Source of the DNA: Lawsonibacter sp.
GTDB lineage: Bacteria; Bacillota; Clostridia; Oscillospirales; Oscillospiraceae
NCBI GenBank assembly: GCA_022801435.1
Contig: JAAWSG010000015.1
Location: forward strand, 1 to 44,771
Length of the DNA stretch: 44,771 nucleotides
Reading direction: 5' to 3'
Part shown: piece by piece, positions 1 through 44,771 of the stretch
Numbering within the stretch: the first letter of the stretch is position 1
How the letters are laid out: each line of letters opens with the position of its first letter
The notes under the pieces: generated by a model
What the model was told of the DNA's origin: nothing
The model's database searches: none
What the model saw: only the letters and a program-made list of their open reading frames with translations
Program-made: the position numbers and the translations under genes

Positions 1-1
1 T

Positions 2-196
2 GAGATCTTCGACTACAACACCCTGAAGGATCATCCCTTCATCGACAAGGACACCATCGGCCTGAGCGGCTCCCCCACCAACATCCTGACCTCCTTCACG
101 CCTCCCCAGAAGGGCGCGGGCATGATGCTGGAGGGGGCTGACAAGGCCACCTGCGAGAAGCTGGCCGGCATTTTGGCCAAAAAGCACATGATCTGA
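2..196 (+). CDS. etfB: Electron transfer flavoprotein beta subunit, 3' end (partial)
   Basis: Only the last 64 codons lie in the window; the gene begins before base 1 and stops with TGA at 194-196. The tail contains GSPTNILTSFTPPQKGAGMM and ends in LAGILAKKHMI, which fits the C-terminal arm of EtfB, the part that wraps around the alpha subunit. EtfB binds AMP or FAD and in butyrate producers pairs with EtfA and butyryl-CoA dehydrogenase for electron bifurcation. That role is family knowledge and is not shown by this fragment alone. The etfA start codon follows 17 bases later in the same direction, the standard etfB-etfA order, which supports the call. Confidence 0.85.
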   Translation, partial: EIFDYNTLKDHPFIDKDTIGLSGSPTNILTSFTPPQKGAGMMLEGADKATCEKLAGILAKKHMI

Positions 197-213
197 GAAG
201 GGAGTTTGTAAAA

Positions 214-1353
214 ATGTCTACTTTTAACAGTTCCGATATCGCTGCCTTCAAGGGCGGCGTCTGGGTCTTCTGCGAGCAGCGGCAGGGCAGCATGATGCCC
301 ACCTCCTTTGAGCTGATCTCCGAGGGCCGCAAGCTGGCCGACGAGCTGGGCACCAAGCTGTACGGCATCCTCCTGGGCAAGGGCATCGAGGGCATCGCCA
401 AGGAGCTGGGCGGCTACGGCGCGGACGGCGTGTATGTCTGCGACCACCCCCTGCTGGAGAACTACACCACTGACGGCTACACCAAGGTCATCTGTGACGT
501 GATTGAGGAGTACAAGCCCGAGATCATGCTCATCGGCGCCACCAACATCGGCCGTGACCTGGGCCCCCGGTGCGCCGCCCGCCTGCACACCGGCCTGTGC
601 GCCGACTGTACCCACCTGGACGTGGATATGGGCATCTACAAGGACTTCCTGAAGGAGAACTCCACCCTGGCCCCCGAGCGTATTGACGCCACCAGCCACG
701 CCGTGGTGCTGGGCCAGAAGCACGACGTCTCCCGGGACCTGAAGATGACCCGTCCCGCGTTCGGCGGACACCTGATGGCCTCCATCATCTGCCCCCGGTT
801 CCGTCCCGCCATGGCCACCGTCCGGCCCGGCGTGATGAAGAAGGCCGCCTTCGACCAGGCCAAGGCGGACGCCTGCGAGATCATTAAGCCCGCGTTCTCC
901 CTCACCGAGGCTGATATGAACACCGAGGTCGTCGAGGTGGTCAAGGCCGCCAAGAAGCTGGTGGACCTCATCGGCGCTGACGTGGTGGTCTCCGTGGGCC
1001 GCGGCATCTCCAAGGACGTGGAGGGCGGCATCAAGCTGGCTGAGGAGCTGGCTGAGGTCCTGGGCGGCGTCGTGGGCGGCTCCCGTGCCACCATCGACTC
1101 CGGCTGGCTGTCCGCCGACCATCAGGTGGGCCAGACCGGCAAGACCGTCCACCCCAAGATCTACGTGGCTCTGGGCATCTCCGGCGCTATCCAGCACAAG
1201 GCCGGAATGCAGGACTCCGAGTGCATCATCGCCGTGAACAAGAACGACACCGCCCCCATCTTCGAGATCGCCGACTACGGCATCTGCGGCGACCTGTTCA
1301 AGGTCACCCCCATGCTCATTGAGGCGATCAAGGCTGCCAAGGCCGCGAAATAA
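214..1353 (+). CDS. etfA: Electron transfer flavoprotein alpha subunit
   Basis: 379 residues; the ATG has a GAAGGGAG ribosome site at 197-204. The C-terminal FAD domain is unmistakable: GGSRATIDSGW, then QVGQTGKTVHPKIYVALGIS, then GAIQHKAGMQDS, ending in APIFEIADYGICGDLF. The N-terminal half is the alpha/beta domain, with ATNIGRDLGPRCAARL and GLCADCTHLDVD. Compared with the usual EtfA of about 335 residues there are roughly 25-30 extra residues between the CTHLDVD segment and TRPAFGG (bases about 640-760). With EtfB it carries electrons for butyryl-CoA dehydrogenase. It is the last gene of its transcript, ending in a strong terminator at 1377-1411. Confidence 0.96.
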   Translation: MSTFNSSDIAAFKGGVWVFCEQRQGSMMPTSFELISEGRKLADELGTKLYGILLGKGIEGIAKELGGYGADGVYVCDHPLLENYTTDGYTKVICDVIEEYKPEIMLIGATNIGRDLGPRCAARLHTGLCADCTHLDVDMGIYKDFLKENSTLAPERIDATSHAVVLGQKHDVSRDLKMTRPAFGGHLMASIICPRFRPAMATVRPGVMKKAAFDQAKADACEIIKPAFSLTEADMNTEVVEVVKAAKKLVDLIGADVVVSVGRGISKDVEGGIKLAEELAEVLGGVVGGSRATIDSGWLSADHQVGQTGKTVHPKIYVALGISGAIQHKAGMQDSECIIAVNKNDTAPIFEIADYGICGDLFKVTPMLIEAIKAAKAAK

Positions 1354-1376
1354 ATTTCCCTCCCGTACATCGAACG

Positions 1377-1411
1377 CTCCCCCGCCTCTCCGGAGGCGGG
1401 GGAGTCTTTTT
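1377..1411 (+). terminator. Intrinsic terminator after etfA
   Basis: A perfect 12-bp stem (CTCCCCCGCCTC at 1377-1388 with its complement at 1393-1404) with a 4-base loop is followed by TCTTTTT. It lies 23 bases past the etfA stop and ends the etf transcript before the convergent hbd gene. Confidence 0.93.
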
Positions 1412-1445
1412 CCCAGGCAGGGACACGCGCCCCTGCAACGGCGGC

Positions 1446-1483
1446 GAAAAACCGCGCCCCGGAGCAAATTCCAGGGCGCGGTT
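1446..1483 (-). terminator. Intrinsic terminator after hbd
   Basis: Read on the minus strand, AACCGCGCCC (1483-1474) pairs with its complement at 1459-1450, followed by a run of T (plus-strand AAAA at 1447-1450). It lies 16 bases past the hbd stop. With the etfA terminator it separates two convergent transcripts. Confidence 0.88.
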
Positions 1484-1498
1484 CTGTCATTTGAGAAA

Positions 1499-2335
1499 TT
1501 ACTTGCTGTAGTCGTAAAAGCCCTTGCCGGACTTGCGGCCCAGCATCCCGCCGCGGACCATCTTGCGCAGCAGCAGGGAGGCGCGGTACTTGGAATCGCC
1601 GGTCTCCGCATACAGGGTGTCCATAATGGCCAGGCACACGTCCAGACCCACCAGGTCGCCCAGAGCCAGGGGGCCCATGGGGTGGTTGGCGCCCAGCTTC
1701 ATAGCGGTGTCGATGCCCTCCGCGGAGGCGACGCCGGTGTAGAGCAGGTCAGCGGCCTCGTTAATCATGGGGATGAGGATCTTATTGACCACAAAGCCGG
1801 GGGCCTCGGCGACCTCGACGGGCTCCTTGCCGATCTCCACGGTGAGGTTCTTGATGAAGTCGAAGGTCTCCTGGGTGGTGTTGGCCCCCCGGATGATCTC
1901 CACCAGCTTCATGCTGGGCACGGGGTTGAAGAAGTGCATTCCGATGACGGGGTGCTTCAGGCCCAGCGCCATCTCGGTGATGGACAGGGAGGAGGTGTTG
2001 GAGGCGAAGATGGCGTCCTCCTTGCACATGGCGTCCAGCTCGTTGAGCAGCTCCTTCTTGGTGGCCATATCCTCCTTGACGCACTCGATGATGAGGTCGG
2101 CGTCGGCAGCGGCGGACTTCTCCTCCACCAGAACATTGGCCAGCAGGGCGTCCATGGCCTCCTGGGTCATCTTGCCCTTCTCCACCCGCTTGGCGAGAGA
2201 CTTGGCCAGCTTGTCCTTGTGCCGCTGGGCGGAAGCCACGCTGCTGGCGTACATCAGGGCGGTATGTCCCTTGGCCGCGAAGACCTGAGCGATGCCGCTG
2301 CCCATTGTACCGGCGCCGAAAATTGCAACTTTCAT
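1499..2335 (-). CDS. hbd: 3-hydroxybutyryl-CoA dehydrogenase
   Basis: 278 residues, the normal length for Hbd (C. acetobutylicum about 282). It reduces acetoacetyl-CoA to 3-hydroxybutyryl-CoA in butyrate synthesis, in the cytosol. The Rossmann motif [11 protein letters not shown] is at residues 7-17, [10 protein letters not shown] at 112-121, the catalytic region GMHFFNP with His134, and the C-terminal domain ends [13 protein letters not shown]. The start is fixed by AGGAGG at 2345-2350, nine bases upstream of the ATG; an open frame extends further upstream but its sequence is not Hbd-like. Oddity: the end of the second beta strand reads [13 protein letters not shown], without the acidic residue that normally holds the NAD ribose. 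This suggests NADP(H) use (see findings). Confidence 0.96.
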
Positions 2336-2423
2336 GGGTGTGTTCCTCCTAAAGATAAATATTTTTGCCGGAGATATTTTGGGGGAGCAGTCCGGAGTGT
2401 CCGGTTCCCTTTTGCCTGCCTCT

Positions 2424-2452
2424 AGTATACCTGTTTTTTCCCTCCAGCGCAA
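2424..2452 (-). promoter_or_regulatory. Promoter of hbd
   Basis: On the minus strand TTGCGC (2452-2447) and TATACT (2429-2424) are separated by exactly 17 bases. The implied transcript start near 2417 gives a leader of about 80 nt before hbd. It sits just downstream of the lipoprotein gene that ends at 2478, so hbd has its own promoter. Confidence 0.75.
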
Positions 2453-2477
2453 GAGGGAAAGCGGAAAATCACGGAAA

Positions 2478-4466
2478 TCAATTTCCATCCTCCAGAGGCG
2501 CGGTGAGCACCAGGCGGCTGAGGGTATCGTCCTCAAAGAAGAAGACCAGGCTGGCGCGGGTCTCGGGCGTTCCGGCGCAGTACCACAGATAGTCCCCCTC
2601 CAGGCCGGGGAAGGGCTCGTCCCGCAGCTCGGGGTAGCGCTCCCGCACCTTGTCCCGGGAATCCCCCATTTTGACCCCCCGGGTGGTGGGGAGGCGGCGG
2701 GTGGTGTCCAGGCGGGTACAGAACCGGTTGTTCCAGCCGGCGCGGATGTAATGGGCCTCATAGCGGTCCCCCGTCTCGACCCAGCCGTCCATGGTCTCCG
2801 CGGACCCCTGGGCGGTGAACACCCCGTCAAAATTCCCCGGGCCGTAGGCGGTGGGGTTCTCGGGGTATTGCAGGTCCCACAGGGCCACCTCATAGTCCAG
2901 AAGTCCGTGGGCGGCGGCCCGGGTCTGGGCGTCCAGGATATTGATCTCCGACTCGGGCATGGTGCAGACGCACATCTCAAAGGAGCGGAAGGAGGACAGC
3001 TTGAAAAATCCCAGCCGGGCGGGCTGCTTCTCCCAGGTCCCGTTCTGGAGGCTGGAGGTCTCTATGGCGTACACCCCCATCCAGTGGGGCTCCTCCACAC
3101 AGAAGTACCGGGGCTCCATAGCGTCGATACGCAATGTGAATCCCTCCCGCGCCAGGCACTCCTCCGCCAGGGTCCAGGCCTGCTGGGGGACGGGGACTTT
3201 TGTAAAAATATCCGCCAGCCTGGGCCGGGCGGTGAGGTAACCAGCATCGTACAGAGCCTCCACGGCGTACCAGTTGTAGGGGGACAGGCCGGCCAGCAGC
3301 TCCTGCTCCGGCGGGGACTCCAAGGGGTAGCCGTCGTAGAAGGTGGTAAGGAAGGTCAGTTTATCCCTCTCCTGGAGGAAGAGAAGGTGGGTCTGGCCGT
3401 CCATGTAGGAGGACTCCCCCGGGTCGCCGTAGTCCAGATCCCAGGCCACCAGAGTCAGGTCCTCCCGGTCCCGCCACTCCCGGCACAGGGACAGCTGGGA
3501 GAAGTCGCTCCACCGGGCCGTCTCCTCCAGGCGGAGGATGGGCGTGCCGGCGGTGGGGACCCCCTCCCACTCCGCCCCGTCAATATACTCCCTTGCGGCG
3601 GTGTATACCGGCTCCGGGGTGGGGTCTGCCTCTCCATCGGCGAAGTGGACCACCCCTAAATACTCCCACTGGGGCACGCCCCGCCATTTTGGGTCCATAC
3701 TGGTCCAGCCGGGGGTGCGCCGGTAGACCTCCACCAGACCGGGGCGGGGCAGGTATTTGTGGTCCCCCCAGCTTTCCCACTGGGACAGGCGCTCTGGTAC
3801 GTCCTCCAGCTGCTTCCGGCCGGTTTCGGGCACCTCGTCCACCTGGGTCAGGGTTTTGCCGTCGAACTGGAAGTACATAGGCGGGCCGGAGGTCTCCTCG
3901 CCGGTGTAGGTGGTGGAGTTGGCGCAGAGCAGGTGGAGGACGTTCCCCTCCTCCCAGACGGACCACAGCCCCGAATCGCCGCCCACCTCGTAGAAGTCGG
4001 TGAGCGCGCCCTCCTGGTCGAAGCACCCCAGGAGGAGATTTCGGAATCCTCCCGTGTGCGCTCCGGGGGTCCAGGCGGCCAGGAGCAGATTTTTCTCCTC
4101 GCCCGCCATGTTGAAGAGGACCTCGCCGCCGCCGTAGTCCGGGGAGTAGTCCTCCCGCTGTTCAAAGAGGGTCTGGACGGCCTTCTCCCAGTAGAGCATC
4201 CAGCGGGCCTCGCCGTCGGCCAGACCGTCCCCGGAGGAGCTGTCCCCGGCCGGGACGCTGGAGGAGTTGGGGGTTTCCTCCTCTCCCCGCTGGCAGGAGA
4301 CCAGATTCCCGCACAGCAGGCACAGGGTGAAGACCAGGGCCAGAAGGGGTACCGGGGGCCTCCGCTTGGGGCCGGAAAAAAGGTTTTTCAGCCGCCCCTC
4401 GGTCTCCTTGGCGGAACCGGACAGGCGGGTGGAAAATGGGGTGCGGGGAATTTTGTTGTGAGACAT
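2478..4466 (-). CDS. Large lipoprotein with BlaR1-juxtamembrane-like N-terminal cassette
   Basis: 662 residues, no family recognised for the main body. Residues 1-57 form the cassette shared with the products of 5993-7363 and 7394-8467: [13 protein letters not shown], a charged helix, then a hydrophobic stretch (about 40-57) ending in the lipobox LVSC with Cys58. After it comes an acidic, Ser-rich linker and a large, Trp-rich outer domain. The last 65 residues ([20 protein letters not shown], then [15 protein letters not shown]) resemble a small SmpA/BamE-like fold often seen at the end of clostridial lipoproteins; that is inference. The ribosome site AAAGGAG lies in a segment conserved upstream of all three cassette genes. 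It is the last gene of the BlaI/M56 block and no clear terminator follows. Confidence 0.8.
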
Positions 4467-4477
4467 AGGAACTCCTT

Positions 4478-4497
4478 TCTTTACATGTCTTTACATG
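4478..4497. repeat. Tandem 10-bp direct repeat upstream of a lipoprotein gene
   Basis: TCTTTACATG occurs twice in immediate succession, directly upstream of the ribosome site of the lipoprotein gene that starts at 4466. It could be a slippage product or a protein-binding site. It does not match the inverted repeat at the blaI promoter. Confidence 0.6.
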
Positions 4498-4517
4498 GTG
4501 AAGCGTTCCGTTGACGT

Positions 4518-4637
4518 ATGTAGGGACACGACTTGTCGTGTCCGCAGAATAACGACCGCGTATCTGTAGAATAACATGGGTCTGGCTATTGCCGTCTTTC
4601 CATTTTATAGTGGATGCGGCAAGTCGTGTCCCTGCAT
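4518..4637. repeat. MITE-like element with 18-bp terminal inverted repeats
   Basis: The left end ATGTAGGGACACGACTTG (4518-4535) and the reverse complement of the right end (4620-4637), ATGCAGGGACACGACTTG, differ at one base. The 120-bp unit carries no reading frame worth calling. Just inside the left arm is the palindrome ACACGAC-TT-GTCGTGT. Shorter copies of the same arm occur at 10731-10757 and 19834-19863. Together with the repeat at 4478-4497 it fills most of the 4467-4662 gap between two lipoprotein genes. Confidence 0.65.
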
Positions 4638-4662
4638 GTTCGCAGGATCGAGGCGTGTCCGT

Positions 4663-5949
4663 CTATCCCGGCCCGTCCCCGTCCCAGCCCGTGGTCTCCG
4701 ACCGGAGCAGGGTCAGCCCGCCGTCCCTGTCAAATTCATACCGGTTGGTGGTGGTCACGCCGTTGCCCTCGTTGATCCGCTCCACCACCTGACCGGTCTC
4801 CGGGTCCACCTCCACCGGGGCGCACAGGACGGCCAGAGGGACAAAGCGCTCCGCCTCCCCATCCCACAGGAAGTAGAGGTAGGGCAGGTTCCGGCCCGGC
4901 ATCGTGTCGCAGAACAGGCCAAAATCCCGGGTGTCATCCCCATTAAGATACAGAAGCAGGGGCTTGCCCAGCTCGGAGCAGCCGCTGCTGAGTTCATCGT
5001 GGACAAACAGCCCCCAATCCGCCAGTTCACGCCAGTCCTGGGGGAGGAGGGTCTGGAGGAGGGCGGTCCCCCGGTAGACGGAGATCTTCTCCACCTTGAA
5101 GCAGTCCCAGCCGTACTCGCTCTCCAGGCGGCGCTCCTCCAGCACCAGCTTCAGCTCGTCCCCGTTGAGGTAGTCCACCAGCACCTCCTCGGTCCTCGCC
5201 GCCTGGGCGCGGGCGTAGGCCAGGAGGGCGGACAGGTCCAGCTCCATGGTGTGCTCGGGCGAGTCGTCCCCCTGCCAATAGACGGCCAGGGACCCGCTCC
5301 CCTCCAGCGCCTCCAGGGACAGGCTCACCGACGCCTCCCAGGACAGCCCCAGGAAGTGCTCCACCGCATCCCGGAGGGGACGGCAGAACACCCGCCCGTC
5401 CTCCTCCTGCCAGTAGAGGGCCGCCCCGCCCCGGGTCCCGTCGTAGCCGAAGGGATAGGCGGACAGAAGGAGATCGAACCCGTCCACCCGGGCGGTGTAG
5501 AGGTCCCCCTGACACTCGGCGATGAGGTCGGGGACCCCTCCGTCGTGGCGGAAGAACCGGACGGTGGGCTTTTTCCGCTCGGTGTGCTCCGCCCGGGAGA
5601 AGAGCGCCGCCCCGCTGCACCCCATCACGTCCTGGAAGGGGTAGAGGAGAATGTCGTCCTCCTCCACGCCGTAGGGGTTGTAGTACAGGCTGGTCCAGGT
5701 CTCCTGCGCCCCGGTCTCCAGGTCCCGGCACACCAGGCTGGTGGTCTGGGAGTAGTCATGTACGCTGGGGCTGTCCTCCAAGGTCAGCTCCCACCGGCCC
5801 TCCAGGGTGAGGGAGCGGGCCCCCTCCCCGGACAGGGTGTAGGGGACCAGTCTGGCGCGCTCCTCGGAAACCGGGTCCTCCCCGGGGGCGGCCTGGCAGG
5901 CGGTCAGGCACAGGCACAAGAGCAGGGTCAAAACGATGCTTCTTTTCAT
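4663..5949 (-). CDS. Lipoprotein of unknown function
   Basis: 428 residues. A compact signal peptide ends in lipobox LTAC with Cys18, so the protein should be anchored on the outer face of the membrane. It lacks the cassette of its three neighbours. The body is acidic and Trp/Tyr-rich, with no catalytic motif that I recognise; segments such as RYEFDRDGGLTLLRSE near the C-terminus suggest beta-rich repeats. The start is supported by AGAGGAAA seven bases upstream. It is third from last in the minus-strand block that begins with blaI, 43 bases downstream of the next lipoprotein gene, so it is likely co-transcribed and may act with them. Function is unknown. Confidence 0.78.
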   Translation of the reverse strand: MKRSIVLTLLLCLCLTACQAAPGEDPVSEERARLVPYTLSGEGARSLTLEGRWELTLEDSPSVHDYSQTTSLVCRDLETGAQETWTSLYYNPYGVEEDDILLYPFQDVMGCSGAALFSRAEHTERKKPTVRFFRHDGGVPDLIAECQGDLYTARVDGFDLLLSAYPFGYDGTRGGAALYWQEEDGRVFCRPLRDAVEHFLGLSWEASVSLSLEALEGSGSLAVYWQGDDSPEHTMELDLSALLAYARAQAARTEEVLVDYLNGDELKLVLEERRLESEYGWDCFKVEKISVYRGTALLQTLLPQDWRELADWGLFVHDELSSGCSELGKPLLLYLNGDDTRDFGLFCDTMPGRNLPYLYFLWDGEAERFVPLAVLCAPVEVDPETGQVVERINEGNGVTTTNRYEFDRDGGLTLLRSETTGWDGDGPG

Positions 5950-5992
5950 GCGGTTTCCTCTTTCGTATGTATAGATGGGGTCAAACTTATGG

Positions 5993-7363
5993 TCAGGTCC
6001 CGCCGTAGGTGAAGAATCCGTACCCTGTTTTCAGGTTGAGCAGTCCCCAGCAGCCTAGGGCGTCGGGGAAGGCGGAGTCCGTTCCGTGCCGGCCAGGCCA
6101 CCAGGTCCAGAAATCATACGCCCCGTACAGCTCGGTCCCCGGCTTGTCCCCGGCGGCCTGGGGGGAGTAGAGCACGAACCCCGCCCCAGGATGCAAAAGC
6201 GCGCCGTCCTCCCCGTCCAGACCGTAAGGGCCGCTGTAAATATAGCGGAAGCCATCCAAAATTTCCACCTCCCCCACCGGGTGGCCGTCATCCAGGACCA
6301 GTTCCTCCAGGGCGAGGGACCAGGAGGCGTCCGTCAGCTGGGCAAAGGTTCCGAACCGGCCATGGAACTGGCAGACGTACCGGGTCCCGTTGGGGAAGCC
6401 GTCCCCGTCAGAGCCCATATCGGAGTCCACAAACAGACCGGTGAAGGAGCCGTCGGGGTTCAGGGTCAGCTCGGTGGACCAGGCGCCGACTCCGCTGGAA
6501 AAGCACATATTCAGAGGTTCGTCCATGGGCAGACGGTCCACGGGCTGGGGCACGGGGAAGGGGACGCTCTGACTCATAGCCCAGAGGAACCCCTTCAGGT
6601 TGTCCAGCAGAGTCCGCTCCGGGTCCCGGGTGAAGATTTCAGGGAAGCGATCCAGCCACTCCAGCGTCTCGGGCTGGGGGTACTCGGGGACCAGCTCCCC
6701 ATCTTTCTCGGACAGGAGGACGCTGTGGGCCAGCAGAGCGTTCAGCTCCTCCACATGGGCGGCGATGTTCTCCGGGATGAACTCCCCGTGGAAGGGGGCG
6801 GCGAAGTTGAGGTCGAAGCTGCAATCGTTCCACTGATAGGTCTCCTCAAACTCCCCGGAGAAGTCGGAGACGCTATAGGAATACAGAAAGGAATCCTGAT
6901 GTTCCTCCACATGGCGGCGCAGGATGTAGTCCTTCCCCTCCAGGGTACACAGGAGGACCCCCGGACTCTCCCGCTTGACGAGCTCCTCCCCCTCCCAGAA
7001 CTGCACCTCCTTGTCGATGTAGCCGCTGGGCCGGTGCTCGACCACCAGCCGTATCTCCTCCGGGACGCCGTTGCGGTTCAGGTCGGGGGCCAGGTCCTGG
7101 AGGGCGAGAACAGGAGCAGGGTCTGGTCCGGACTGGGAGGCATCCGTCAGCCCGCTGCCCGAACCGGCTTCAGCGGGCCGCTCCACCTGGCAGGACACCA
7201 GGTTCCCGCACAGCAGACAGGCGGCAAACACAGCGGCCAGGAATACCGCCGGAGGCCGCTTGCCGGGACCAGAAACAATGCGGCGCAGACGGCGCTCGGT
7301 CTCTCCAGCCTTCCCGGACAGGCGGGTGGAAAACGGGGTGCGGGGAATTTTGTTGTTGTTCAT
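5993..7363 (-). CDS. Lipoprotein with BlaR1-juxtamembrane-like cassette and Asn/Asp-rich sensor domain
   Basis: 456 residues. The first 58 carry the shared cassette ([13 protein letters not shown], then GETERRLRRIVSG, then a hydrophobic segment and lipobox LVSC). Next comes a linker and a domain beginning LAPDLNRNGVPEEIRLVVEH, a calcium-loop-like Asp/Asn motif. The C-terminal third (SSGVGAWSTELTLNPDGSFT, then FPNGTRYVCQFHGRF) is a beta-rich module. I recall similar modules at the C-termini of clostridial M56 sensors and lipoproteins; I could not search for them. The ribosome site is AAAGGAA, seven to eight bases before ATG. The cassette DNA is almost identical to that of 7394-8467 although the bodies are unrelated. 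Probably a membrane-anchored sensor or decoy partner of the M56 protease; inferred. Confidence 0.8.
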   Translation of the reverse strand: MNNNKIPRTPFSTRLSGKAGETERRLRRIVSGPGKRPPAVFLAAVFAACLLCGNLVSCQVERPAEAGSGSGLTDASQSGPDPAPVLALQDLAPDLNRNGVPEEIRLVVEHRPSGYIDKEVQFWEGEELVKRESPGVLLCTLEGKDYILRRHVEEHQDSFLYSYSVSDFSGEFEETYQWNDCSFDLNFAAPFHGEFIPENIAAHVEELNALLAHSVLLSEKDGELVPEYPQPETLEWLDRFPEIFTRDPERTLLDNLKGFLWAMSQSVPFPVPQPVDRLPMDEPLNMCFSSGVGAWSTELTLNPDGSFTGLFVDSDMGSDGDGFPNGTRYVCQFHGRFGTFAQLTDASWSLALEELVLDDGHPVGEVEILDGFRYIYSGPYGLDGEDGALLHPGAGFVLYSPQAAGDKPGTELYGAYDFWTWWPGRHGTDSAFPDALGCWGLLNLKTGYGFFTYGGT

Positions 7364-7393
7364 AAAAATTCCTTTCTTTGTCCCCCATGGGGT

Positions 7394-8467
7394 TCAGTCA
7401 TTGGAATTGGAAATCCGATCCGCCGGGCCCAGCCGGTAGCCGCCGTCCTCATAGACCACGGGGAAGTCCGCCCAGGCCAGGTATCCCAGGGTGTCGCAGG
7501 AGAAATCGAAGGTCAGGCGGCAGTACATCTGTCCCTCCCGCAGGTCAAAGCTCACCTGATTCCCGGCCTCCATCTCCCCCTGGAAGCGGTCGATGAGCCA
7601 CGGTTCAATGTCCAGCTCCAGCTCCTGGTCTCCGCTGGTCAGGCGGGCGCGGGCCCTGTCCGGGCTGTAGGACATCCGGAGGGGGAGCTCCGAGTAGTCA
7701 GGGAGGGTGTAGGTCATGGTATCCAGGTCGAAGATGTAGAGGGACTCCACATAAACCCCGGTCCCGTCCCCCCAGGCCAGGGTGAGCATAGCCTCGGGCT
7801 GGCCGTCCCCGTCGAAGTCCTCCACCGCCAGGAGGGGATTTTTGCTGTACTTGACGTTGGTCTCCCAGCACAGGGGGAAGTAGGCGGTCCGCTCCCCATA
7901 CCGGAGGACAACGCCGTCCCGCTGTAGGTGTTTGGACCCCCACACCTGGAGGCTGATATCCCAGTCCGTCCCCTGCGGCATCCCGCCGAAGACGAAGTAG
8001 ACGGTCACGTCCGTCCCCTCGTCCGCCGCCACGGGGAGGAGCATGTCCCGCCAAAAATCCCCCCGGAAGGGGCCGGGGTAGAGCTCCACCGGCTCCCGGG
8101 GCAGCTCCTCCGCCGGAATGTTCTGGAGCAGGGCGGCCTCCTCCTGAGTGAGCCACTGGAAGGGTTCATCCATGACGCATTCCGGGGAGATGAAGTTGTT
8201 CAGCTCCCCGGCCAGCCACTCCTCCTCCGGGGGAAGCATAGACTGAGAGGAGGCCGGCGGTTCAGAGCGCTCCGGGGCCTCCGCCTGGACCACCTGGCAG
8301 GAAACCAGGTTCCCGCACAGCAGACAGGCGGCAAACACAGCGGCCAGGAATACCACCGGAGGCCGCTTGCCGGGGCCAGCAACAATGCGGCGCAGGCGGC
8401 GCTCAGTCTCTCCGGCCTTCCCGGACAGGGGGGTGGAAAACGGGGTGGGGGGAATTTTGTGGTTCAT
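7394..8467 (-). CDS. Lipoprotein with BlaR1-juxtamembrane-like cassette, next to the M56 protease gene
   Basis: 357 residues. Residues 1-57 are the shared cassette (KIPPTPFSTPLSG, GETERRLRRIVAG, hydrophobic stretch, lipobox LVSC, Cys57). The body contains AVEDFDGDGQPEAMLTLAWG, an FG-GAP/calcium-loop-like motif, followed by a beta-rich C-terminal domain. It starts 41 bases after the stop of the M56 gene, in another frame, with ribosome site AAAGGAA. Its cassette matches the juxtamembrane helix and fourth membrane helix expected at the C-terminus of a full BlaR1-type protein, a part the neighbouring M56 protein lacks. I infer that it may be the detached sensor half. Confidence 0.8.
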   Translation of the reverse strand: MNHKIPPTPFSTPLSGKAGETERRLRRIVAGPGKRPPVVFLAAVFAACLLCGNLVSCQVVQAEAPERSEPPASSQSMLPPEEEWLAGELNNFISPECVMDEPFQWLTQEEAALLQNIPAEELPREPVELYPGPFRGDFWRDMLLPVAADEGTDVTVYFVFGGMPQGTDWDISLQVWGSKHLQRDGVVLRYGERTAYFPLCWETNVKYSKNPLLAVEDFDGDGQPEAMLTLAWGDGTGVYVESLYIFDLDTMTYTLPDYSELPLRMSYSPDRARARLTSGDQELELDIEPWLIDRFQGEMEAGNQVSFDLREGQMYCRLTFDFSCDTLGYLAWADFPVVYEDGGYRLGPADRISNSND

Positions 8468-8508
8468 AATAATTCCTTTCTTTCAATCCATGCAGTTGAC
8501 CTGTATCC

Positions 8509-9429
8509 CTACATTTCGCGGGTCGGTCCGTGTCTCCCGTTGGACAGCCGCTCCACGGCGGAGAGGATGGTCCTTCCGTAGGCCGCGCGCTGTTCCGCCG
8601 GGAGCCGCCGCAGCACGTCCTCGTCACAGGCCAGCTCGGTATCCCGCTCCACCGCGCGCACCATGTACCACATCAGGGGGTTGAACCAGTGGAGGGCGTT
8701 GACCCAGATGGCCAGGGTTTTGAGCCAGATATCCCGCCTGCGGCAGTGGGTCAGCTCATGGAGGAGGGAACAGCTCAGCTCCTCCCAGGTCCAGTCCTCC
8801 CGCTGGGGCAGCAGCAGAGCGGGCCGGAGCGCTCCCGCTAGCATGGGAACTTGCAGCCCCTGACACACCAGCAGCCGGGGCCGCCGCTCCAGCTCCAGCA
8901 GGTCCCCCGCCCGGCGGAAGGCGTCGATGACCTCCCCGTCCCGGACGGGCTGGGACCACCGGCGGAGGTAGGCCAGGAACCGGAGGTGGGCCAGGGCGCT
9001 CCACCCCAGCATGACCACGGCCCCCGCCAGCCACAGCCCCAGCACCACCCGGGCAGGTGTGACCGCGGGGAGGGTCCATGGGGCATCCGGCACGTTCTCC
9101 TCCGGTTCCTCCTCTTTGGGCGGAGGCTGAGCCCCCTCCAGCGGCGTGCCGGCGGGGCCGTCAGGTTCGGGCGCGGGGACGGGGCTGGGGTTGGGCAAGG
9201 TCTGGACCGGCGGGGGACTGGCGGGCAGCTCCACCCGGATGGGGGCCTGCATCTCCGCCTGGGGAAGCAGGGGCAGGGGCAGGGCCAGACGCAGGCAGAG
9301 CAGCAGCCAGGCCCAGCACCGCCACCGCGCCCCGTACCGCCATACCCGCCCCGCCGCCGATAGGACCAGCACACCGGCGCTCCCCCCCAGGGTCAGTCCC
9401 CCCAGGGCGAGCAGAAGCTCCTCTGTCAC
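8509..9429 (-). CDS. BlaR1-like M56 family metalloprotease, short form
   Basis: 306 residues from a GTG start. That start overlaps the blaI stop as GTGA, and AGGAGG at 9445-9440 sits ten bases upstream; a GTG at 9438 would be only one base from AGGAGG. Membrane segments lie at about 8-27, 36-56 and 126-147, with a Pro/Glu-rich loop (60-120) between the second and third. The zinc site is HELTH at 224-228 with the downstream ELACDEDVL supplying the third ligand. Such proteases are activated by an outer signal and inactivate the BlaI repressor. This one ends at SNGRHGPTREM, just where family members continue into the juxtamembrane helix, fourth membrane helix and sensor domain. That missing part resembles the cassette of the downstream lipoproteins. 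Confidence 0.88.
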   Translation of the reverse strand: MTEELLLALGGLTLGGSAGVLVLSAAGRVWRYGARWRCWAWLLLCLRLALPLPLLPQAEMQAPIRVELPASPPPVQTLPNPSPVPAPEPDGPAGTPLEGAQPPPKEEEPEENVPDAPWTLPAVTPARVVLGLWLAGAVVMLGWSALAHLRFLAYLRRWSQPVRDGEVIDAFRRAGDLLELERRPRLLVCQGLQVPMLAGALRPALLLPQREDWTWEELSCSLLHELTHCRRRDIWLKTLAIWVNALHWFNPLMWYMVRAVERDTELACDEDVLRRLPAEQRAAYGRTILSAVERLSNGRHGPTREM

Positions 9430-9815
9430 CGCTTCCACCCCTCCTGTCCGCCGCTCAGCTGGTCCAGCAGCGTCCGCAGCTCCTCCAGCTCCCCCTTCTC
9501 CAGCCCCTCCTGGGCCAGGGCGGCCAGAAAATTCCGGGGCGTGCCGTACAGCCGCTCCAGCACCGCCCGGCTGTCAAAGGACAGATAGGCCTCCCGGCTG
9601 ACCAGGGGGGTGTACAGGTTGCTCTTTCCCTCCCGGCGCACCGACACAAATCCCTTCTCCGCCAGCCGGAACAGATAGGTATTGATGGTATTGGCCGCCC
9701 AGTGGAAGCCGGACAGCTCCGCCTCCAGGGTGGCTCTGGGGGTGTCCTCTCCGGTGCTCCACAGGGCCTTCATTACCTCCAGCTCGGTATCTGGAAGCCG
9801 CTTCATGCCTCTCAT
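9426..9815 (-). CDS. blaI: BlaI/MecI/CopY-family transcriptional repressor
   Basis: 129 residues. A winged helix-turn-helix occupies about 9-75 (LPDTELEVMKALW, TPRATLEAELSG, NTINTYLFRLAEKGFVSVR), and a C-terminal dimerisation helix follows. Residues 95-96 are Asn-Phe (TPRNFLAAL), the dipeptide at which BlaI/MecI repressors are cut when the M56 partner is activated. The ATG at 9815 has GGAGG six bases upstream; an internal ATG at 9806 would be 15 bases away. It is the first gene of the minus-strand block and is coupled to the M56 gene by a GTGA overlap. It probably represses its own operon through the inverted repeat at 9839-9862. The signal need not be a beta-lactam, since no beta-lactamase gene is nearby. 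Confidence 0.92.
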   Translation of the reverse strand: MRGMKRLPDTELEVMKALWSTGEDTPRATLEAELSGFHWAANTINTYLFRLAEKGFVSVRREGKSNLYTPLVSREAYLSFDSRAVLERLYGTPRNFLAALAQEGLEKGELEELRTLLDQLSGGQEGWKR

Positions 9816-9838
9816 CGCCGTCCTCCATCTATTTCAAA

Positions 9839-9862
9839 TGTAGTTGGTTCTTTTATACTACA
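9839..9862. promoter_or_regulatory. Candidate BlaI operator
   Basis: The inverted repeat TGTAGT-N12-ACTACA overlaps the -10 box and the expected transcription start of the blaI promoter. BlaI/MecI operators typically contain TACA/TGTA half-sites. Position and half-sites fit; binding is inferred. Confidence 0.55.
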
Positions 9863-9883
9863 CTTGTGGAAGATCATAGTCAA
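9855..9883 (-). promoter_or_regulatory. Promoter of the blaI-M56-lipoprotein block
   Basis: On the minus strand TTGACT (9883-9878) and TAGTAT (9860-9855) are spaced by 17 bases, about 40 bases before the blaI start. It should drive the genes from 9815 down to 2478. Confidence 0.8.
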
Positions 9884-9939
9884 GTTACAGTGCGGTTACA
9901 GTTTCCGGGAGGAGGCAAAAAAGCTTCACGGAATTTTCA

Positions 9940-9968
9940 TAGACTTTTGGGGGAAAACATGGTAGAAT
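9940..9968 (+). promoter_or_regulatory. Promoter of the WecG/TagA-family gene
   Basis: TAGACT (9940-9945) and TAGAAT (9963-9968) are spaced by 17 bases, 35 bases before the TTG start at 10004. It is back to back with the blaI promoter. Confidence 0.65.
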
Positions 9969-10003
9969 AAAAAAGACGCCTGTGTGGCGCAGGGAGGTTT
10001 GGA

Positions 10004-10726
10004 TTGAAACAAAACATCTTAGGCATTGAATTTGACGATTTGACCCGGCAGGAGGCCGCCCAGGCGGGGGCCGCGCTGCTGGAGGAGGACCGTTTTCATT
10101 ATGTGGTCACCCCCAATCCGGAGTTTATCCTGGCCGCCGGGAAGGACGCGGAGTTCCGCCGGGTGCTCAACGGGGCGGACCTGGTGCTGGCGGACGGCAT
10201 CGGGGTCATCTACTCCGCCAAGATTTTGGGCACGCCCCTGAAGGAGCGGGTCCCGGGGGTGGAGTTCGCCGGGGATATGCTGGACTGCCTGAACCAGCGG
10301 GGCGGGCGGCTCTACCTGCTGGGGTCCAAGCCCGGCGTGGCGGAGCGGGCCGGGGAGCGTATTTTGGAACGCTTCCCCCAGATTGATCTGTGCGGGACTC
10401 AGGACGGCTACTTCCGGGACGAGGAGGCCGCGCTGCTCAAGGTGGCGGCCGCCCGGCCCGACCTGCTCTTCGTCTGCCTGGGGGCCCCCAAGCAGGAGAA
10501 GTGGATGGCCCGCTGGGGCAGGCACACTGGAGCGCGGCTGGCCATTGGGCTGGGCGGGGTGCTGGACGTGTTCGCTGGCAACGTGGAGCGGGCCCCCGCC
10601 GCCTGGCAGAAGCTGGGGCTGGAGTGGGCCTACCGGCTGAAGCAGGAGCCCAAGCGGGCGGGACGGATGGCCCGGCTCCCTCTGGTGCTGGTGCAGGCGG
10701 CGGGAGAGCGCATCCGGAAGCATTGA
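10004..10726 (+). CDS. WecG/TagA/CpsF-family (GT26) glycosyltransferase
   Basis: 240 residues. It starts at TTG with AGGGAGG at 9991-9997. Conserved blocks are VTPNPEF (34-40), LADGIGVIYSAKILG with the likely catalytic Asp64, PGVEFAGDML, CLGAPKQEKWMARW and GLGGVLDVFAGNVERAP. The C-terminal WQKLGLEWAYRLKQEPKR and the basic tail after it match the appendage that ties TagA to the membrane. Family members add N-acetylmannosamine (or ManNAcA) to a polyprenyl-diphospho-GlcNAc lipid, an early step in wall teichoic acid or other surface polymer synthesis. No other teichoic acid gene is in the window, so the polymer is unknown. It has its own promoter and is transcribed away from blaI. Confidence 0.93.
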   Translation: MKQNILGIEFDDLTRQEAAQAGAALLEEDRFHYVVTPNPEFILAAGKDAEFRRVLNGADLVLADGIGVIYSAKILGTPLKERVPGVEFAGDMLDCLNQRGGRLYLLGSKPGVAERAGERILERFPQIDLCGTQDGYFRDEEAALLKVAAARPDLLFVCLGAPKQEKWMARWGRHTGARLAIGLGGVLDVFAGNVERAPAAWQKLGLEWAYRLKQEPKRAGRMARLPLVLVQAAGERIRKH

Positions 10727-10730
10727 TGCC

Positions 10731-10757
10731 ATGCAGGGACACGGCTTGTCGTGTCCG
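10731..10757. repeat. Dispersed palindromic repeat, copy 2
   Basis: ATGCAGGGACACGGCTTG followed by TCGTGTCC matches the left end of the 4518-4637 element with one substitution. It lies in the gap between the glycosyltransferase and DJ-1 genes. Confidence 0.65.
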
Positions 10758-10815
10758 CCGCTGATGGGATCTGCGCCGGTGAAGGTACACAAATATCACA
10801 AAGGAGGATCACCCA

Positions 10816-11391
10816 ATGGTATACATTCTGTTAGCCCCCGGTTTTGAGGAGATGGAGGCTCTGGTTCCCGCCGACCTGCTGCGCCGGGCAGGAATCGAGA
10901 CCAAGCTGATCGCCGTTTCGGACAACCCGGTCCCCGGCAGCCACGGAATCACTGTGTCCGGGGACGGAGGGCTGGAGGAGGTCGACCTGGACCGGGCACA
11001 GATGCTGGTCCTGCCCGGGGGCCTGACCGGGGTCAAGAACCTGGGGGACTCCCCCGCGGTGGAGCGGCTGGTGCGGGAGGCCCGGTCCCGAAACATTCAT
11101 GTGGCCGCCATCTGCGCCGCTCCCACCCTGCTGGGCAAGTGGGGGCTTTTGGAGGGGAAGCAGGCGGTCTGCTACCCCGGCATGGAGGACGAACTCACCG
11201 GGGCTCAGCTCCGGCGGGGCGCGGGCGTTGTGGCGGACGGGACCATCCTCACCGGACAGGCCGCGGGCGTCTCCTTCCAATTCGGAAAAGCCCTGATTGA
11301 GACGCTGTCGGGCAAAGAGGCGGCGGACCAGGTGTTCCAAGGCATCTGCTGGCCTGTCCCCCTCTCTGACGGGAAACAGGCGGAGGACTGA
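10816..11391 (+). CDS. DJ-1/PfpI-family protein
   Basis: 191 residues. The ATG is preceded by AAAGGAGG at 10800-10807. The fold markers are the N-terminal LLAPGFEEMEALVPADLLRR with its conserved Glu pair, VLPGGLTGVKNL (65-76) and the nucleophile elbow AAICAAPTLLG with Cys100. This is the DJ-1/YajL/ThiJ branch, proposed to act in protein or nucleotide deglycation, oxidative-stress sensing or chaperoning; which of these applies cannot be read here. The repeat at 10731-10757 separates it from the glycosyltransferase gene and no promoter is obvious, so it may be read through from upstream. It is convergent with the small Cys-rich gene at 11431. Confidence 0.93.
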   Translation: MVYILLAPGFEEMEALVPADLLRRAGIETKLIAVSDNPVPGSHGITVSGDGGLEEVDLDRAQMLVLPGGLTGVKNLGDSPAVERLVREARSRNIHVAAICAAPTLLGKWGLLEGKQAVCYPGMEDELTGAQLRRGAGVVADGTILTGQAAGVSFQFGKALIETLSGKEAADQVFQGICWPVPLSDGKQAED

Positions 11392-11430
11392 ATCCCCCGC
11401 CCGTTTCGGAGCTGTGTAGTGGTTTGCGCC

Positions 11431-11604
11431 TTAGCAGCAGCCGCAGTTGTCGTCGTTGTTGCAGCCGCACCCGCAGCCGCAATTGTTGTTGTTGCAGCCG
11501 TTGTTGTTGCAGCCGCCCCAGCCGCCGCAGCCGAACAGGATGATAATCAGGATAATGATCCACAGACCGCTGCCGCCCCAACCGTTGTTATTTCCACAGC
11601 ACAT
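11431..11604 (-). CDS. Small Gly/Asn/Cys-rich protein with one hydrophobic segment
   Basis: 57 residues, twelve of them Cys. The N-terminus MCCGNNNGWGGSGLW leads into a hydrophobic stretch (about 14-24, LWIIILIIILF). Then comes a tail built from CNNN, CNNNN, CGCGCGC and a final CGCC. The ATG at 11604 has GAGGTGA seven bases upstream, and an ATGTAA start-stop pair lies directly before it. No known family is recognised. The composition recalls small spore-coat or membrane-anchored metal-binding peptides. A mother-cell sigma-K-like promoter (11656-11684) and the presence of sporulation genes in the genome support a sporulation role, but this is inference. The opposite strand is open here too, but only because the codon repeats are low-complexity. 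Confidence 0.72.
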   Translation of the reverse strand: MCCGNNNGWGGSGLWIIILIIILFGCGGWGGCNNNGCNNNNCGCGCGCNNDDNCGCC

Positions 11605-11655
11605 TTACATTCACCTCGCTTGCTCTTACGGGGGCTGTTTCCCCGCGTTCTGTAC

Positions 11656-11684
11656 TATTCTATGGCCCTCCCTTGTCCAAGGTG
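11656..11684 (-). promoter_or_regulatory. Sigma-K-like promoter candidate for the Cys-rich gene
   Basis: On the minus strand CACC (11684-11681) is followed after 16 bases by CATAGAATA (11664-11656). This matches the sigma-K pattern (AC at -35, CATAnnnTA at -10), 52 bases before the start codon. The motif is short, so chance is possible. Confidence 0.4.
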
Positions 11685-11713
11685 ACAGAAAAAAATCGTT
11701 AGGAGCTGACCCT

Positions 11714-12856
11714 ATGTCTCAGGAACGGTATTATGAGGACAGGGATCGAAGATCCCCCCGCCCCCCGGAGGAGCGGGAACGGACCGCCCCCCGCCGCCGG
11801 AAAAAGCGCCAGTCCTCCGCCGGACGGACGGCGGCGCTGGTGCTGCTGTATGTGGTGGCGGTAATCGGGGCCTCCATTCTGCTGGCCTGCGTGGGCTGGG
11901 TGGCCGCCGGGGACGTGCTGGCCCTGAACAAGCCGGATAAGGAGGTCACCATCACCATCGCGCCGGACACCTCCTTTGACGATGTGACCAACCGGCTGAA
12001 GGAGGAGGGGCTCATTGAGTACAAGCTGCTGTTCAAGCTCTTTGCCGCCTTCACCCACGGGGCGGACAAGGTGACCATGGGGACCTACACGCTGAACACG
12101 GACATGGACTACCGGGCGCTGCTGTACGGCATGAGCGCCAACTCCGCCACCAAGGCCGAGGTCTCAGTCACCATCACCGAAGGCATGACCACTGCCCAGA
12201 TTTTCCAGGAGCTGGAGCGGATGGGGGTGGCTTCACGCAGCGAGCTGGAACGGGTGGCCTCAGAGCACGACTACGCCTTCTCCTTCCTCCAGGACATCCC
12301 CCTGGGCAGCGCCAGCCGGCTGGAGGGCTACCTCTATCCGGACACCTACACCTTCAACACCCCCCACAGCCCGCTGTACGCCATTAACAAGATGCTGGTG
12401 CGCTTTGACGAGCTGTTCACCAACGAGATGCGGCAGCAGGTCGCGGACTCCGGCAACACCATCCGGCAGATCCTCACCATCGCCTCCCTCATCGAGCGGG
12501 AGACCGACGGCAGCGACCAGCGGCAAATCGCCTCTGTCATCTACAACCGGCTGAATAACCCCGGAGCGGGGACCAACGGCTACCTGCAAATTGACGCCAC
12601 TCTGGTCTATATCAACGGCGGCAAGGAGCCCACCGAGGCGGACAAGGCCATCGACTCCCCCTACAACACCTATAAATACCAGGGCCTGCCCCCCGGACCC
12701 ATCGCCAACCCCGGCATGGAGGCCATCAAGGCGGCCATGAACCCGGAGAGCACCAACTACTACTATTACGCCCTGGGGGACGACGGGAGCCACCACTTCT
12801 TCCGGACCCTTCAGGAGCAGCAGAGCTTTATCGCTACCCAGGAGCTTTACAAATAA
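11714..12856 (+). CDS. mltG: Endolytic murein transglycosylase MltG (YceG-like)
   Basis: 380 residues. The ATG has TAGGAG 9 bases upstream; the frame is open further back, but that stretch is the low-complexity antisense of the Cys-rich gene. A basic, disordered cytoplasmic tail (1-37) precedes one membrane helix (about 40-62). A LysM-like domain (75-145) follows, then the YceG domain with LEGYLYPDTYTF, the catalytic region TIASLIERET (likely Glu261), YNRLNNP, LQIDATLVY and YNTYKYQGLPPGPIANPG. MltG cuts nascent glycan strands at the membrane and sets their length. A hairpin follows, then the U32 peptidase gene, the same neighbourhood as yrrL-yrrO in B. subtilis. Confidence 0.95.
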   Translation: MSQERYYEDRDRRSPRPPEERERTAPRRRKKRQSSAGRTAALVLLYVVAVIGASILLACVGWVAAGDVLALNKPDKEVTITIAPDTSFDDVTNRLKEEGLIEYKLLFKLFAAFTHGADKVTMGTYTLNTDMDYRALLYGMSANSATKAEVSVTITEGMTTAQIFQELERMGVASRSELERVASEHDYAFSFLQDIPLGSASRLEGYLYPDTYTFNTPHSPLYAINKMLVRFDELFTNEMRQQVADSGNTIRQILTIASLIERETDGSDQRQIASVIYNRLNNPGAGTNGYLQIDATLVYINGGKEPTEADKAIDSPYNTYKYQGLPPGPIANPGMEAIKAAMNPESTNYYYYALGDDGSHHFFRTLQEQQSFIATQELYK

Positions 12857-12861
12857 CGCAG

Positions 12862-12894
12862 AGGGGCAGGGGCCTTGCGCCGCTGCCCCTTTTG
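12862..12894 (+). terminator. Terminator or attenuator between mltG and the U32 gene
   Basis: AGGGGCAG (12862-12869) pairs with CTGCCCCT (12883-12890) and is followed by TTTTGT. The next gene's ribosome site begins at once, so partial read-through is likely. Confidence 0.65.
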
Positions 12895-12909
12895 TAAGGA
12901 GAGGATACT

Positions 12910-14121
12910 ATGAGTCTGGAGCTGCTGGCCCCCGCCGGAGATCTGGAGCGGCTGGAAATGGCCCTGGCCTACGGGGCGGACGCGGTCTACCTGGCGGGGA
13001 CCGCCTTTGGGATGCGCTCCTTTGCCGGAAACTTCTCCCGGCCGGAGCTGAAACAGGCGGTGTCTCTGTGCCGCGGCCGGGGGGTCCGGGTCCACGTCAC
13101 CTGCAACACCATGCCCCGGAACGAGGAGATTGCGTGTCTGCCCGATTGGCTGTCCTGGCTGGAGGAGCTGGGGGTGGACGCCATAATCCTGGCCGACGTG
13201 GGGGTGCTCTCCCTGGCCAAGCAGTACGCCCCTCACGTCCCCTGCCACATCTCCACCCAGGCCAGCATCGTCAATTACCAGTCCGCCCGGGCGTGGCACG
13301 AGCTGGGCGCCAGCCGGGTCATCCTGGCCCGGGAGCTGTCCCTGGAGGAGATTCGGGAGATTCGCGGCAAAACGCCCACGGAGCTGGAGATCGAGGTCTT
13401 CGCCCACGGAGCCATGTGTGTCAGCTACTCCGGCCGGTGTCTGCTGTCCAACTACATGACGGGCCGGGACTCCAACCGGGGAGCCTGCGCCCAGCCCTGC
13501 CGCTACCAGTACGCCCTGATGGAGGAGAAGCGGCCCGGGGAGTATTTTCCCGTCTATGAGGAGAATGGGGAGACCTTCATCATGAACTCCCGGGACATGT
13601 GCATGATCGACCACATCCCCGACCTGCTGGAGGCGGGGGTGGACTCCATCAAGCTGGAGGGACGGGCCAAATCCGCCTACTACGCCGCCATCGTCACCGG
13701 AGCCTACCGCCACGCCATCGACGCGGCCCTGGCGGGGACCCCTCTGGACCCGGTGTGGCGGGACGAGGTGGAGCACATCAGCCACCGCCACTACTCCACC
13801 GGCTTCTTCTACGGCCCGCCGGGGCAGTTTACCGAAAACTCCCGCTACGTCCGGGACTGGCAGATCGTGGCCAAGGTGCGGGCCTGCGATGGGGATGGGA
13901 ACGCCGTCCTCACCCTGAACAACAAATTTTCTGTGGGGGACGAGCTGGAGCTGGTGGGCCCCGATATCCGCCCCCAGGCCCTCACCGTGGAGGCCCTGTG
14001 GGACTCTGACAGCGTCCCCCTGGAGGAGGTCCGCCACCCGCAGATGTCCTTCCGTATGAAGCTGCCCCAGCCCGTCCCGCCCCTTTCGCTGCTGCGGCGG
14101 AAGGCGGACCTGTCACCTTAA
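12910..14121 (+). CDS. U32-family peptidase, likely tRNA U34 hydroxylation protein (TrhP/YrrO-like)
   Basis: 403 residues; AAGGAGAGG lies just upstream of the ATG. The U32 signature is complete: EVFAHGAMCVSYSGRCLLS at 162-180, with Cys170 and Cys177, then GACAQPCRY (Cys193, Cys197). These cysteines are the conserved set of the family. Members such as TrhP/YegQ and B. subtilis YrrO are needed for 5-hydroxyuridine at position 34 of tRNAs; older annotation as collagenase is not supported. The order mltG then U32 matches the yrr cluster of B. subtilis, which favours the YrrO branch. The small AT-richer gene starts 18 bases downstream. Confidence 0.92.
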   Translation: MSLELLAPAGDLERLEMALAYGADAVYLAGTAFGMRSFAGNFSRPELKQAVSLCRGRGVRVHVTCNTMPRNEEIACLPDWLSWLEELGVDAIILADVGVLSLAKQYAPHVPCHISTQASIVNYQSARAWHELGASRVILARELSLEEIREIRGKTPTELEIEVFAHGAMCVSYSGRCLLSNYMTGRDSNRGACAQPCRYQYALMEEKRPGEYFPVYEENGETFIMNSRDMCMIDHIPDLLEAGVDSIKLEGRAKSAYYAAIVTGAYRHAIDAALAGTPLDPVWRDEVEHISHRHYSTGFFYGPPGQFTENSRYVRDWQIVAKVRACDGDGNAVLTLNNKFSVGDELELVGPDIRPQALTVEALWDSDSVPLEEVRHPQMSFRMKLPQPVPPLSLLRRKADLSP

Positions 14122-14139
14122 TCATGAAGAGGGATGGAT

Positions 14140-14478
14140 ATGTGCAAAAACTGTAGTATTTTGAAAGCAGCTTTTCAAAGTGCGTCCGATGATCCTATGA
14201 ACTATTCCCCAATACTTGAACTGGTAAAGATGATGGGGATGCAGAAACGATTAGAGCTGTACGCGGGAGACTGTTTACTCAGTGAAGTACATGATTTTTT
14301 GGACAAAGAGGAACACTATACCATAAAACACTATATGAAATGTACAGAGTGCGGTCAAATCTACTTCTTTGGGACCTGCATCCGGGGAGCGCCAGCCTAT
14401 AAAATAGTCACAGACATAGGACGGGAAAATTTATCCAACATGCTCTGGGGTAGGCAAGGGACCCTGTATGAAGCATGA
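14140..14478 (+). CDS. Small protein with paired CxxC motifs, unknown function
   Basis: 112 residues from the ATG at 14140, which has AGAGGG six bases upstream; an ATG at 14134 directly abuts that site. The protein has CKNC at the N-terminus and CTECG in the middle (KHYMKCTECGQIYFFGTC), four cysteines that could bind zinc. No family is recognised. The DNA is clearly richer in A and T and uses codons such as TTA, AAA and ATA that neighbours avoid, which suggests acquisition from elsewhere or relaxed selection. It lies between the U32 gene and the zincin gene in one direction and may be co-transcribed. Confidence 0.7.
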   Translation: MCKNCSILKAAFQSASDDPMNYSPILELVKMMGMQKRLELYAGDCLLSEVHDFLDKEEHYTIKHYMKCTECGQIYFFGTCIRGAPAYKIVTDIGRENLSNMLWGRQGTLYEA

Positions 14479-14503
14479 TTTAAATGTAGAGGAGATGCGG
14501 TTC

Positions 14504-14875
14504 ATGATCCCTGCCTACGATCAAATGGGCGACTGGCTGGAGGAGATCGCCCAGCAATTCCCAGAGGCATTTTTCGAGGACCTGGACGGGGGAATCCAGC
14601 TGGAGGAGGCGGCCCTCCCCGACCCCGCCTTCCCGGAGGGGGAGATGTACGTCATGGGGGAGTACGTCCACGACATGCTGGGGCGGTATATTGTGCTCTA
14701 CTACGGCTCCTTCGCGGCCCTGCTGGAGGACGAGGACGAGGCGGGCTGGAAGAATGAGATTTTCGCCACCGTGGCCCACGAGTTTACCCACCACCTGGAG
14801 GAGACCGCCGGTCTCCACGCCCTGGACGACAAGGACCTGGAGTTTCTCCGGGAGGCGCTGGCGGAGTATGAGTAG
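14504..14875 (+). CDS. Metallopeptidase family protein (minimal zincin)
   Basis: 123 residues from the ATG at 14504, which has AGAGGAG nine bases upstream. ATGs at 14468 and 14495 in the same frame are alternatives; 14468 would overlap the previous gene by 11 bases. The zinc motif is HEFTHHLE (His92, Glu93, His96), preceded by LGRYIVLYYGSFAAL. This is the short zincin-like family common in Firmicutes and Actinobacteria, whose substrate is not known. The N-terminus (WLEEIAQQFPEAFFEDLDGGI) fits other members, which supports the downstream start. Its stop codon overlaps the gluQ start. Confidence 0.85.
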   Translation: MIPAYDQMGDWLEEIAQQFPEAFFEDLDGGIQLEEAALPDPAFPEGEMYVMGEYVHDMLGRYIVLYYGSFAALLEDEDEAGWKNEIFATVAHEFTHHLEETAGLHALDDKDLEFLREALAEYE

Positions 14876-15782
14876 CCCGGTGGTTGGCCGCTTCGCCCCC
14901 AGTCCCAGCGGACGGATGCACCTGGGGAACCTGTGGGCCTGTCTGCTGGCGTGGCTGGCGGCCCGGAGCGCGGGGGGCAGGATGGTGCTGCGGCTGGAGG
15001 ACCTGGACCCGGACCGCTGCACCCCGGCCTACTGCAGCCAGGTGATGCGGGACCTGGAGTGGCTTGGCCTGGACTGGGACGGCGTGCCGGTATACCAGAG
15101 TGAGCGCACGGAACAATACCATCGGGCATTTCAGAAGCTGGAACAACAGGGCGTAATCTACCCCTGCTTCTGCACCCGGGCGGAGCGGCTGGCTGCCAGC
15201 GCCCCCCACCGGTCGGACGGGACCCCTGTATACGACGGCCGGTGCCGCAGGCTGTCCCTCCAGGAGCGGGAGGCGCTGGCCCAGACCCGCCGTCCCGCCT
15301 GGAGGGTCCAGGTCCCGGAGGAGGAGATCGCCTTTCCTGACCTGCTCCAGGGGGAGTACGCCGAACAGCTGGCCCGGGACTGCGGGGATTTTATCCTGCG
15401 GCGGTCGGACGGGGTCTATGCCTACCAGCTGGCGGTGGTGGTGGACGACGCCGCCATGGGGGTCACCCAGGTGGTGCGGGGCCGGGACCTGCTCTCCTCC
15501 TCCCCCCGGCAGATTTGGCTCCAGGAGAAGCTGGGACTGCCCCACCCGGAGTACGGACACCTGCCCCTCCTGCTGGCTCCCGACGGGCGCAGGCTGGCCA
15601 AGCGGGACCGGGACCTGGAGCTGGGCCGGCTGCAAGTCCAGTACACCGCCCCCCAGCTGGTGGGGAGGCTGGCCTGCGCCGCCAACCTCATCGACCGCCC
15701 CCAGGCCATCACCCCCCGGGAGCTGCTCCCCCTCTTCGCCTGGGACAAGCTCCCAAGGGAGGATTTTGCGGGGATGTTATGA
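14868..15782 (+). CDS. gluQ: Glutamyl-Q tRNA(Asp) synthetase
   Basis: 304 residues. The ATG at 14868 overlaps the zincin stop, so translation is probably coupled. The HIGH-type motif is PSPSGRMHLGN (11-21) and the KMSKS-type motif is RLAKRDRDLELG. A zinc site is formed by PCFCTRAE plus the downstream YDGRC. The protein is shorter than a full GluRS because the anticodon-binding domain is absent, as expected for GluQ. It charges glutamate onto queuosine at position 34 of tRNA-Asp. Together with the U32 gene upstream this makes two tRNA wobble-base modification genes in one block. Confidence 0.94.
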   Translation: MSSPVVGRFAPSPSGRMHLGNLWACLLAWLAARSAGGRMVLRLEDLDPDRCTPAYCSQVMRDLEWLGLDWDGVPVYQSERTEQYHRAFQKLEQQGVIYPCFCTRAERLAASAPHRSDGTPVYDGRCRRLSLQEREALAQTRRPAWRVQVPEEEIAFPDLLQGEYAEQLARDCGDFILRRSDGVYAYQLAVVVDDAAMGVTQVVRGRDLLSSSPRQIWLQEKLGLPHPEYGHLPLLLAPDGRRLAKRDRDLELGRLQVQYTAPQLVGRLACAANLIDRPQAITPRELLPLFAWDKLPREDFAGML

Positions 15783-15831
15783 TCGCGGGCGAAACTGGCG
15801 GGCCGCGTTGGTGGCGCATTGCCCTCCGGTC

Positions 15832-15840
15832 TGGTAGAAT
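15832..15840 (+). promoter_or_regulatory. Extended -10 promoter element of the XRE regulator gene
   Basis: TGGTAGAAT forms an extended -10 element, 31 bases before the start at 15871. No good -35 box is visible at normal spacing. Confidence 0.5.
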
Positions 15841-15870
15841 AGACCCATCACTTGATCGGAGGTACACCAT

Positions 15871-16317
15871 ATGAGCTTAGGAAACAGCCTGTTTACCGCC
15901 CGGAAGAAGAGCGGCTTCTCCCAGGAGGAGGTGGCGGAGAAGCTGGGCGTCAGCCGCCAGACCATCTCCAAGTGGGAGGGGGACGAGACCCTGCCCGACA
16001 TCCGCCAGTCCAAGCGTCTGGCCGTGCTGTACCATCTCTCCCTGGATGAGCTGATCGACTTCGACATCGAGGTCAAGGAGATCGAGGAGGTCGTCGAGCG
16101 CACCAGCGAGGAGACCCAGCAGAAGATCGACTGGAACAAGCTGTGGGCGAAGAAGTACCCGGTGCTGGCCGCCTACCCCCGGCAGGTCCGGACGGAGGAG
16201 TACACAAAACCCCTGGGGGAGCTGCAGGAGAAGCTCCAGAGGGAGCACCAGTACAGCGAACTGGACGCTTTCCTGGTGCTGAAAGACATGTTGGCCCGGA
16301 AGTGGACCGGAACATGA
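15871..16317 (+). CDS. XRE-family helix-turn-helix regulator
   Basis: 148 residues; the ribosome site CGGAGG lies eight bases before the ATG. The N-terminal domain (about 5-62) is a Cro/CI-type helix-turn-helix: LFTARKKSGFSQEEVAEKLG, then VSRQTISKWEGDETLPDI and LAVLYHLSLDEL. The remainder is acidic and helical with no recognised ligand-binding domain. SKWEGDETLPDI is the signature of the branch common in clostridia. It stands alone with its own promoter and terminator, so its targets cannot be deduced from neighbours. Confidence 0.9.
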   Translation: MSLGNSLFTARKKSGFSQEEVAEKLGVSRQTISKWEGDETLPDIRQSKRLAVLYHLSLDELIDFDIEVKEIEEVVERTSEETQQKIDWNKLWAKKYPVLAAYPRQVRTEEYTKPLGELQEKLQREHQYSELDAFLVLKDMLARKWTGT

Positions 16318-16328
16318 CCCAGGAAATC

Positions 16329-16368
16329 ATCATGCTCCCCGCCTCAGGCGGGGAGCATGATTGTTTTT
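16329..16368 (+). terminator. Bidirectional-looking terminator between convergent genes
   Basis: ATCATGCTCCCCGCCT (16329-16344) is complementary to 16346-16361, giving an exceptionally long stem, followed by TGTTTTT. It ends the XRE gene and overlaps the last codons of the convergent anti-sigma gene. Confidence 0.88.
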
Positions 16369-17632
16369 ACTTCCAGTAGTGCCGGAAAATCTGCTGCCAG
16401 ATGGTCAGCTCCTCCTCGGGCTCCGCCTCCGGCATGGGGACCTCCACCCCGCACACCGTCACATAGTCCACTTGAGAGAGGTCGATGACCTGATTCATGC
16501 CGGGCTGGGTGTCCAGCGTGCCGGGATATCTGGAAGTGCACTCCAGATAGGGGATCCCGGCTTCGCCCTGGGAGGTCCCATACGTGTGGCCGTGGTGGTC
16601 CACCGCCTGAACAGAGCCGTCCCGCATATGCAGGCAAACCTCCAGCGAATGGACATATTCCCGGATCTGCCTGAGTTCGTCCACTCCGGCGGTCGTTGCT
16701 CCGAAGTGGATGGTCGTGCCATCCTCGGTCACGACCGTTTCCCGGCCCTCCGCGTTGGCGATTGCCTCGTTTGACCGCTGTTCCAATTCCTCCAGTATGC
16801 CGCAGCTGTCTCCCTCGACCCGTATCAGCATACCCAGCGGGGAGACCTCCAGCTTGGTCACAACGGCCGTACCATCCAGATAGGGGAACTTCACATTGGG
16901 GGTCAGACGCACCGTCTGGTCCGGGTAGTCGAACACCACGTCCTCGAAGGTCCACACGTGGTCCCGGATGGCCTGGGTCAGCTCGCTCCCCTCATTGTGG
17001 AATGACCAGTCATCCCCGCCAAGGTCCTCATACCAGGTGTCCACGATGGGCCCGATGCTCACATCCAGGGTGCTTCCGCGCAGAGGCTCCTCTCCATAGA
17101 ACTCAAGGCAGGCGGAATACCGGTTGTCCGTGGGGTCCTCGTCGGGCTGTGTCTTGATGCTGCATCCGGCTCCGGCCTCCTCGTGCTCCTGGTCATACAG
17201 ATGCACATAGAAATTCAGATACGAGCCGTCGTTGTTGGGGAGCACCGTTCCCTCGGGCGCGGTGATATCCACCCAGAGCCATGTCGTTTGGCTGTCCCCC
17301 ACGCACTCCGCCAGGGTGACAGTCCAGCCGGCGTAGGTCTCGGAGCGGTCCAGCCGGTAGATGCCCGACTCCAGAGTCTCCTGGGCGCCGGGGGACTGGG
17401 TATCGAAGTAGTTCCGCAGACCGGGGTTGAGAACCGCCGCCAGAGTGCCCACCGTCATCAGGCAGGCCGCCGCGATGCCGAAGACCATGCCGCCGCTGAT
17501 TTTCTTGATGTTTCGCTTGGTCGAAGCTGTCATACGTTCCTCCTCTTCCGCCGCCCGCAGCAGACGGGCGGTCAGGTCCGTTTTTTCCTCCGGAGTGAAG
17601 CCCGCCCGCGCAAATGTATCCCGAATGCTCAT
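16367..17632 (-). CDS. Anti-sigma-factor-like membrane protein (DUF4179-type)
   Basis: 421 residues. The cytoplasmic N-terminus (1-46, with FTPEEKTDLTARLLRAAEEEERM) precedes one membrane helix (about 47-68) and a long outer domain of about 350 residues. The ATG overlaps the stop of the sigma-factor gene as ATGA. This pairing and topology are those of DUF4179-like anti-sigma factors in clostridia: the short inner tail holds the sigma factor and the outer part senses a signal. The outer domain is acidic with several Cys and has no catalytic motif that I recognise. The function is well supported by context but not by a known anti-sigma motif such as HxxxCxxC, which is absent. Confidence 0.78.
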   Translation of the reverse strand: MSIRDTFARAGFTPEEKTDLTARLLRAAEEEERMTASTKRNIKKISGGMVFGIAAACLMTVGTLAAVLNPGLRNYFDTQSPGAQETLESGIYRLDRSETYAGWTVTLAECVGDSQTTWLWVDITAPEGTVLPNNDGSYLNFYVHLYDQEHEEAGAGCSIKTQPDEDPTDNRYSACLEFYGEEPLRGSTLDVSIGPIVDTWYEDLGGDDWSFHNEGSELTQAIRDHVWTFEDVVFDYPDQTVRLTPNVKFPYLDGTAVVTKLEVSPLGMLIRVEGDSCGILEELEQRSNEAIANAEGRETVVTEDGTTIHFGATTAGVDELRQIREYVHSLEVCLHMRDGSVQAVDHHGHTYGTSQGEAGIPYLECTSRYPGTLDTQPGMNQVIDLSQVDYVTVCGVEVPMPEAEPEEELTIWQQIFRHYWK

Positions 17633-18111
17633 AGGGCCACCTCCAATCGTTTCGCCAGCAGCTTGCGCGCCCGGCTCAGGCGTTTCCGGGCCGCCGCCGG
17701 AGTGCAGCCGCAGATTTGGGCCACCTCGTCCAGACTGTACCCCTCGTAATAGACCAGGTAGACCGCCGCCCCGTAGTGCCTGGGCAGGGAGCGGATCGCC
17801 TCCCCCAGTCCGGTGTCCTCCCGTTCCGGGGCGGGCAGGGTCTCCGCCGCCTCCAGGGGTCCCGTCCGCCGCCGCCGGGCGCTTTTCAGAAGGTCTTTGC
17901 AGGCATTGATCGTACAGCGGAGAATGAACGCCTTTTCATGCTCTCCGTCCTCGAACTGCCGCCCATCCTCCAGCAGCGCCAAAAAAATGTCCTGACAGAT
18001 GTCCTGGGCGTCCTCCCTGGTCAGAGAGTAGGTGAGACACAGCCGCAGGATGGGGTCCGCGTAGGCCTCCACGAACCGCTCCGCCTGCTGTGCGCTGTTC
18101 CACTGTGTCAT
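17629..18111 (-). CDS. ECF-type RNA polymerase sigma factor
   Basis: 160 residues; AAAGGAGG lies eight bases before the ATG. Region 2 spans about 15-60 (AYADPILRLCLTYSLTREDA, then DIFLALLED) and region 4 spans 105-155 (SLPRHYGAAVYLVYYEGYSL, AQICGCTPAAARKRLSRARK). The size is typical for extracytoplasmic-function sigma factors. It is translationally coupled to the membrane anti-sigma gene, so release by an external signal is likely. I could not find a convincing autoregulatory promoter upstream. Regulon unknown. Confidence 0.93.
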   Translation of the reverse strand: MTQWNSAQQAERFVEAYADPILRLCLTYSLTREDAQDICQDIFLALLEDGRQFEDGEHEKAFILRCTINACKDLLKSARRRRTGPLEAAETLPAPEREDTGLGEAIRSLPRHYGAAVYLVYYEGYSLDEVAQICGCTPAAARKRLSRARKLLAKRLEVAL

Positions 18112-18261
18112 GCCCTCGGCCTCCTTTCACCTCATACACGATCGGGCCCGGCGGATTGTGACCGGATCTTTCAATTTTTCAAACTATTTTTTCTTCCATG
18201 TCCGCTTCCCAATACCCGCCGGGGAGGAGAAAAAAAGCTGGGAAGATTTTTATGTTTTGGA

Positions 18262-18291
18262 TTGCATTTCCGCCTCCGTGTGTTGTATAAT
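18262..18291 (+). promoter_or_regulatory. Promoter of the hemerythrin-receiver gene
   Basis: TTGCAT (18262-18267) and a perfect TATAAT (18286-18291) are spaced by 18 bases. The implied start near 18298 leaves a leader of about 120 nt. Confidence 0.78.
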
Positions 18292-18303
18292 GGTCCAAAC
18301 AGA

Positions 18304-18335
18304 GGCGTTCTGGACGCCGCGTTTTTTTGGCGTCC
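18304..18335 (+). promoter_or_regulatory. Attenuator-like pair of exclusive hairpins in the leader
   Basis: Stem 1, GGCGT (18304-18308) with ACGCC (18314-18318), is followed by seven T (18322-18328) and looks like an intrinsic terminator. Stem 2, GGACGCC (18312-18318) with GGCGTCC (18329-18335), uses the same bases and would prevent stem 1. The two cannot form together. Regulation is inferred. Confidence 0.45.
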
Positions 18336-18416
18336 GAAGTGGTTCTCAGGGTACAGGCGGCGGTGATGCGCGGCGGGTGGCTGGGGACCGCGTCAATATA
18401 TGAAGGAGGGATCGCT

Positions 18417-19793
18417 ATGGACGCCCAGTTTGAGTGGCGGGATGAGTACAACGTGGGTGTGGAGAGCATCGACAAGGAGCACCGGAGGCTGTTCGGCATC
18501 ATCAACAAGCTCTTCACCTTCCGGGAGGAGGAGAAGGACAGCCAATGGACCTGTCAGGAGGGCATCAAGTTCTTCCGGGGCCACGCCCTCAAGCACTTCG
18601 CGGACGAGGAGCTCTACATGGAGTCCATCGGCTACGAGGGGCTGGAGAAGCACCGGCTGATACATCGGGGGTTTCGGGAAAATACCCTTCCCGCCTTGGA
18701 GCAGGAGCTGGAGCGGGCCAACTACGCCCCCGACGCGGTGGAGCACTTTTTGGGGGTGTGCGCCGGCTGGCTGATTGGACATACCCTCACCGAGGACCAG
18801 GCCATCACCGGGGGCCGGGAGAGCAAGTGGGTCAACCTTCTCCCCAGCGAGGAGCTGACCGCCATGAAAAAGGTCATCGTCCAGCTGATTTTCGATATGT
18901 TCCACCTGGAGTCCCAGGTCATCAGCGACGCCTACAGCGGAGAGAAGTTCGGCCGGGGAGTCTACTACCGCCTGGTCTACGGCAGCAAGCAGGGGGAGAG
19001 GCAGCAGGAGATCATCCTGGTCTTTGAGGAAAAGCTCCTCATCAACACGGTGGGAAAGATCATGGGGCTCCAGACCAACAAACTGGACTCCATGCTCCTC
19101 CACGCCACCCGGTACACCGCCCGCCAGTTCGTGGGGCGGGTGATGGAGCACTTCCCCGACTGGGATACGCAGGAGCTGAAGGAGGAGGATCTGCTCTCCT
19201 ATGAGAAGTTCCAAAAAATATTCCAGCGGGAGACCCCCCAGGTCAGCCTTCTGCTCAACACTGGGGGCGCGGGGTACTTTGCCTACTGCGTCATCGCTCC
19301 CCACCTGCTGGAGAAGAGTGTGGGAGTCCCCCTGGAGTACAAGAACGAGGAGGCCCTGGCCAAGGTGGAGGAGTACCTGGCCAAGCGGGAGGAGCAGGCC
19401 ATCCAGGAGGAGGAGCACCCCAAGAAGCGAATTTTGGTGGTGGACGACTCCCTCACCGTCCGGCAGAGCATGAAAAATCTGCTGGAGGAGAGCTATGAGG
19501 TCGCCCTGACCGAGTCCGGGGTGGGCGCCATCCGGACCATCACCCTGACCCGGCCCGACCTGATCCTGCTGGACTACGAGATGCCGGTGGTGGACGGGCG
19601 GCAGACCCTGGAGATGCTCCGGTTTGAGAAGTCCTTTGCCGAGATCCCGGTCATCTTCCTCACGGGGAACAGCAATCCGGAGATTGTCAAGGCCCTGCTG
19701 TCCCTGAAGCCGGCGGGGTATCTGCTCAAATACCTCAAGCCCGCCGAGATTAAGAAAAAAATTGACGCCTACTTTGAGACAGGCAAGGCCTAG
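18417..19793 (+). CDS. Hemerythrin - CheX-like - response-regulator receiver fusion protein
   Basis: 458 residues; AAGGAGG eight bases before the ATG fixes the start. Domain 1 (1-130) is a bacteriohemerythrin with the full di-iron ligand set: His22, His60, Glu64, His79, His83, His122 and Asp127. Domain 2 (about 150-320) resembles CheX/CheC phosphatase folds (EIILVFEEKLLINTVGKIMG) but lacks the ExxN dephosphorylation motif. Domain 3 (336-458) is a receiver with VVDDS, phospho-acceptor Asp386 in LLDYEMP, and LTGN. Hemerythrin binds oxygen, so this protein may couple oxygen or redox state to a phosphorelay or chemotaxis output. No kinase is adjacent. It has its own promoter and structured leader. 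Confidence 0.9.
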   Translation: MDAQFEWRDEYNVGVESIDKEHRRLFGIINKLFTFREEEKDSQWTCQEGIKFFRGHALKHFADEELYMESIGYEGLEKHRLIHRGFRENTLPALEQELERANYAPDAVEHFLGVCAGWLIGHTLTEDQAITGGRESKWVNLLPSEELTAMKKVIVQLIFDMFHLESQVISDAYSGEKFGRGVYYRLVYGSKQGERQQEIILVFEEKLLINTVGKIMGLQTNKLDSMLLHATRYTARQFVGRVMEHFPDWDTQELKEEDLLSYEKFQKIFQRETPQVSLLLNTGGAGYFAYCVIAPHLLEKSVGVPLEYKNEEALAKVEEYLAKREEQAIQEEEHPKKRILVVDDSLTVRQSMKNLLEESYEVALTESGVGAIRTITLTRPDLILLDYEMPVVDGRQTLEMLRFEKSFAEIPVIFLTGNSNPEIVKALLSLKPAGYLLKYLKPAEIKKKIDAYFETGKA

Positions 19794-19833
19794 GTCTGAG
19801 CCGTTTCATATCGGATACGCCTCCGGCGCGCGC

Positions 19834-19863
19834 TGCAGGGACACGACTGGTCGTGTCCCTGCA
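19834..19863. repeat. Dispersed palindromic repeat, copy 3 (perfect 30-bp palindrome)
   Basis: TGCAGGGACACGAC is followed by TG and then its exact reverse complement. It lies between convergent genes, next to a terminator, and shares its arm with 4518-4637 and 10731-10757. Confidence 0.75.
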
Positions 19864-19871
19864 TTTGGCAG

Positions 19872-19904
19872 AAAACCGGCCCCTGGTGATATACCAGGGG
19901 CCGG
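19872..19904 (-). terminator. Intrinsic terminator after the LytM peptidase gene
   Basis: On the minus strand CCGGCCCCTGG (19904-19894) pairs with its complement (19886-19876) across a 7-base loop and is followed by TTTT. It lies 26 bases past the stop codon at 19931. Confidence 0.9.
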
Positions 19905-19930
19905 CTGCTGTCTCTGACCTGCGGTTTCGG

Positions 19931-21178
19931 TCACTTCATCCAATCCCAGACGGGCGCGGTTTTGCCGTCCGACTGGGCATAGAGGGCCTTGTCCTTGAAG
20001 TAGTTCAGGGGGTCCTTCCGGTTGCCGCTGACCCGGATCTCAAAGTGGAGGTGGTTTCCGGTGGAGGAGCCGGTGGTCCCCACATAGCCGACTACATCCC
20101 CCTGGCGCACCGTCTGTCCCTCGCTGACCCCCCGGCGGTTCATGTGGGCGTACAGGGTACTGGTCCCGTCGCTGTGGGAGACCACTACATAGTTCCCATA
20201 GGAGCCGTTCCGGGTGGAAGTGGTGACCACACCGCTCTTGGCCGCGTAGATGTTGGTATTTTTCGGGGCGGGGATGTCGATGCCCGTATGGTTGTTGGGC
20301 TTGCCGGTGACCGGGTGGGGCCGGCTGCCGTAGAAGGAGGAGATGACGTTCCGGCTGGCGGGCAGAGGCCACTGGAAGCCCGACTCGCTGACCACGTTCT
20401 TGATTTGGGCGGCCAGCTCCTTCTCCTTCTTTTTAATCTGGGCGTCCAGCTCGTCGGCGGCCTTTTTCAGGCTCTCCTCCATGGCCTTGAGCTGGTTCTC
20501 CTGGGCGTTGATCTCCTTGATGAGCTTCTCCACCTGGGACTCCTGGGATTTCAGCTCCGCCTGAGCCGCCTGCTGCTGGGCCTTGGCCTCCTCCTGCTCC
20601 GCCCGGGCCTCCTCCAGCTCCTCCTTGTCCCGGGTGATCCGCTCCCGGATGGCGATGAGCCGGTCCATCACCGCGTTGTCGTACTGGACAATCTCGTCAA
20701 TCATCATGTAGTTGTCCAAAAGCTCAGAAAAATCCCGGGACTCGAAGAGGATGGACCAGTAGGAGACCTCCCCCTGCTCCTCCATGTACCGCACCCGCCG
20801 GCAGAACAGGTCGAACTGATCCTGCTCGTCCTGCTCCGCCTGGGCCAGCTCCTCTGTCTTCTCCGCGATCAGCTGGTCGTACTGGGCAATCTGGGCGTTG
20901 ATGTTGTTGATCTCCGCCTGGATGACCCCGATCTGCTGCTCCAGAAGGTCCTTTTGCTGCAGCGCCTTGCTCTTGTCCGCCTGGACCTCCTTCAGCTGGT
21001 CCTGGAGCTTTTTTTTGTCCCCCGCCAGCGAGCTGGCATCCTGTTTCAGCTTGTCAATCTCCTCCCGGGTCACGGCCCCGGCGGGGAGCACCGCCGCCGG
21101 TCCCGCCAGAGGGACCAGCAGCAAAACTGCCAGCACCAGGGCCAGACCCCGGCGGACACTTCTTTTTCTTCCTGTCAT
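19931..21178 (-). CDS. Coiled-coil M23 (LytM) peptidase, FtsEX-associated murein hydrolase
   Basis: 415 residues. Start at ATG 21178 with GGAGG nine bases upstream; an upstream in-frame start would place that site inside the gene. A signal peptide (about 1-35) is followed by a long coiled coil (about 40-285), rich in Lys, Glu and Gln, and a LytM domain (about 290-400). All zinc and catalytic residues are present: NHTGIDIPAP (His and Asp) and GNHLHFE (HxH). It should therefore be an active endopeptidase, unlike E. coli EnvC, which is degenerate. Position after ftsE-ftsX suggests that FtsEX controls it during division, as for EnvC, PcsB or CwlO. Confidence 0.93.
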   Translation of the reverse strand: MTGRKRSVRRGLALVLAVLLLVPLAGPAAVLPAGAVTREEIDKLKQDASSLAGDKKKLQDQLKEVQADKSKALQQKDLLEQQIGVIQAEINNINAQIAQYDQLIAEKTEELAQAEQDEQDQFDLFCRRVRYMEEQGEVSYWSILFESRDFSELLDNYMMIDEIVQYDNAVMDRLIAIRERITRDKEELEEARAEQEEAKAQQQAAQAELKSQESQVEKLIKEINAQENQLKAMEESLKKAADELDAQIKKKEKELAAQIKNVVSESGFQWPLPASRNVISSFYGSRPHPVTGKPNNHTGIDIPAPKNTNIYAAKSGVVTTSTRNGSYGNYVVVSHSDGTSTLYAHMNRRGVSEGQTVRQGDVVGYVGTTGSSTGNHLHFEIRVSGNRKDPLNYFKDKALYAQSDGKTAPVWDWMK

Positions 21179-21204
21179 AGCAGCTTTCCTCCGGTTTGAC
21201 GCCG

Positions 21205-21306
21205 TCAATGGATAAAGATGTTGGCCACGATGGGCAGCAGCATCAGCGCCGCCATCAGCCCCGCCAAAACCGCCATCATAATCCGCTGTCTCTTCTGTCG
21301 TTTCAT
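21205..21306 (-). CDS. 33-residue membrane peptide between ftsX and the LytM gene
   Basis: A short frame MKRQKRQRIMMAVLAGLM continuing through a hydrophobic stretch to VANIFIH, with AGGAGG six bases before the ATG. The basic head (KRQKRQR) and single helix (about 9-31) predict one membrane pass with the N-terminus inside. It sits 17 bases after ftsX and 26 bases before the LytM start on the same strand, so it is likely translated. It could be a small partner of FtsX or a signal-anchor peptide; no family is recognised. Confidence 0.6.
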   Translation of the reverse strand: MKRQKRQRIMMAVLAGLMAALMLLPIVANIFIH

Positions 21307-21323
21307 GCCGCGCCTCCTGTCTG

Positions 21324-22214
21324 TTACACCTGCAAAAATTTACGGATTGCCACCAGGGAGCCTCCCACTCCGATGAGAGCCCCTACCCCGCAGAACACGG
21401 GAAGAATCACCCGGATCAGAGAGCTGTAGCTGATGATGGTCATCAGAGACAGGCCGTTGCCCTGGACAATCACTTTGGCCACCAGCTGATACAGCCCCCA
21501 CTGGACCAGGAAAGCGATGATTGCCCCCGTCAGTCCCAGCACCATCCCCTCCACCACGAAGGGCCACTGAATAAAGCCGTCGGTGGCGCCGCACATCTTC
21601 ATAATGGCGATCTCCTCCCGGCGGTAGAAGGTGGCCAGCTTGATGGTATTGGCGATGATGAACAGGGAGACCACCAGGAGGATACCCACCAGGACCATGG
21701 CGACTCCGGTGGCGATATTGCGGACCAAAACAAACCCCTGGGCCACGGCGGTGGCGGCGTTCACCCAGGCCACCCCTGGGACTTGCTCCAGCTCGGCCTT
21801 GGTCTCCGCCATCCGCCCGATATCCACCACATGGATGTGGTAGCGGTCCCGGAGTATATCGGCGGTGAGGTCGGAGAGCAGCGGGTTATTCTGCCGCCCG
21901 GCCCGGAACTGATCCAGGGCGGTCTGCCGGGTAACGAACTCCAGCTGGGAGACGTTGGGGACCTGGGCCAAATCCTTCTGGAGGGCCAGGGCCTGCTCCC
22001 GGGTGTAGTCCTCCTCGACATAGGCCACCATCTCATTCTCGTTCTCCAGGTCCCCCAGCATATTGTTCAAATTCACCGCCAGCAGGGTGAAGGAGCCCAT
22101 AATCAGCAGGCAGGCCACAATCATGCACACTGCGGCGAAGGACATAAAGCCGTGGGTGAAGATGGATTGGAAGCCCTCGCTGAGGTAGTAGCCGGTATTA
22201 AATCTTCTCGCCAT
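21324..22214 (-). CDS. ftsX: Cell division ABC transporter permease FtsX
   Basis: 296 residues from ATG 22214, with AAGGTGG eight bases upstream; a GTG at 22226 lies inside that site. The start overlaps the ftsE end by 17 bases. One membrane helix near the N-terminus (SFAAVCMIVACLLIMGSFTLL) is followed by an outer domain (about 50-160) and three more helices. The MacB/FtsX-type core contains YRREEIAIMKMCGATDGFIQWPF. FtsX transmits ATP-driven movement of FtsE to a wall hydrolase outside. The partner is probably the LytM protein encoded two genes downstream. Confidence 0.95.
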   Translation of the reverse strand: MARRFNTGYYLSEGFQSIFTHGFMSFAAVCMIVACLLIMGSFTLLAVNLNNMLGDLENENEMVAYVEEDYTREQALALQKDLAQVPNVSQLEFVTRQTALDQFRAGRQNNPLLSDLTADILRDRYHIHVVDIGRMAETKAELEQVPGVAWVNAATAVAQGFVLVRNIATGVAMVLVGILLVVSLFIIANTIKLATFYRREEIAIMKMCGATDGFIQWPFVVEGMVLGLTGAIIAFLVQWGLYQLVAKVIVQGNGLSLMTIISYSSLIRVILPVFCGVGALIGVGGSLVAIRKFLQV

Positions 22215-22887
22215 TGTAGTAACCACCTTGTTTGTCGCTGATGATCCGTCCGTTTTCGATGGTCACCACCCGCTTGTCGAAGCGGTTGACCAGATTCTGC
22301 TCATGGGTGACCACCAGCATGGTAGTACCCAGCTCGTTGATGCGCTCCAGCAGCATCATAATCTCCAGGGAGCGCTGGGGGTCCAAGTTCCCCGTGGGCT
22401 CGTCCGCGATAATCATGCTGGGGTTGTTCACCAGAGCCCGGGCGATGGCCACCCGCTGCTGCTCCCCGCCGGACAGCTGGCCGGGGTAGCGGTCCGCCTT
22501 CTTCTCCAGCCCCACCAGCTGGAGGACGTAGGGGATGCGCCGGCGCAGCTCCCGGTTGGAGGCCCCAATGGCCCGCATGGAGAAGGAGAGGTTTTCATAG
22601 ACCGTCTTCTTCTCAATCAGCCGGAAGTCCTGGAAGATGACCCCCAGGGTGCGGCGCATATGGGGGATCTGCCGGGGGCTGATGTTGTTCAGGTTATAGC
22701 CGTTGACCATCAGCCGTCCCTCTGTCAGGGCGATTTCAGCGGTAATGAGCTTGATAATGGTGGACTTTCCGGAGCCAGACGGCCCTACAAGAAAGACAAA
22801 CTCCCCATCATCAATGCGCATATTGACCCCCTTCAGGGCCTTTGTGCCGTTGTCATACTCTTTATATACGTCAATGAGCCGTATCAT
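22198..22887 (-). CDS. ftsE: Cell division ATP-binding protein FtsE
   Basis: 229 residues; the ribosome site GGAGG lies six bases before the ATG. Walker A is GPSGSGKST (35-43), the ABC signature LSGGEQQRVAIARAL, Walker B MIIADEPTGNLDP. YKEYDNGTKALKGVN at the N-terminus is typical of FtsE. It forms the cytoplasmic ATPase of FtsEX, which regulates peptidoglycan hydrolysis at the septum. First gene of a four-gene transcript: ftsE, ftsX, small peptide, LytM peptidase. Confidence 0.97.
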   Translation of the reverse strand: MIRLIDVYKEYDNGTKALKGVNMRIDDGEFVFLVGPSGSGKSTIIKLITAEIALTEGRLMVNGYNLNNISPRQIPHMRRTLGVIFQDFRLIEKKTVYENLSFSMRAIGASNRELRRRIPYVLQLVGLEKKADRYPGQLSGGEQQRVAIARALVNNPSMIIADEPTGNLDPQRSLEIMMLLERINELGTTMLVVTHEQNLVNRFDKRVVTIENGRIISDKQGGYYNGEKI

Positions 22888-22971
22888 GAGATCCTCCGCT
22901 TGTCCGCTTGCCGAAAGCTGTTCTATCTCTAATGCTCCATGCGCCCCTGGAGGCGGAACATGCTGTAGATT

Positions 22972-23000
22972 AGTCTATCACAATCTCTCCGGGATGTAAA
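22972..23000 (-). promoter_or_regulatory. Promoter of the ftsEX operon
   Basis: On the minus strand TTTACA (23000-22995) and TAGACT (22977-22972) are 17 bases apart, giving a leader of about 80 nt before ftsE. Confidence 0.65.
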
Positions 23001-23075
23001 TGGGAATTTCGCCGGGCCGCCGTGTTTTCTCCCTGTGTTTACCAGAAAAAATTTTCCGCGGCCAGAAAATGGGGG

Positions 23076-23104
23076 TTGCCAGGACGGAAAAGGTGGAGTA
23101 AAAT
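23076..23104 (+). promoter_or_regulatory. Promoter of the polysaccharide deacetylase gene
   Basis: TTGCCA (23076-23081) and TAAAAT (23099-23104) are spaced by exactly 17 bases, 41 bases before the ATG at 23146. Confidence 0.78.
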
Positions 23105-23145
23105 AGAGGTCGAACCAGGTCGTTTTTTGGGGGAGGGCGCGCCAA

Positions 23146-24066
23146 ATGCCGGAACATGTGCAGGGGGAGAAAAAAACCGTGGGGCAAACTCTGCCCCGTC
23201 TGCTGATCTGTCTGGCCATTCTGCTCCCCTGCGTTCTGTGCGGGGTACTGGCGGCCGCCCTGGAGGAGGCGCGTCAAAGCGGCGCGGACTCCCAGTCCGG
23301 CGAGCCTCCCGCCAGCAGCTCCCTGGAGGACCCCGCCCCGCCCCCGGAGGAGGAGATACCCGTCATCCCCGCGGAGGTCCCCAGCTGGCAGGCGCTCTAC
23401 CCCGATCTGTACGCCCAGCCGGCGGAGCGGGGGAGCCAGTGCCCGGAGAAGGTGGTCTACCTCACCTTTGACGACGGTCCCTCCGCCCGGACCCCGGAGG
23501 TGCTGGATATTTTGGCGGCCTACGGCATCAAGGCGACCTTCTTTGTCACCGGCCGGGAGAGCGAGCAGGGCCAGCAGTGGATGCGGGACATTGTCAGCGC
23601 GGGCCACACCCTGGGGGTCCACAGCTACACCCACAACTACCAGAAAATCTATGCCTCGGTGGAGGCGTTTTTAGAGGATTTTAACCGGATGTACCAGCAG
23701 ATTTTGGAGGTCACCGGGACCGCCCCTCAGATCTTCCGCTTTCCCGGCGGGAGCATCAACTCCTATAACGGCCACATCTACCTGGACATCGTGGCGGAGA
23801 TGGTCCGGCGGGGTTTTGTTTACTTCGACTGGAACGCCATGACCGGGGACGCGGTCAAAAAGCCGCCCGCCCCCGCGGTGCAGGTGAACAACGCCCTGTC
23901 CAAGGCGGGGGCGGAGCGGGTCATCCTCCTCAGCCATGACAGCTCCAAGATGGTCAACACCGTGGCCGCTCTTCCCGGCATCATCGAGGGGTATCAGGCC
24001 GCCGGCTACACCTTCGCTCCCCTGACCCCGGAGGTCCTGCCCATCGTCTACGCCTACCCCAAATAG
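23146..24066 (+). CDS. Polysaccharide (peptidoglycan) deacetylase, NodB-type
   Basis: 306 residues. One membrane helix (about 18-38) acts as signal anchor, followed by a Pro/Glu/Ser-rich linker (45-78) and the NodB domain. The metal and catalytic motifs are complete: TFDDGP with Asp109/Asp110, HSYTH with His159/His163, RFPGG, and FDWNAMTGD, plus the terminal ILLSHDSSK. It likely removes acetyl groups from N-acetylglucosamine of wall glycans outside the cell, which changes lysozyme resistance. It is divergent from ftsE with its own promoter and terminator. Confidence 0.94.
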   Translation: MPEHVQGEKKTVGQTLPRLLICLAILLPCVLCGVLAAALEEARQSGADSQSGEPPASSSLEDPAPPPEEEIPVIPAEVPSWQALYPDLYAQPAERGSQCPEKVVYLTFDDGPSARTPEVLDILAAYGIKATFFVTGRESEQGQQWMRDIVSAGHTLGVHSYTHNYQKIYASVEAFLEDFNRMYQQILEVTGTAPQIFRFPGGSINSYNGHIYLDIVAEMVRRGFVYFDWNAMTGDAVKKPPAPAVQVNNALSKAGAERVILLSHDSSKMVNTVAALPGIIEGYQAAGYTFAPLTPEVLPIVYAYPK

Positions 24067-24084
24067 CTCCCATGGAATAAAAAT

Positions 24085-24134
24085 GCTCCCCCCTATGCCG
24101 GCAGCCCCGCCGTCTCATAGGGGGAGCGCTTTTT
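24085..24134 (+). terminator. Intrinsic terminator after the deacetylase gene
   Basis: GCTCCCCCCTATG (24085-24097) pairs with CATAGGGGGAGC (24116-24127), with one bulged base, and is followed by GCTTTTT. It lies 18 bases past the stop. Confidence 0.85.
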
Positions 24135-24163
24135 GTAAAGGGCGGACGCGTCCCTGCATCGTC

Positions 24164-24826
24164 CTATCCCAGGCGGACGATCTCCTCAATGGGCAGGGAG
24201 CACACCAGGGCCTGGGCCTCACTGCGCAGGCCGTGCTGCTCGTTCACCGCCTCCATAATGGGGCCGCGCAGCTCGGTGGGGACCACAATGGCCACAATCT
24301 CCCGCTCCGCCTCCAGCTCCACCTCATAGGCCTGTTCCAGCTCCTTCCGACCGGACAGCCGCCCCCGGACTACCGTCCCGCCCCGGGCTCCGTGGGCCTT
24401 GGCGGTGGACATCACATCATCGGTACACCCCTGGCTGCATACCACCAGAATCAGGCTGTTTTCCGTCCGTTCCATCTCCTTCTCCTCCTTCTTTACCCCT
24501 TCGGCGTGATAGGCCGCCAGATTGGCCACCAGACTGTTCAGGCCGGACACCGGGACGCACACCACGATGCCTGCCCCGCCGGTGTGGCCCCGCAGGTCGT
24601 TGTCCATATCGTACAGCAGCTTCCTTGCGGCGGAGGCGGCGGCAAAGCTGACCACCACGTCCTTCTCGCTGGAGCCCAGGCCTAAAATATCCATAATCTC
24701 CGAGGTGGCGGTCCCCTTCCCCGCGCATTGCAGGTGGATGGGGACGTGCCATTTCCGGTACAGCCTCAGAATGGCGGCCCCCTGCCCCCGCTCCACAATG
24801 GAGAGGATCAGTTTCATTGCTTCCAT
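24164..24826 (-). CDS. Tandem PII-like regulatory protein paired with DUF1538 transporter
   Basis: 220 residues from ATG 24826, with GAGGAG seven to eight bases upstream. The first half (1-105, MKLILSIVERGQGAAILRLY, then GTATSEIMDILGLGSSEKDV) is PII-like. The second half (about 115-220, LILVVCSQGCTDDVMSTAKA, then GARGGTVVRGR) repeats the same plan, so the protein is an internal tandem of two ferredoxin-like PII domains. The usual long T-loop of GlnB/GlnK is not evident. It lies 13 bases downstream of the DUF1538 gene. By analogy with other PII-transporter pairs it may gate that transporter; this is inference. Confidence 0.82.
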   Translation of the reverse strand: MEAMKLILSIVERGQGAAILRLYRKWHVPIHLQCAGKGTATSEIMDILGLGSSEKDVVVSFAAASAARKLLYDMDNDLRGHTGGAGIVVCVPVSGLNSLVANLAAYHAEGVKKEEKEMERTENSLILVVCSQGCTDDVMSTAKAHGARGGTVVRGRLSGRKELEQAYEVELEAEREIVAIVVPTELRGPIMEAVNEQHGLRSEAQALVCSLPIEEIVRLG

Positions 24827-24839
24827 AGCGGCGCTCCTC

Positions 24840-26366
24840 TCAGTCGAAATAGAGGACCACATCCTCCACCCGCTCCATCCGGGAGCGCAGGCGGCGGCGG
24901 GCCAGCTTGTGGCGCACGATGCTGGACAGGCCCATGGTCTGGATGGTGACCAGGGGGGTCATGGCCACCATGGCCACAATCCCGAAGGCGTCGGTCATCA
25001 TGCTCCCCCCCAGGGCGTGGCAGGCCCCCTGGGCGAAGGGGAGGAGGAAGGTGGCGGTCATGGGTCCGCTGGCCACTCCGCCCGAGTCAAAGGCGATGCC
25101 GGTAAAGATGCTGGGGACAAGGAAGCTCAGCCCCAGGGAGATGGCGTAGCCCGGGACCAGCAGCCAGAAGATATTCAGTCCGGTGATGACCCGCACCATG
25201 GCCAGCCCCACCGACACGCACACGCCCACGGACAGGGCAATCCCCATAGCCCGCTGGGAGATGGAGCCGTTGGACACCTCCTCCACCTGCTTGGTCAGCA
25301 CGGTGACGGCGGGCTCCGCCTTGACGATATAGTAGCCGATGAGCATTCCCACCGGGACCAGCAGCCAGCGGTTGACCCCCTGGGCGATGGCCGCGCCAAT
25401 GAGCTGTCCGGCGGGCATGAAGCCCACGTTCACCCCGCACAGGAAAAGGACGAGCCCCAGATATGTATACAGCAGGCCGGTGACGATACGCATCAGCTGT
25501 CCCCGCTTGAACCGCCGGGTGAAACTCTGGAACACCAGGAACAGTCCGGCAATGGGGAGCAGCGCCGCAGCCACCTCCCGGACATAGGAGGGGAAGGCGG
25601 TGATAAAATACCGGGCGGCCTGGGCGGTGTCGGGGATGCTGGGGACGGTGCTCAGATGGGCGGCGGCCTCCTGGGGCTGGTAGATGATGCCCAGGGCCAG
25701 CACGCACAGGATGGGGCCGATGGAGCACAGGGAGATGAGGCCGAAGCTGTCGCTGGCGGAGTTTTTGCCGCTGCGGCTGGAGGCGATGCCCAGGCCCAGG
25801 GACATGATGAAGGGGACGGTGACCGGTCCGGTGGTCACCCCGCCCGAGTCAAAGGAGACCGGGATAAAATTCTCCGGCGCGATGGCGGCCAGGACGAACA
25901 CCGCCAGGTAGAAGCCGATGAGCAGCCGCCGCAAAGGGGTTCCCCTTCTGATCCGGGCGGTGGCCGCCGCCAGGAACAGCCCCACCCCCACCGCCACGGT
26001 GAGGATGAGCACATGGCTGGGGATGGCGGACACCTGCTTGGACAGCACCTGCAAATCGGGCTCCGCCATGGTGGTGAGCACCCCCAGGAGGGAATAGACC
26101 GCCGCGGGCACAATCCACCGCCGGCTCCGGCTGAGGACCACCCCCACCCCCTCCCCCATGGGGATCATGGACATGTCCACCCCCAGGGTAAACAGGCCCA
26201 TCCCGCCCACCAGCAGGACAGCTCCAAAGAGGAAGAGGACCAGGGTCCCCGGGTCCAGGGGGGCGATGGTGATGGACAGCAGAAAGACGATGGCCGTAAT
26301 GGGCAGTACGGCGGCCAGCGACTCCTGACACTTCTCCCTCAGCTGCTTGTTCAGACGAAATCTCAC
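24840..26366 (-). CDS. DUF1538 membrane transporter, two-repeat form (UmpA/UmpB-like)
   Basis: 508 residues from a GTG start with GGGAGG nine bases upstream. Twelve or more hydrophobic segments are visible. The motif SFDSGGVTTGPVTVPFIMSL in the first half recurs as AFDSGGVASGPMTATFLLPF in the second, so the gene is a fused inverted or tandem repeat. DUF1538 proteins named UmpA and UmpB have been described as a two-part cation/proton antiporter. Here both repeats are in one chain. The PII-like gene follows directly. Substrate is not determined by the sequence. Confidence 0.88.
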   Translation of the reverse strand: MRFRLNKQLREKCQESLAAVLPITAIVFLLSITIAPLDPGTLVLFLFGAVLLVGGMGLFTLGVDMSMIPMGEGVGVVLSRSRRWIVPAAVYSLLGVLTTMAEPDLQVLSKQVSAIPSHVLILTVAVGVGLFLAAATARIRRGTPLRRLLIGFYLAVFVLAAIAPENFIPVSFDSGGVTTGPVTVPFIMSLGLGIASSRSGKNSASDSFGLISLCSIGPILCVLALGIIYQPQEAAAHLSTVPSIPDTAQAARYFITAFPSYVREVAAALLPIAGLFLVFQSFTRRFKRGQLMRIVTGLLYTYLGLVLFLCGVNVGFMPAGQLIGAAIAQGVNRWLLVPVGMLIGYYIVKAEPAVTVLTKQVEEVSNGSISQRAMGIALSVGVCVSVGLAMVRVITGLNIFWLLVPGYAISLGLSFLVPSIFTGIAFDSGGVASGPMTATFLLPFAQGACHALGGSMMTDAFGIVAMVAMTPLVTIQTMGLSSIVRHKLARRRLRSRMERVEDVVLYFD

Positions 26367-26426
26367 CTGCTGCCGCCTCCCATTTGTTCCAATTGCGCCC
26401 CGTCAGCCGATGGGGAACGTGCTTCT

Positions 26427-26455
26427 ATTATACAGGAACCGCAGGGAAATTTGTA
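26427..26455 (-). promoter_or_regulatory. Candidate promoter of the DUF1538-PII pair
   Basis: On the minus strand a perfect TATAAT (26432-26427) lies 60 bases before the GTG start. The -35 hexamer at 17 bases spacing (TACAAA) is weak. Confidence 0.5.
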
Positions 26456-26472
26456 GGCTATTTACACAATCT

Positions 26473-27987
26473 TTACAGGCTTGTCCTCTTTTTAACGCGG
26501 GAGGCAGGTTTTTTCAGCCGCTGGTAGGTCTCCATCTCCCGGTGCAGCTTCTCCGCCAGCTCCGCGCCCCAGCCCTCCGCCGGAAGCCTCCACTGCCAGT
26601 TGCCCCCCAGGGTGGAGGGGGTGTTCATCCGGGCCTCGCTCCCCAGCCCCAGCAGGTCCTGCATGGGGACCACCGCCAGTCTGGCCGGGGAGCTCCACAC
26701 CCCCCGCATCATCCCCCAGTGGTAGCCCTCCCGCCGGGACAGCCGCAGGTAGTCCCGGGCAAAGGCGGTCTCCTTCCGGGAGGCGGACCGCATCCAGCCC
26801 TGGATGGTGTCGTTGTCGTGGGTCCCGGGGTAGGCCACACACTTGACGGGGTAGCAGTGGGGCAGGTACTCGCTGCCCTTCTCCCGGCTCCCGAAGGCGA
26901 ACTGGAGCACCTTCATCCCCGGGTAGCCGGAGGCCCGCAGCATTTTGCGCACCGGCGGGGTGAGAAAGCCCAGATCCTCGGCGATGATGTCCCGCTTGCC
27001 CAGCGCCTGCTCCACCGTCTGGAAGAAGCGGATGCCGGGTCCCGGCCGCCACCTGCCGTTCCGGGCGGTCTGATCTCCGAAGGGGATGGCGTAGTAGGAT
27101 TCAAAGCCCCGGAAGTGGTCAATGCGCAGGGTGTCGTACAGCTGGAACTGGAAGGAGACGCGCTTGAGCCACCAGGCGTAGCCCTCCTGCTCCATCCGCT
27201 CCCAGTCGAATAGGGGGTTGCCCCACAGCTGGCCGTCGGCGGTGAATGCGTCGGGGGGACAGCCCGCCACCTCGGTGGGGAAGCCGTGCCCGTCCAGCTG
27301 GAACTGCTCCCGGTTGGCCCACACATCGGCGCTGTCCAGGGCCACATAGATGGGCAGGTCCCCGATGATGGAGATCCCCTTCTGGTTGGCGTACTCCTTC
27401 AGGGCCCACCACTGGGCAAAAAACAGGTGCTGCACCCAGTACCAGAAGTCGATCTCCTCCGCCAGCTCGGTCCGGGCGGCCTCCAGGGCCTCGGGCCGGC
27501 GCAGGCGGATGTCCTCGGGCCACTCCAGCCAGGAGACCCCGCCGTGCTTCTCCTTCAGCGCCATGAACAGGGCGTAGTCCTCCAGCCAGTCCACCGGCCA
27601 GACCGTCCCCCGCAGGGCCAGCTTGTCCCCCCTGCCCAGCCGGGAGCAGGCCAGCCGCAGGACGGAAAACCGGTTCCGGTAGAGCGCCGCGTAATCCACC
27701 CGGCCCGGATCCCCGCCCCAGTCCAGGGTCTGGTACTCCTCCGGCTCCAGCAGGCCCAGCCCGGCCAGCTCGTCCAGGTCGATGAAGTAGGGGTTGCCCG
27801 CGAAGGAGGAGTAGGACTGGTAGGGGGAGTCCCCGTAGCTGGTGGGGCCCATCGGCAGGACCTGCCAGCAGGACTGTCCCCCCTCCGCCAGAAAGTCCAC
27901 AAACTCCCTGGCCCGCGCCCCCATGGTCCCCACCCCCCACGGGGAGGGCAGGGAAAAGATGGGCAGCAAAATACCCGCTTGTCTCAT
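26473..27987 (-). CDS. malQ: 4-alpha-glucanotransferase (amylomaltase)
   Basis: 504 residues, the usual GH77 length. The ATG has AGGAG nine bases upstream. N-terminal GILLPIFSLPSPWGVGTMG and PTSYGDSPYQSYSSFAGNPY are classic. Catalytic residues are Asp290 in LRIDHFRG (nucleophile), Glu337 in IIAEDLG (acid/base) and the GTHDND block (391-393). It transfers glucan segments between maltodextrins in the cytosol during glycogen or starch metabolism. It has its own promoter. No other glycogen gene is nearby. Confidence 0.97.
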   Translation of the reverse strand: MRQAGILLPIFSLPSPWGVGTMGARAREFVDFLAEGGQSCWQVLPMGPTSYGDSPYQSYSSFAGNPYFIDLDELAGLGLLEPEEYQTLDWGGDPGRVDYAALYRNRFSVLRLACSRLGRGDKLALRGTVWPVDWLEDYALFMALKEKHGGVSWLEWPEDIRLRRPEALEAARTELAEEIDFWYWVQHLFFAQWWALKEYANQKGISIIGDLPIYVALDSADVWANREQFQLDGHGFPTEVAGCPPDAFTADGQLWGNPLFDWERMEQEGYAWWLKRVSFQFQLYDTLRIDHFRGFESYYAIPFGDQTARNGRWRPGPGIRFFQTVEQALGKRDIIAEDLGFLTPPVRKMLRASGYPGMKVLQFAFGSREKGSEYLPHCYPVKCVAYPGTHDNDTIQGWMRSASRKETAFARDYLRLSRREGYHWGMMRGVWSSPARLAVVPMQDLLGLGSEARMNTPSTLGGNWQWRLPAEGWGAELAEKLHREMETYQRLKKPASRVKKRTSL

Positions 27988-28017
27988 AAAAAACGCTCCT
28001 CTCGGTGAAGTGCCTCT

Positions 28018-28046
28018 ATTGTACCTCTCTCCCGCCCGGCCCGCAA
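28018..28046 (-). promoter_or_regulatory. Promoter of malQ
   Basis: On the minus strand TTGCGG (28046-28041) and TACAAT (28023-28018) are spaced by 17 bases, 30 bases before the malQ start. Confidence 0.8.
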
Positions 28047-28092
28047 GCTCTTTTTGCCCGAGGGAGCCATTTTATCCGGCGGCGGAGGGATG

Positions 28093-28125
28093 AAAAACCG
28101 CCCCCGCGCAGACACGCGGGAGCGG
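28093..28125 (-). terminator. Intrinsic terminator after the DUF4234 gene
   Basis: On the minus strand CCGCTCCCGCG pairs with CGCGGGGGCGG around a short loop and is followed by TTTTT, nine bases past the stop codon at 28134. Confidence 0.85.
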
Positions 28126-28133
28126 AGGGGACA

Positions 28134-29300
28134 TTACATGCCGTGGTAGTGGTTGTAGGCGCCGCAGATCATGTTGCTGTTCTTGATGATGATGTGCACG
28201 GCCACCAGACTGCCCAGGCCGCACAGCAGGGAGCCGATCAGGACCCACAGCAGGATGGTGGTTCCGTTCTCCTGGAAGGACATGCCGTACCGGGGCGCGT
28301 TGGCCGCCAGGCGGTTGCCCACGCTGTAGTGCCAGAAGAGGGAGTAGATGCCGCAGGTGATGAAGCTCAGCAGGATAAATTTCAGCAGGCCGGCGGTGTT
28401 CCGTCCGTCCCCATCGCAGGCCACGTTCAGGTCCCGGGCCAGGCTGTAGATAAAGTAGCAGCTGTAGAGGCCGCAGGTGACCAGGTTGAGCAGGATGAAC
28501 AGCAGCAGGCTGCGGTCGGTCTTCAGGCGGAAGGGCGCGCCGCCGCCGGGGACCGGGCCGGGCTGGGGTCTGGGGGGCTGGGGCCGGTTCCACTGGGGCG
28601 GCTGGCTCTGGGGCGGCGGATCGTTCTGCTGTCCCTCCGGGCCGCTGAGGATGCTGCCCAGAGAGGCCAGGGTCAATCTCCCCTCCTCCAGCAGCTGGTT
28701 CACGTCCTTGCCGGCCAGGGGGTACTCGTTCAGCAGGTACCGCTGGATGAGGTAGACCCCGCCCACCGAGATCACCGCTCCCGCCACGGTGGAAAACACG
28801 CCGGCAAAGCTGCTGAAATTGGGCCGGAAGAACAGGATGGAGAACAGGAAGCGGAGCACCCGCACCGCGGTCAGAAGGACGCCTCCCGCGGCCAGGAGCA
28901 CCAGAAGCCCGTCTGAGTTGGCCGAATCCCTCCGGAAGCCGGTGAGCAGCAGCATCAGGCACATCCAGATGCCCAGCAGAATTCCCACAGCGCTCAGCAC
29001 CAGGAAGATCAGATTGTCAAACCGGAAAAAAATCCCGTAGCTCAGCCGGGTGATGGAGCTGTGGAACAGGCTGAACACCAGCCCCAGGGTCCGCAGGCCA
29101 TAGACCGCCGCGCAGATGGCCGCAAAGACACTGAGGATCAGCTTGTTGTTCTCCAGACTGCCGCCGGGGGGCTGCTGAAAACCTCCCGAGGGCGGGGGCG
29201 GAGGGGTCTGACTCTGGGGCGGCGGAGTCTGGGGCGCGCCGCACCGGCTGCAAAACTGCTGCCCGGGGCCCACCTCATTTCCACATTTGGGGCAATACAT
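28134..29300 (-). CDS. Zinc-ribbon membrane protein with DUF4234-like domain
   Basis: 388 residues from ATG 29300, with AAAGGAGAG upstream; the frame is open beyond it but overlaps the DUF2752 gene in another frame. An N-terminal zinc ribbon (CPKCG, then CSRCG, residues 3-21) leads to a Pro/Gln linker, then four or five membrane helices (50-190), a second Pro-rich linker and a C-terminal pair of DUF4234-like units. The last part reads LLLFILLNLVTCGLYSCYF and then ILLSFITCGIYSLFWHYSVG. The role is unknown. It lies 14 bases after the DUF2752 gene, a pairing that suggests shared membrane function. Confidence 0.85.
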   Translation of the reverse strand: MYCPKCGNEVGPGQQFCSRCGAPQTPPPQSQTPPPPPSGGFQQPPGGSLENNKLILSVFAAICAAVYGLRTLGLVFSLFHSSITRLSYGIFFRFDNLIFLVLSAVGILLGIWMCLMLLLTGFRRDSANSDGLLVLLAAGGVLLTAVRVLRFLFSILFFRPNFSSFAGVFSTVAGAVISVGGVYLIQRYLLNEYPLAGKDVNQLLEEGRLTLASLGSILSGPEGQQNDPPPQSQPPQWNRPQPPRPQPGPVPGGGAPFRLKTDRSLLLFILLNLVTCGLYSCYFIYSLARDLNVACDGDGRNTAGLLKFILLSFITCGIYSLFWHYSVGNRLAANAPRYGMSFQENGTTILLWVLIGSLLCGLGSLVAVHIIIKNSNMICGAYNHYHGM

Positions 29301-29314
29301 CAAAATCTCTCCTT

Positions 29315-29719
29315 TCACACTGGCCGCTCTCCCGCCCGGGACAGCATCCGTCCGATCAGCCCCCGGGCCGGCTCGAAGGTGACGATGGAGTCGGCGGGGT
29401 CCATCAGGCGGACCACGTACACGGTCAGGAATAACCCGCACAGCACCCAGATCCCCAGCCAGAAGCGGCCTCTGCTGACGCGGCGGCGGAACAGCAGCAG
29501 CAGAGCGCCGGGAATGGGCAGCAGGAACAGGGGGTGATAGCGGAAGGCGGCCTCCATATCCAACCGGAGGAGGGACAGCCAGGCCCGGCTCATTCCGCAG
29601 CCTGCGCAGGAGATCCCGGTGAGAAAACGGATCGGGCAGGTCACCCCCAGCAGCTCCATACCGATATATAGGGCGGCAGCGGCGGCGGCGGCGGCGGCCC
29701 CCAGATCCTGTTTTTTCAT
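29315..29719 (-). CDS. DUF2752 membrane protein
   Basis: 134 residues; GGAGG lies eight bases before the ATG. The signature is CPIRFLTGISCAGCGMSRAW near residues 28-47, followed by RYHPLFLLPIPGALLLL and another membrane segment. This is the DUF2752 family of small inner-membrane proteins with a conserved Cys/Gly motif, function unknown. The N-terminus has a run of eleven or so Ala encoded by GC-rich repeats, possibly part of the first helix. First gene of a two-gene transcript with the zinc-ribbon protein. Confidence 0.88.
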   Translation of the reverse strand: MKKQDLGAAAAAAAAALYIGMELLGVTCPIRFLTGISCAGCGMSRAWLSLLRLDMEAAFRYHPLFLLPIPGALLLLFRRRVSRGRFWLGIWVLCGLFLTVYVVRLMDPADSIVTFEPARGLIGRMLSRAGERPV

Positions 29720-29749
29720 CCGCGGCCCCTCCGATCAAATATTTTCCTT

Positions 29750-29778
29750 ATTGTAGCATAGGAACTCAGCGCTGGCAA
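29750..29778 (-). promoter_or_regulatory. Promoter of the DUF2752-DUF4234 pair
   Basis: On the minus strand TTGCCA (29778-29773) and TACAAT (29755-29750) are spaced by 17 bases, 30 bases before the start at 29719. Confidence 0.8.
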
Positions 29779-29837
29779 GGGGGTGGAAGGGGGTTTCTCC
29801 CCTCTCTGCGGCAAAATTCGTCTTTTCGTGCAAAGGG

Positions 29838-29862
29838 CGGCGGAGGGAGGTCCCCTCCGCCG
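29838..29862 (-). terminator. Possible terminator after the binding-protein gene
   Basis: GGCGGAGGG pairs with TCCCTCCGCC (positions 29838-29862), 11 bases past the stop at 29873. The following T-run is weak (CCCTTTG), so efficiency is uncertain. Confidence 0.5.
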
Positions 29863-29872
29863 TCCAGCCGTT

Positions 29873-31165
29873 TTACGATTTGCCCAGCGCCTCGTCCTGG
29901 AGCCGGTCAAATTCCTGCATACACTCCTCCACCGTCTCCCCGGCCAGCAGCCGCCGCACAATCAGACAGGTGTTGCCCCACTGCTCCACGTCCATCCCCG
30001 CGTTGGAGCCCAGCACATAGACCCCCTCCTCGATCCGGTCATTGAGGGGGCGCAGGGCGGGGACGCACTCCACCTTTATGTTTTGGGAGGGGGAGATCAC
30101 CCGGTTGGTCTCCGAGTAGACCTGAAGCGCCTCGTCCGAGAGGATGACATCCAGCATACGCATGGTGTCGTCCCCGTGCTCCGAGCCGGCGCTCACCGCC
30201 CAGCCGGTCATGGGAATCACCGGCATCTGTCCCCGGCTGCTGGGGAAGCCGATGACCTGCATCTCAAAATCCGTCTTTCCATAGGCGATCTCGGTGTTGG
30301 CCGCCCCCCAGTAGGCCATGACGATGGGGGTCTTTCCCGCCAGGAAGTCCGGGCCCTCCCCCTCGATGGCCTCGCTGACCAGGGCTTTTTCCGGATCAAT
30401 ATACCCCCGGTCGATGAGGGTCTGGAGGAACTCAAAGCCGGGGCGCATATAGTCGCTGTACCGGGCCTCCCCGCTGTTCAGGGCCGCGATCTCCGCCTGG
30501 GTGTTTCCGCCGTTGTACAGGTCCGCAAAGCCCTGGGCGAAGACAAAATTCTCCAGCCACCAGCGGTTTGCGCCGATGGGGGTGTCGATGCCGTTCTCCT
30601 GAAACACCCGGCAGCACTCCAAAAACTCCTCCGGGGTCTCGGGCAGGTCCAGGCCGCACTGCCGGAACAGGTCCACGTTGACAAACAGCCCGTAGGCCAC
30701 CACCTCCTGGGGGATGGCCACCAGCTTCCCGTCCACCGTGTTGGCGGTGCGGATAATCTCCCGCAGGTTTTTGGCGCTGTCCAGCCCGGACAGGTCCCGC
30801 AGCAGCCCCTCCCTGCCCAGGATCAGGATGGTATCCGGGTTGAGCAGGTACAGGTCGTCCAAGTTGCTCCTGGCCCGGTCCAGGGCGACCTCGTCATAGG
30901 TCCTGTCCTGATAGTCCTCGGCGGTATAGGTCCGGTACACCATTGTGATGTCCAGCTTCTCCTCCGCCATCGCCACCGTCAGGTCGGAAGCGGTCCGGGC
31001 CGCGTTCTCCGCGTCCGGGTCGGTCTTCTCCATGGGGCTGAACAGGTTGACCACCCGCTCCTCCTCCCGCTCCTGGGGGATCAGGTTCTTGGGGTTGTCC
31101 TGGCCGCAGGACACCAGAAAAAAGGCCGCCAGCACCGCCAGACAAAACCCTCCGCACCTTCTCAT
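29873..31165 (-). CDS. Extracellular substrate-binding lipoprotein (ABC family 1 type), linked to a sensor kinase
   Basis: 430 residues from ATG 31165. A GTG at 31174 overlaps the kinase stop as GTGA and lies only four bases from AGGAGG, while the ATG is 13 bases from it, so the start is uncertain by three codons. Signal peptide and lipobox LVSC, Cys20 from the ATG. The fold is a sugar/peptide-type periplasmic binding protein (GKLVAIPQEVVAYGLFVNVD, then ETPEEFLECCRVFQENGIDT, and VIPMTGWAVSAGS). No permease or ATPase gene is near. It follows the kinase gene directly, so it probably presents a ligand to the kinase and does not take part in transport; inferred. Confidence 0.85.
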   Translation of the reverse strand: MRRCGGFCLAVLAAFFLVSCGQDNPKNLIPQEREEERVVNLFSPMEKTDPDAENAARTASDLTVAMAEEKLDITMVYRTYTAEDYQDRTYDEVALDRARSNLDDLYLLNPDTILILGREGLLRDLSGLDSAKNLREIIRTANTVDGKLVAIPQEVVAYGLFVNVDLFRQCGLDLPETPEEFLECCRVFQENGIDTPIGANRWWLENFVFAQGFADLYNGGNTQAEIAALNSGEARYSDYMRPGFEFLQTLIDRGYIDPEKALVSEAIEGEGPDFLAGKTPIVMAYWGAANTEIAYGKTDFEMQVIGFPSSRGQMPVIPMTGWAVSAGSEHGDDTMRMLDVILSDEALQVYSETNRVISPSQNIKVECVPALRPLNDRIEEGVYVLGSNAGMDVEQWGNTCLIVRRLLAGETVEECMQEFDRLQDEALGKS

Positions 31166-31170
31166 TCCGC

Positions 31171-33348
31171 TCACTTTGCCTCCTTTCCCGCTCTGCATTG
31201 CCGCACCGTCTTTTTCAGAAGCTCCATATCCAGGGGCTTGGGCACATGGGCGTCCATCCCGGCCTCCAGCGCGGCCTTCTCGTCCTCCACAAAGGCGTTG
31301 GCCGTCATGGCGATGATGGGGATGGTCCCTGCGTCCTCCCGCTCCAGCGCCCGGATGGCCCTTGCCGCCTGGTGTCCGTTCATCACCGGCATCTGGACAT
31401 CCATCAGAATCGCGTCAAACTCCCCCGGCTCCGACTGGCAGAAGCGCTCCACCGCCAGCTGGCCGTTGGGCATGACCTCGCAGGAGGCCCCCTCCAGGGA
31501 GAACAGCTCGGACAGGATCTCCGCGTTGATCTCGTTGTCCTCCGCGGCCAGGAAGCGCATTCCCTCCAGACTGATGTCCTCCTCGGGCCCGGCGTCCCCC
31601 TTCTCCCGCGGCTGCTCCTCGGAGAAGCGCAGCTCCAGCTCCACCCGGAAGAGGGAACCCTGGTCCACCTCGCTGAACACCTCGATGCTCCCGCCCATCA
31701 GCTCCACCATGCTCTTGGTGATGGCCATACCCAGCCCGGTCCCCTGCACCTTATTGGTGGTGCTGTTCTCCGCCCGGGTGAAGGCGTCAAAGATGGTCTT
31801 CAGATACTCCTGGGTCATGCCGTAGCCGTTGTCCTCCACCTCGATGCGGATGTGCTCGTACTGGCTGGAGCGCTGCTTGAGCCCGATGATGCGCAGCCAG
31901 ATGCTCCCCCCCTCCGGTGTGTACTTCACCGCGTTGGAGAGGAGGTTGATGAGAATCTGGTTGATCCGGGTCTCGTCCCCCACCAGGCACTCGTGTCCGA
32001 TGCCGGTCACCTCCAGGTGGAACTCCTGCTCCTTCGCCTTGGCCATGGGCTGGATGATGGTGTCCACCGAGGTGATTACGTCCCGGAGGGAGAACTTCTC
32101 CAGATTGAGCACCACCTTGCCGCTCTCAATCTTGGAGACGTCCAGGATATCGTTGATGAGGCTGAGGAGGTGCTGTCCGGAGGCCATGATCTTCCGGGTA
32201 TACTCCCGCACCTTGTCCGGATTGTCGGCGTCCTTGGCCAGGAGGGTGGTGAAGCCCAGCACGGCGTTCATGGGGGTGCGGATGTCGTGGGACATATTGG
32301 ACAGGAAGGTGGTTTTGGACTCGCTGGCGATCTGGGCGGCCCGGAGCGCCTGGGCCAGCTGCTGGCTGTGGAGCTTCCGCTCCGCCTCCTGCTCCCGGCG
32401 CAGCTTTTCCTGCTGTCTCCAGTTGATGTAGTAAAGGCCGATGCACAGGAAGAAGGCCGCCAGCAGAGAGCACACCACAATCATGATATGCTGGTTGACC
32501 GTCCGCCCCTCCTGCTGGATGGACTCCACAGGCACATAGCCCACCAGGAAAATACTCCCGCCGTTCACCGCCCACATGTAGTTGAGGGCGTTGACCTCCC
32601 GGATGTCGTGGTAGAACAGCAGGTCCCGTCCGGCGCTCAGGCAGTCCTCCACCTCCTGCCGGATCTCCGGGTCCTGGATGTTGTTCGCCCGGTAAAAGTC
32701 GTTCAGGTTCAGGTGTCCCGCGCTGCGCTGGCCCATCCCCTTGGGCTTGAGGACAAAGCGCTGGCTCTTTGCGTCCATGATGTACAGGGACGCCTGCTTG
32801 TTGTAAAACCCGTTGGGGAGGGACTGGTCGATGGTGTCGTAGATATATTCGGCATAGAGGGTCCCGATGACCTCCTCCTCCCGCACCACCGGGCACTTGA
32901 TGGTATAGGACCAGGTGCCCATATAGTTCAGGTAGGACTGGGAGATCTGCATCCCCATCACCGTGCCGCCGGCGGAGAAGTCCAGCTCCTCCCCGGTGAA
33001 GACCTCCCCCGTGTTGGAGACCCCCTCCGTCTTCCCCGAGAGGATGAGGGAGATCTTGACCACGGTCTGGTTCCGCTCATAGACCTGGATGTACGCCTCC
33101 GGGTCCTCCGCCCGGGCGACCTCCTGGGCAATGAGCTTCTGGAACTCCGCCTCGCTGCGCAGGATGGCCTCAATGGTGCTTTGAATCAGGTCCAGGCTCT
33201 CGCTCAGGTTCTGGATGGCGGCGGCGGACATTTCCCTGGATATTTTTTGGGAGACCGAAAACACAATGCCCCCAAACACGCTGAAAATCAAAATAATAGA
33301 AAACAACAAAGAAAATTCTCTGCGCTTTTTATCCGGCATTCCTTTCAT
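31171..33348 (-). CDS. Hybrid sensor histidine kinase with receiver domain
   Basis: 725 residues from ATG 33348; no strong ribosome site is visible, and an ATG at 33339 is the alternative. First membrane helix 12-33; outer sensor domain about 35-285, probably Cache-like; second helix 287-309; coiled coil 312-345. The kinase core contains SNMSHDIRTPMNAVLGF with His354, NLLSNAVKYTPEGG (N box), DNGYGM and GTGLGMAI (G boxes). The C-terminal receiver has phospho-acceptor Asp650 in ILMDVQMPVMNG. The final output protein is not encoded nearby. A near-perfect promoter (33442-33471) precedes it, and the substrate-binding lipoprotein follows. Confidence 0.92.
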   Translation of the reverse strand: MKGMPDKKRREFSLLFSIILIFSVFGGIVFSVSQKISREMSAAAIQNLSESLDLIQSTIEAILRSEAEFQKLIAQEVARAEDPEAYIQVYERNQTVVKISLILSGKTEGVSNTGEVFTGEELDFSAGGTVMGMQISQSYLNYMGTWSYTIKCPVVREEEVIGTLYAEYIYDTIDQSLPNGFYNKQASLYIMDAKSQRFVLKPKGMGQRSAGHLNLNDFYRANNIQDPEIRQEVEDCLSAGRDLLFYHDIREVNALNYMWAVNGGSIFLVGYVPVESIQQEGRTVNQHIMIVVCSLLAAFFLCIGLYYINWRQQEKLRREQEAERKLHSQQLAQALRAAQIASESKTTFLSNMSHDIRTPMNAVLGFTTLLAKDADNPDKVREYTRKIMASGQHLLSLINDILDVSKIESGKVVLNLEKFSLRDVITSVDTIIQPMAKAKEQEFHLEVTGIGHECLVGDETRINQILINLLSNAVKYTPEGGSIWLRIIGLKQRSSQYEHIRIEVEDNGYGMTQEYLKTIFDAFTRAENSTTNKVQGTGLGMAITKSMVELMGGSIEVFSEVDQGSLFRVELELRFSEEQPREKGDAGPEEDISLEGMRFLAAEDNEINAEILSELFSLEGASCEVMPNGQLAVERFCQSEPGEFDAILMDVQMPVMNGHQAARAIRALEREDAGTIPIIAMTANAFVEDEKAALEAGMDAHVPKPLDMELLKKTVRQCRAGKEAK

Positions 33349-33441
33349 TCTCAATCCCCATTCCCGCGCCTCAGCAGTGCGCTCTCCATAAAGAAAATAC
33401 CCGCTGTCCAAGCGCCTGCGGCGATTTTACCCTTTTGCAGT

Positions 33442-33471
33442 ATTATACTATTTTGTTCCGCCCGGTGTCAA
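33442..33471 (-). promoter_or_regulatory. Consensus promoter of the sensor kinase gene
   Basis: On the minus strand TTGACA (33471-33466) and TATAAT (33447-33442) are both perfect and 18 bases apart. The start near 33435 gives a leader of about 90 nt. Confidence 0.88.
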
Positions 33472-33572
33472 TAGCGGACGCCATAACTAACGCCTCCCGG
33501 GCAATGCGTGCAGGGACGGAATTGCGGCGCGAAGTCAAAATCCATCCATAATAATTCCTCTCCGCGCCCTTA

Positions 33573-33597
33573 TCAATCAGCAAAAATTTTCCGATAT
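33573..33597 (+). promoter_or_regulatory. Sigma-D (flagellar)-like promoter candidate for the chemoreceptor
   Basis: TCAA (33573-33576), 13 bases, then TCCGATAT (33590-33597) is close to the sigma-D pattern TAAA / GCCGATAT. Chemoreceptor genes are often under this sigma factor. The remainder of the 33349-33679 gap shows no other clear signal besides the kinase promoter and a partial copy of the dispersed repeat at 33508-33518. Confidence 0.4.
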
Positions 33598-33679
33598 ATT
33601 TTCTGGACAGCGCCTGCTGCACATCGCTTTTTTTCGGCGGGCAGCTGCGGACAAGGAACGACAGAAGGAGATTGCGACT

Positions 33680-35389
33680 ATGATTCACTGCATCAAAAAC
33701 TTAAAAATCAGACTGAAGCTCTACATTCTCATCGGAGTCGCCCTGCTTGGGATGCTGATCATCAGCGGGATGTCCTTTTTCCTCATGGGCCGGATGAACG
33801 ATGTGACCAGCGACATTGCAACCAGCTGGCTCCCCAGTATTGATGTAGCCAGAGAATTGAGCACCGCCATTTCCAATACCCGGCTGAACGAGCTGGGGTA
33901 TCTTACCGCAGGCTCTGACGCCAAAGCGGAGATCAGCCTGAAATATCTCCAGGAAAGCATCCAGAATATGGATGCCCTCCTGGCCTCCTACGGGGACATG
34001 ATTGACGCGGAGGAGCAAAGTTTCTATACTGCCGCCAACAATCTCTGGACACAATATAAGGCGGCGGATGAAGAACTGACCGCCCTTGCCAGGCAGGGAC
34101 GCACCGAGAGCGCCCGCGCCATTCTGGACGGGGACTGTGAGACCCTGTTCCAGGCCCTGAACAGCGCCTTTGACGAGATTATCACCTATAATACCAAGGG
34201 CAGCGATGAAGCCGCGGCGGAGAGCGCCTCCCTCTATCGGTCCGCCACCCTGACCATGGCGGGGATCGTCATTGCCATCATCCTTGTGGGCGTCTTTTTC
34301 TCCTTTGTCATTATACGCCTGATTAAAACCCCCATCTCTGAAATTGAGAATGCCGCCATCAAAATGGCGGAGGGGGATCTGGATGTGCAGATTTCCTACA
34401 CCTCGAAGGACGAGCTGGGCGTGCTTGCCGCTCAGGTCAGAAGATTGATCCATAAGCTTCAGGTCATTATTGAGGACGAGAACAAATTCCTCGCAAAAAT
34501 GGCGGAGGGAGATTTTACGGTGGATACGACCTGCGAGGGGGAGTACACCGGCGGCTTCTATCCCCTGCTGATCTCCTTCCGGGGCATTGCGGACAAGCTC
34601 AATGACACGATGCTGCAGATCAGCCAGAGCTCCTCCCAGGTCGCCAGCGGAGCGGACCAGGTGTCGAACGGCTCCCAGGCCCTTGCTCAGGGGGCGACTG
34701 AGCAGGCCAGCTCTGTCCAGGAGCTCGCCGCCGCCATTGACGAGATCTCCAGCAAGGTGACCCAGAACGCGGAAAATGCCCGGCAGGCCAGCAGAGCGGC
34801 GGGCAGCGTCAGCGAGAAAATGAACGTGAGCAAGGAAAAAATGCAGCAGATGACCCAGGCGATGGGGGATATCAGCAGCTGCTCCAGCGAGATCGGCAAA
34901 ATCATGAAAATGATTGAGGATATCGCCTTCCAGACCAACATTCTCGCCCTGAACGCCGCCGTGGAGGCCGCCCGGGCGGGCAATGCCGGAAAGGGGTTCG
35001 CCGTGGTGGCGGATGAGGTCCGCAATTTGGCAAACAAGAGCACGGAGGCCTCCAAAAACATCGCCGCGCTGATTGAAAACACCCTGAACGCGGTGGAGAA
35101 CGGGACCCAAATCGCGGACGATACGGCGCAGTCCCTGATCCAGGCGGTCCAGGACGTGAACGAAATGACCGGCATCATCACGCAGATCTCCCAGGCCAGC
35201 AGCGACCAGGCGGATTCCATCTTCCAGATCACGTCGGGCATTGACCAGATCTCCAGCGTGGTGCAGACCAACTCGGCCACCGCGGAGGAGAGCGCGGCGG
35301 CAAGCGAGGAGCTGTCCAGCCAGTCCCAGCTGATGAATGGTCTGGTGGAGCGGTTTAGGCTGAAAAACCAGCTGCGGTCCCATTTTTAA
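33680..35389 (+). CDS. Methyl-accepting chemotaxis protein
   Basis: 569 residues; GAAGGAG lies nine bases before the ATG. First membrane helix about 13-37, outer four-helix-bundle domain (38-190), second helix about 192-213, HAMP (214-266, [20 protein letters not shown]), and the signalling domain (about 300-560). The receptor tip is complete: [20 protein letters not shown], then [20 protein letters not shown]. The C-terminus ([15 protein letters not shown]) lacks a CheR-tether pentapeptide. It implies a chemotactic or surface-sensing system elsewhere in the genome; no che or flagellar gene is in the window. Confidence 0.95.
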
Positions 35390-35512
35390 GGGCCGCGGAG
35401 GGTGGATCGCTTCCCGCCGCAATCCAAAAAATTCACCCCCGATGCAAGAAATTGTGGGGGGTTGCCTAATGGGGCGATTTTATTTGTGAATAAATTGTGT
35501 ATAGAATGACAG

Positions 35513-35541
35513 TTGACTTTTTTGTGGAATGGTTTTAACAT
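35513..35541 (+). promoter_or_regulatory. Promoter of the livJHMGF operon
   Basis: TTGACT (35513-35518) and TAACAT (35536-35541) are spaced by 17 bases, 67 bases before the livJ ATG. The surrounding 35450-35600 stretch is distinctly AT-richer than the genes. Confidence 0.72.
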
Positions 35542-35608
35542 GAAACTATTCTCCCTAAATATACAAAAGTTGAGTGGAGAGGATATGTGCAAAAAGGAGT
35601 AATCGATC

Positions 35609-36823
35609 ATGAAAAAATTTCTTGCGTCAGCTTTGGCTCTTGCCATGGCGCTGAGCCTGACCGCCTGCGGCGGCGGCCAATCCGGCGGCAGCCAGTCCTC
35701 CGGCGGCCAGAGCAATAGCGGCCAGTCCTCCGGCGGCGGCTCCGGGGCTGTCACCGTCAAGGTGGGCGGCATCGGCCCCATCACCGGCGACCAGGCCCAG
35801 TACGGAACCGCCACCGCCTGGGGCGCGGAGATCGCCGTGGAGGAGATCAACGCCCTCAACGGCCCCATCCGCCTGGACTACGACTTCCAGGACGACACCG
35901 GCGTGGCTGATACCGCCGTGGCCGCCTACAACCAGCTGAAGGACTGGGCCAAGGACGCCCCCTTGGTCATCTACGGCTGCACCACCACCGCTCCCTGCGT
36001 GGCCGTGGCCTCCGAGACCTTCGCGGACCGGTATTTCCAGCTCACCCCCTCCGCCTCCTCCCCTGACGTGACCGCCGGTAAGGACAACGCGTTCCAGATG
36101 TGCTTCACCGACCCCGGCCAGGGCGTGGCCGCCGCGGAGTACCTCCAGAACGCCGGCCTGGGGACCAAGATCGGCGTCATCTACAACAACGGGGACGCCT
36201 ACTCCACCGGCATCGCCAACGCGTTTATCGCCAAGGCCAAGGAGGTGGGCCTGGAGGTGGTGACCACCCAGACCTTCCCCGATGACAAGACCACCGACTA
36301 CACCGTGCAGCTCAACGCCTGCAAGAACGATGGCGCTGACCTGATTTTCCTGCCCATCTACTACACCCCCGCCTCTCTGATTCTGGCCCAAGCCAAGCAG
36401 ATGGGCTACACCCCCACCTTCTTCGGCGCCGACGGCATGGACGGTATGTTGGATATGGAGGGCTTTGACAAGTCCCTGGCCGAGGGCCTGCTGCTGATGA
36501 CCCCCTTCAACGCCGCGGGCACGGACGAGCGCACCAAGAGCTTTGTGGAGAAGTACCAGGCGGCCCACAGCATCCTGCCCAACCAGTTCGCCGCCGACGG
36601 CTACGACTGCATGTATGCCATCTATGAGGCCTGCTGCGAGATTGACGGCATCGCCAATATGAACAGCAGCGAGCTGTGCGACGCGCTGATTGCCAAGTTC
36701 ACCGGCGGCAGCTTCTCCGTGGACGGCCTCACCGGGACCAGCATGAAGTGGCTGGAGAGCGGCGAGGTCTCCAAGGCCCCTGTGGTGGTCAAGGTGGAGA
36801 GCGGTGTGTACGTCACCCAGTAA
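35609..36823 (+). CDS. livJ: Branched-chain amino acid ABC transporter, substrate-binding lipoprotein
   Basis: 404 residues; AAAGGAG lies 10 bases before the ATG. Signal peptide with lipobox LTAC and Cys20, then a Gly/Ser/Gln linker (21-47) and a type I periplasmic-binding fold: VKVGGIGPITGDQAQYG, INALNGPIRLDYDFQDDTGV, YGCTTTAPCVAVASETFADR, then KIGVIYNNGDAYSTGI. It captures leucine, isoleucine, valine or a related ligand outside the membrane. It is the first gene of a complete five-gene operon and is separated from the permeases by a hairpin, which often gives the binding protein higher expression. Confidence 0.93.
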   Translation: MKKFLASALALAMALSLTACGGGQSGGSQSSGGQSNSGQSSGGGSGAVTVKVGGIGPITGDQAQYGTATAWGAEIAVEEINALNGPIRLDYDFQDDTGVADTAVAAYNQLKDWAKDAPLVIYGCTTTAPCVAVASETFADRYFQLTPSASSPDVTAGKDNAFQMCFTDPGQGVAAAEYLQNAGLGTKIGVIYNNGDAYSTGIANAFIAKAKEVGLEVVTTQTFPDDKTTDYTVQLNACKNDGADLIFLPIYYTPASLILAQAKQMGYTPTFFGADGMDGMLDMEGFDKSLAEGLLLMTPFNAAGTDERTKSFVEKYQAAHSILPNQFAADGYDCMYAIYEACCEIDGIANMNSSELCDALIAKFTGGSFSVDGLTGTSMKWLESGEVSKAPVVVKVESGVYVTQ

Positions 36824-36840
36824 ACCTGTTTTCAAGCCCA

Positions 36841-36887
36841 GCCGCGGCGGAGGTCTTTCCCCCGCCGCGGCCCTGTCGCATTTTTTT
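36841..36887 (+). terminator. Hairpin with T-run between livJ and livH
   Basis: GCCGCGGCGG (36841-36850) pairs with CCGCCGCGGC (36862-36871). A run of seven T follows after nine bases, so it is not a standard terminator and may instead stabilise or partly end the livJ transcript. Confidence 0.5.
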
Positions 36888-36903
36888 AGAGAGAGGTGAG
36901 GAC

Positions 36904-37794
36904 ATGTCCTTCCTGAACAACGTGATTACGGGCGTCAGCCTGGGCAGCATCTACGCCATCATCGCCCTGGGCTACACCATGGTCTACGGCATCGCCAAAA
37001 TGCTGAACTTCGCCCACGGCGATGTCATCATGGTGGGGGGCTATATGTGCTTCTTTGCCATGGGCAGCTTCAGCCTGCCTCCGATGGCGGGGGTGCTGCT
37101 GGCGGTGGCGGTGTGTACCGTGCTGGGTATCGTCATTGAGCGGCTGGCCTATAAGCCCCTGCGCGCCGCCCCCTCCCTGGCGGTACTGATTACCGCCATC
37201 GGCGTGAGCTACCTGCTGCAAAACAGCGCGCAGATCCTCTGGGGCGCGGCCACCAAGACCTTTACCCCCATCGTGGGGACGTCGGAGAACAGCAGTCTGG
37301 AGCTGATTCCCGGGCAGCTGAGCATCTCCTATGTGGCGATTTTGTCCATCGTGTGCTGCGCCGTGGTGATGGTGGCCCTGACCCTGTTCACCGGCAAGAC
37401 CCGGCTGGGCAAGGCTATGCGGGCCTGTTCTGAGGACAAGGCCGCGGCTCAGCTCATGGGCATCAATGTGGACGTCACCATCTCCATGACCTTCGCTATC
37501 GGCTCCGCCTTGGCGGCCATTGCCGGCGTACTCATGTGCTCGGCCTACCCGGTGCTCTCCCCCACCATCGGCTCCATGCCCGGCATCCGCGCCTTTACCG
37601 CCGCCGTCTTCGGAGGCATCGGCTCCATCCCCGGGGCGCTGCTGGGCGGCATCCTGCTGGGCGTGATCGAGACCTTCGCCAAGGCGTATATCTCCACCGA
37701 CCTGTCTGACGCGGTGGTCTTCGCGGTGCTGATCATCGTCCTGCTGGTGAAGCCCGCCGGACTGCTGGGCAAGTACGTGCCCGAGAAAGTGTGA
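36904..37794 (+). CDS. livH: Branched-chain amino acid ABC transporter permease LivH
   Basis: 296 residues; AGGTGAGG lies just upstream of the ATG. About eight membrane helices. The family markers are NNVITGVSLGSIYAIIALGY, YGIAKMLNFAHGDVIMVGGY and the EAA-like coupling region RACSEDKAAAQLMGINVD, followed by AFTAAVFGGIGSIPGALLGG. It pairs with LivM to form the membrane channel. LivM starts seven bases after its stop. Confidence 0.95.
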   Translation: MSFLNNVITGVSLGSIYAIIALGYTMVYGIAKMLNFAHGDVIMVGGYMCFFAMGSFSLPPMAGVLLAVAVCTVLGIVIERLAYKPLRAAPSLAVLITAIGVSYLLQNSAQILWGAATKTFTPIVGTSENSSLELIPGQLSISYVAILSIVCCAVVMVALTLFTGKTRLGKAMRACSEDKAAAQLMGINVDVTISMTFAIGSALAAIAGVLMCSAYPVLSPTIGSMPGIRAFTAAVFGGIGSIPGALLGGILLGVIETFAKAYISTDLSDAVVFAVLIIVLLVKPAGLLGKYVPEKV

Positions 37795-37801
37795 GGCGGG
37801 T

Positions 37802-38851
37802 ATGAAAAAAATCAGCAAAAATTCCCGGAACGGGTTTATCAATTACGGCATTGTCATCGCCGCCTTTCTGGTGATTCAGGTCCTTCTCAGCCAGAAAATG
37901 CTCTCCAACACCCTGCAAAGCCTGCTGGTCCCCGCCTGCTGCTACATTGTAATGGCGGTGTCCCTGAACCTGACGGTGGGCATTTTGGGGGAGCTGTCCC
38001 TGGGCCACGCGGGCTTTATGAGCCTGGGCGTGTTCTCCGGCATTGTCACCTCCATCCTGCTCCAAGGCATCGTCCCCGCCGCTCCCCTGCGGCTGGCCCT
38101 GTCTATGGCGGTGGGTTCGGCTGCCGGAGCCCTGGGCGGCCTCATCGTGGGCATCCCCGTGCTGCGCCTCCAGGGGGACTATCTGGCCATTGTCACCCTG
38201 GCCTTCGGGCAGATCATTCAAAACATCATCATGGTGCTCTATGTGGGGGTGGACAGCCGGGGCCTCCACCTGGCCGCCAGCTCCAACCGCTTCGACCTGG
38301 ACCCGGACGGCATCACCATCATCAAGGGCCCCATGGGCGCGGTGGGGGTGACCAAGCTGGCCTCCTTTACCGCCGGGTTCCTCCTCATCCTCATCACCCT
38401 GGCGGTGGTGCAGAATTTGGTGAACAGCCGCTCCGGACGGGCTATTATGGCCCTGCGGGACAACCGTATCGCCGCTGAGAGCGTGGGCATCAACACCACC
38501 AAGTATAAGCTGATGGCCTTTGTCACCTCCGCCGCCCTGGCGGGAGCCGCCGGAGCGCTGTGGGGGCTGAACTACTCCTCCACTGTGGCCTCCAAGTTCA
38601 ACTTCAACACCTCCATTCTGGTACTGGTGTTTGTGGTGCTGGGAGGTTTGGGGTCCATCCGGGGCTCCATGATCTCCGCCGCCCTGCTCTATGTCCTGCC
38701 CGAGCTGCTGCGCGCCTTTGACATTGCCGAGTACCGCATGTTGATTTACGCCATTGTGCTGATCCTGGTCATGCTGGCCACCAACACCCCCGCGGTCCAA
38801 AACCTTATCAACTCCAGATTCCGGAAGGCGAAGGGAGGAGCCGGCAAATGA
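37802..38851 (+). CDS. livM: Branched-chain amino acid ABC transporter permease LivM
   Basis: 349 residues; GAGGCGGG lies just before the ATG. Eight to ten membrane helices. Markers are LNLTVGILGELSLGHAGFMS, LRLQGDYLAIVTLAFGQII, the coupling loop ALRDNRIAAESVGINTTKYK and VFVVLGGLGSIRGSMISAAL. It is the second permease of the transporter. The stop overlaps the livG start as ATGA, indicating coupled translation. Confidence 0.95.
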   Translation: MKKISKNSRNGFINYGIVIAAFLVIQVLLSQKMLSNTLQSLLVPACCYIVMAVSLNLTVGILGELSLGHAGFMSLGVFSGIVTSILLQGIVPAAPLRLALSMAVGSAAGALGGLIVGIPVLRLQGDYLAIVTLAFGQIIQNIIMVLYVGVDSRGLHLAASSNRFDLDPDGITIIKGPMGAVGVTKLASFTAGFLLILITLAVVQNLVNSRSGRAIMALRDNRIAAESVGINTTKYKLMAFVTSAALAGAAGALWGLNYSSTVASKFNFNTSILVLVFVVLGGLGSIRGSMISAALLYVLPELLRAFDIAEYRMLIYAIVLILVMLATNTPAVQNLINSRFRKAKGGAGK

Positions 38852-39699
38852 GTAAAAATAACTACCCCAAGCCCAAGCTGGTCCCCGTCCCCAGCACCAA
38901 CATCATCCCCGAGCGGGACGTGGACAAGCGGCCCATTCTGGAGTGCAGCCACCTGGGCATTGATTTCGGCGGTCTGACGGCGGTGGACGACTTCAACATG
39001 GCCATTGGGCGCACCGAGATCGCGGGTCTGATCGGCCCCAACGGCGCGGGCAAGACCACAGTGTTCAATCTGCTGACCAAGGTCTACCAGCCCACCCGGG
39101 GCACGGTCATGATTGACGGCCACGACACGTCGGGGAAGAACATCATCCAGGTCAGCCGTATGGGGGTAGCCCGGACCTTCCAGAACATCCGGCTGTTCGG
39201 CAACCTGACCGTGGAGGAAAACGTCAAGGTGGGCCTCCACGAGCACACCAAGTACAGCGCCCTCTCCGGCATTCTGCGCCTGCCCTCCTACTGGAAAAAG
39301 GAGAAGGAGGCCCATGAGAAGGCCCTGGAGCTGCTGAAAATTTTCGATATGCAGGATATGGCGGGCTACCAGGCGGGAAGCCTGCCCTACGGGGCCCAGC
39401 GGCGTCTGGAGATTGTCCGGGCGCTGGCCACCAAGCCCAGCCTGCTCCTGCTGGACGAGCCGGCGGCGGGCATGAACCCCTCGGAGACGGCGGAGCTGAT
39501 GAACAACATCCGCACCATCCGGGACACCTTCCAAATCGCCATCATGCTGATTGAGCACGACATGAACCTGGTCATGGGGGTCTGTGAGGGCATCTGCGTG
39601 CTGAATTTCGGCCGCATTATCGCCAAGGGGACCCCGGACGACATCCAGGCCAATCCGGCGGTGATTGAGGCCTATTTGGGCAAACAGAAGGAGGGGTAG
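38848..39699 (+). CDS. livG: Branched-chain amino acid ABC transporter ATP-binding protein LivG
   Basis: 283 residues, about 25-30 more than usual because of an N-terminal extension (1-30, Pro/Lys-rich). GGGAGGAG lies upstream of the ATG. Walker A is GPNGAGKTT (63-71), signature LPYGAQRRLEIVRAL, Walker B LLLLDEPAAGMNPSE, switch His in IEHDM. The YGAQR form in place of LSGGQ is normal for LivG. With LivF it powers uptake. Confidence 0.95.
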   Translation: MSKNNYPKPKLVPVPSTNIIPERDVDKRPILECSHLGIDFGGLTAVDDFNMAIGRTEIAGLIGPNGAGKTTVFNLLTKVYQPTRGTVMIDGHDTSGKNIIQVSRMGVARTFQNIRLFGNLTVEENVKVGLHEHTKYSALSGILRLPSYWKKEKEAHEKALELLKIFDMQDMAGYQAGSLPYGAQRRLEIVRALATKPSLLLLDEPAAGMNPSETAELMNNIRTIRDTFQIAIMLIEHDMNLVMGVCEGICVLNFGRIIAKGTPDDIQANPAVIEAYLGKQKEG

Positions 39700-39702
39700 C
39701 GC

Positions 39703-40410
39703 ATGGCACTGTTGAAGGTTGAGGATATCCATGTGTACTACGGCAGCATCCACGCCGTCAAGGGGGTCTCCTTCGAGGTGAACGAGGGGGAAATCGTCAC
39801 CCTGATCGGGGCCAACGGCGCGGGGAAGTCCACTGTGCTGAACACGGTCTCCGGCCTGCTGCACCCCCGGTCGGGTTCGGTCCGCTTCCTGGAGCAGGAT
39901 CTGAAGGGGGTCGCCCCCCACAAGGTAGTGGAACGGGGGCTGGCTCAGGTCCCCGAGGGCAGGCGTATCTTTTTGCAGATGACGGTGGAGGAAAATCTGG
40001 AGATGGGGGCCTATACCCAGCCGGGCTCCTCCATTGCCGCCGGAATCGCGGATGTCTACAAGCGCTTCCCCCGGCTGGAGGAGCGGCGCGGACAGGTGGC
40101 CGGAACCCTCTCCGGCGGCGAGCAGCAGATGCTGGCGATGGGCCGGGCGCTGATGAGCCGTCCCAAGCTGCTGATGCTGGACGAGCCCTCCATGGGTCTT
40201 GCGCCCCTTCTGGTGGAGCAGATTTTTGACATCATTAAGGAGCTCCACGGGATGGGAACCACCATCCTGCTGGTGGAGCAGAATGCTCAGGCCGCGCTCT
40301 CGGTGGCGGACCGGGCCTACGTGCTGGAGACGGGCCGGATCTCCCTCAGCGGAACCGGCGCGGAGCTTATGGCCAGCGACCAGGTGCGCAAGGCGTATCT
40401 GGGCGGATAA
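39703..40410 (+). CDS. livF: Branched-chain amino acid ABC transporter ATP-binding protein LivF
   Basis: 235 residues; AAGGAGG lies ten bases before the ATG, inside the livG end, three bases after which livF starts. Walker A GANGAGKST (36-44), signature LSGGEQQMLAMGRAL, Walker B LLMLDEPSMGLAP, switch His replaced by Gln in LLVEQNA as is usual for LivF. Last gene of the operon, ended by a strong terminator. Confidence 0.96.
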   Translation: MALLKVEDIHVYYGSIHAVKGVSFEVNEGEIVTLIGANGAGKSTVLNTVSGLLHPRSGSVRFLEQDLKGVAPHKVVERGLAQVPEGRRIFLQMTVEENLEMGAYTQPGSSIAAGIADVYKRFPRLEERRGQVAGTLSGGEQQMLAMGRALMSRPKLLMLDEPSMGLAPLLVEQIFDIIKELHGMGTTILLVEQNAQAALSVADRAYVLETGRISLSGTGAELMASDQVRKAYLGG

Positions 40411-40412
40411 AC

Positions 40413-40450
40413 AAAAAATCTCCCGTGCCAACCGGCGCGGGAGATTTTTT
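40413..40450. terminator. Bidirectional terminator between livF and sigE
   Basis: AAAAAATCTCCCG (40413-40425) pairs with CGGGAGATTTTTT (40438-40450). The stem has A-rich and T-rich feet, so it can end both livF and the convergent sigE transcript. Confidence 0.9.
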
Positions 40451-40504
40451 ATGCCAAGACCGCATCCCTGCGCGCAGGATGGGGCGGTGCGGAACATTCG
40501 CCCT

Positions 40505-41224
40505 CTACAGCAGCCGCACGATCTCCTTTTTCAGCCGGGCGATAATGCGCTTTTCCAGCCGGGAGATATAGGACTGAGAGATGCCCAGCTGGTCGGCGAC
40601 CTCCTTCTGGGTACACTCCCGCCGTCCGTCCAGGCCGAAGCGGAGGGTGATGATGTGCCGCTCCCGCTCGTCCAGATGGCTGACCGCCTGGCGGAGGAGC
40701 TGCCGGTCCACATCCGCCTCCAGGGGCTGGACCACCAGATCCTCGTCTGTGCCCAGAATGTCGGACAGCAGCAGCTCATTCCCGTCCCAGTCGGTATTCA
40801 GCGGCTCGTCAAAGGACAGCTCGGTCTTCTGGTTGGCGGTCTTGCGCAGGAACATCAGGATCTCGTTCTCAATGCACCGGCTGGCGTAGGTGGCGAGCTT
40901 GATGGCCTTGGCGGGCTGGTAGGTCCCCACCGCCTTGATGAGCCCGATGGTCCCGATGGAGATCAGGTCCTCTATATGGATGCCCGTGTTCTCAAACCGC
41001 CGGGCGATATAGGCCACCAGACGCAGGTTGTGCTCAATGAGCAGGTTCCGGGCCTGGCTGTCCCCCTGCTCCAGGCGGGCAATGAGCTGGGTCTCCTCCT
41101 CCCGCTTCAGGGGCGGGGGCAGGGTGTCGCTCCCGCCGATGTACATCACCTTCCCCGGCAGACACAGCCCCAGACGGTTCAGAAGCCCCGCAATCCGCTC
41201 CCGCAATGTTATGTATGCTTTCAT
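40505..41224 (-). CDS. sigE: Sporulation sigma factor sigma-E precursor
   Basis: 239 residues; AGAGGTG lies seven bases before the ATG. The first 27 or so residues ([20 protein letters not shown], then CLPGKVM) are the membrane-associated pro-sequence, followed by [12 protein letters not shown], which matches the cleavage zone of pro-sigma-E. Region 2 includes [20 protein letters not shown] and [16 protein letters not shown]; region 4 includes [20 protein letters not shown] and [16 protein letters not shown]. It directs early mother-cell gene expression after cleavage by SpoIIGA, encoded 56 bases upstream. No sigG gene follows, unlike the B. subtilis order. Confidence 0.97.
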
Positions 41225-41280
41225 CCCGAAACACCTCTTGTCGCTTTTCCTGTGGTCGCTCTTTGACCCCGCTCCTGTCC

Positions 41281-42138
41281 CTACCGTTCCGCCGGCCCGA
41301 TGAGCGCCCGGTATCCGCCCCCATCGGACACAGGCGTAGGGGACAGGGCGGCCAGCACCGGACCCCGGGCACGTCCATTGACCTCCAGGCCGTCGGCACG
41401 CACCGCCAGCAGCAGCCCCCGTTCCACCCCCACGCTCCGGTAGGGGACCAGGCGCAGCCGGACGCTCCCCTTTCTCAGCCGGGCCAGTCCCCCCGCCGGG
41501 TCCAGCAGGTCGGCGTCGCTGGGACGGCTCTCCGGGGGAAAGAGCGGGAGCAGCGCCCGCCCCTCCGCCACCAGCACCGCCTGTCCGGTGGACGGGTCGG
41601 TGAGGGTGTTTCCCGTGTCCACCAGGGCGGTGAGTTCCACCCGCCGTCCCCCCAGGGTCAGCCGGATGGGGACCAGCTCCCCCCCGCCGCTGTGCCGGGC
41701 CAGCCGCTGAAACACCAGGGTAATCACCCCGTAGCACACCGCCGCGGACAGCAGCAGGGTCTTCACATCCAGCCCGGAGTAAAACACTCCCCGGCCCAGG
41801 CTCAGACCCTGTCCGCCCATCAGCCCGATGGCCACCACCCCGCCTCCGAAGGCGCAGGTGAGCAGCACAAACAGCAGTCCCTGACGGAGCAGCCGCCGGC
41901 TCCCCCCGTAGGCGGCCAGCAGCATCCCCGCCCCGCAGGCCAGCCGGCACAGGGGATGGGCCAGAAAGGTCAGTCCCGGCAGGAATATGACCACCGCGTA
42001 CAGCCCCCCCAGCCCGGCTCCCAGGGCGAACCGCACCCGGCGCAGGGGCTCCCCCGCCAGCCGGGCCGCGGCCAGCAGGAGGAGGTAGTCCACCAGGGCG
42101 TTGAGGAGAAAGAGTGTATCCAGATAGATGACCGTCAT
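41281..42138 (-). CDS. spoIIGA: Sigma-E processing peptidase SpoIIGA
   Basis: 285 residues. Five hydrophobic segments in the N-terminal half (4-25, 36-58, 62-78, 87-108, 125-145), then a soluble aspartic-protease domain with the active motif [12 protein letters not shown] (Asp174). [20 protein letters not shown] is typical of the N-terminus. It removes the pro-sequence of sigma-E when signalled from the forespore. An A+G-rich ribosome site (AAGGGGGG) precedes the ATG. Transcribed with sigE. Confidence 0.94.
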
Positions 42139-42160
42139 GCCCGTCCCCCCTTGCCCCTCT

Positions 42161-42166
42161 ATTATA
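42161..42166 (-). promoter_or_regulatory. -10 box of the spoIIGA-sigE promoter
   Basis: A perfect TATAAT on the minus strand, 22 bases before the spoIIGA ATG. No good -35 box exists at 17 bases, which fits the activator-dependent spoIIG promoter of other spore formers. Confidence 0.6.
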
Positions 42167-42218
42167 GGGGCTTGGCCGGGAAAAAGCGGTCTGATTTTTG
42201 GGGGCGGCTCCCGTCTGA

Positions 42219-42229
42219 TTTTGTCCAAA
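42219..42229 (+). promoter_or_regulatory. Candidate Spo0A box upstream of spoIIGA
   Basis: TTTTGTCCAAA differs from the 0A-box core TTTTGTCRAA at one base. It lies about 55 bases upstream of the -10 box, where Spo0A would act. Confidence 0.45.
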
Positions 42230-42236
42230 CACGCGC

Positions 42237-42276
42237 AAAAACCACCCAGCCGGACCTGGCGGTCCAGCTGGGTGGT
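42237..42276 (-). terminator. Intrinsic terminator after rpoC
   Basis: On the minus strand ACCACCCAGC (42276-42267) pairs with GCTGGGTGGT (42250-42241), with an inner ACC/GGT extension, and is followed by TTTT. It lies 28 bases past the rpoC stop and insulates spoIIGA. Confidence 0.9.
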
Positions 42277-42304
42277 AATTCTGCGGGTAAAGCTTGATAG
42301 GCGC

Positions 42305-44770
42305 TCAGACATTCTGCTCCTCGCGCTGGGGCTCCAGCTCCATGGGACCCAGGGCGGCGGACAGCAGATCCGCCAAGCTCTCCTCGCCGTCCTCCTCGGA
42401 CTCGTCCTGCGCATTGTCCTGGGACTCCGCCTGCTCCTCCCGGGTACGGTCCCGCTCCCGGCGGCGGGCCTGGGCGACCAGGTTGCCCTCGTCGTCAATG
42501 ATGTCCTCCTGCCGGTACTGGATCAGGCCGGAGCCTGCGGGAATCAGCTTGCCGATGATGACATTCTCCTTCAGGCCCAGCAGGTGGTCCACCTTGCCCT
42601 TGATGGCGGCCTCGGTGAGCACCTTGGTGGTCTCCTGGAAGGAGGCGGCGGACAGGAAGGACTCGGTGGCCAGGGAGGCCTTGGTGATCCCCATCAGCAG
42701 CCGGGTGCAGGTGGGCAGCCGCAGCTCCTCCTCCATCTCGTTTCGCTCCCCGGCGGCAATCCGGAGCCGCACCGACTCCTCGGCCTCCAGGAACTCGCTG
42801 ATGTCCACTGTGGAGCCGCTGAGCAGCCCGGAATCCCCCGGGTCCTCCACCCGGACCTTGCGCATCATCTGGCTGACAATGACCTCAATGTGCTTGTCGT
42901 TGATATCCACGCCCTGCTGGCGGTAGGGCTTCTGGACCTCCCGAATGAGGTAGTTATAGCATTCGGACAGCCCGCGGATACGCAAAACCTCGTGGGGGGA
43001 GAGCACGCCAGAGGTGAGCTGGTCCCCTTTATTGACGCTATCCCCCGCCTTCACCTGGATGCTGGAGGCGGCAAGTCCGTTATAGCTGACCGTCTCGCCG
43101 TTGTCCGCGGTGATGGTGATATTGCACACGCCGGTATCCATGCTGTCCCGCCTGACGCTCTCGATGGAGACACGCCCGCCGATATCGGCCAGCTGGGCCA
43201 TCTTCTTGGGCTTTCTTGCCTCAAAGAGCTCCTCCACGCGGGGAAGACCCTGGGTGATGTCCCCTCCGGCCACGCCGCCGGTGTGGAAGGTACGCATGGT
43301 CAGCTGAGTGCCCGGCTCGCCGATGGACTGGGCGGCGATGATGCCCACCGCCTCGCCCGCGCCCACGGGCTCGCTGATGGCCAGGTTGATGCCGTAGCAC
43401 CGGGCGCACACCCCGCTCCGCGCCCTGCACGTGAGGACCGAGCGGATCTTGACCTCCTGGACGCCCCGGGACTCCAGCAGCTTGGCGTCGTCCTTCCGGA
43501 GCATGGTGTCCTTAGAGAAGAGCACCTCGCCGGTGGAGGGGTCCACGATATCCTGGGTGGGGTAGCGCCCATGAATCCGCTCCGCCAGGGTCTCGATTAC
43601 GCGGCCCTTCTCCTCGATCTCGCTGACCAGGATGCCGTCGTTGGTACCGCAGTCCTCCTCCCGGATGATGACCTGCTGGGACACGTCCACCAGGCGGCGG
43701 GTCAGATAGCCCGAGTCGGCGGTACGCAGGGCGGTGTCCGCCATGCCCTTCCGGGCCCCTCTGGAGGAGATGAAGTACTCCAGCACGGACAGGCCCTCGC
43801 GGAAGTTGGCCTTGATGGGGATCTCGATGGTACGGCCCGCGGTGTCCGCCATCAGGCCGCGCATACCGGCCAGCTGCCGGATCTGGGCCATGGAGCCGCG
43901 GGCGCCCGAGTCAGCCATCATGAAGATGGGGTTGTACTGGTCCATGGCGGTCTGGAGGGCCATGGTCACGTCCTTGGTGGCCGCCTCCCACGCCTCCACG
44001 GACAGGCGGTGGCGCTCCTCATTGGTACACAGGCCCCGGCGGTACTTCTTGTCGATGCGGACGATCTCCTTCTCGGTCTCCGCGATGATCTCGTACTTCC
44101 GGGCGGGGATGGTCATATCCGCGATGGCCACGGTGAGGGAGCCCAGGGTGGAGTAGTGGTAGCCCAGGTCCTTGATGGCGTCCAGCATCCCGGCGGAGAC
44201 GGTAAAGCCGTGCTTGGTGATGCACTTGTCGATAATCATGCCCAGCATCTTCTTGCCCACGACCTCGTTGACCTCCAGGTTGAACATGTCCTCCGGGTTG
44301 GAGCGGTCCACAAAGCCCAGGTCCTGGGGAATGGCCTCGTTGTAGATCATGCGGCCCACGGTGGTGCGCACCAGCTTGTGGCGCAGCTCACCGTCCACCT
44401 CCCGGAACATCCGCACCTGAATGGGGGTATGGAGGGTGACAATCCCGGCGTCATAGGCCAGCATCGCCTCATCCTTGTCGGCGAAGATGTGGTCCACATC
44501 CCCCTCCTGCCGCTCGTAGGTGAGGTAGTAGGCCCCCAGAATCATGTCCTGGGAGGGGATGGTCACCGGGCCGCCGTCCTGGGGCCGGAGGAGGTTGTTG
44601 GCCGAGAGCATAAGCACCCGGGCCTCGGTCTGGGCCTCGGCGGACAGGGGGACGTGGACCGCCATCTGGTCCCCGTCGAAGTCGGCGTTGAAGGCGGTAC
44701 ACACCAGGGGGTGGAGCTTGATGGCCCGGCCCTCCACCAGCACCGGCTCGAAGGCCTGGATGCCCAGACG
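42305..44770 (-). CDS. rpoC: DNA-directed RNA polymerase beta' subunit, 3' part (partial)
   Basis: About 821 C-terminal residues are present; the gene continues past the window end. The catalytic magnesium motif NADFDGDQM lies near the start of the fragment (about 44670-44700). Downstream are [13 protein letters not shown], the bridge-helix/trigger-loop area with [20 protein letters not shown] and [40 protein letters not shown], and the zinc site [13 protein letters not shown]. The C-terminus is an acidic tail ([20 protein letters not shown]) typical of the clade. It is the last gene of its operon (rpoB would lie outside). Confidence 0.98.
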
Positions 44771-44771
44771 G

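Follow-up and report, generated by a model that had tools for sequence, protein, structure and literature searches.

Where is the sensor of a BlaR1-type receptor whose gene stops just after the zinc domain? The question is raised by an operon in the window, the whole stretch of 44,771 nucleotides that was analysed, which encodes BlaI and a short M56 protease together with three proteins (LP1-LP3) with a common N-terminal cassette of about 56 residues (Table 1). An earlier note on this DNA had proposed that the receptor was cut in two. We consider it likely that the array encodes a split, multi-sensor BlaR1-BlaI receptor, in which one protease core would be served in trans by exchangeable sensors that complete its active site. 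The anatomy of the array, the homology of its parts and their conservation, one break within the family, the recurrence of such a break elsewhere and the conserved dyads were all observed by sequence.

Table 1. Features of the window array (positions in the window)
Feature	Position	Strand	Basis or remarks
BlaI-type repressor, 129 aa	9426..9815	-	PF03965, E 2.8e-23; PRNF motif
Short M56 protease, 309 aa, starts at GTG and overlaps blaI	8509..9438	-	PF05569 positions 13-272 of 296
LP1, cassette protein 1, 357 aa	7394..8467	-	ORF; ectodomain relatives in other arrays
LP1 cassette	8294..8461	-	Predicted substrate strand (P1' Leu14), alpha9-like helix with Arg24, last membrane helix, LVSC
LP2, cassette protein 2, 456 aa	5993..7363	-	ORF; ectodomain relatives in other arrays
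LP2 cassette	7187..7354	-	Arg25 = Arg294 equivalent; Leu15 = P1'
LP3, cassette protein 3, 662 aa	2478..4466	-	ORF; ectodomain relatives in other arrays
LP3 cassette	4290..4457	-	73% identity with LP2 cassette
Fourth array lipoprotein, without cassette, ordinary short signal peptide	4663..5949	-	Ectodomain relatives L078, L099
-35 box TTGACT, likely operon promoter	9878..9883	-	Read from sequence
-10 box TAGTAT, 17 bases from -35	9855..9860	-	Read from sequence
Operator-like dyad 1, overlaps -10	9857..9870		Conserved across rows; not significant in window alone
Operator-like dyad 2, between promoter and blaI	9831..9844		Conserved across rows; not significant in window alone

The short protease, its repressor and the promoter

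The M56 protein exceeded the PF05569 cut-off (150.9 bits vs 31) and scored 109 bits against the NCBIfam blaR1_generic model, below the cut-off of 400. As the earlier note had stated, it ends just after its zinc domain; the 306 residues given there apply if the protein is started at 9429, and its C-terminus lies 14 residues past the last position aligned by phmmer, BlaR1 residue 269. The HExxH motif (227-231), D236, E268xxxD272, Y287 and I291 are retained and were invariant in 15 aligned split M56 proteins. In the predicted structure (pLDDT 82) a helix at 281-302 is followed by seven residues, and the gene ends soon after alpha8. The six best Foldseek matches of this model were BlaR1 chains (E 6.2e-06 to 3.1e-04), which it fits along about half its length (TM by query 0.43-0.46). 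What a one-chain BlaR1 would carry further on, i.e. the autocleavage loop, alpha9, the last membrane helix and the sensor, was found on the cassette genes and not on M56, and the Arg294 equivalent is missing from the short M56.

The repressor exceeded the PF03965 cut-off (82.9 bits vs 22.6), and its PRNF motif lies, as placed by eye, near the known BlaI cleavage-site position. An [ND]F motif was present in 46 of the 59 BlaI rows labelled split, one of which (the second in L187) belongs to another M56, while L117 and L093 were marked fused in this tally (L117 also in the family tree) and both adjoin a short M56. CTTGAC was found upstream of 48 of the 60 BlaI rows, TAGTAT upstream of 57, and an operator-like pair lay within 200 nt upstream in 48; some sites with the pair lie away from the arrays. 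No conserved output gene was seen in the operon, whose neighbouring genes seem to reflect shared synteny, and no regulated gene was identified outside the array. The Rfam search of the window gave no match at the gathering score.

The cassette and the missing part of the receptor

LP1, LP2 and LP3 all open with the segment described earlier, and its n-region of about 38 residues and hydrophobic stretch closing in LVSC were both as reported; the whole set of three was found, but LP3 falls outside the region 5993..9429 to which it had been assigned. In LP1, AAAGGA precedes the ATG, and a TGA in frame lies upstream. Colinear alignments match the cassettes with the stretch behind the protease domain of full-length M56 proteins, a place also reached by genome searches in which the cassette alone was the query. 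Thirteen of the 14 weaker family-search matches that were fetched (L198-L211) directly follow an M56 domain and share its frame; L198, which was counted as split in the lipobox and Arg/P1' tallies, has no M56 within reach and may be a fragment of an M56 gene.

When a model was built from 25 fused M56 segments alone, 180 of 182 split cassettes scored above the best of 910 shuffles that preserved composition and lipobox, and all 182 scored above control lipoprotein-like N-termini, a small set in which only 17 passed the filter. With the membrane helix removed, 163/182 beat the best shuffle and 179/182 the controls, so that 19/182 failed against the shuffles. The same 182-row set (length filters, L198 excluded) was used in the ectodomain, array-mate identity and start-codon tests, and 211 of the 219 cassette rows reach model position 46 (185 split and 26 fused in the lipobox tally). 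The cassette profile aligned to BlaR1 8EXP with an E of 4.3e-25, the motif pairing with Leu280-Phe284 and Arg294, and by this alignment the gene break falls inside the BlaR1 autocleavage loop. The position equivalent to Arg294 is Arg in all 209 covering rows, and P1' is L, F or M in all 183 covering split rows. On the cassette lie the last membrane helix, the P4-P1' strand and the residue matching Arg294; the other active-site residues stay in the protease.

By these comparisons, the cassette is a homologue of what the short M56 lacks relative to a BlaR1-type receptor. The earlier note had made its idea depend on an alignment with the M56 juxtamembrane region, which was obtained, and with cassette homology and a short M56 beside cassette genes the proposal of a divided receptor holds at the level of sequence. 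No convincing known domain was found for the cassette in Pfam or NCBIfam with 26 members. A match to NCBIfam 'lipo-invert', with an E of 0.0035 for a single protein of ten and 0.15 for a single one of the 26 members, was rejected as noise.

As far as the part of the structure paper considered here describes it, S. aureus BlaR1-BlaI (PDB 8EXP-8EXT; PMC9834060) is similar in its protease fold, catalytic residues, autocleavage strand and Arg294, in a signal-peptidase site that comes after the last membrane helix, and in a partner BlaI with an N-F site. In contrast to S. aureus BlaR1, the receptor consists here of two kinds of gene product, one protease often being accompanied by several sensor genes, no penicillin-binding domain was found in the searched sensors (LP1-LP3 and ten scanned cassette proteins of relatives), and the split sensors carry a lipobox where BlaR1 has the signal peptidase I site, cut, according to the same part of the paper, just after the last membrane helix. 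Among the literature matches listed, judged by title and start of abstract, none described a split M56 receptor.

Ectodomains, lipobox and origin of the break

Array mates have similar cassettes and ectodomains that are mostly without detectable similarity. Within the genus, cassette identity was 0.80 for array mates with unrelated ectodomains and 0.66 between arrays sharing an ectodomain family. The ectodomain families are kept across species, and some ectodomains resemble one another, since 168/182 are joined when single linkage is applied loosely. Only 16 of 182 split ectodomains had a fused relative at E<=1e-3. The fused forms that the earlier note advised looking for do exist: in Clostridia there are full-length M56 receptors (among them L111-L116 and L199-L206) whose last helix closes in a lipobox and which contain the same colinear cassette, and in nine from the genus the ectodomain is homologous to that of one split protein (best E 6.6e-30), although here one gene makes one sensor. 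Searches for ectodomain function in Pfam, NCBIfam, PHROGs and Foldseek returned only weak FG-GAP matches and one XAC2610-type match, the latter above the cut-off (E 3.3e-10, L161). Since the LP2 model (helices 19-31 and 39-53) had a mean pLDDT of only 56 and no PDB match at E<=0.001, no ligand is suggested.

The cassette is no chance feature: matches occurred in 50 of the 64 genomes of the window genus (E<=0.1, weak matches to fused M56 included). By the earlier note, the split idea would fail if full-length M56 homologues of close relatives ended at the same place. Split orthologues literally do so, but a short M56 adjoins the cassette genes in 61 of the 70 full-cassette loci, and the full-length paralogues continue. 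At L087, L090 and L096 a cassette gene away from the contig end has no M56 nearby, and in the window genome (81% complete, 108 contigs) no further cassettes were found at E<=1. The split M56s of the family form one split clade, whereas a single clade for all split M56s was rejected in a quick tree (p-AU 0.0104), which makes at least two origins of the break probable.

A short n-region is a usual mark of bacterial lipoproteins. LP1-LP3 have the lipobox, but their conserved n-region is far from short. A lipobox was present at the helix end in 178/185 split and 20/26 fused rows, all of which have L, I or M at -3. Thus, the lipobox fits the lipoprotein character proposed for the sensor half, but this character was probably not acquired upon splitting, because in this family the lipobox is probably older than the gene split. 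The Cys is missing in 7/185 split rows, and four Cys-less copies in the genus still keep the cassette.

A proposed receptor and competing readings

The BlaR1 structure paper (PMC9834060) offers a hypothesis for the step from sensing outside to the cutting of BlaI within the cell and lists this step as an outstanding question. For the split receptor we infer a complex, its gating, BlaI cleavage, repressor binding and lipid processing as follows. One gene would provide the protease core, made up of the zinc domain, membrane helices 1-3 and alpha8, which bears the counterparts of Tyr261 and Ile265; several neighbouring genes would each provide the P4-P1' strand of the autocleavage loop, the counterpart of Arg294 on alpha9, the last membrane helix and a differing outer domain. 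Each sensor would dock on the shared core via its cassette, in place of the domain-swapped alpha9-alpha10 of BlaR1, supplying the active-site arginine while its strand blocks the active site. A signal at the outer domain would free the strand, and the freed protease would cut BlaI, in this group at the N-F bond, leading to derepression of the operon promoter with its two conserved operator-like dyads. Signal peptidase II may lipidate and cut most sensors at the lipobox, near the S. aureus BlaR1 signal peptidase I cut; if so, the cassette would be severed from the ectodomain and the mechanical link weakened.

We lean slightly towards a fully combinatorial receptor, its active site formed from two gene products: a core inactive alone and any of up to seven array sensors, each of which would bring the arginine together with an inhibitory strand of its own and a distinct outer domain, one repressor-cutting protease thereby reading several signals, the same autocleavage-loop break having occurred at least twice. 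Cytokine receptors pair a common signalling chain with variable ligand chains; the likeness lies in shared and variable chains, the difference in that the shared chain here is a protease, and we know of no kinship by descent. The data suggest that in gut Clostridia a BlaR1-type receptor may be a short protease with a row of plug-in sensors bearing the same docking piece, that common gut bacteria may read several envelope signals via a single proteolytic switch, and that in their genomes many lipoproteins still without a name may be halves of receptors. Nature appears to have parted both halves and swapped the sensors many times, which makes their coupling testable by simple co-expression.

The cassette proteins could instead be outputs, although we find this unlikely: BlaI-controlled surface lipoproteins with signal peptides from a duplicated M56 piece, without which the short M56 would sense by its own outer loop. 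The operator pair on the array itself with no other conserved operon gene, the lipobox in most copies, the three loci without M56 and the array lipoprotein without cassette are consistent with outputs. However, conservation of the P1' residue and Arg throughout the covering copies, and greater likeness among array mates, would not be expected of a mere signal peptide, and both the absence of the Arg294 equivalent from the short M56 and the cassettes retained by the four Cys-less copies argue against it. It is quite improbable that the cassette is a retained signal peptide reporting lipoprotein maturation, where uncut prolipoproteins would keep M56 inactive and processing by signal peptidase II, or its failure, would be the signal. 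The prevalence of the lipobox with its constant -3 position and, in the part of the BlaR1 paper considered (PMC9834060), the signal peptidase I cut just past the same helix would fit, but ectodomain families kept across species would be left unexplained, and the Cys is not universal.

Returning to the split receptor, we rejected frameshift, decay of a full-length gene and assembly error as extremely improbable: the window genome is fragmented and some cassettes are truncated, but the same break occurs at 61 loci, including single-contig genomes such as G005 and G007, the cassette genes are spread 24/22/13 across the three frames relative to M56, and a start codon with a loose Shine-Dalgarno motif in reach was found in 181/182 split cassette genes vs 566/3640 random places. 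Convergence of a charged helix and a membrane helix was rejected as hardly credible, since shuffles and the 17 controls score far lower, even if the segment is short and 19 cassettes fail without the membrane helix.

In addition, the array holds a fourth lipoprotein without the cassette, which corrects the earlier picture; its ectodomain relatives are cassette genes in L078 and L099 (E 1.9e-154 and 2.3e-145).

Cassette and protease as the probable two parts of one receptor

The earlier note had proposed that a BlaR1-type receptor was cut in two in the window, with the N-terminal segment of about 56 residues common to LP1, LP2 and LP3 (the cassette) being the part that follows the protease domain. 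When the cassette alone was used as the query, strong matches in the genus were tandem genes adjoining a short M56 gene, and the weak ones that were fetched lay inside full-length one-chain (fused) receptors, directly after the M56 domain. The same position was occupied by 13 of the 14 weaker matches fetched in the family search (L198-L211), the exception being L198. Cassettes and fused receptors align colinearly in this segment, as had been suspected; for example, the motif LTTGFSGSKREVFARFRAMMD...GSLVGCQ of the fused locus L112 matches cassettes such as FSTPLSGSARETEIRLRNIF...GNLVSCQ. The fused forms expected in related genomes are present, and a single split protein, from locus L103, has homologues of its ectodomain (outer domain) in nine fused receptors (best E 6.6e-30).

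A model whose training set comprised 25 fused segments and no split ones was scored against 182 split cassettes, 910 shuffles and 17 control N-termini. The split cassettes reached a median of 43.5 bits (5-95%, 30.0 to 56.5), and the maxima were 21.3 bits for the shuffles and 9.0 bits for the control N-termini. With the membrane helix removed, 163 of the 182 cassettes outscored every shuffle and 179 outscored every control. These scores, the position of the break and the occurrence of a short M56 in 61 of the 70 fetched loci with at least one full cassette support, at the level of sequence, the cutting of the receptor in two.

Features of the cassette locus and its surroundings
Feature	Coordinates	Strand	Remark
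blaI	9815-9426	minus	BlaI-type repressor
short M56 protease gene	9438-8509	minus	
LP1, cassette gene	8467-7394	minus	
LP2, cassette gene	7363-5993	minus	
LP3, cassette gene	4466-2478	minus	
ordinary lipoprotein gene, ordinary signal peptide	4663-5949	minus	between LP2 and LP3
small membrane peptide, Cys-, Gly-, Asn-rich	11431-11604	minus	57 aa

The ectodomain relatives of the ordinary lipoprotein in loci L078 and L099 belong to cassette genes; its cassette seems to have been replaced in the window. The cassette search revealed none beyond LP1-LP3 at E<=1 in the window genome (81% complete), where three other M56 loci are all full length. Repeat-rich stretches near the tandem cassette genes (arrays) cluster in 21 loci and may equal the small membrane peptide.

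Position, age and number of the breaks

A profile of 21 fused receptors matched S. aureus BlaR1 (8EXP) at E 4.3e-25, with LttgF opposite Leu280-Phe284 and an invariant Arg opposite Arg294. According to the paper on this structure (PMC9834060), the autocleavage loop spans 271-289 and is cleaved at Ser283-Phe284, and the protomers swap both the last membrane helix and helix alpha9, whose Arg294 pairs with the partner protomer's Asp246. The short M56 has equivalents of His201, His205, Asp210, Glu242, Asp246, Tyr261 and Ile265, none of which varies among 15 aligned proteins; it ends soon after the Ile265 equivalent and the cassette begins just before that of Leu280, so that, as aligned, the gene break is within the loop that BlaR1 itself cuts. 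The Arg294 equivalent is present in all 183 split and 26 fused aligned sequences (rows) that cover it (two split rows end short of the position), and every split row that covers P1' (183 of 183) has Leu, Phe or Met there. Given the break position and these kept residues, the cassette would be expected to supply in trans both the substrate strand and one residue of the active site. The six best Foldseek matches of the M56 model were BlaR1 chains, covering about half of the model (TM 0.43-0.46).

The protease is an M56 peptidase, the repressor is BlaI, and the system very probably works as a repressor-cutting receptor. However, it lacks both the one-chain receptor and the penicillin-sensor feature of BlaR1, and should be called a BlaR1-like, split, multi-sensor system.

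The membrane helix ends in Cys in 178 of 185 split rows but also in 20 of 26 fused ones, always preceded by [LIM]-[VAITG]-[SAGT]. Of the proposal that the sensor half was made into lipoproteins, the lipobox thus stands, whereas its creation by the split probably does not; its presence in fused rows indicates that it is probably older than the gene break in this family. Cys is missing from seven of the 185 split rows (one, L198, doubtful), which suggests that the predicted lipidation is not indispensable. Signal peptidase I cleavage right after the last membrane helix of S. aureus BlaR1, described in the same paper (PMC9834060), is a precedent for the putative signal-peptidase cut of cassette proteins, which might serve receptor turnover or belong to the signal. 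A lipobox-like motif also ends the last membrane helix of full-length, one-chain M56 receptors in several Clostridia families (L199-L206, L212, L213, L216, L218, L223, L236, L241, L244, L246), and such proteins may therefore be cut post-translationally into two parts by signal peptidase II.

One mislabelled row apart, the split M56 proteins of the family formed one clade within the fused ones (85 rows, SH-aLRT 90; support 95 in a thinned tree of 112 rows). A single clade for all splits was rejected (p-AU 0.0104) on a quick tree with uneven composition, whose starred branches alone force just one change; at least two separate breaks are thus likely, though not certain.

Spread, control and possible exchange of sensors

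With fused forms counted and only the best candidates scored in most genomes, cassette-profile matches occurred in at least 107/400 genomes of the family (E<=1e-3), 22/394 of the order (E<=1e-5), 49/391 of the class (E<=1e-4) and 9/61 of family f19 (E<=1e-3). Each of the 14 named loci that the M56 search brought up (Flavonifractor, Pseudoflavonifractor, Colidextribacter, Oscillospiraceae, Clostridiales) had cassettes too. Of the 70 loci, 44 came from the genus and 26 from elsewhere in the family, with two or three contributed by some genomes; they carried one to seven cassettes, 21 of them a single copy. The order BlaI-cassette-M56-cassette was seen at some loci. Among the nine loci without a short M56, six are no more than about 1.5 kb from the end of a contig, unlike L087, L090 and L096. 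L087 and L096 have cassette genes without M56. At L090 (3021-3243) the beginning of a BlaI, matching query residues 4-38, continues in frame as a cassette; neither the remainder of BlaI nor any M56 turned up, and the arrangement resembles either the remnant of a deletion or an orphan sensor. Split systems were also detected beyond this family, elsewhere in the class (L221, L239, L240, L249, L254, L256, L257, L272 and, by a weak match, L275), the L254 cassette having F in place of the expected Cys. At L126 (G042:C23) one BlaI gene precedes two tandem full-length M56 genes.

Upstream of blaI, TAGTAT (57/60 rows), TGTAGT (54/60), ACTACA (53/60) and CTTGAC (48/60) likely represent a promoter and two operator-like dyads. 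The strict operator pair lay within 200 nt upstream in 48 of 60 BlaI rows; in the genus it occurred at 55 sites in 46/64 genomes, compared with 14 sites for the reversed control pattern, and the dyads of the window taken alone were not significant. Since some non-array sites are, by coordinates, close to other M56 matches (e.g., contigs G027:C216, G035:C108, G036:C1, G045:C102), fused systems may share the operator of the arrays. BlaI has [ND]F where it would be expected in 46/59 split-labelled versus 2/32 fused-labelled rows, and those two (L093, L117) are truly split. PRNF is common in BlaI of split loci and absent from 30 truly fused BlaI rows.

Ectodomain similarity was undetectable in 206 of 231 within-array pairs, and mean cassette identity was 0.77 in these 231 pairs versus 0.50 in random between-array pairs. 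In the genus, it was 0.80 for array mates with unrelated ectodomains (171 pairs) and 0.66 for different arrays with related ectodomains (1185 pairs); for the 110 members that allowed both comparisons, the cassette was nearer to the array mate in 72, to the ectodomain relative in 29 and tied in 9. This likeness of array mates is as would be expected from a shared docking partner via exchange or conversion, although common ancestry inside a genome also contributes. The ectodomains had no good family match, one XAC2610-type match excepted, and the LP2 model had no PDB match at E<=0.001. They recur across arrays, often in pieces, and loose single-linkage joined 168 of the 182 split ectodomains with 8 from fused receptors; an ectodomain partner of the other kind was found at E<=1e-3 for 15/26 fused and 16/182 split proteins.
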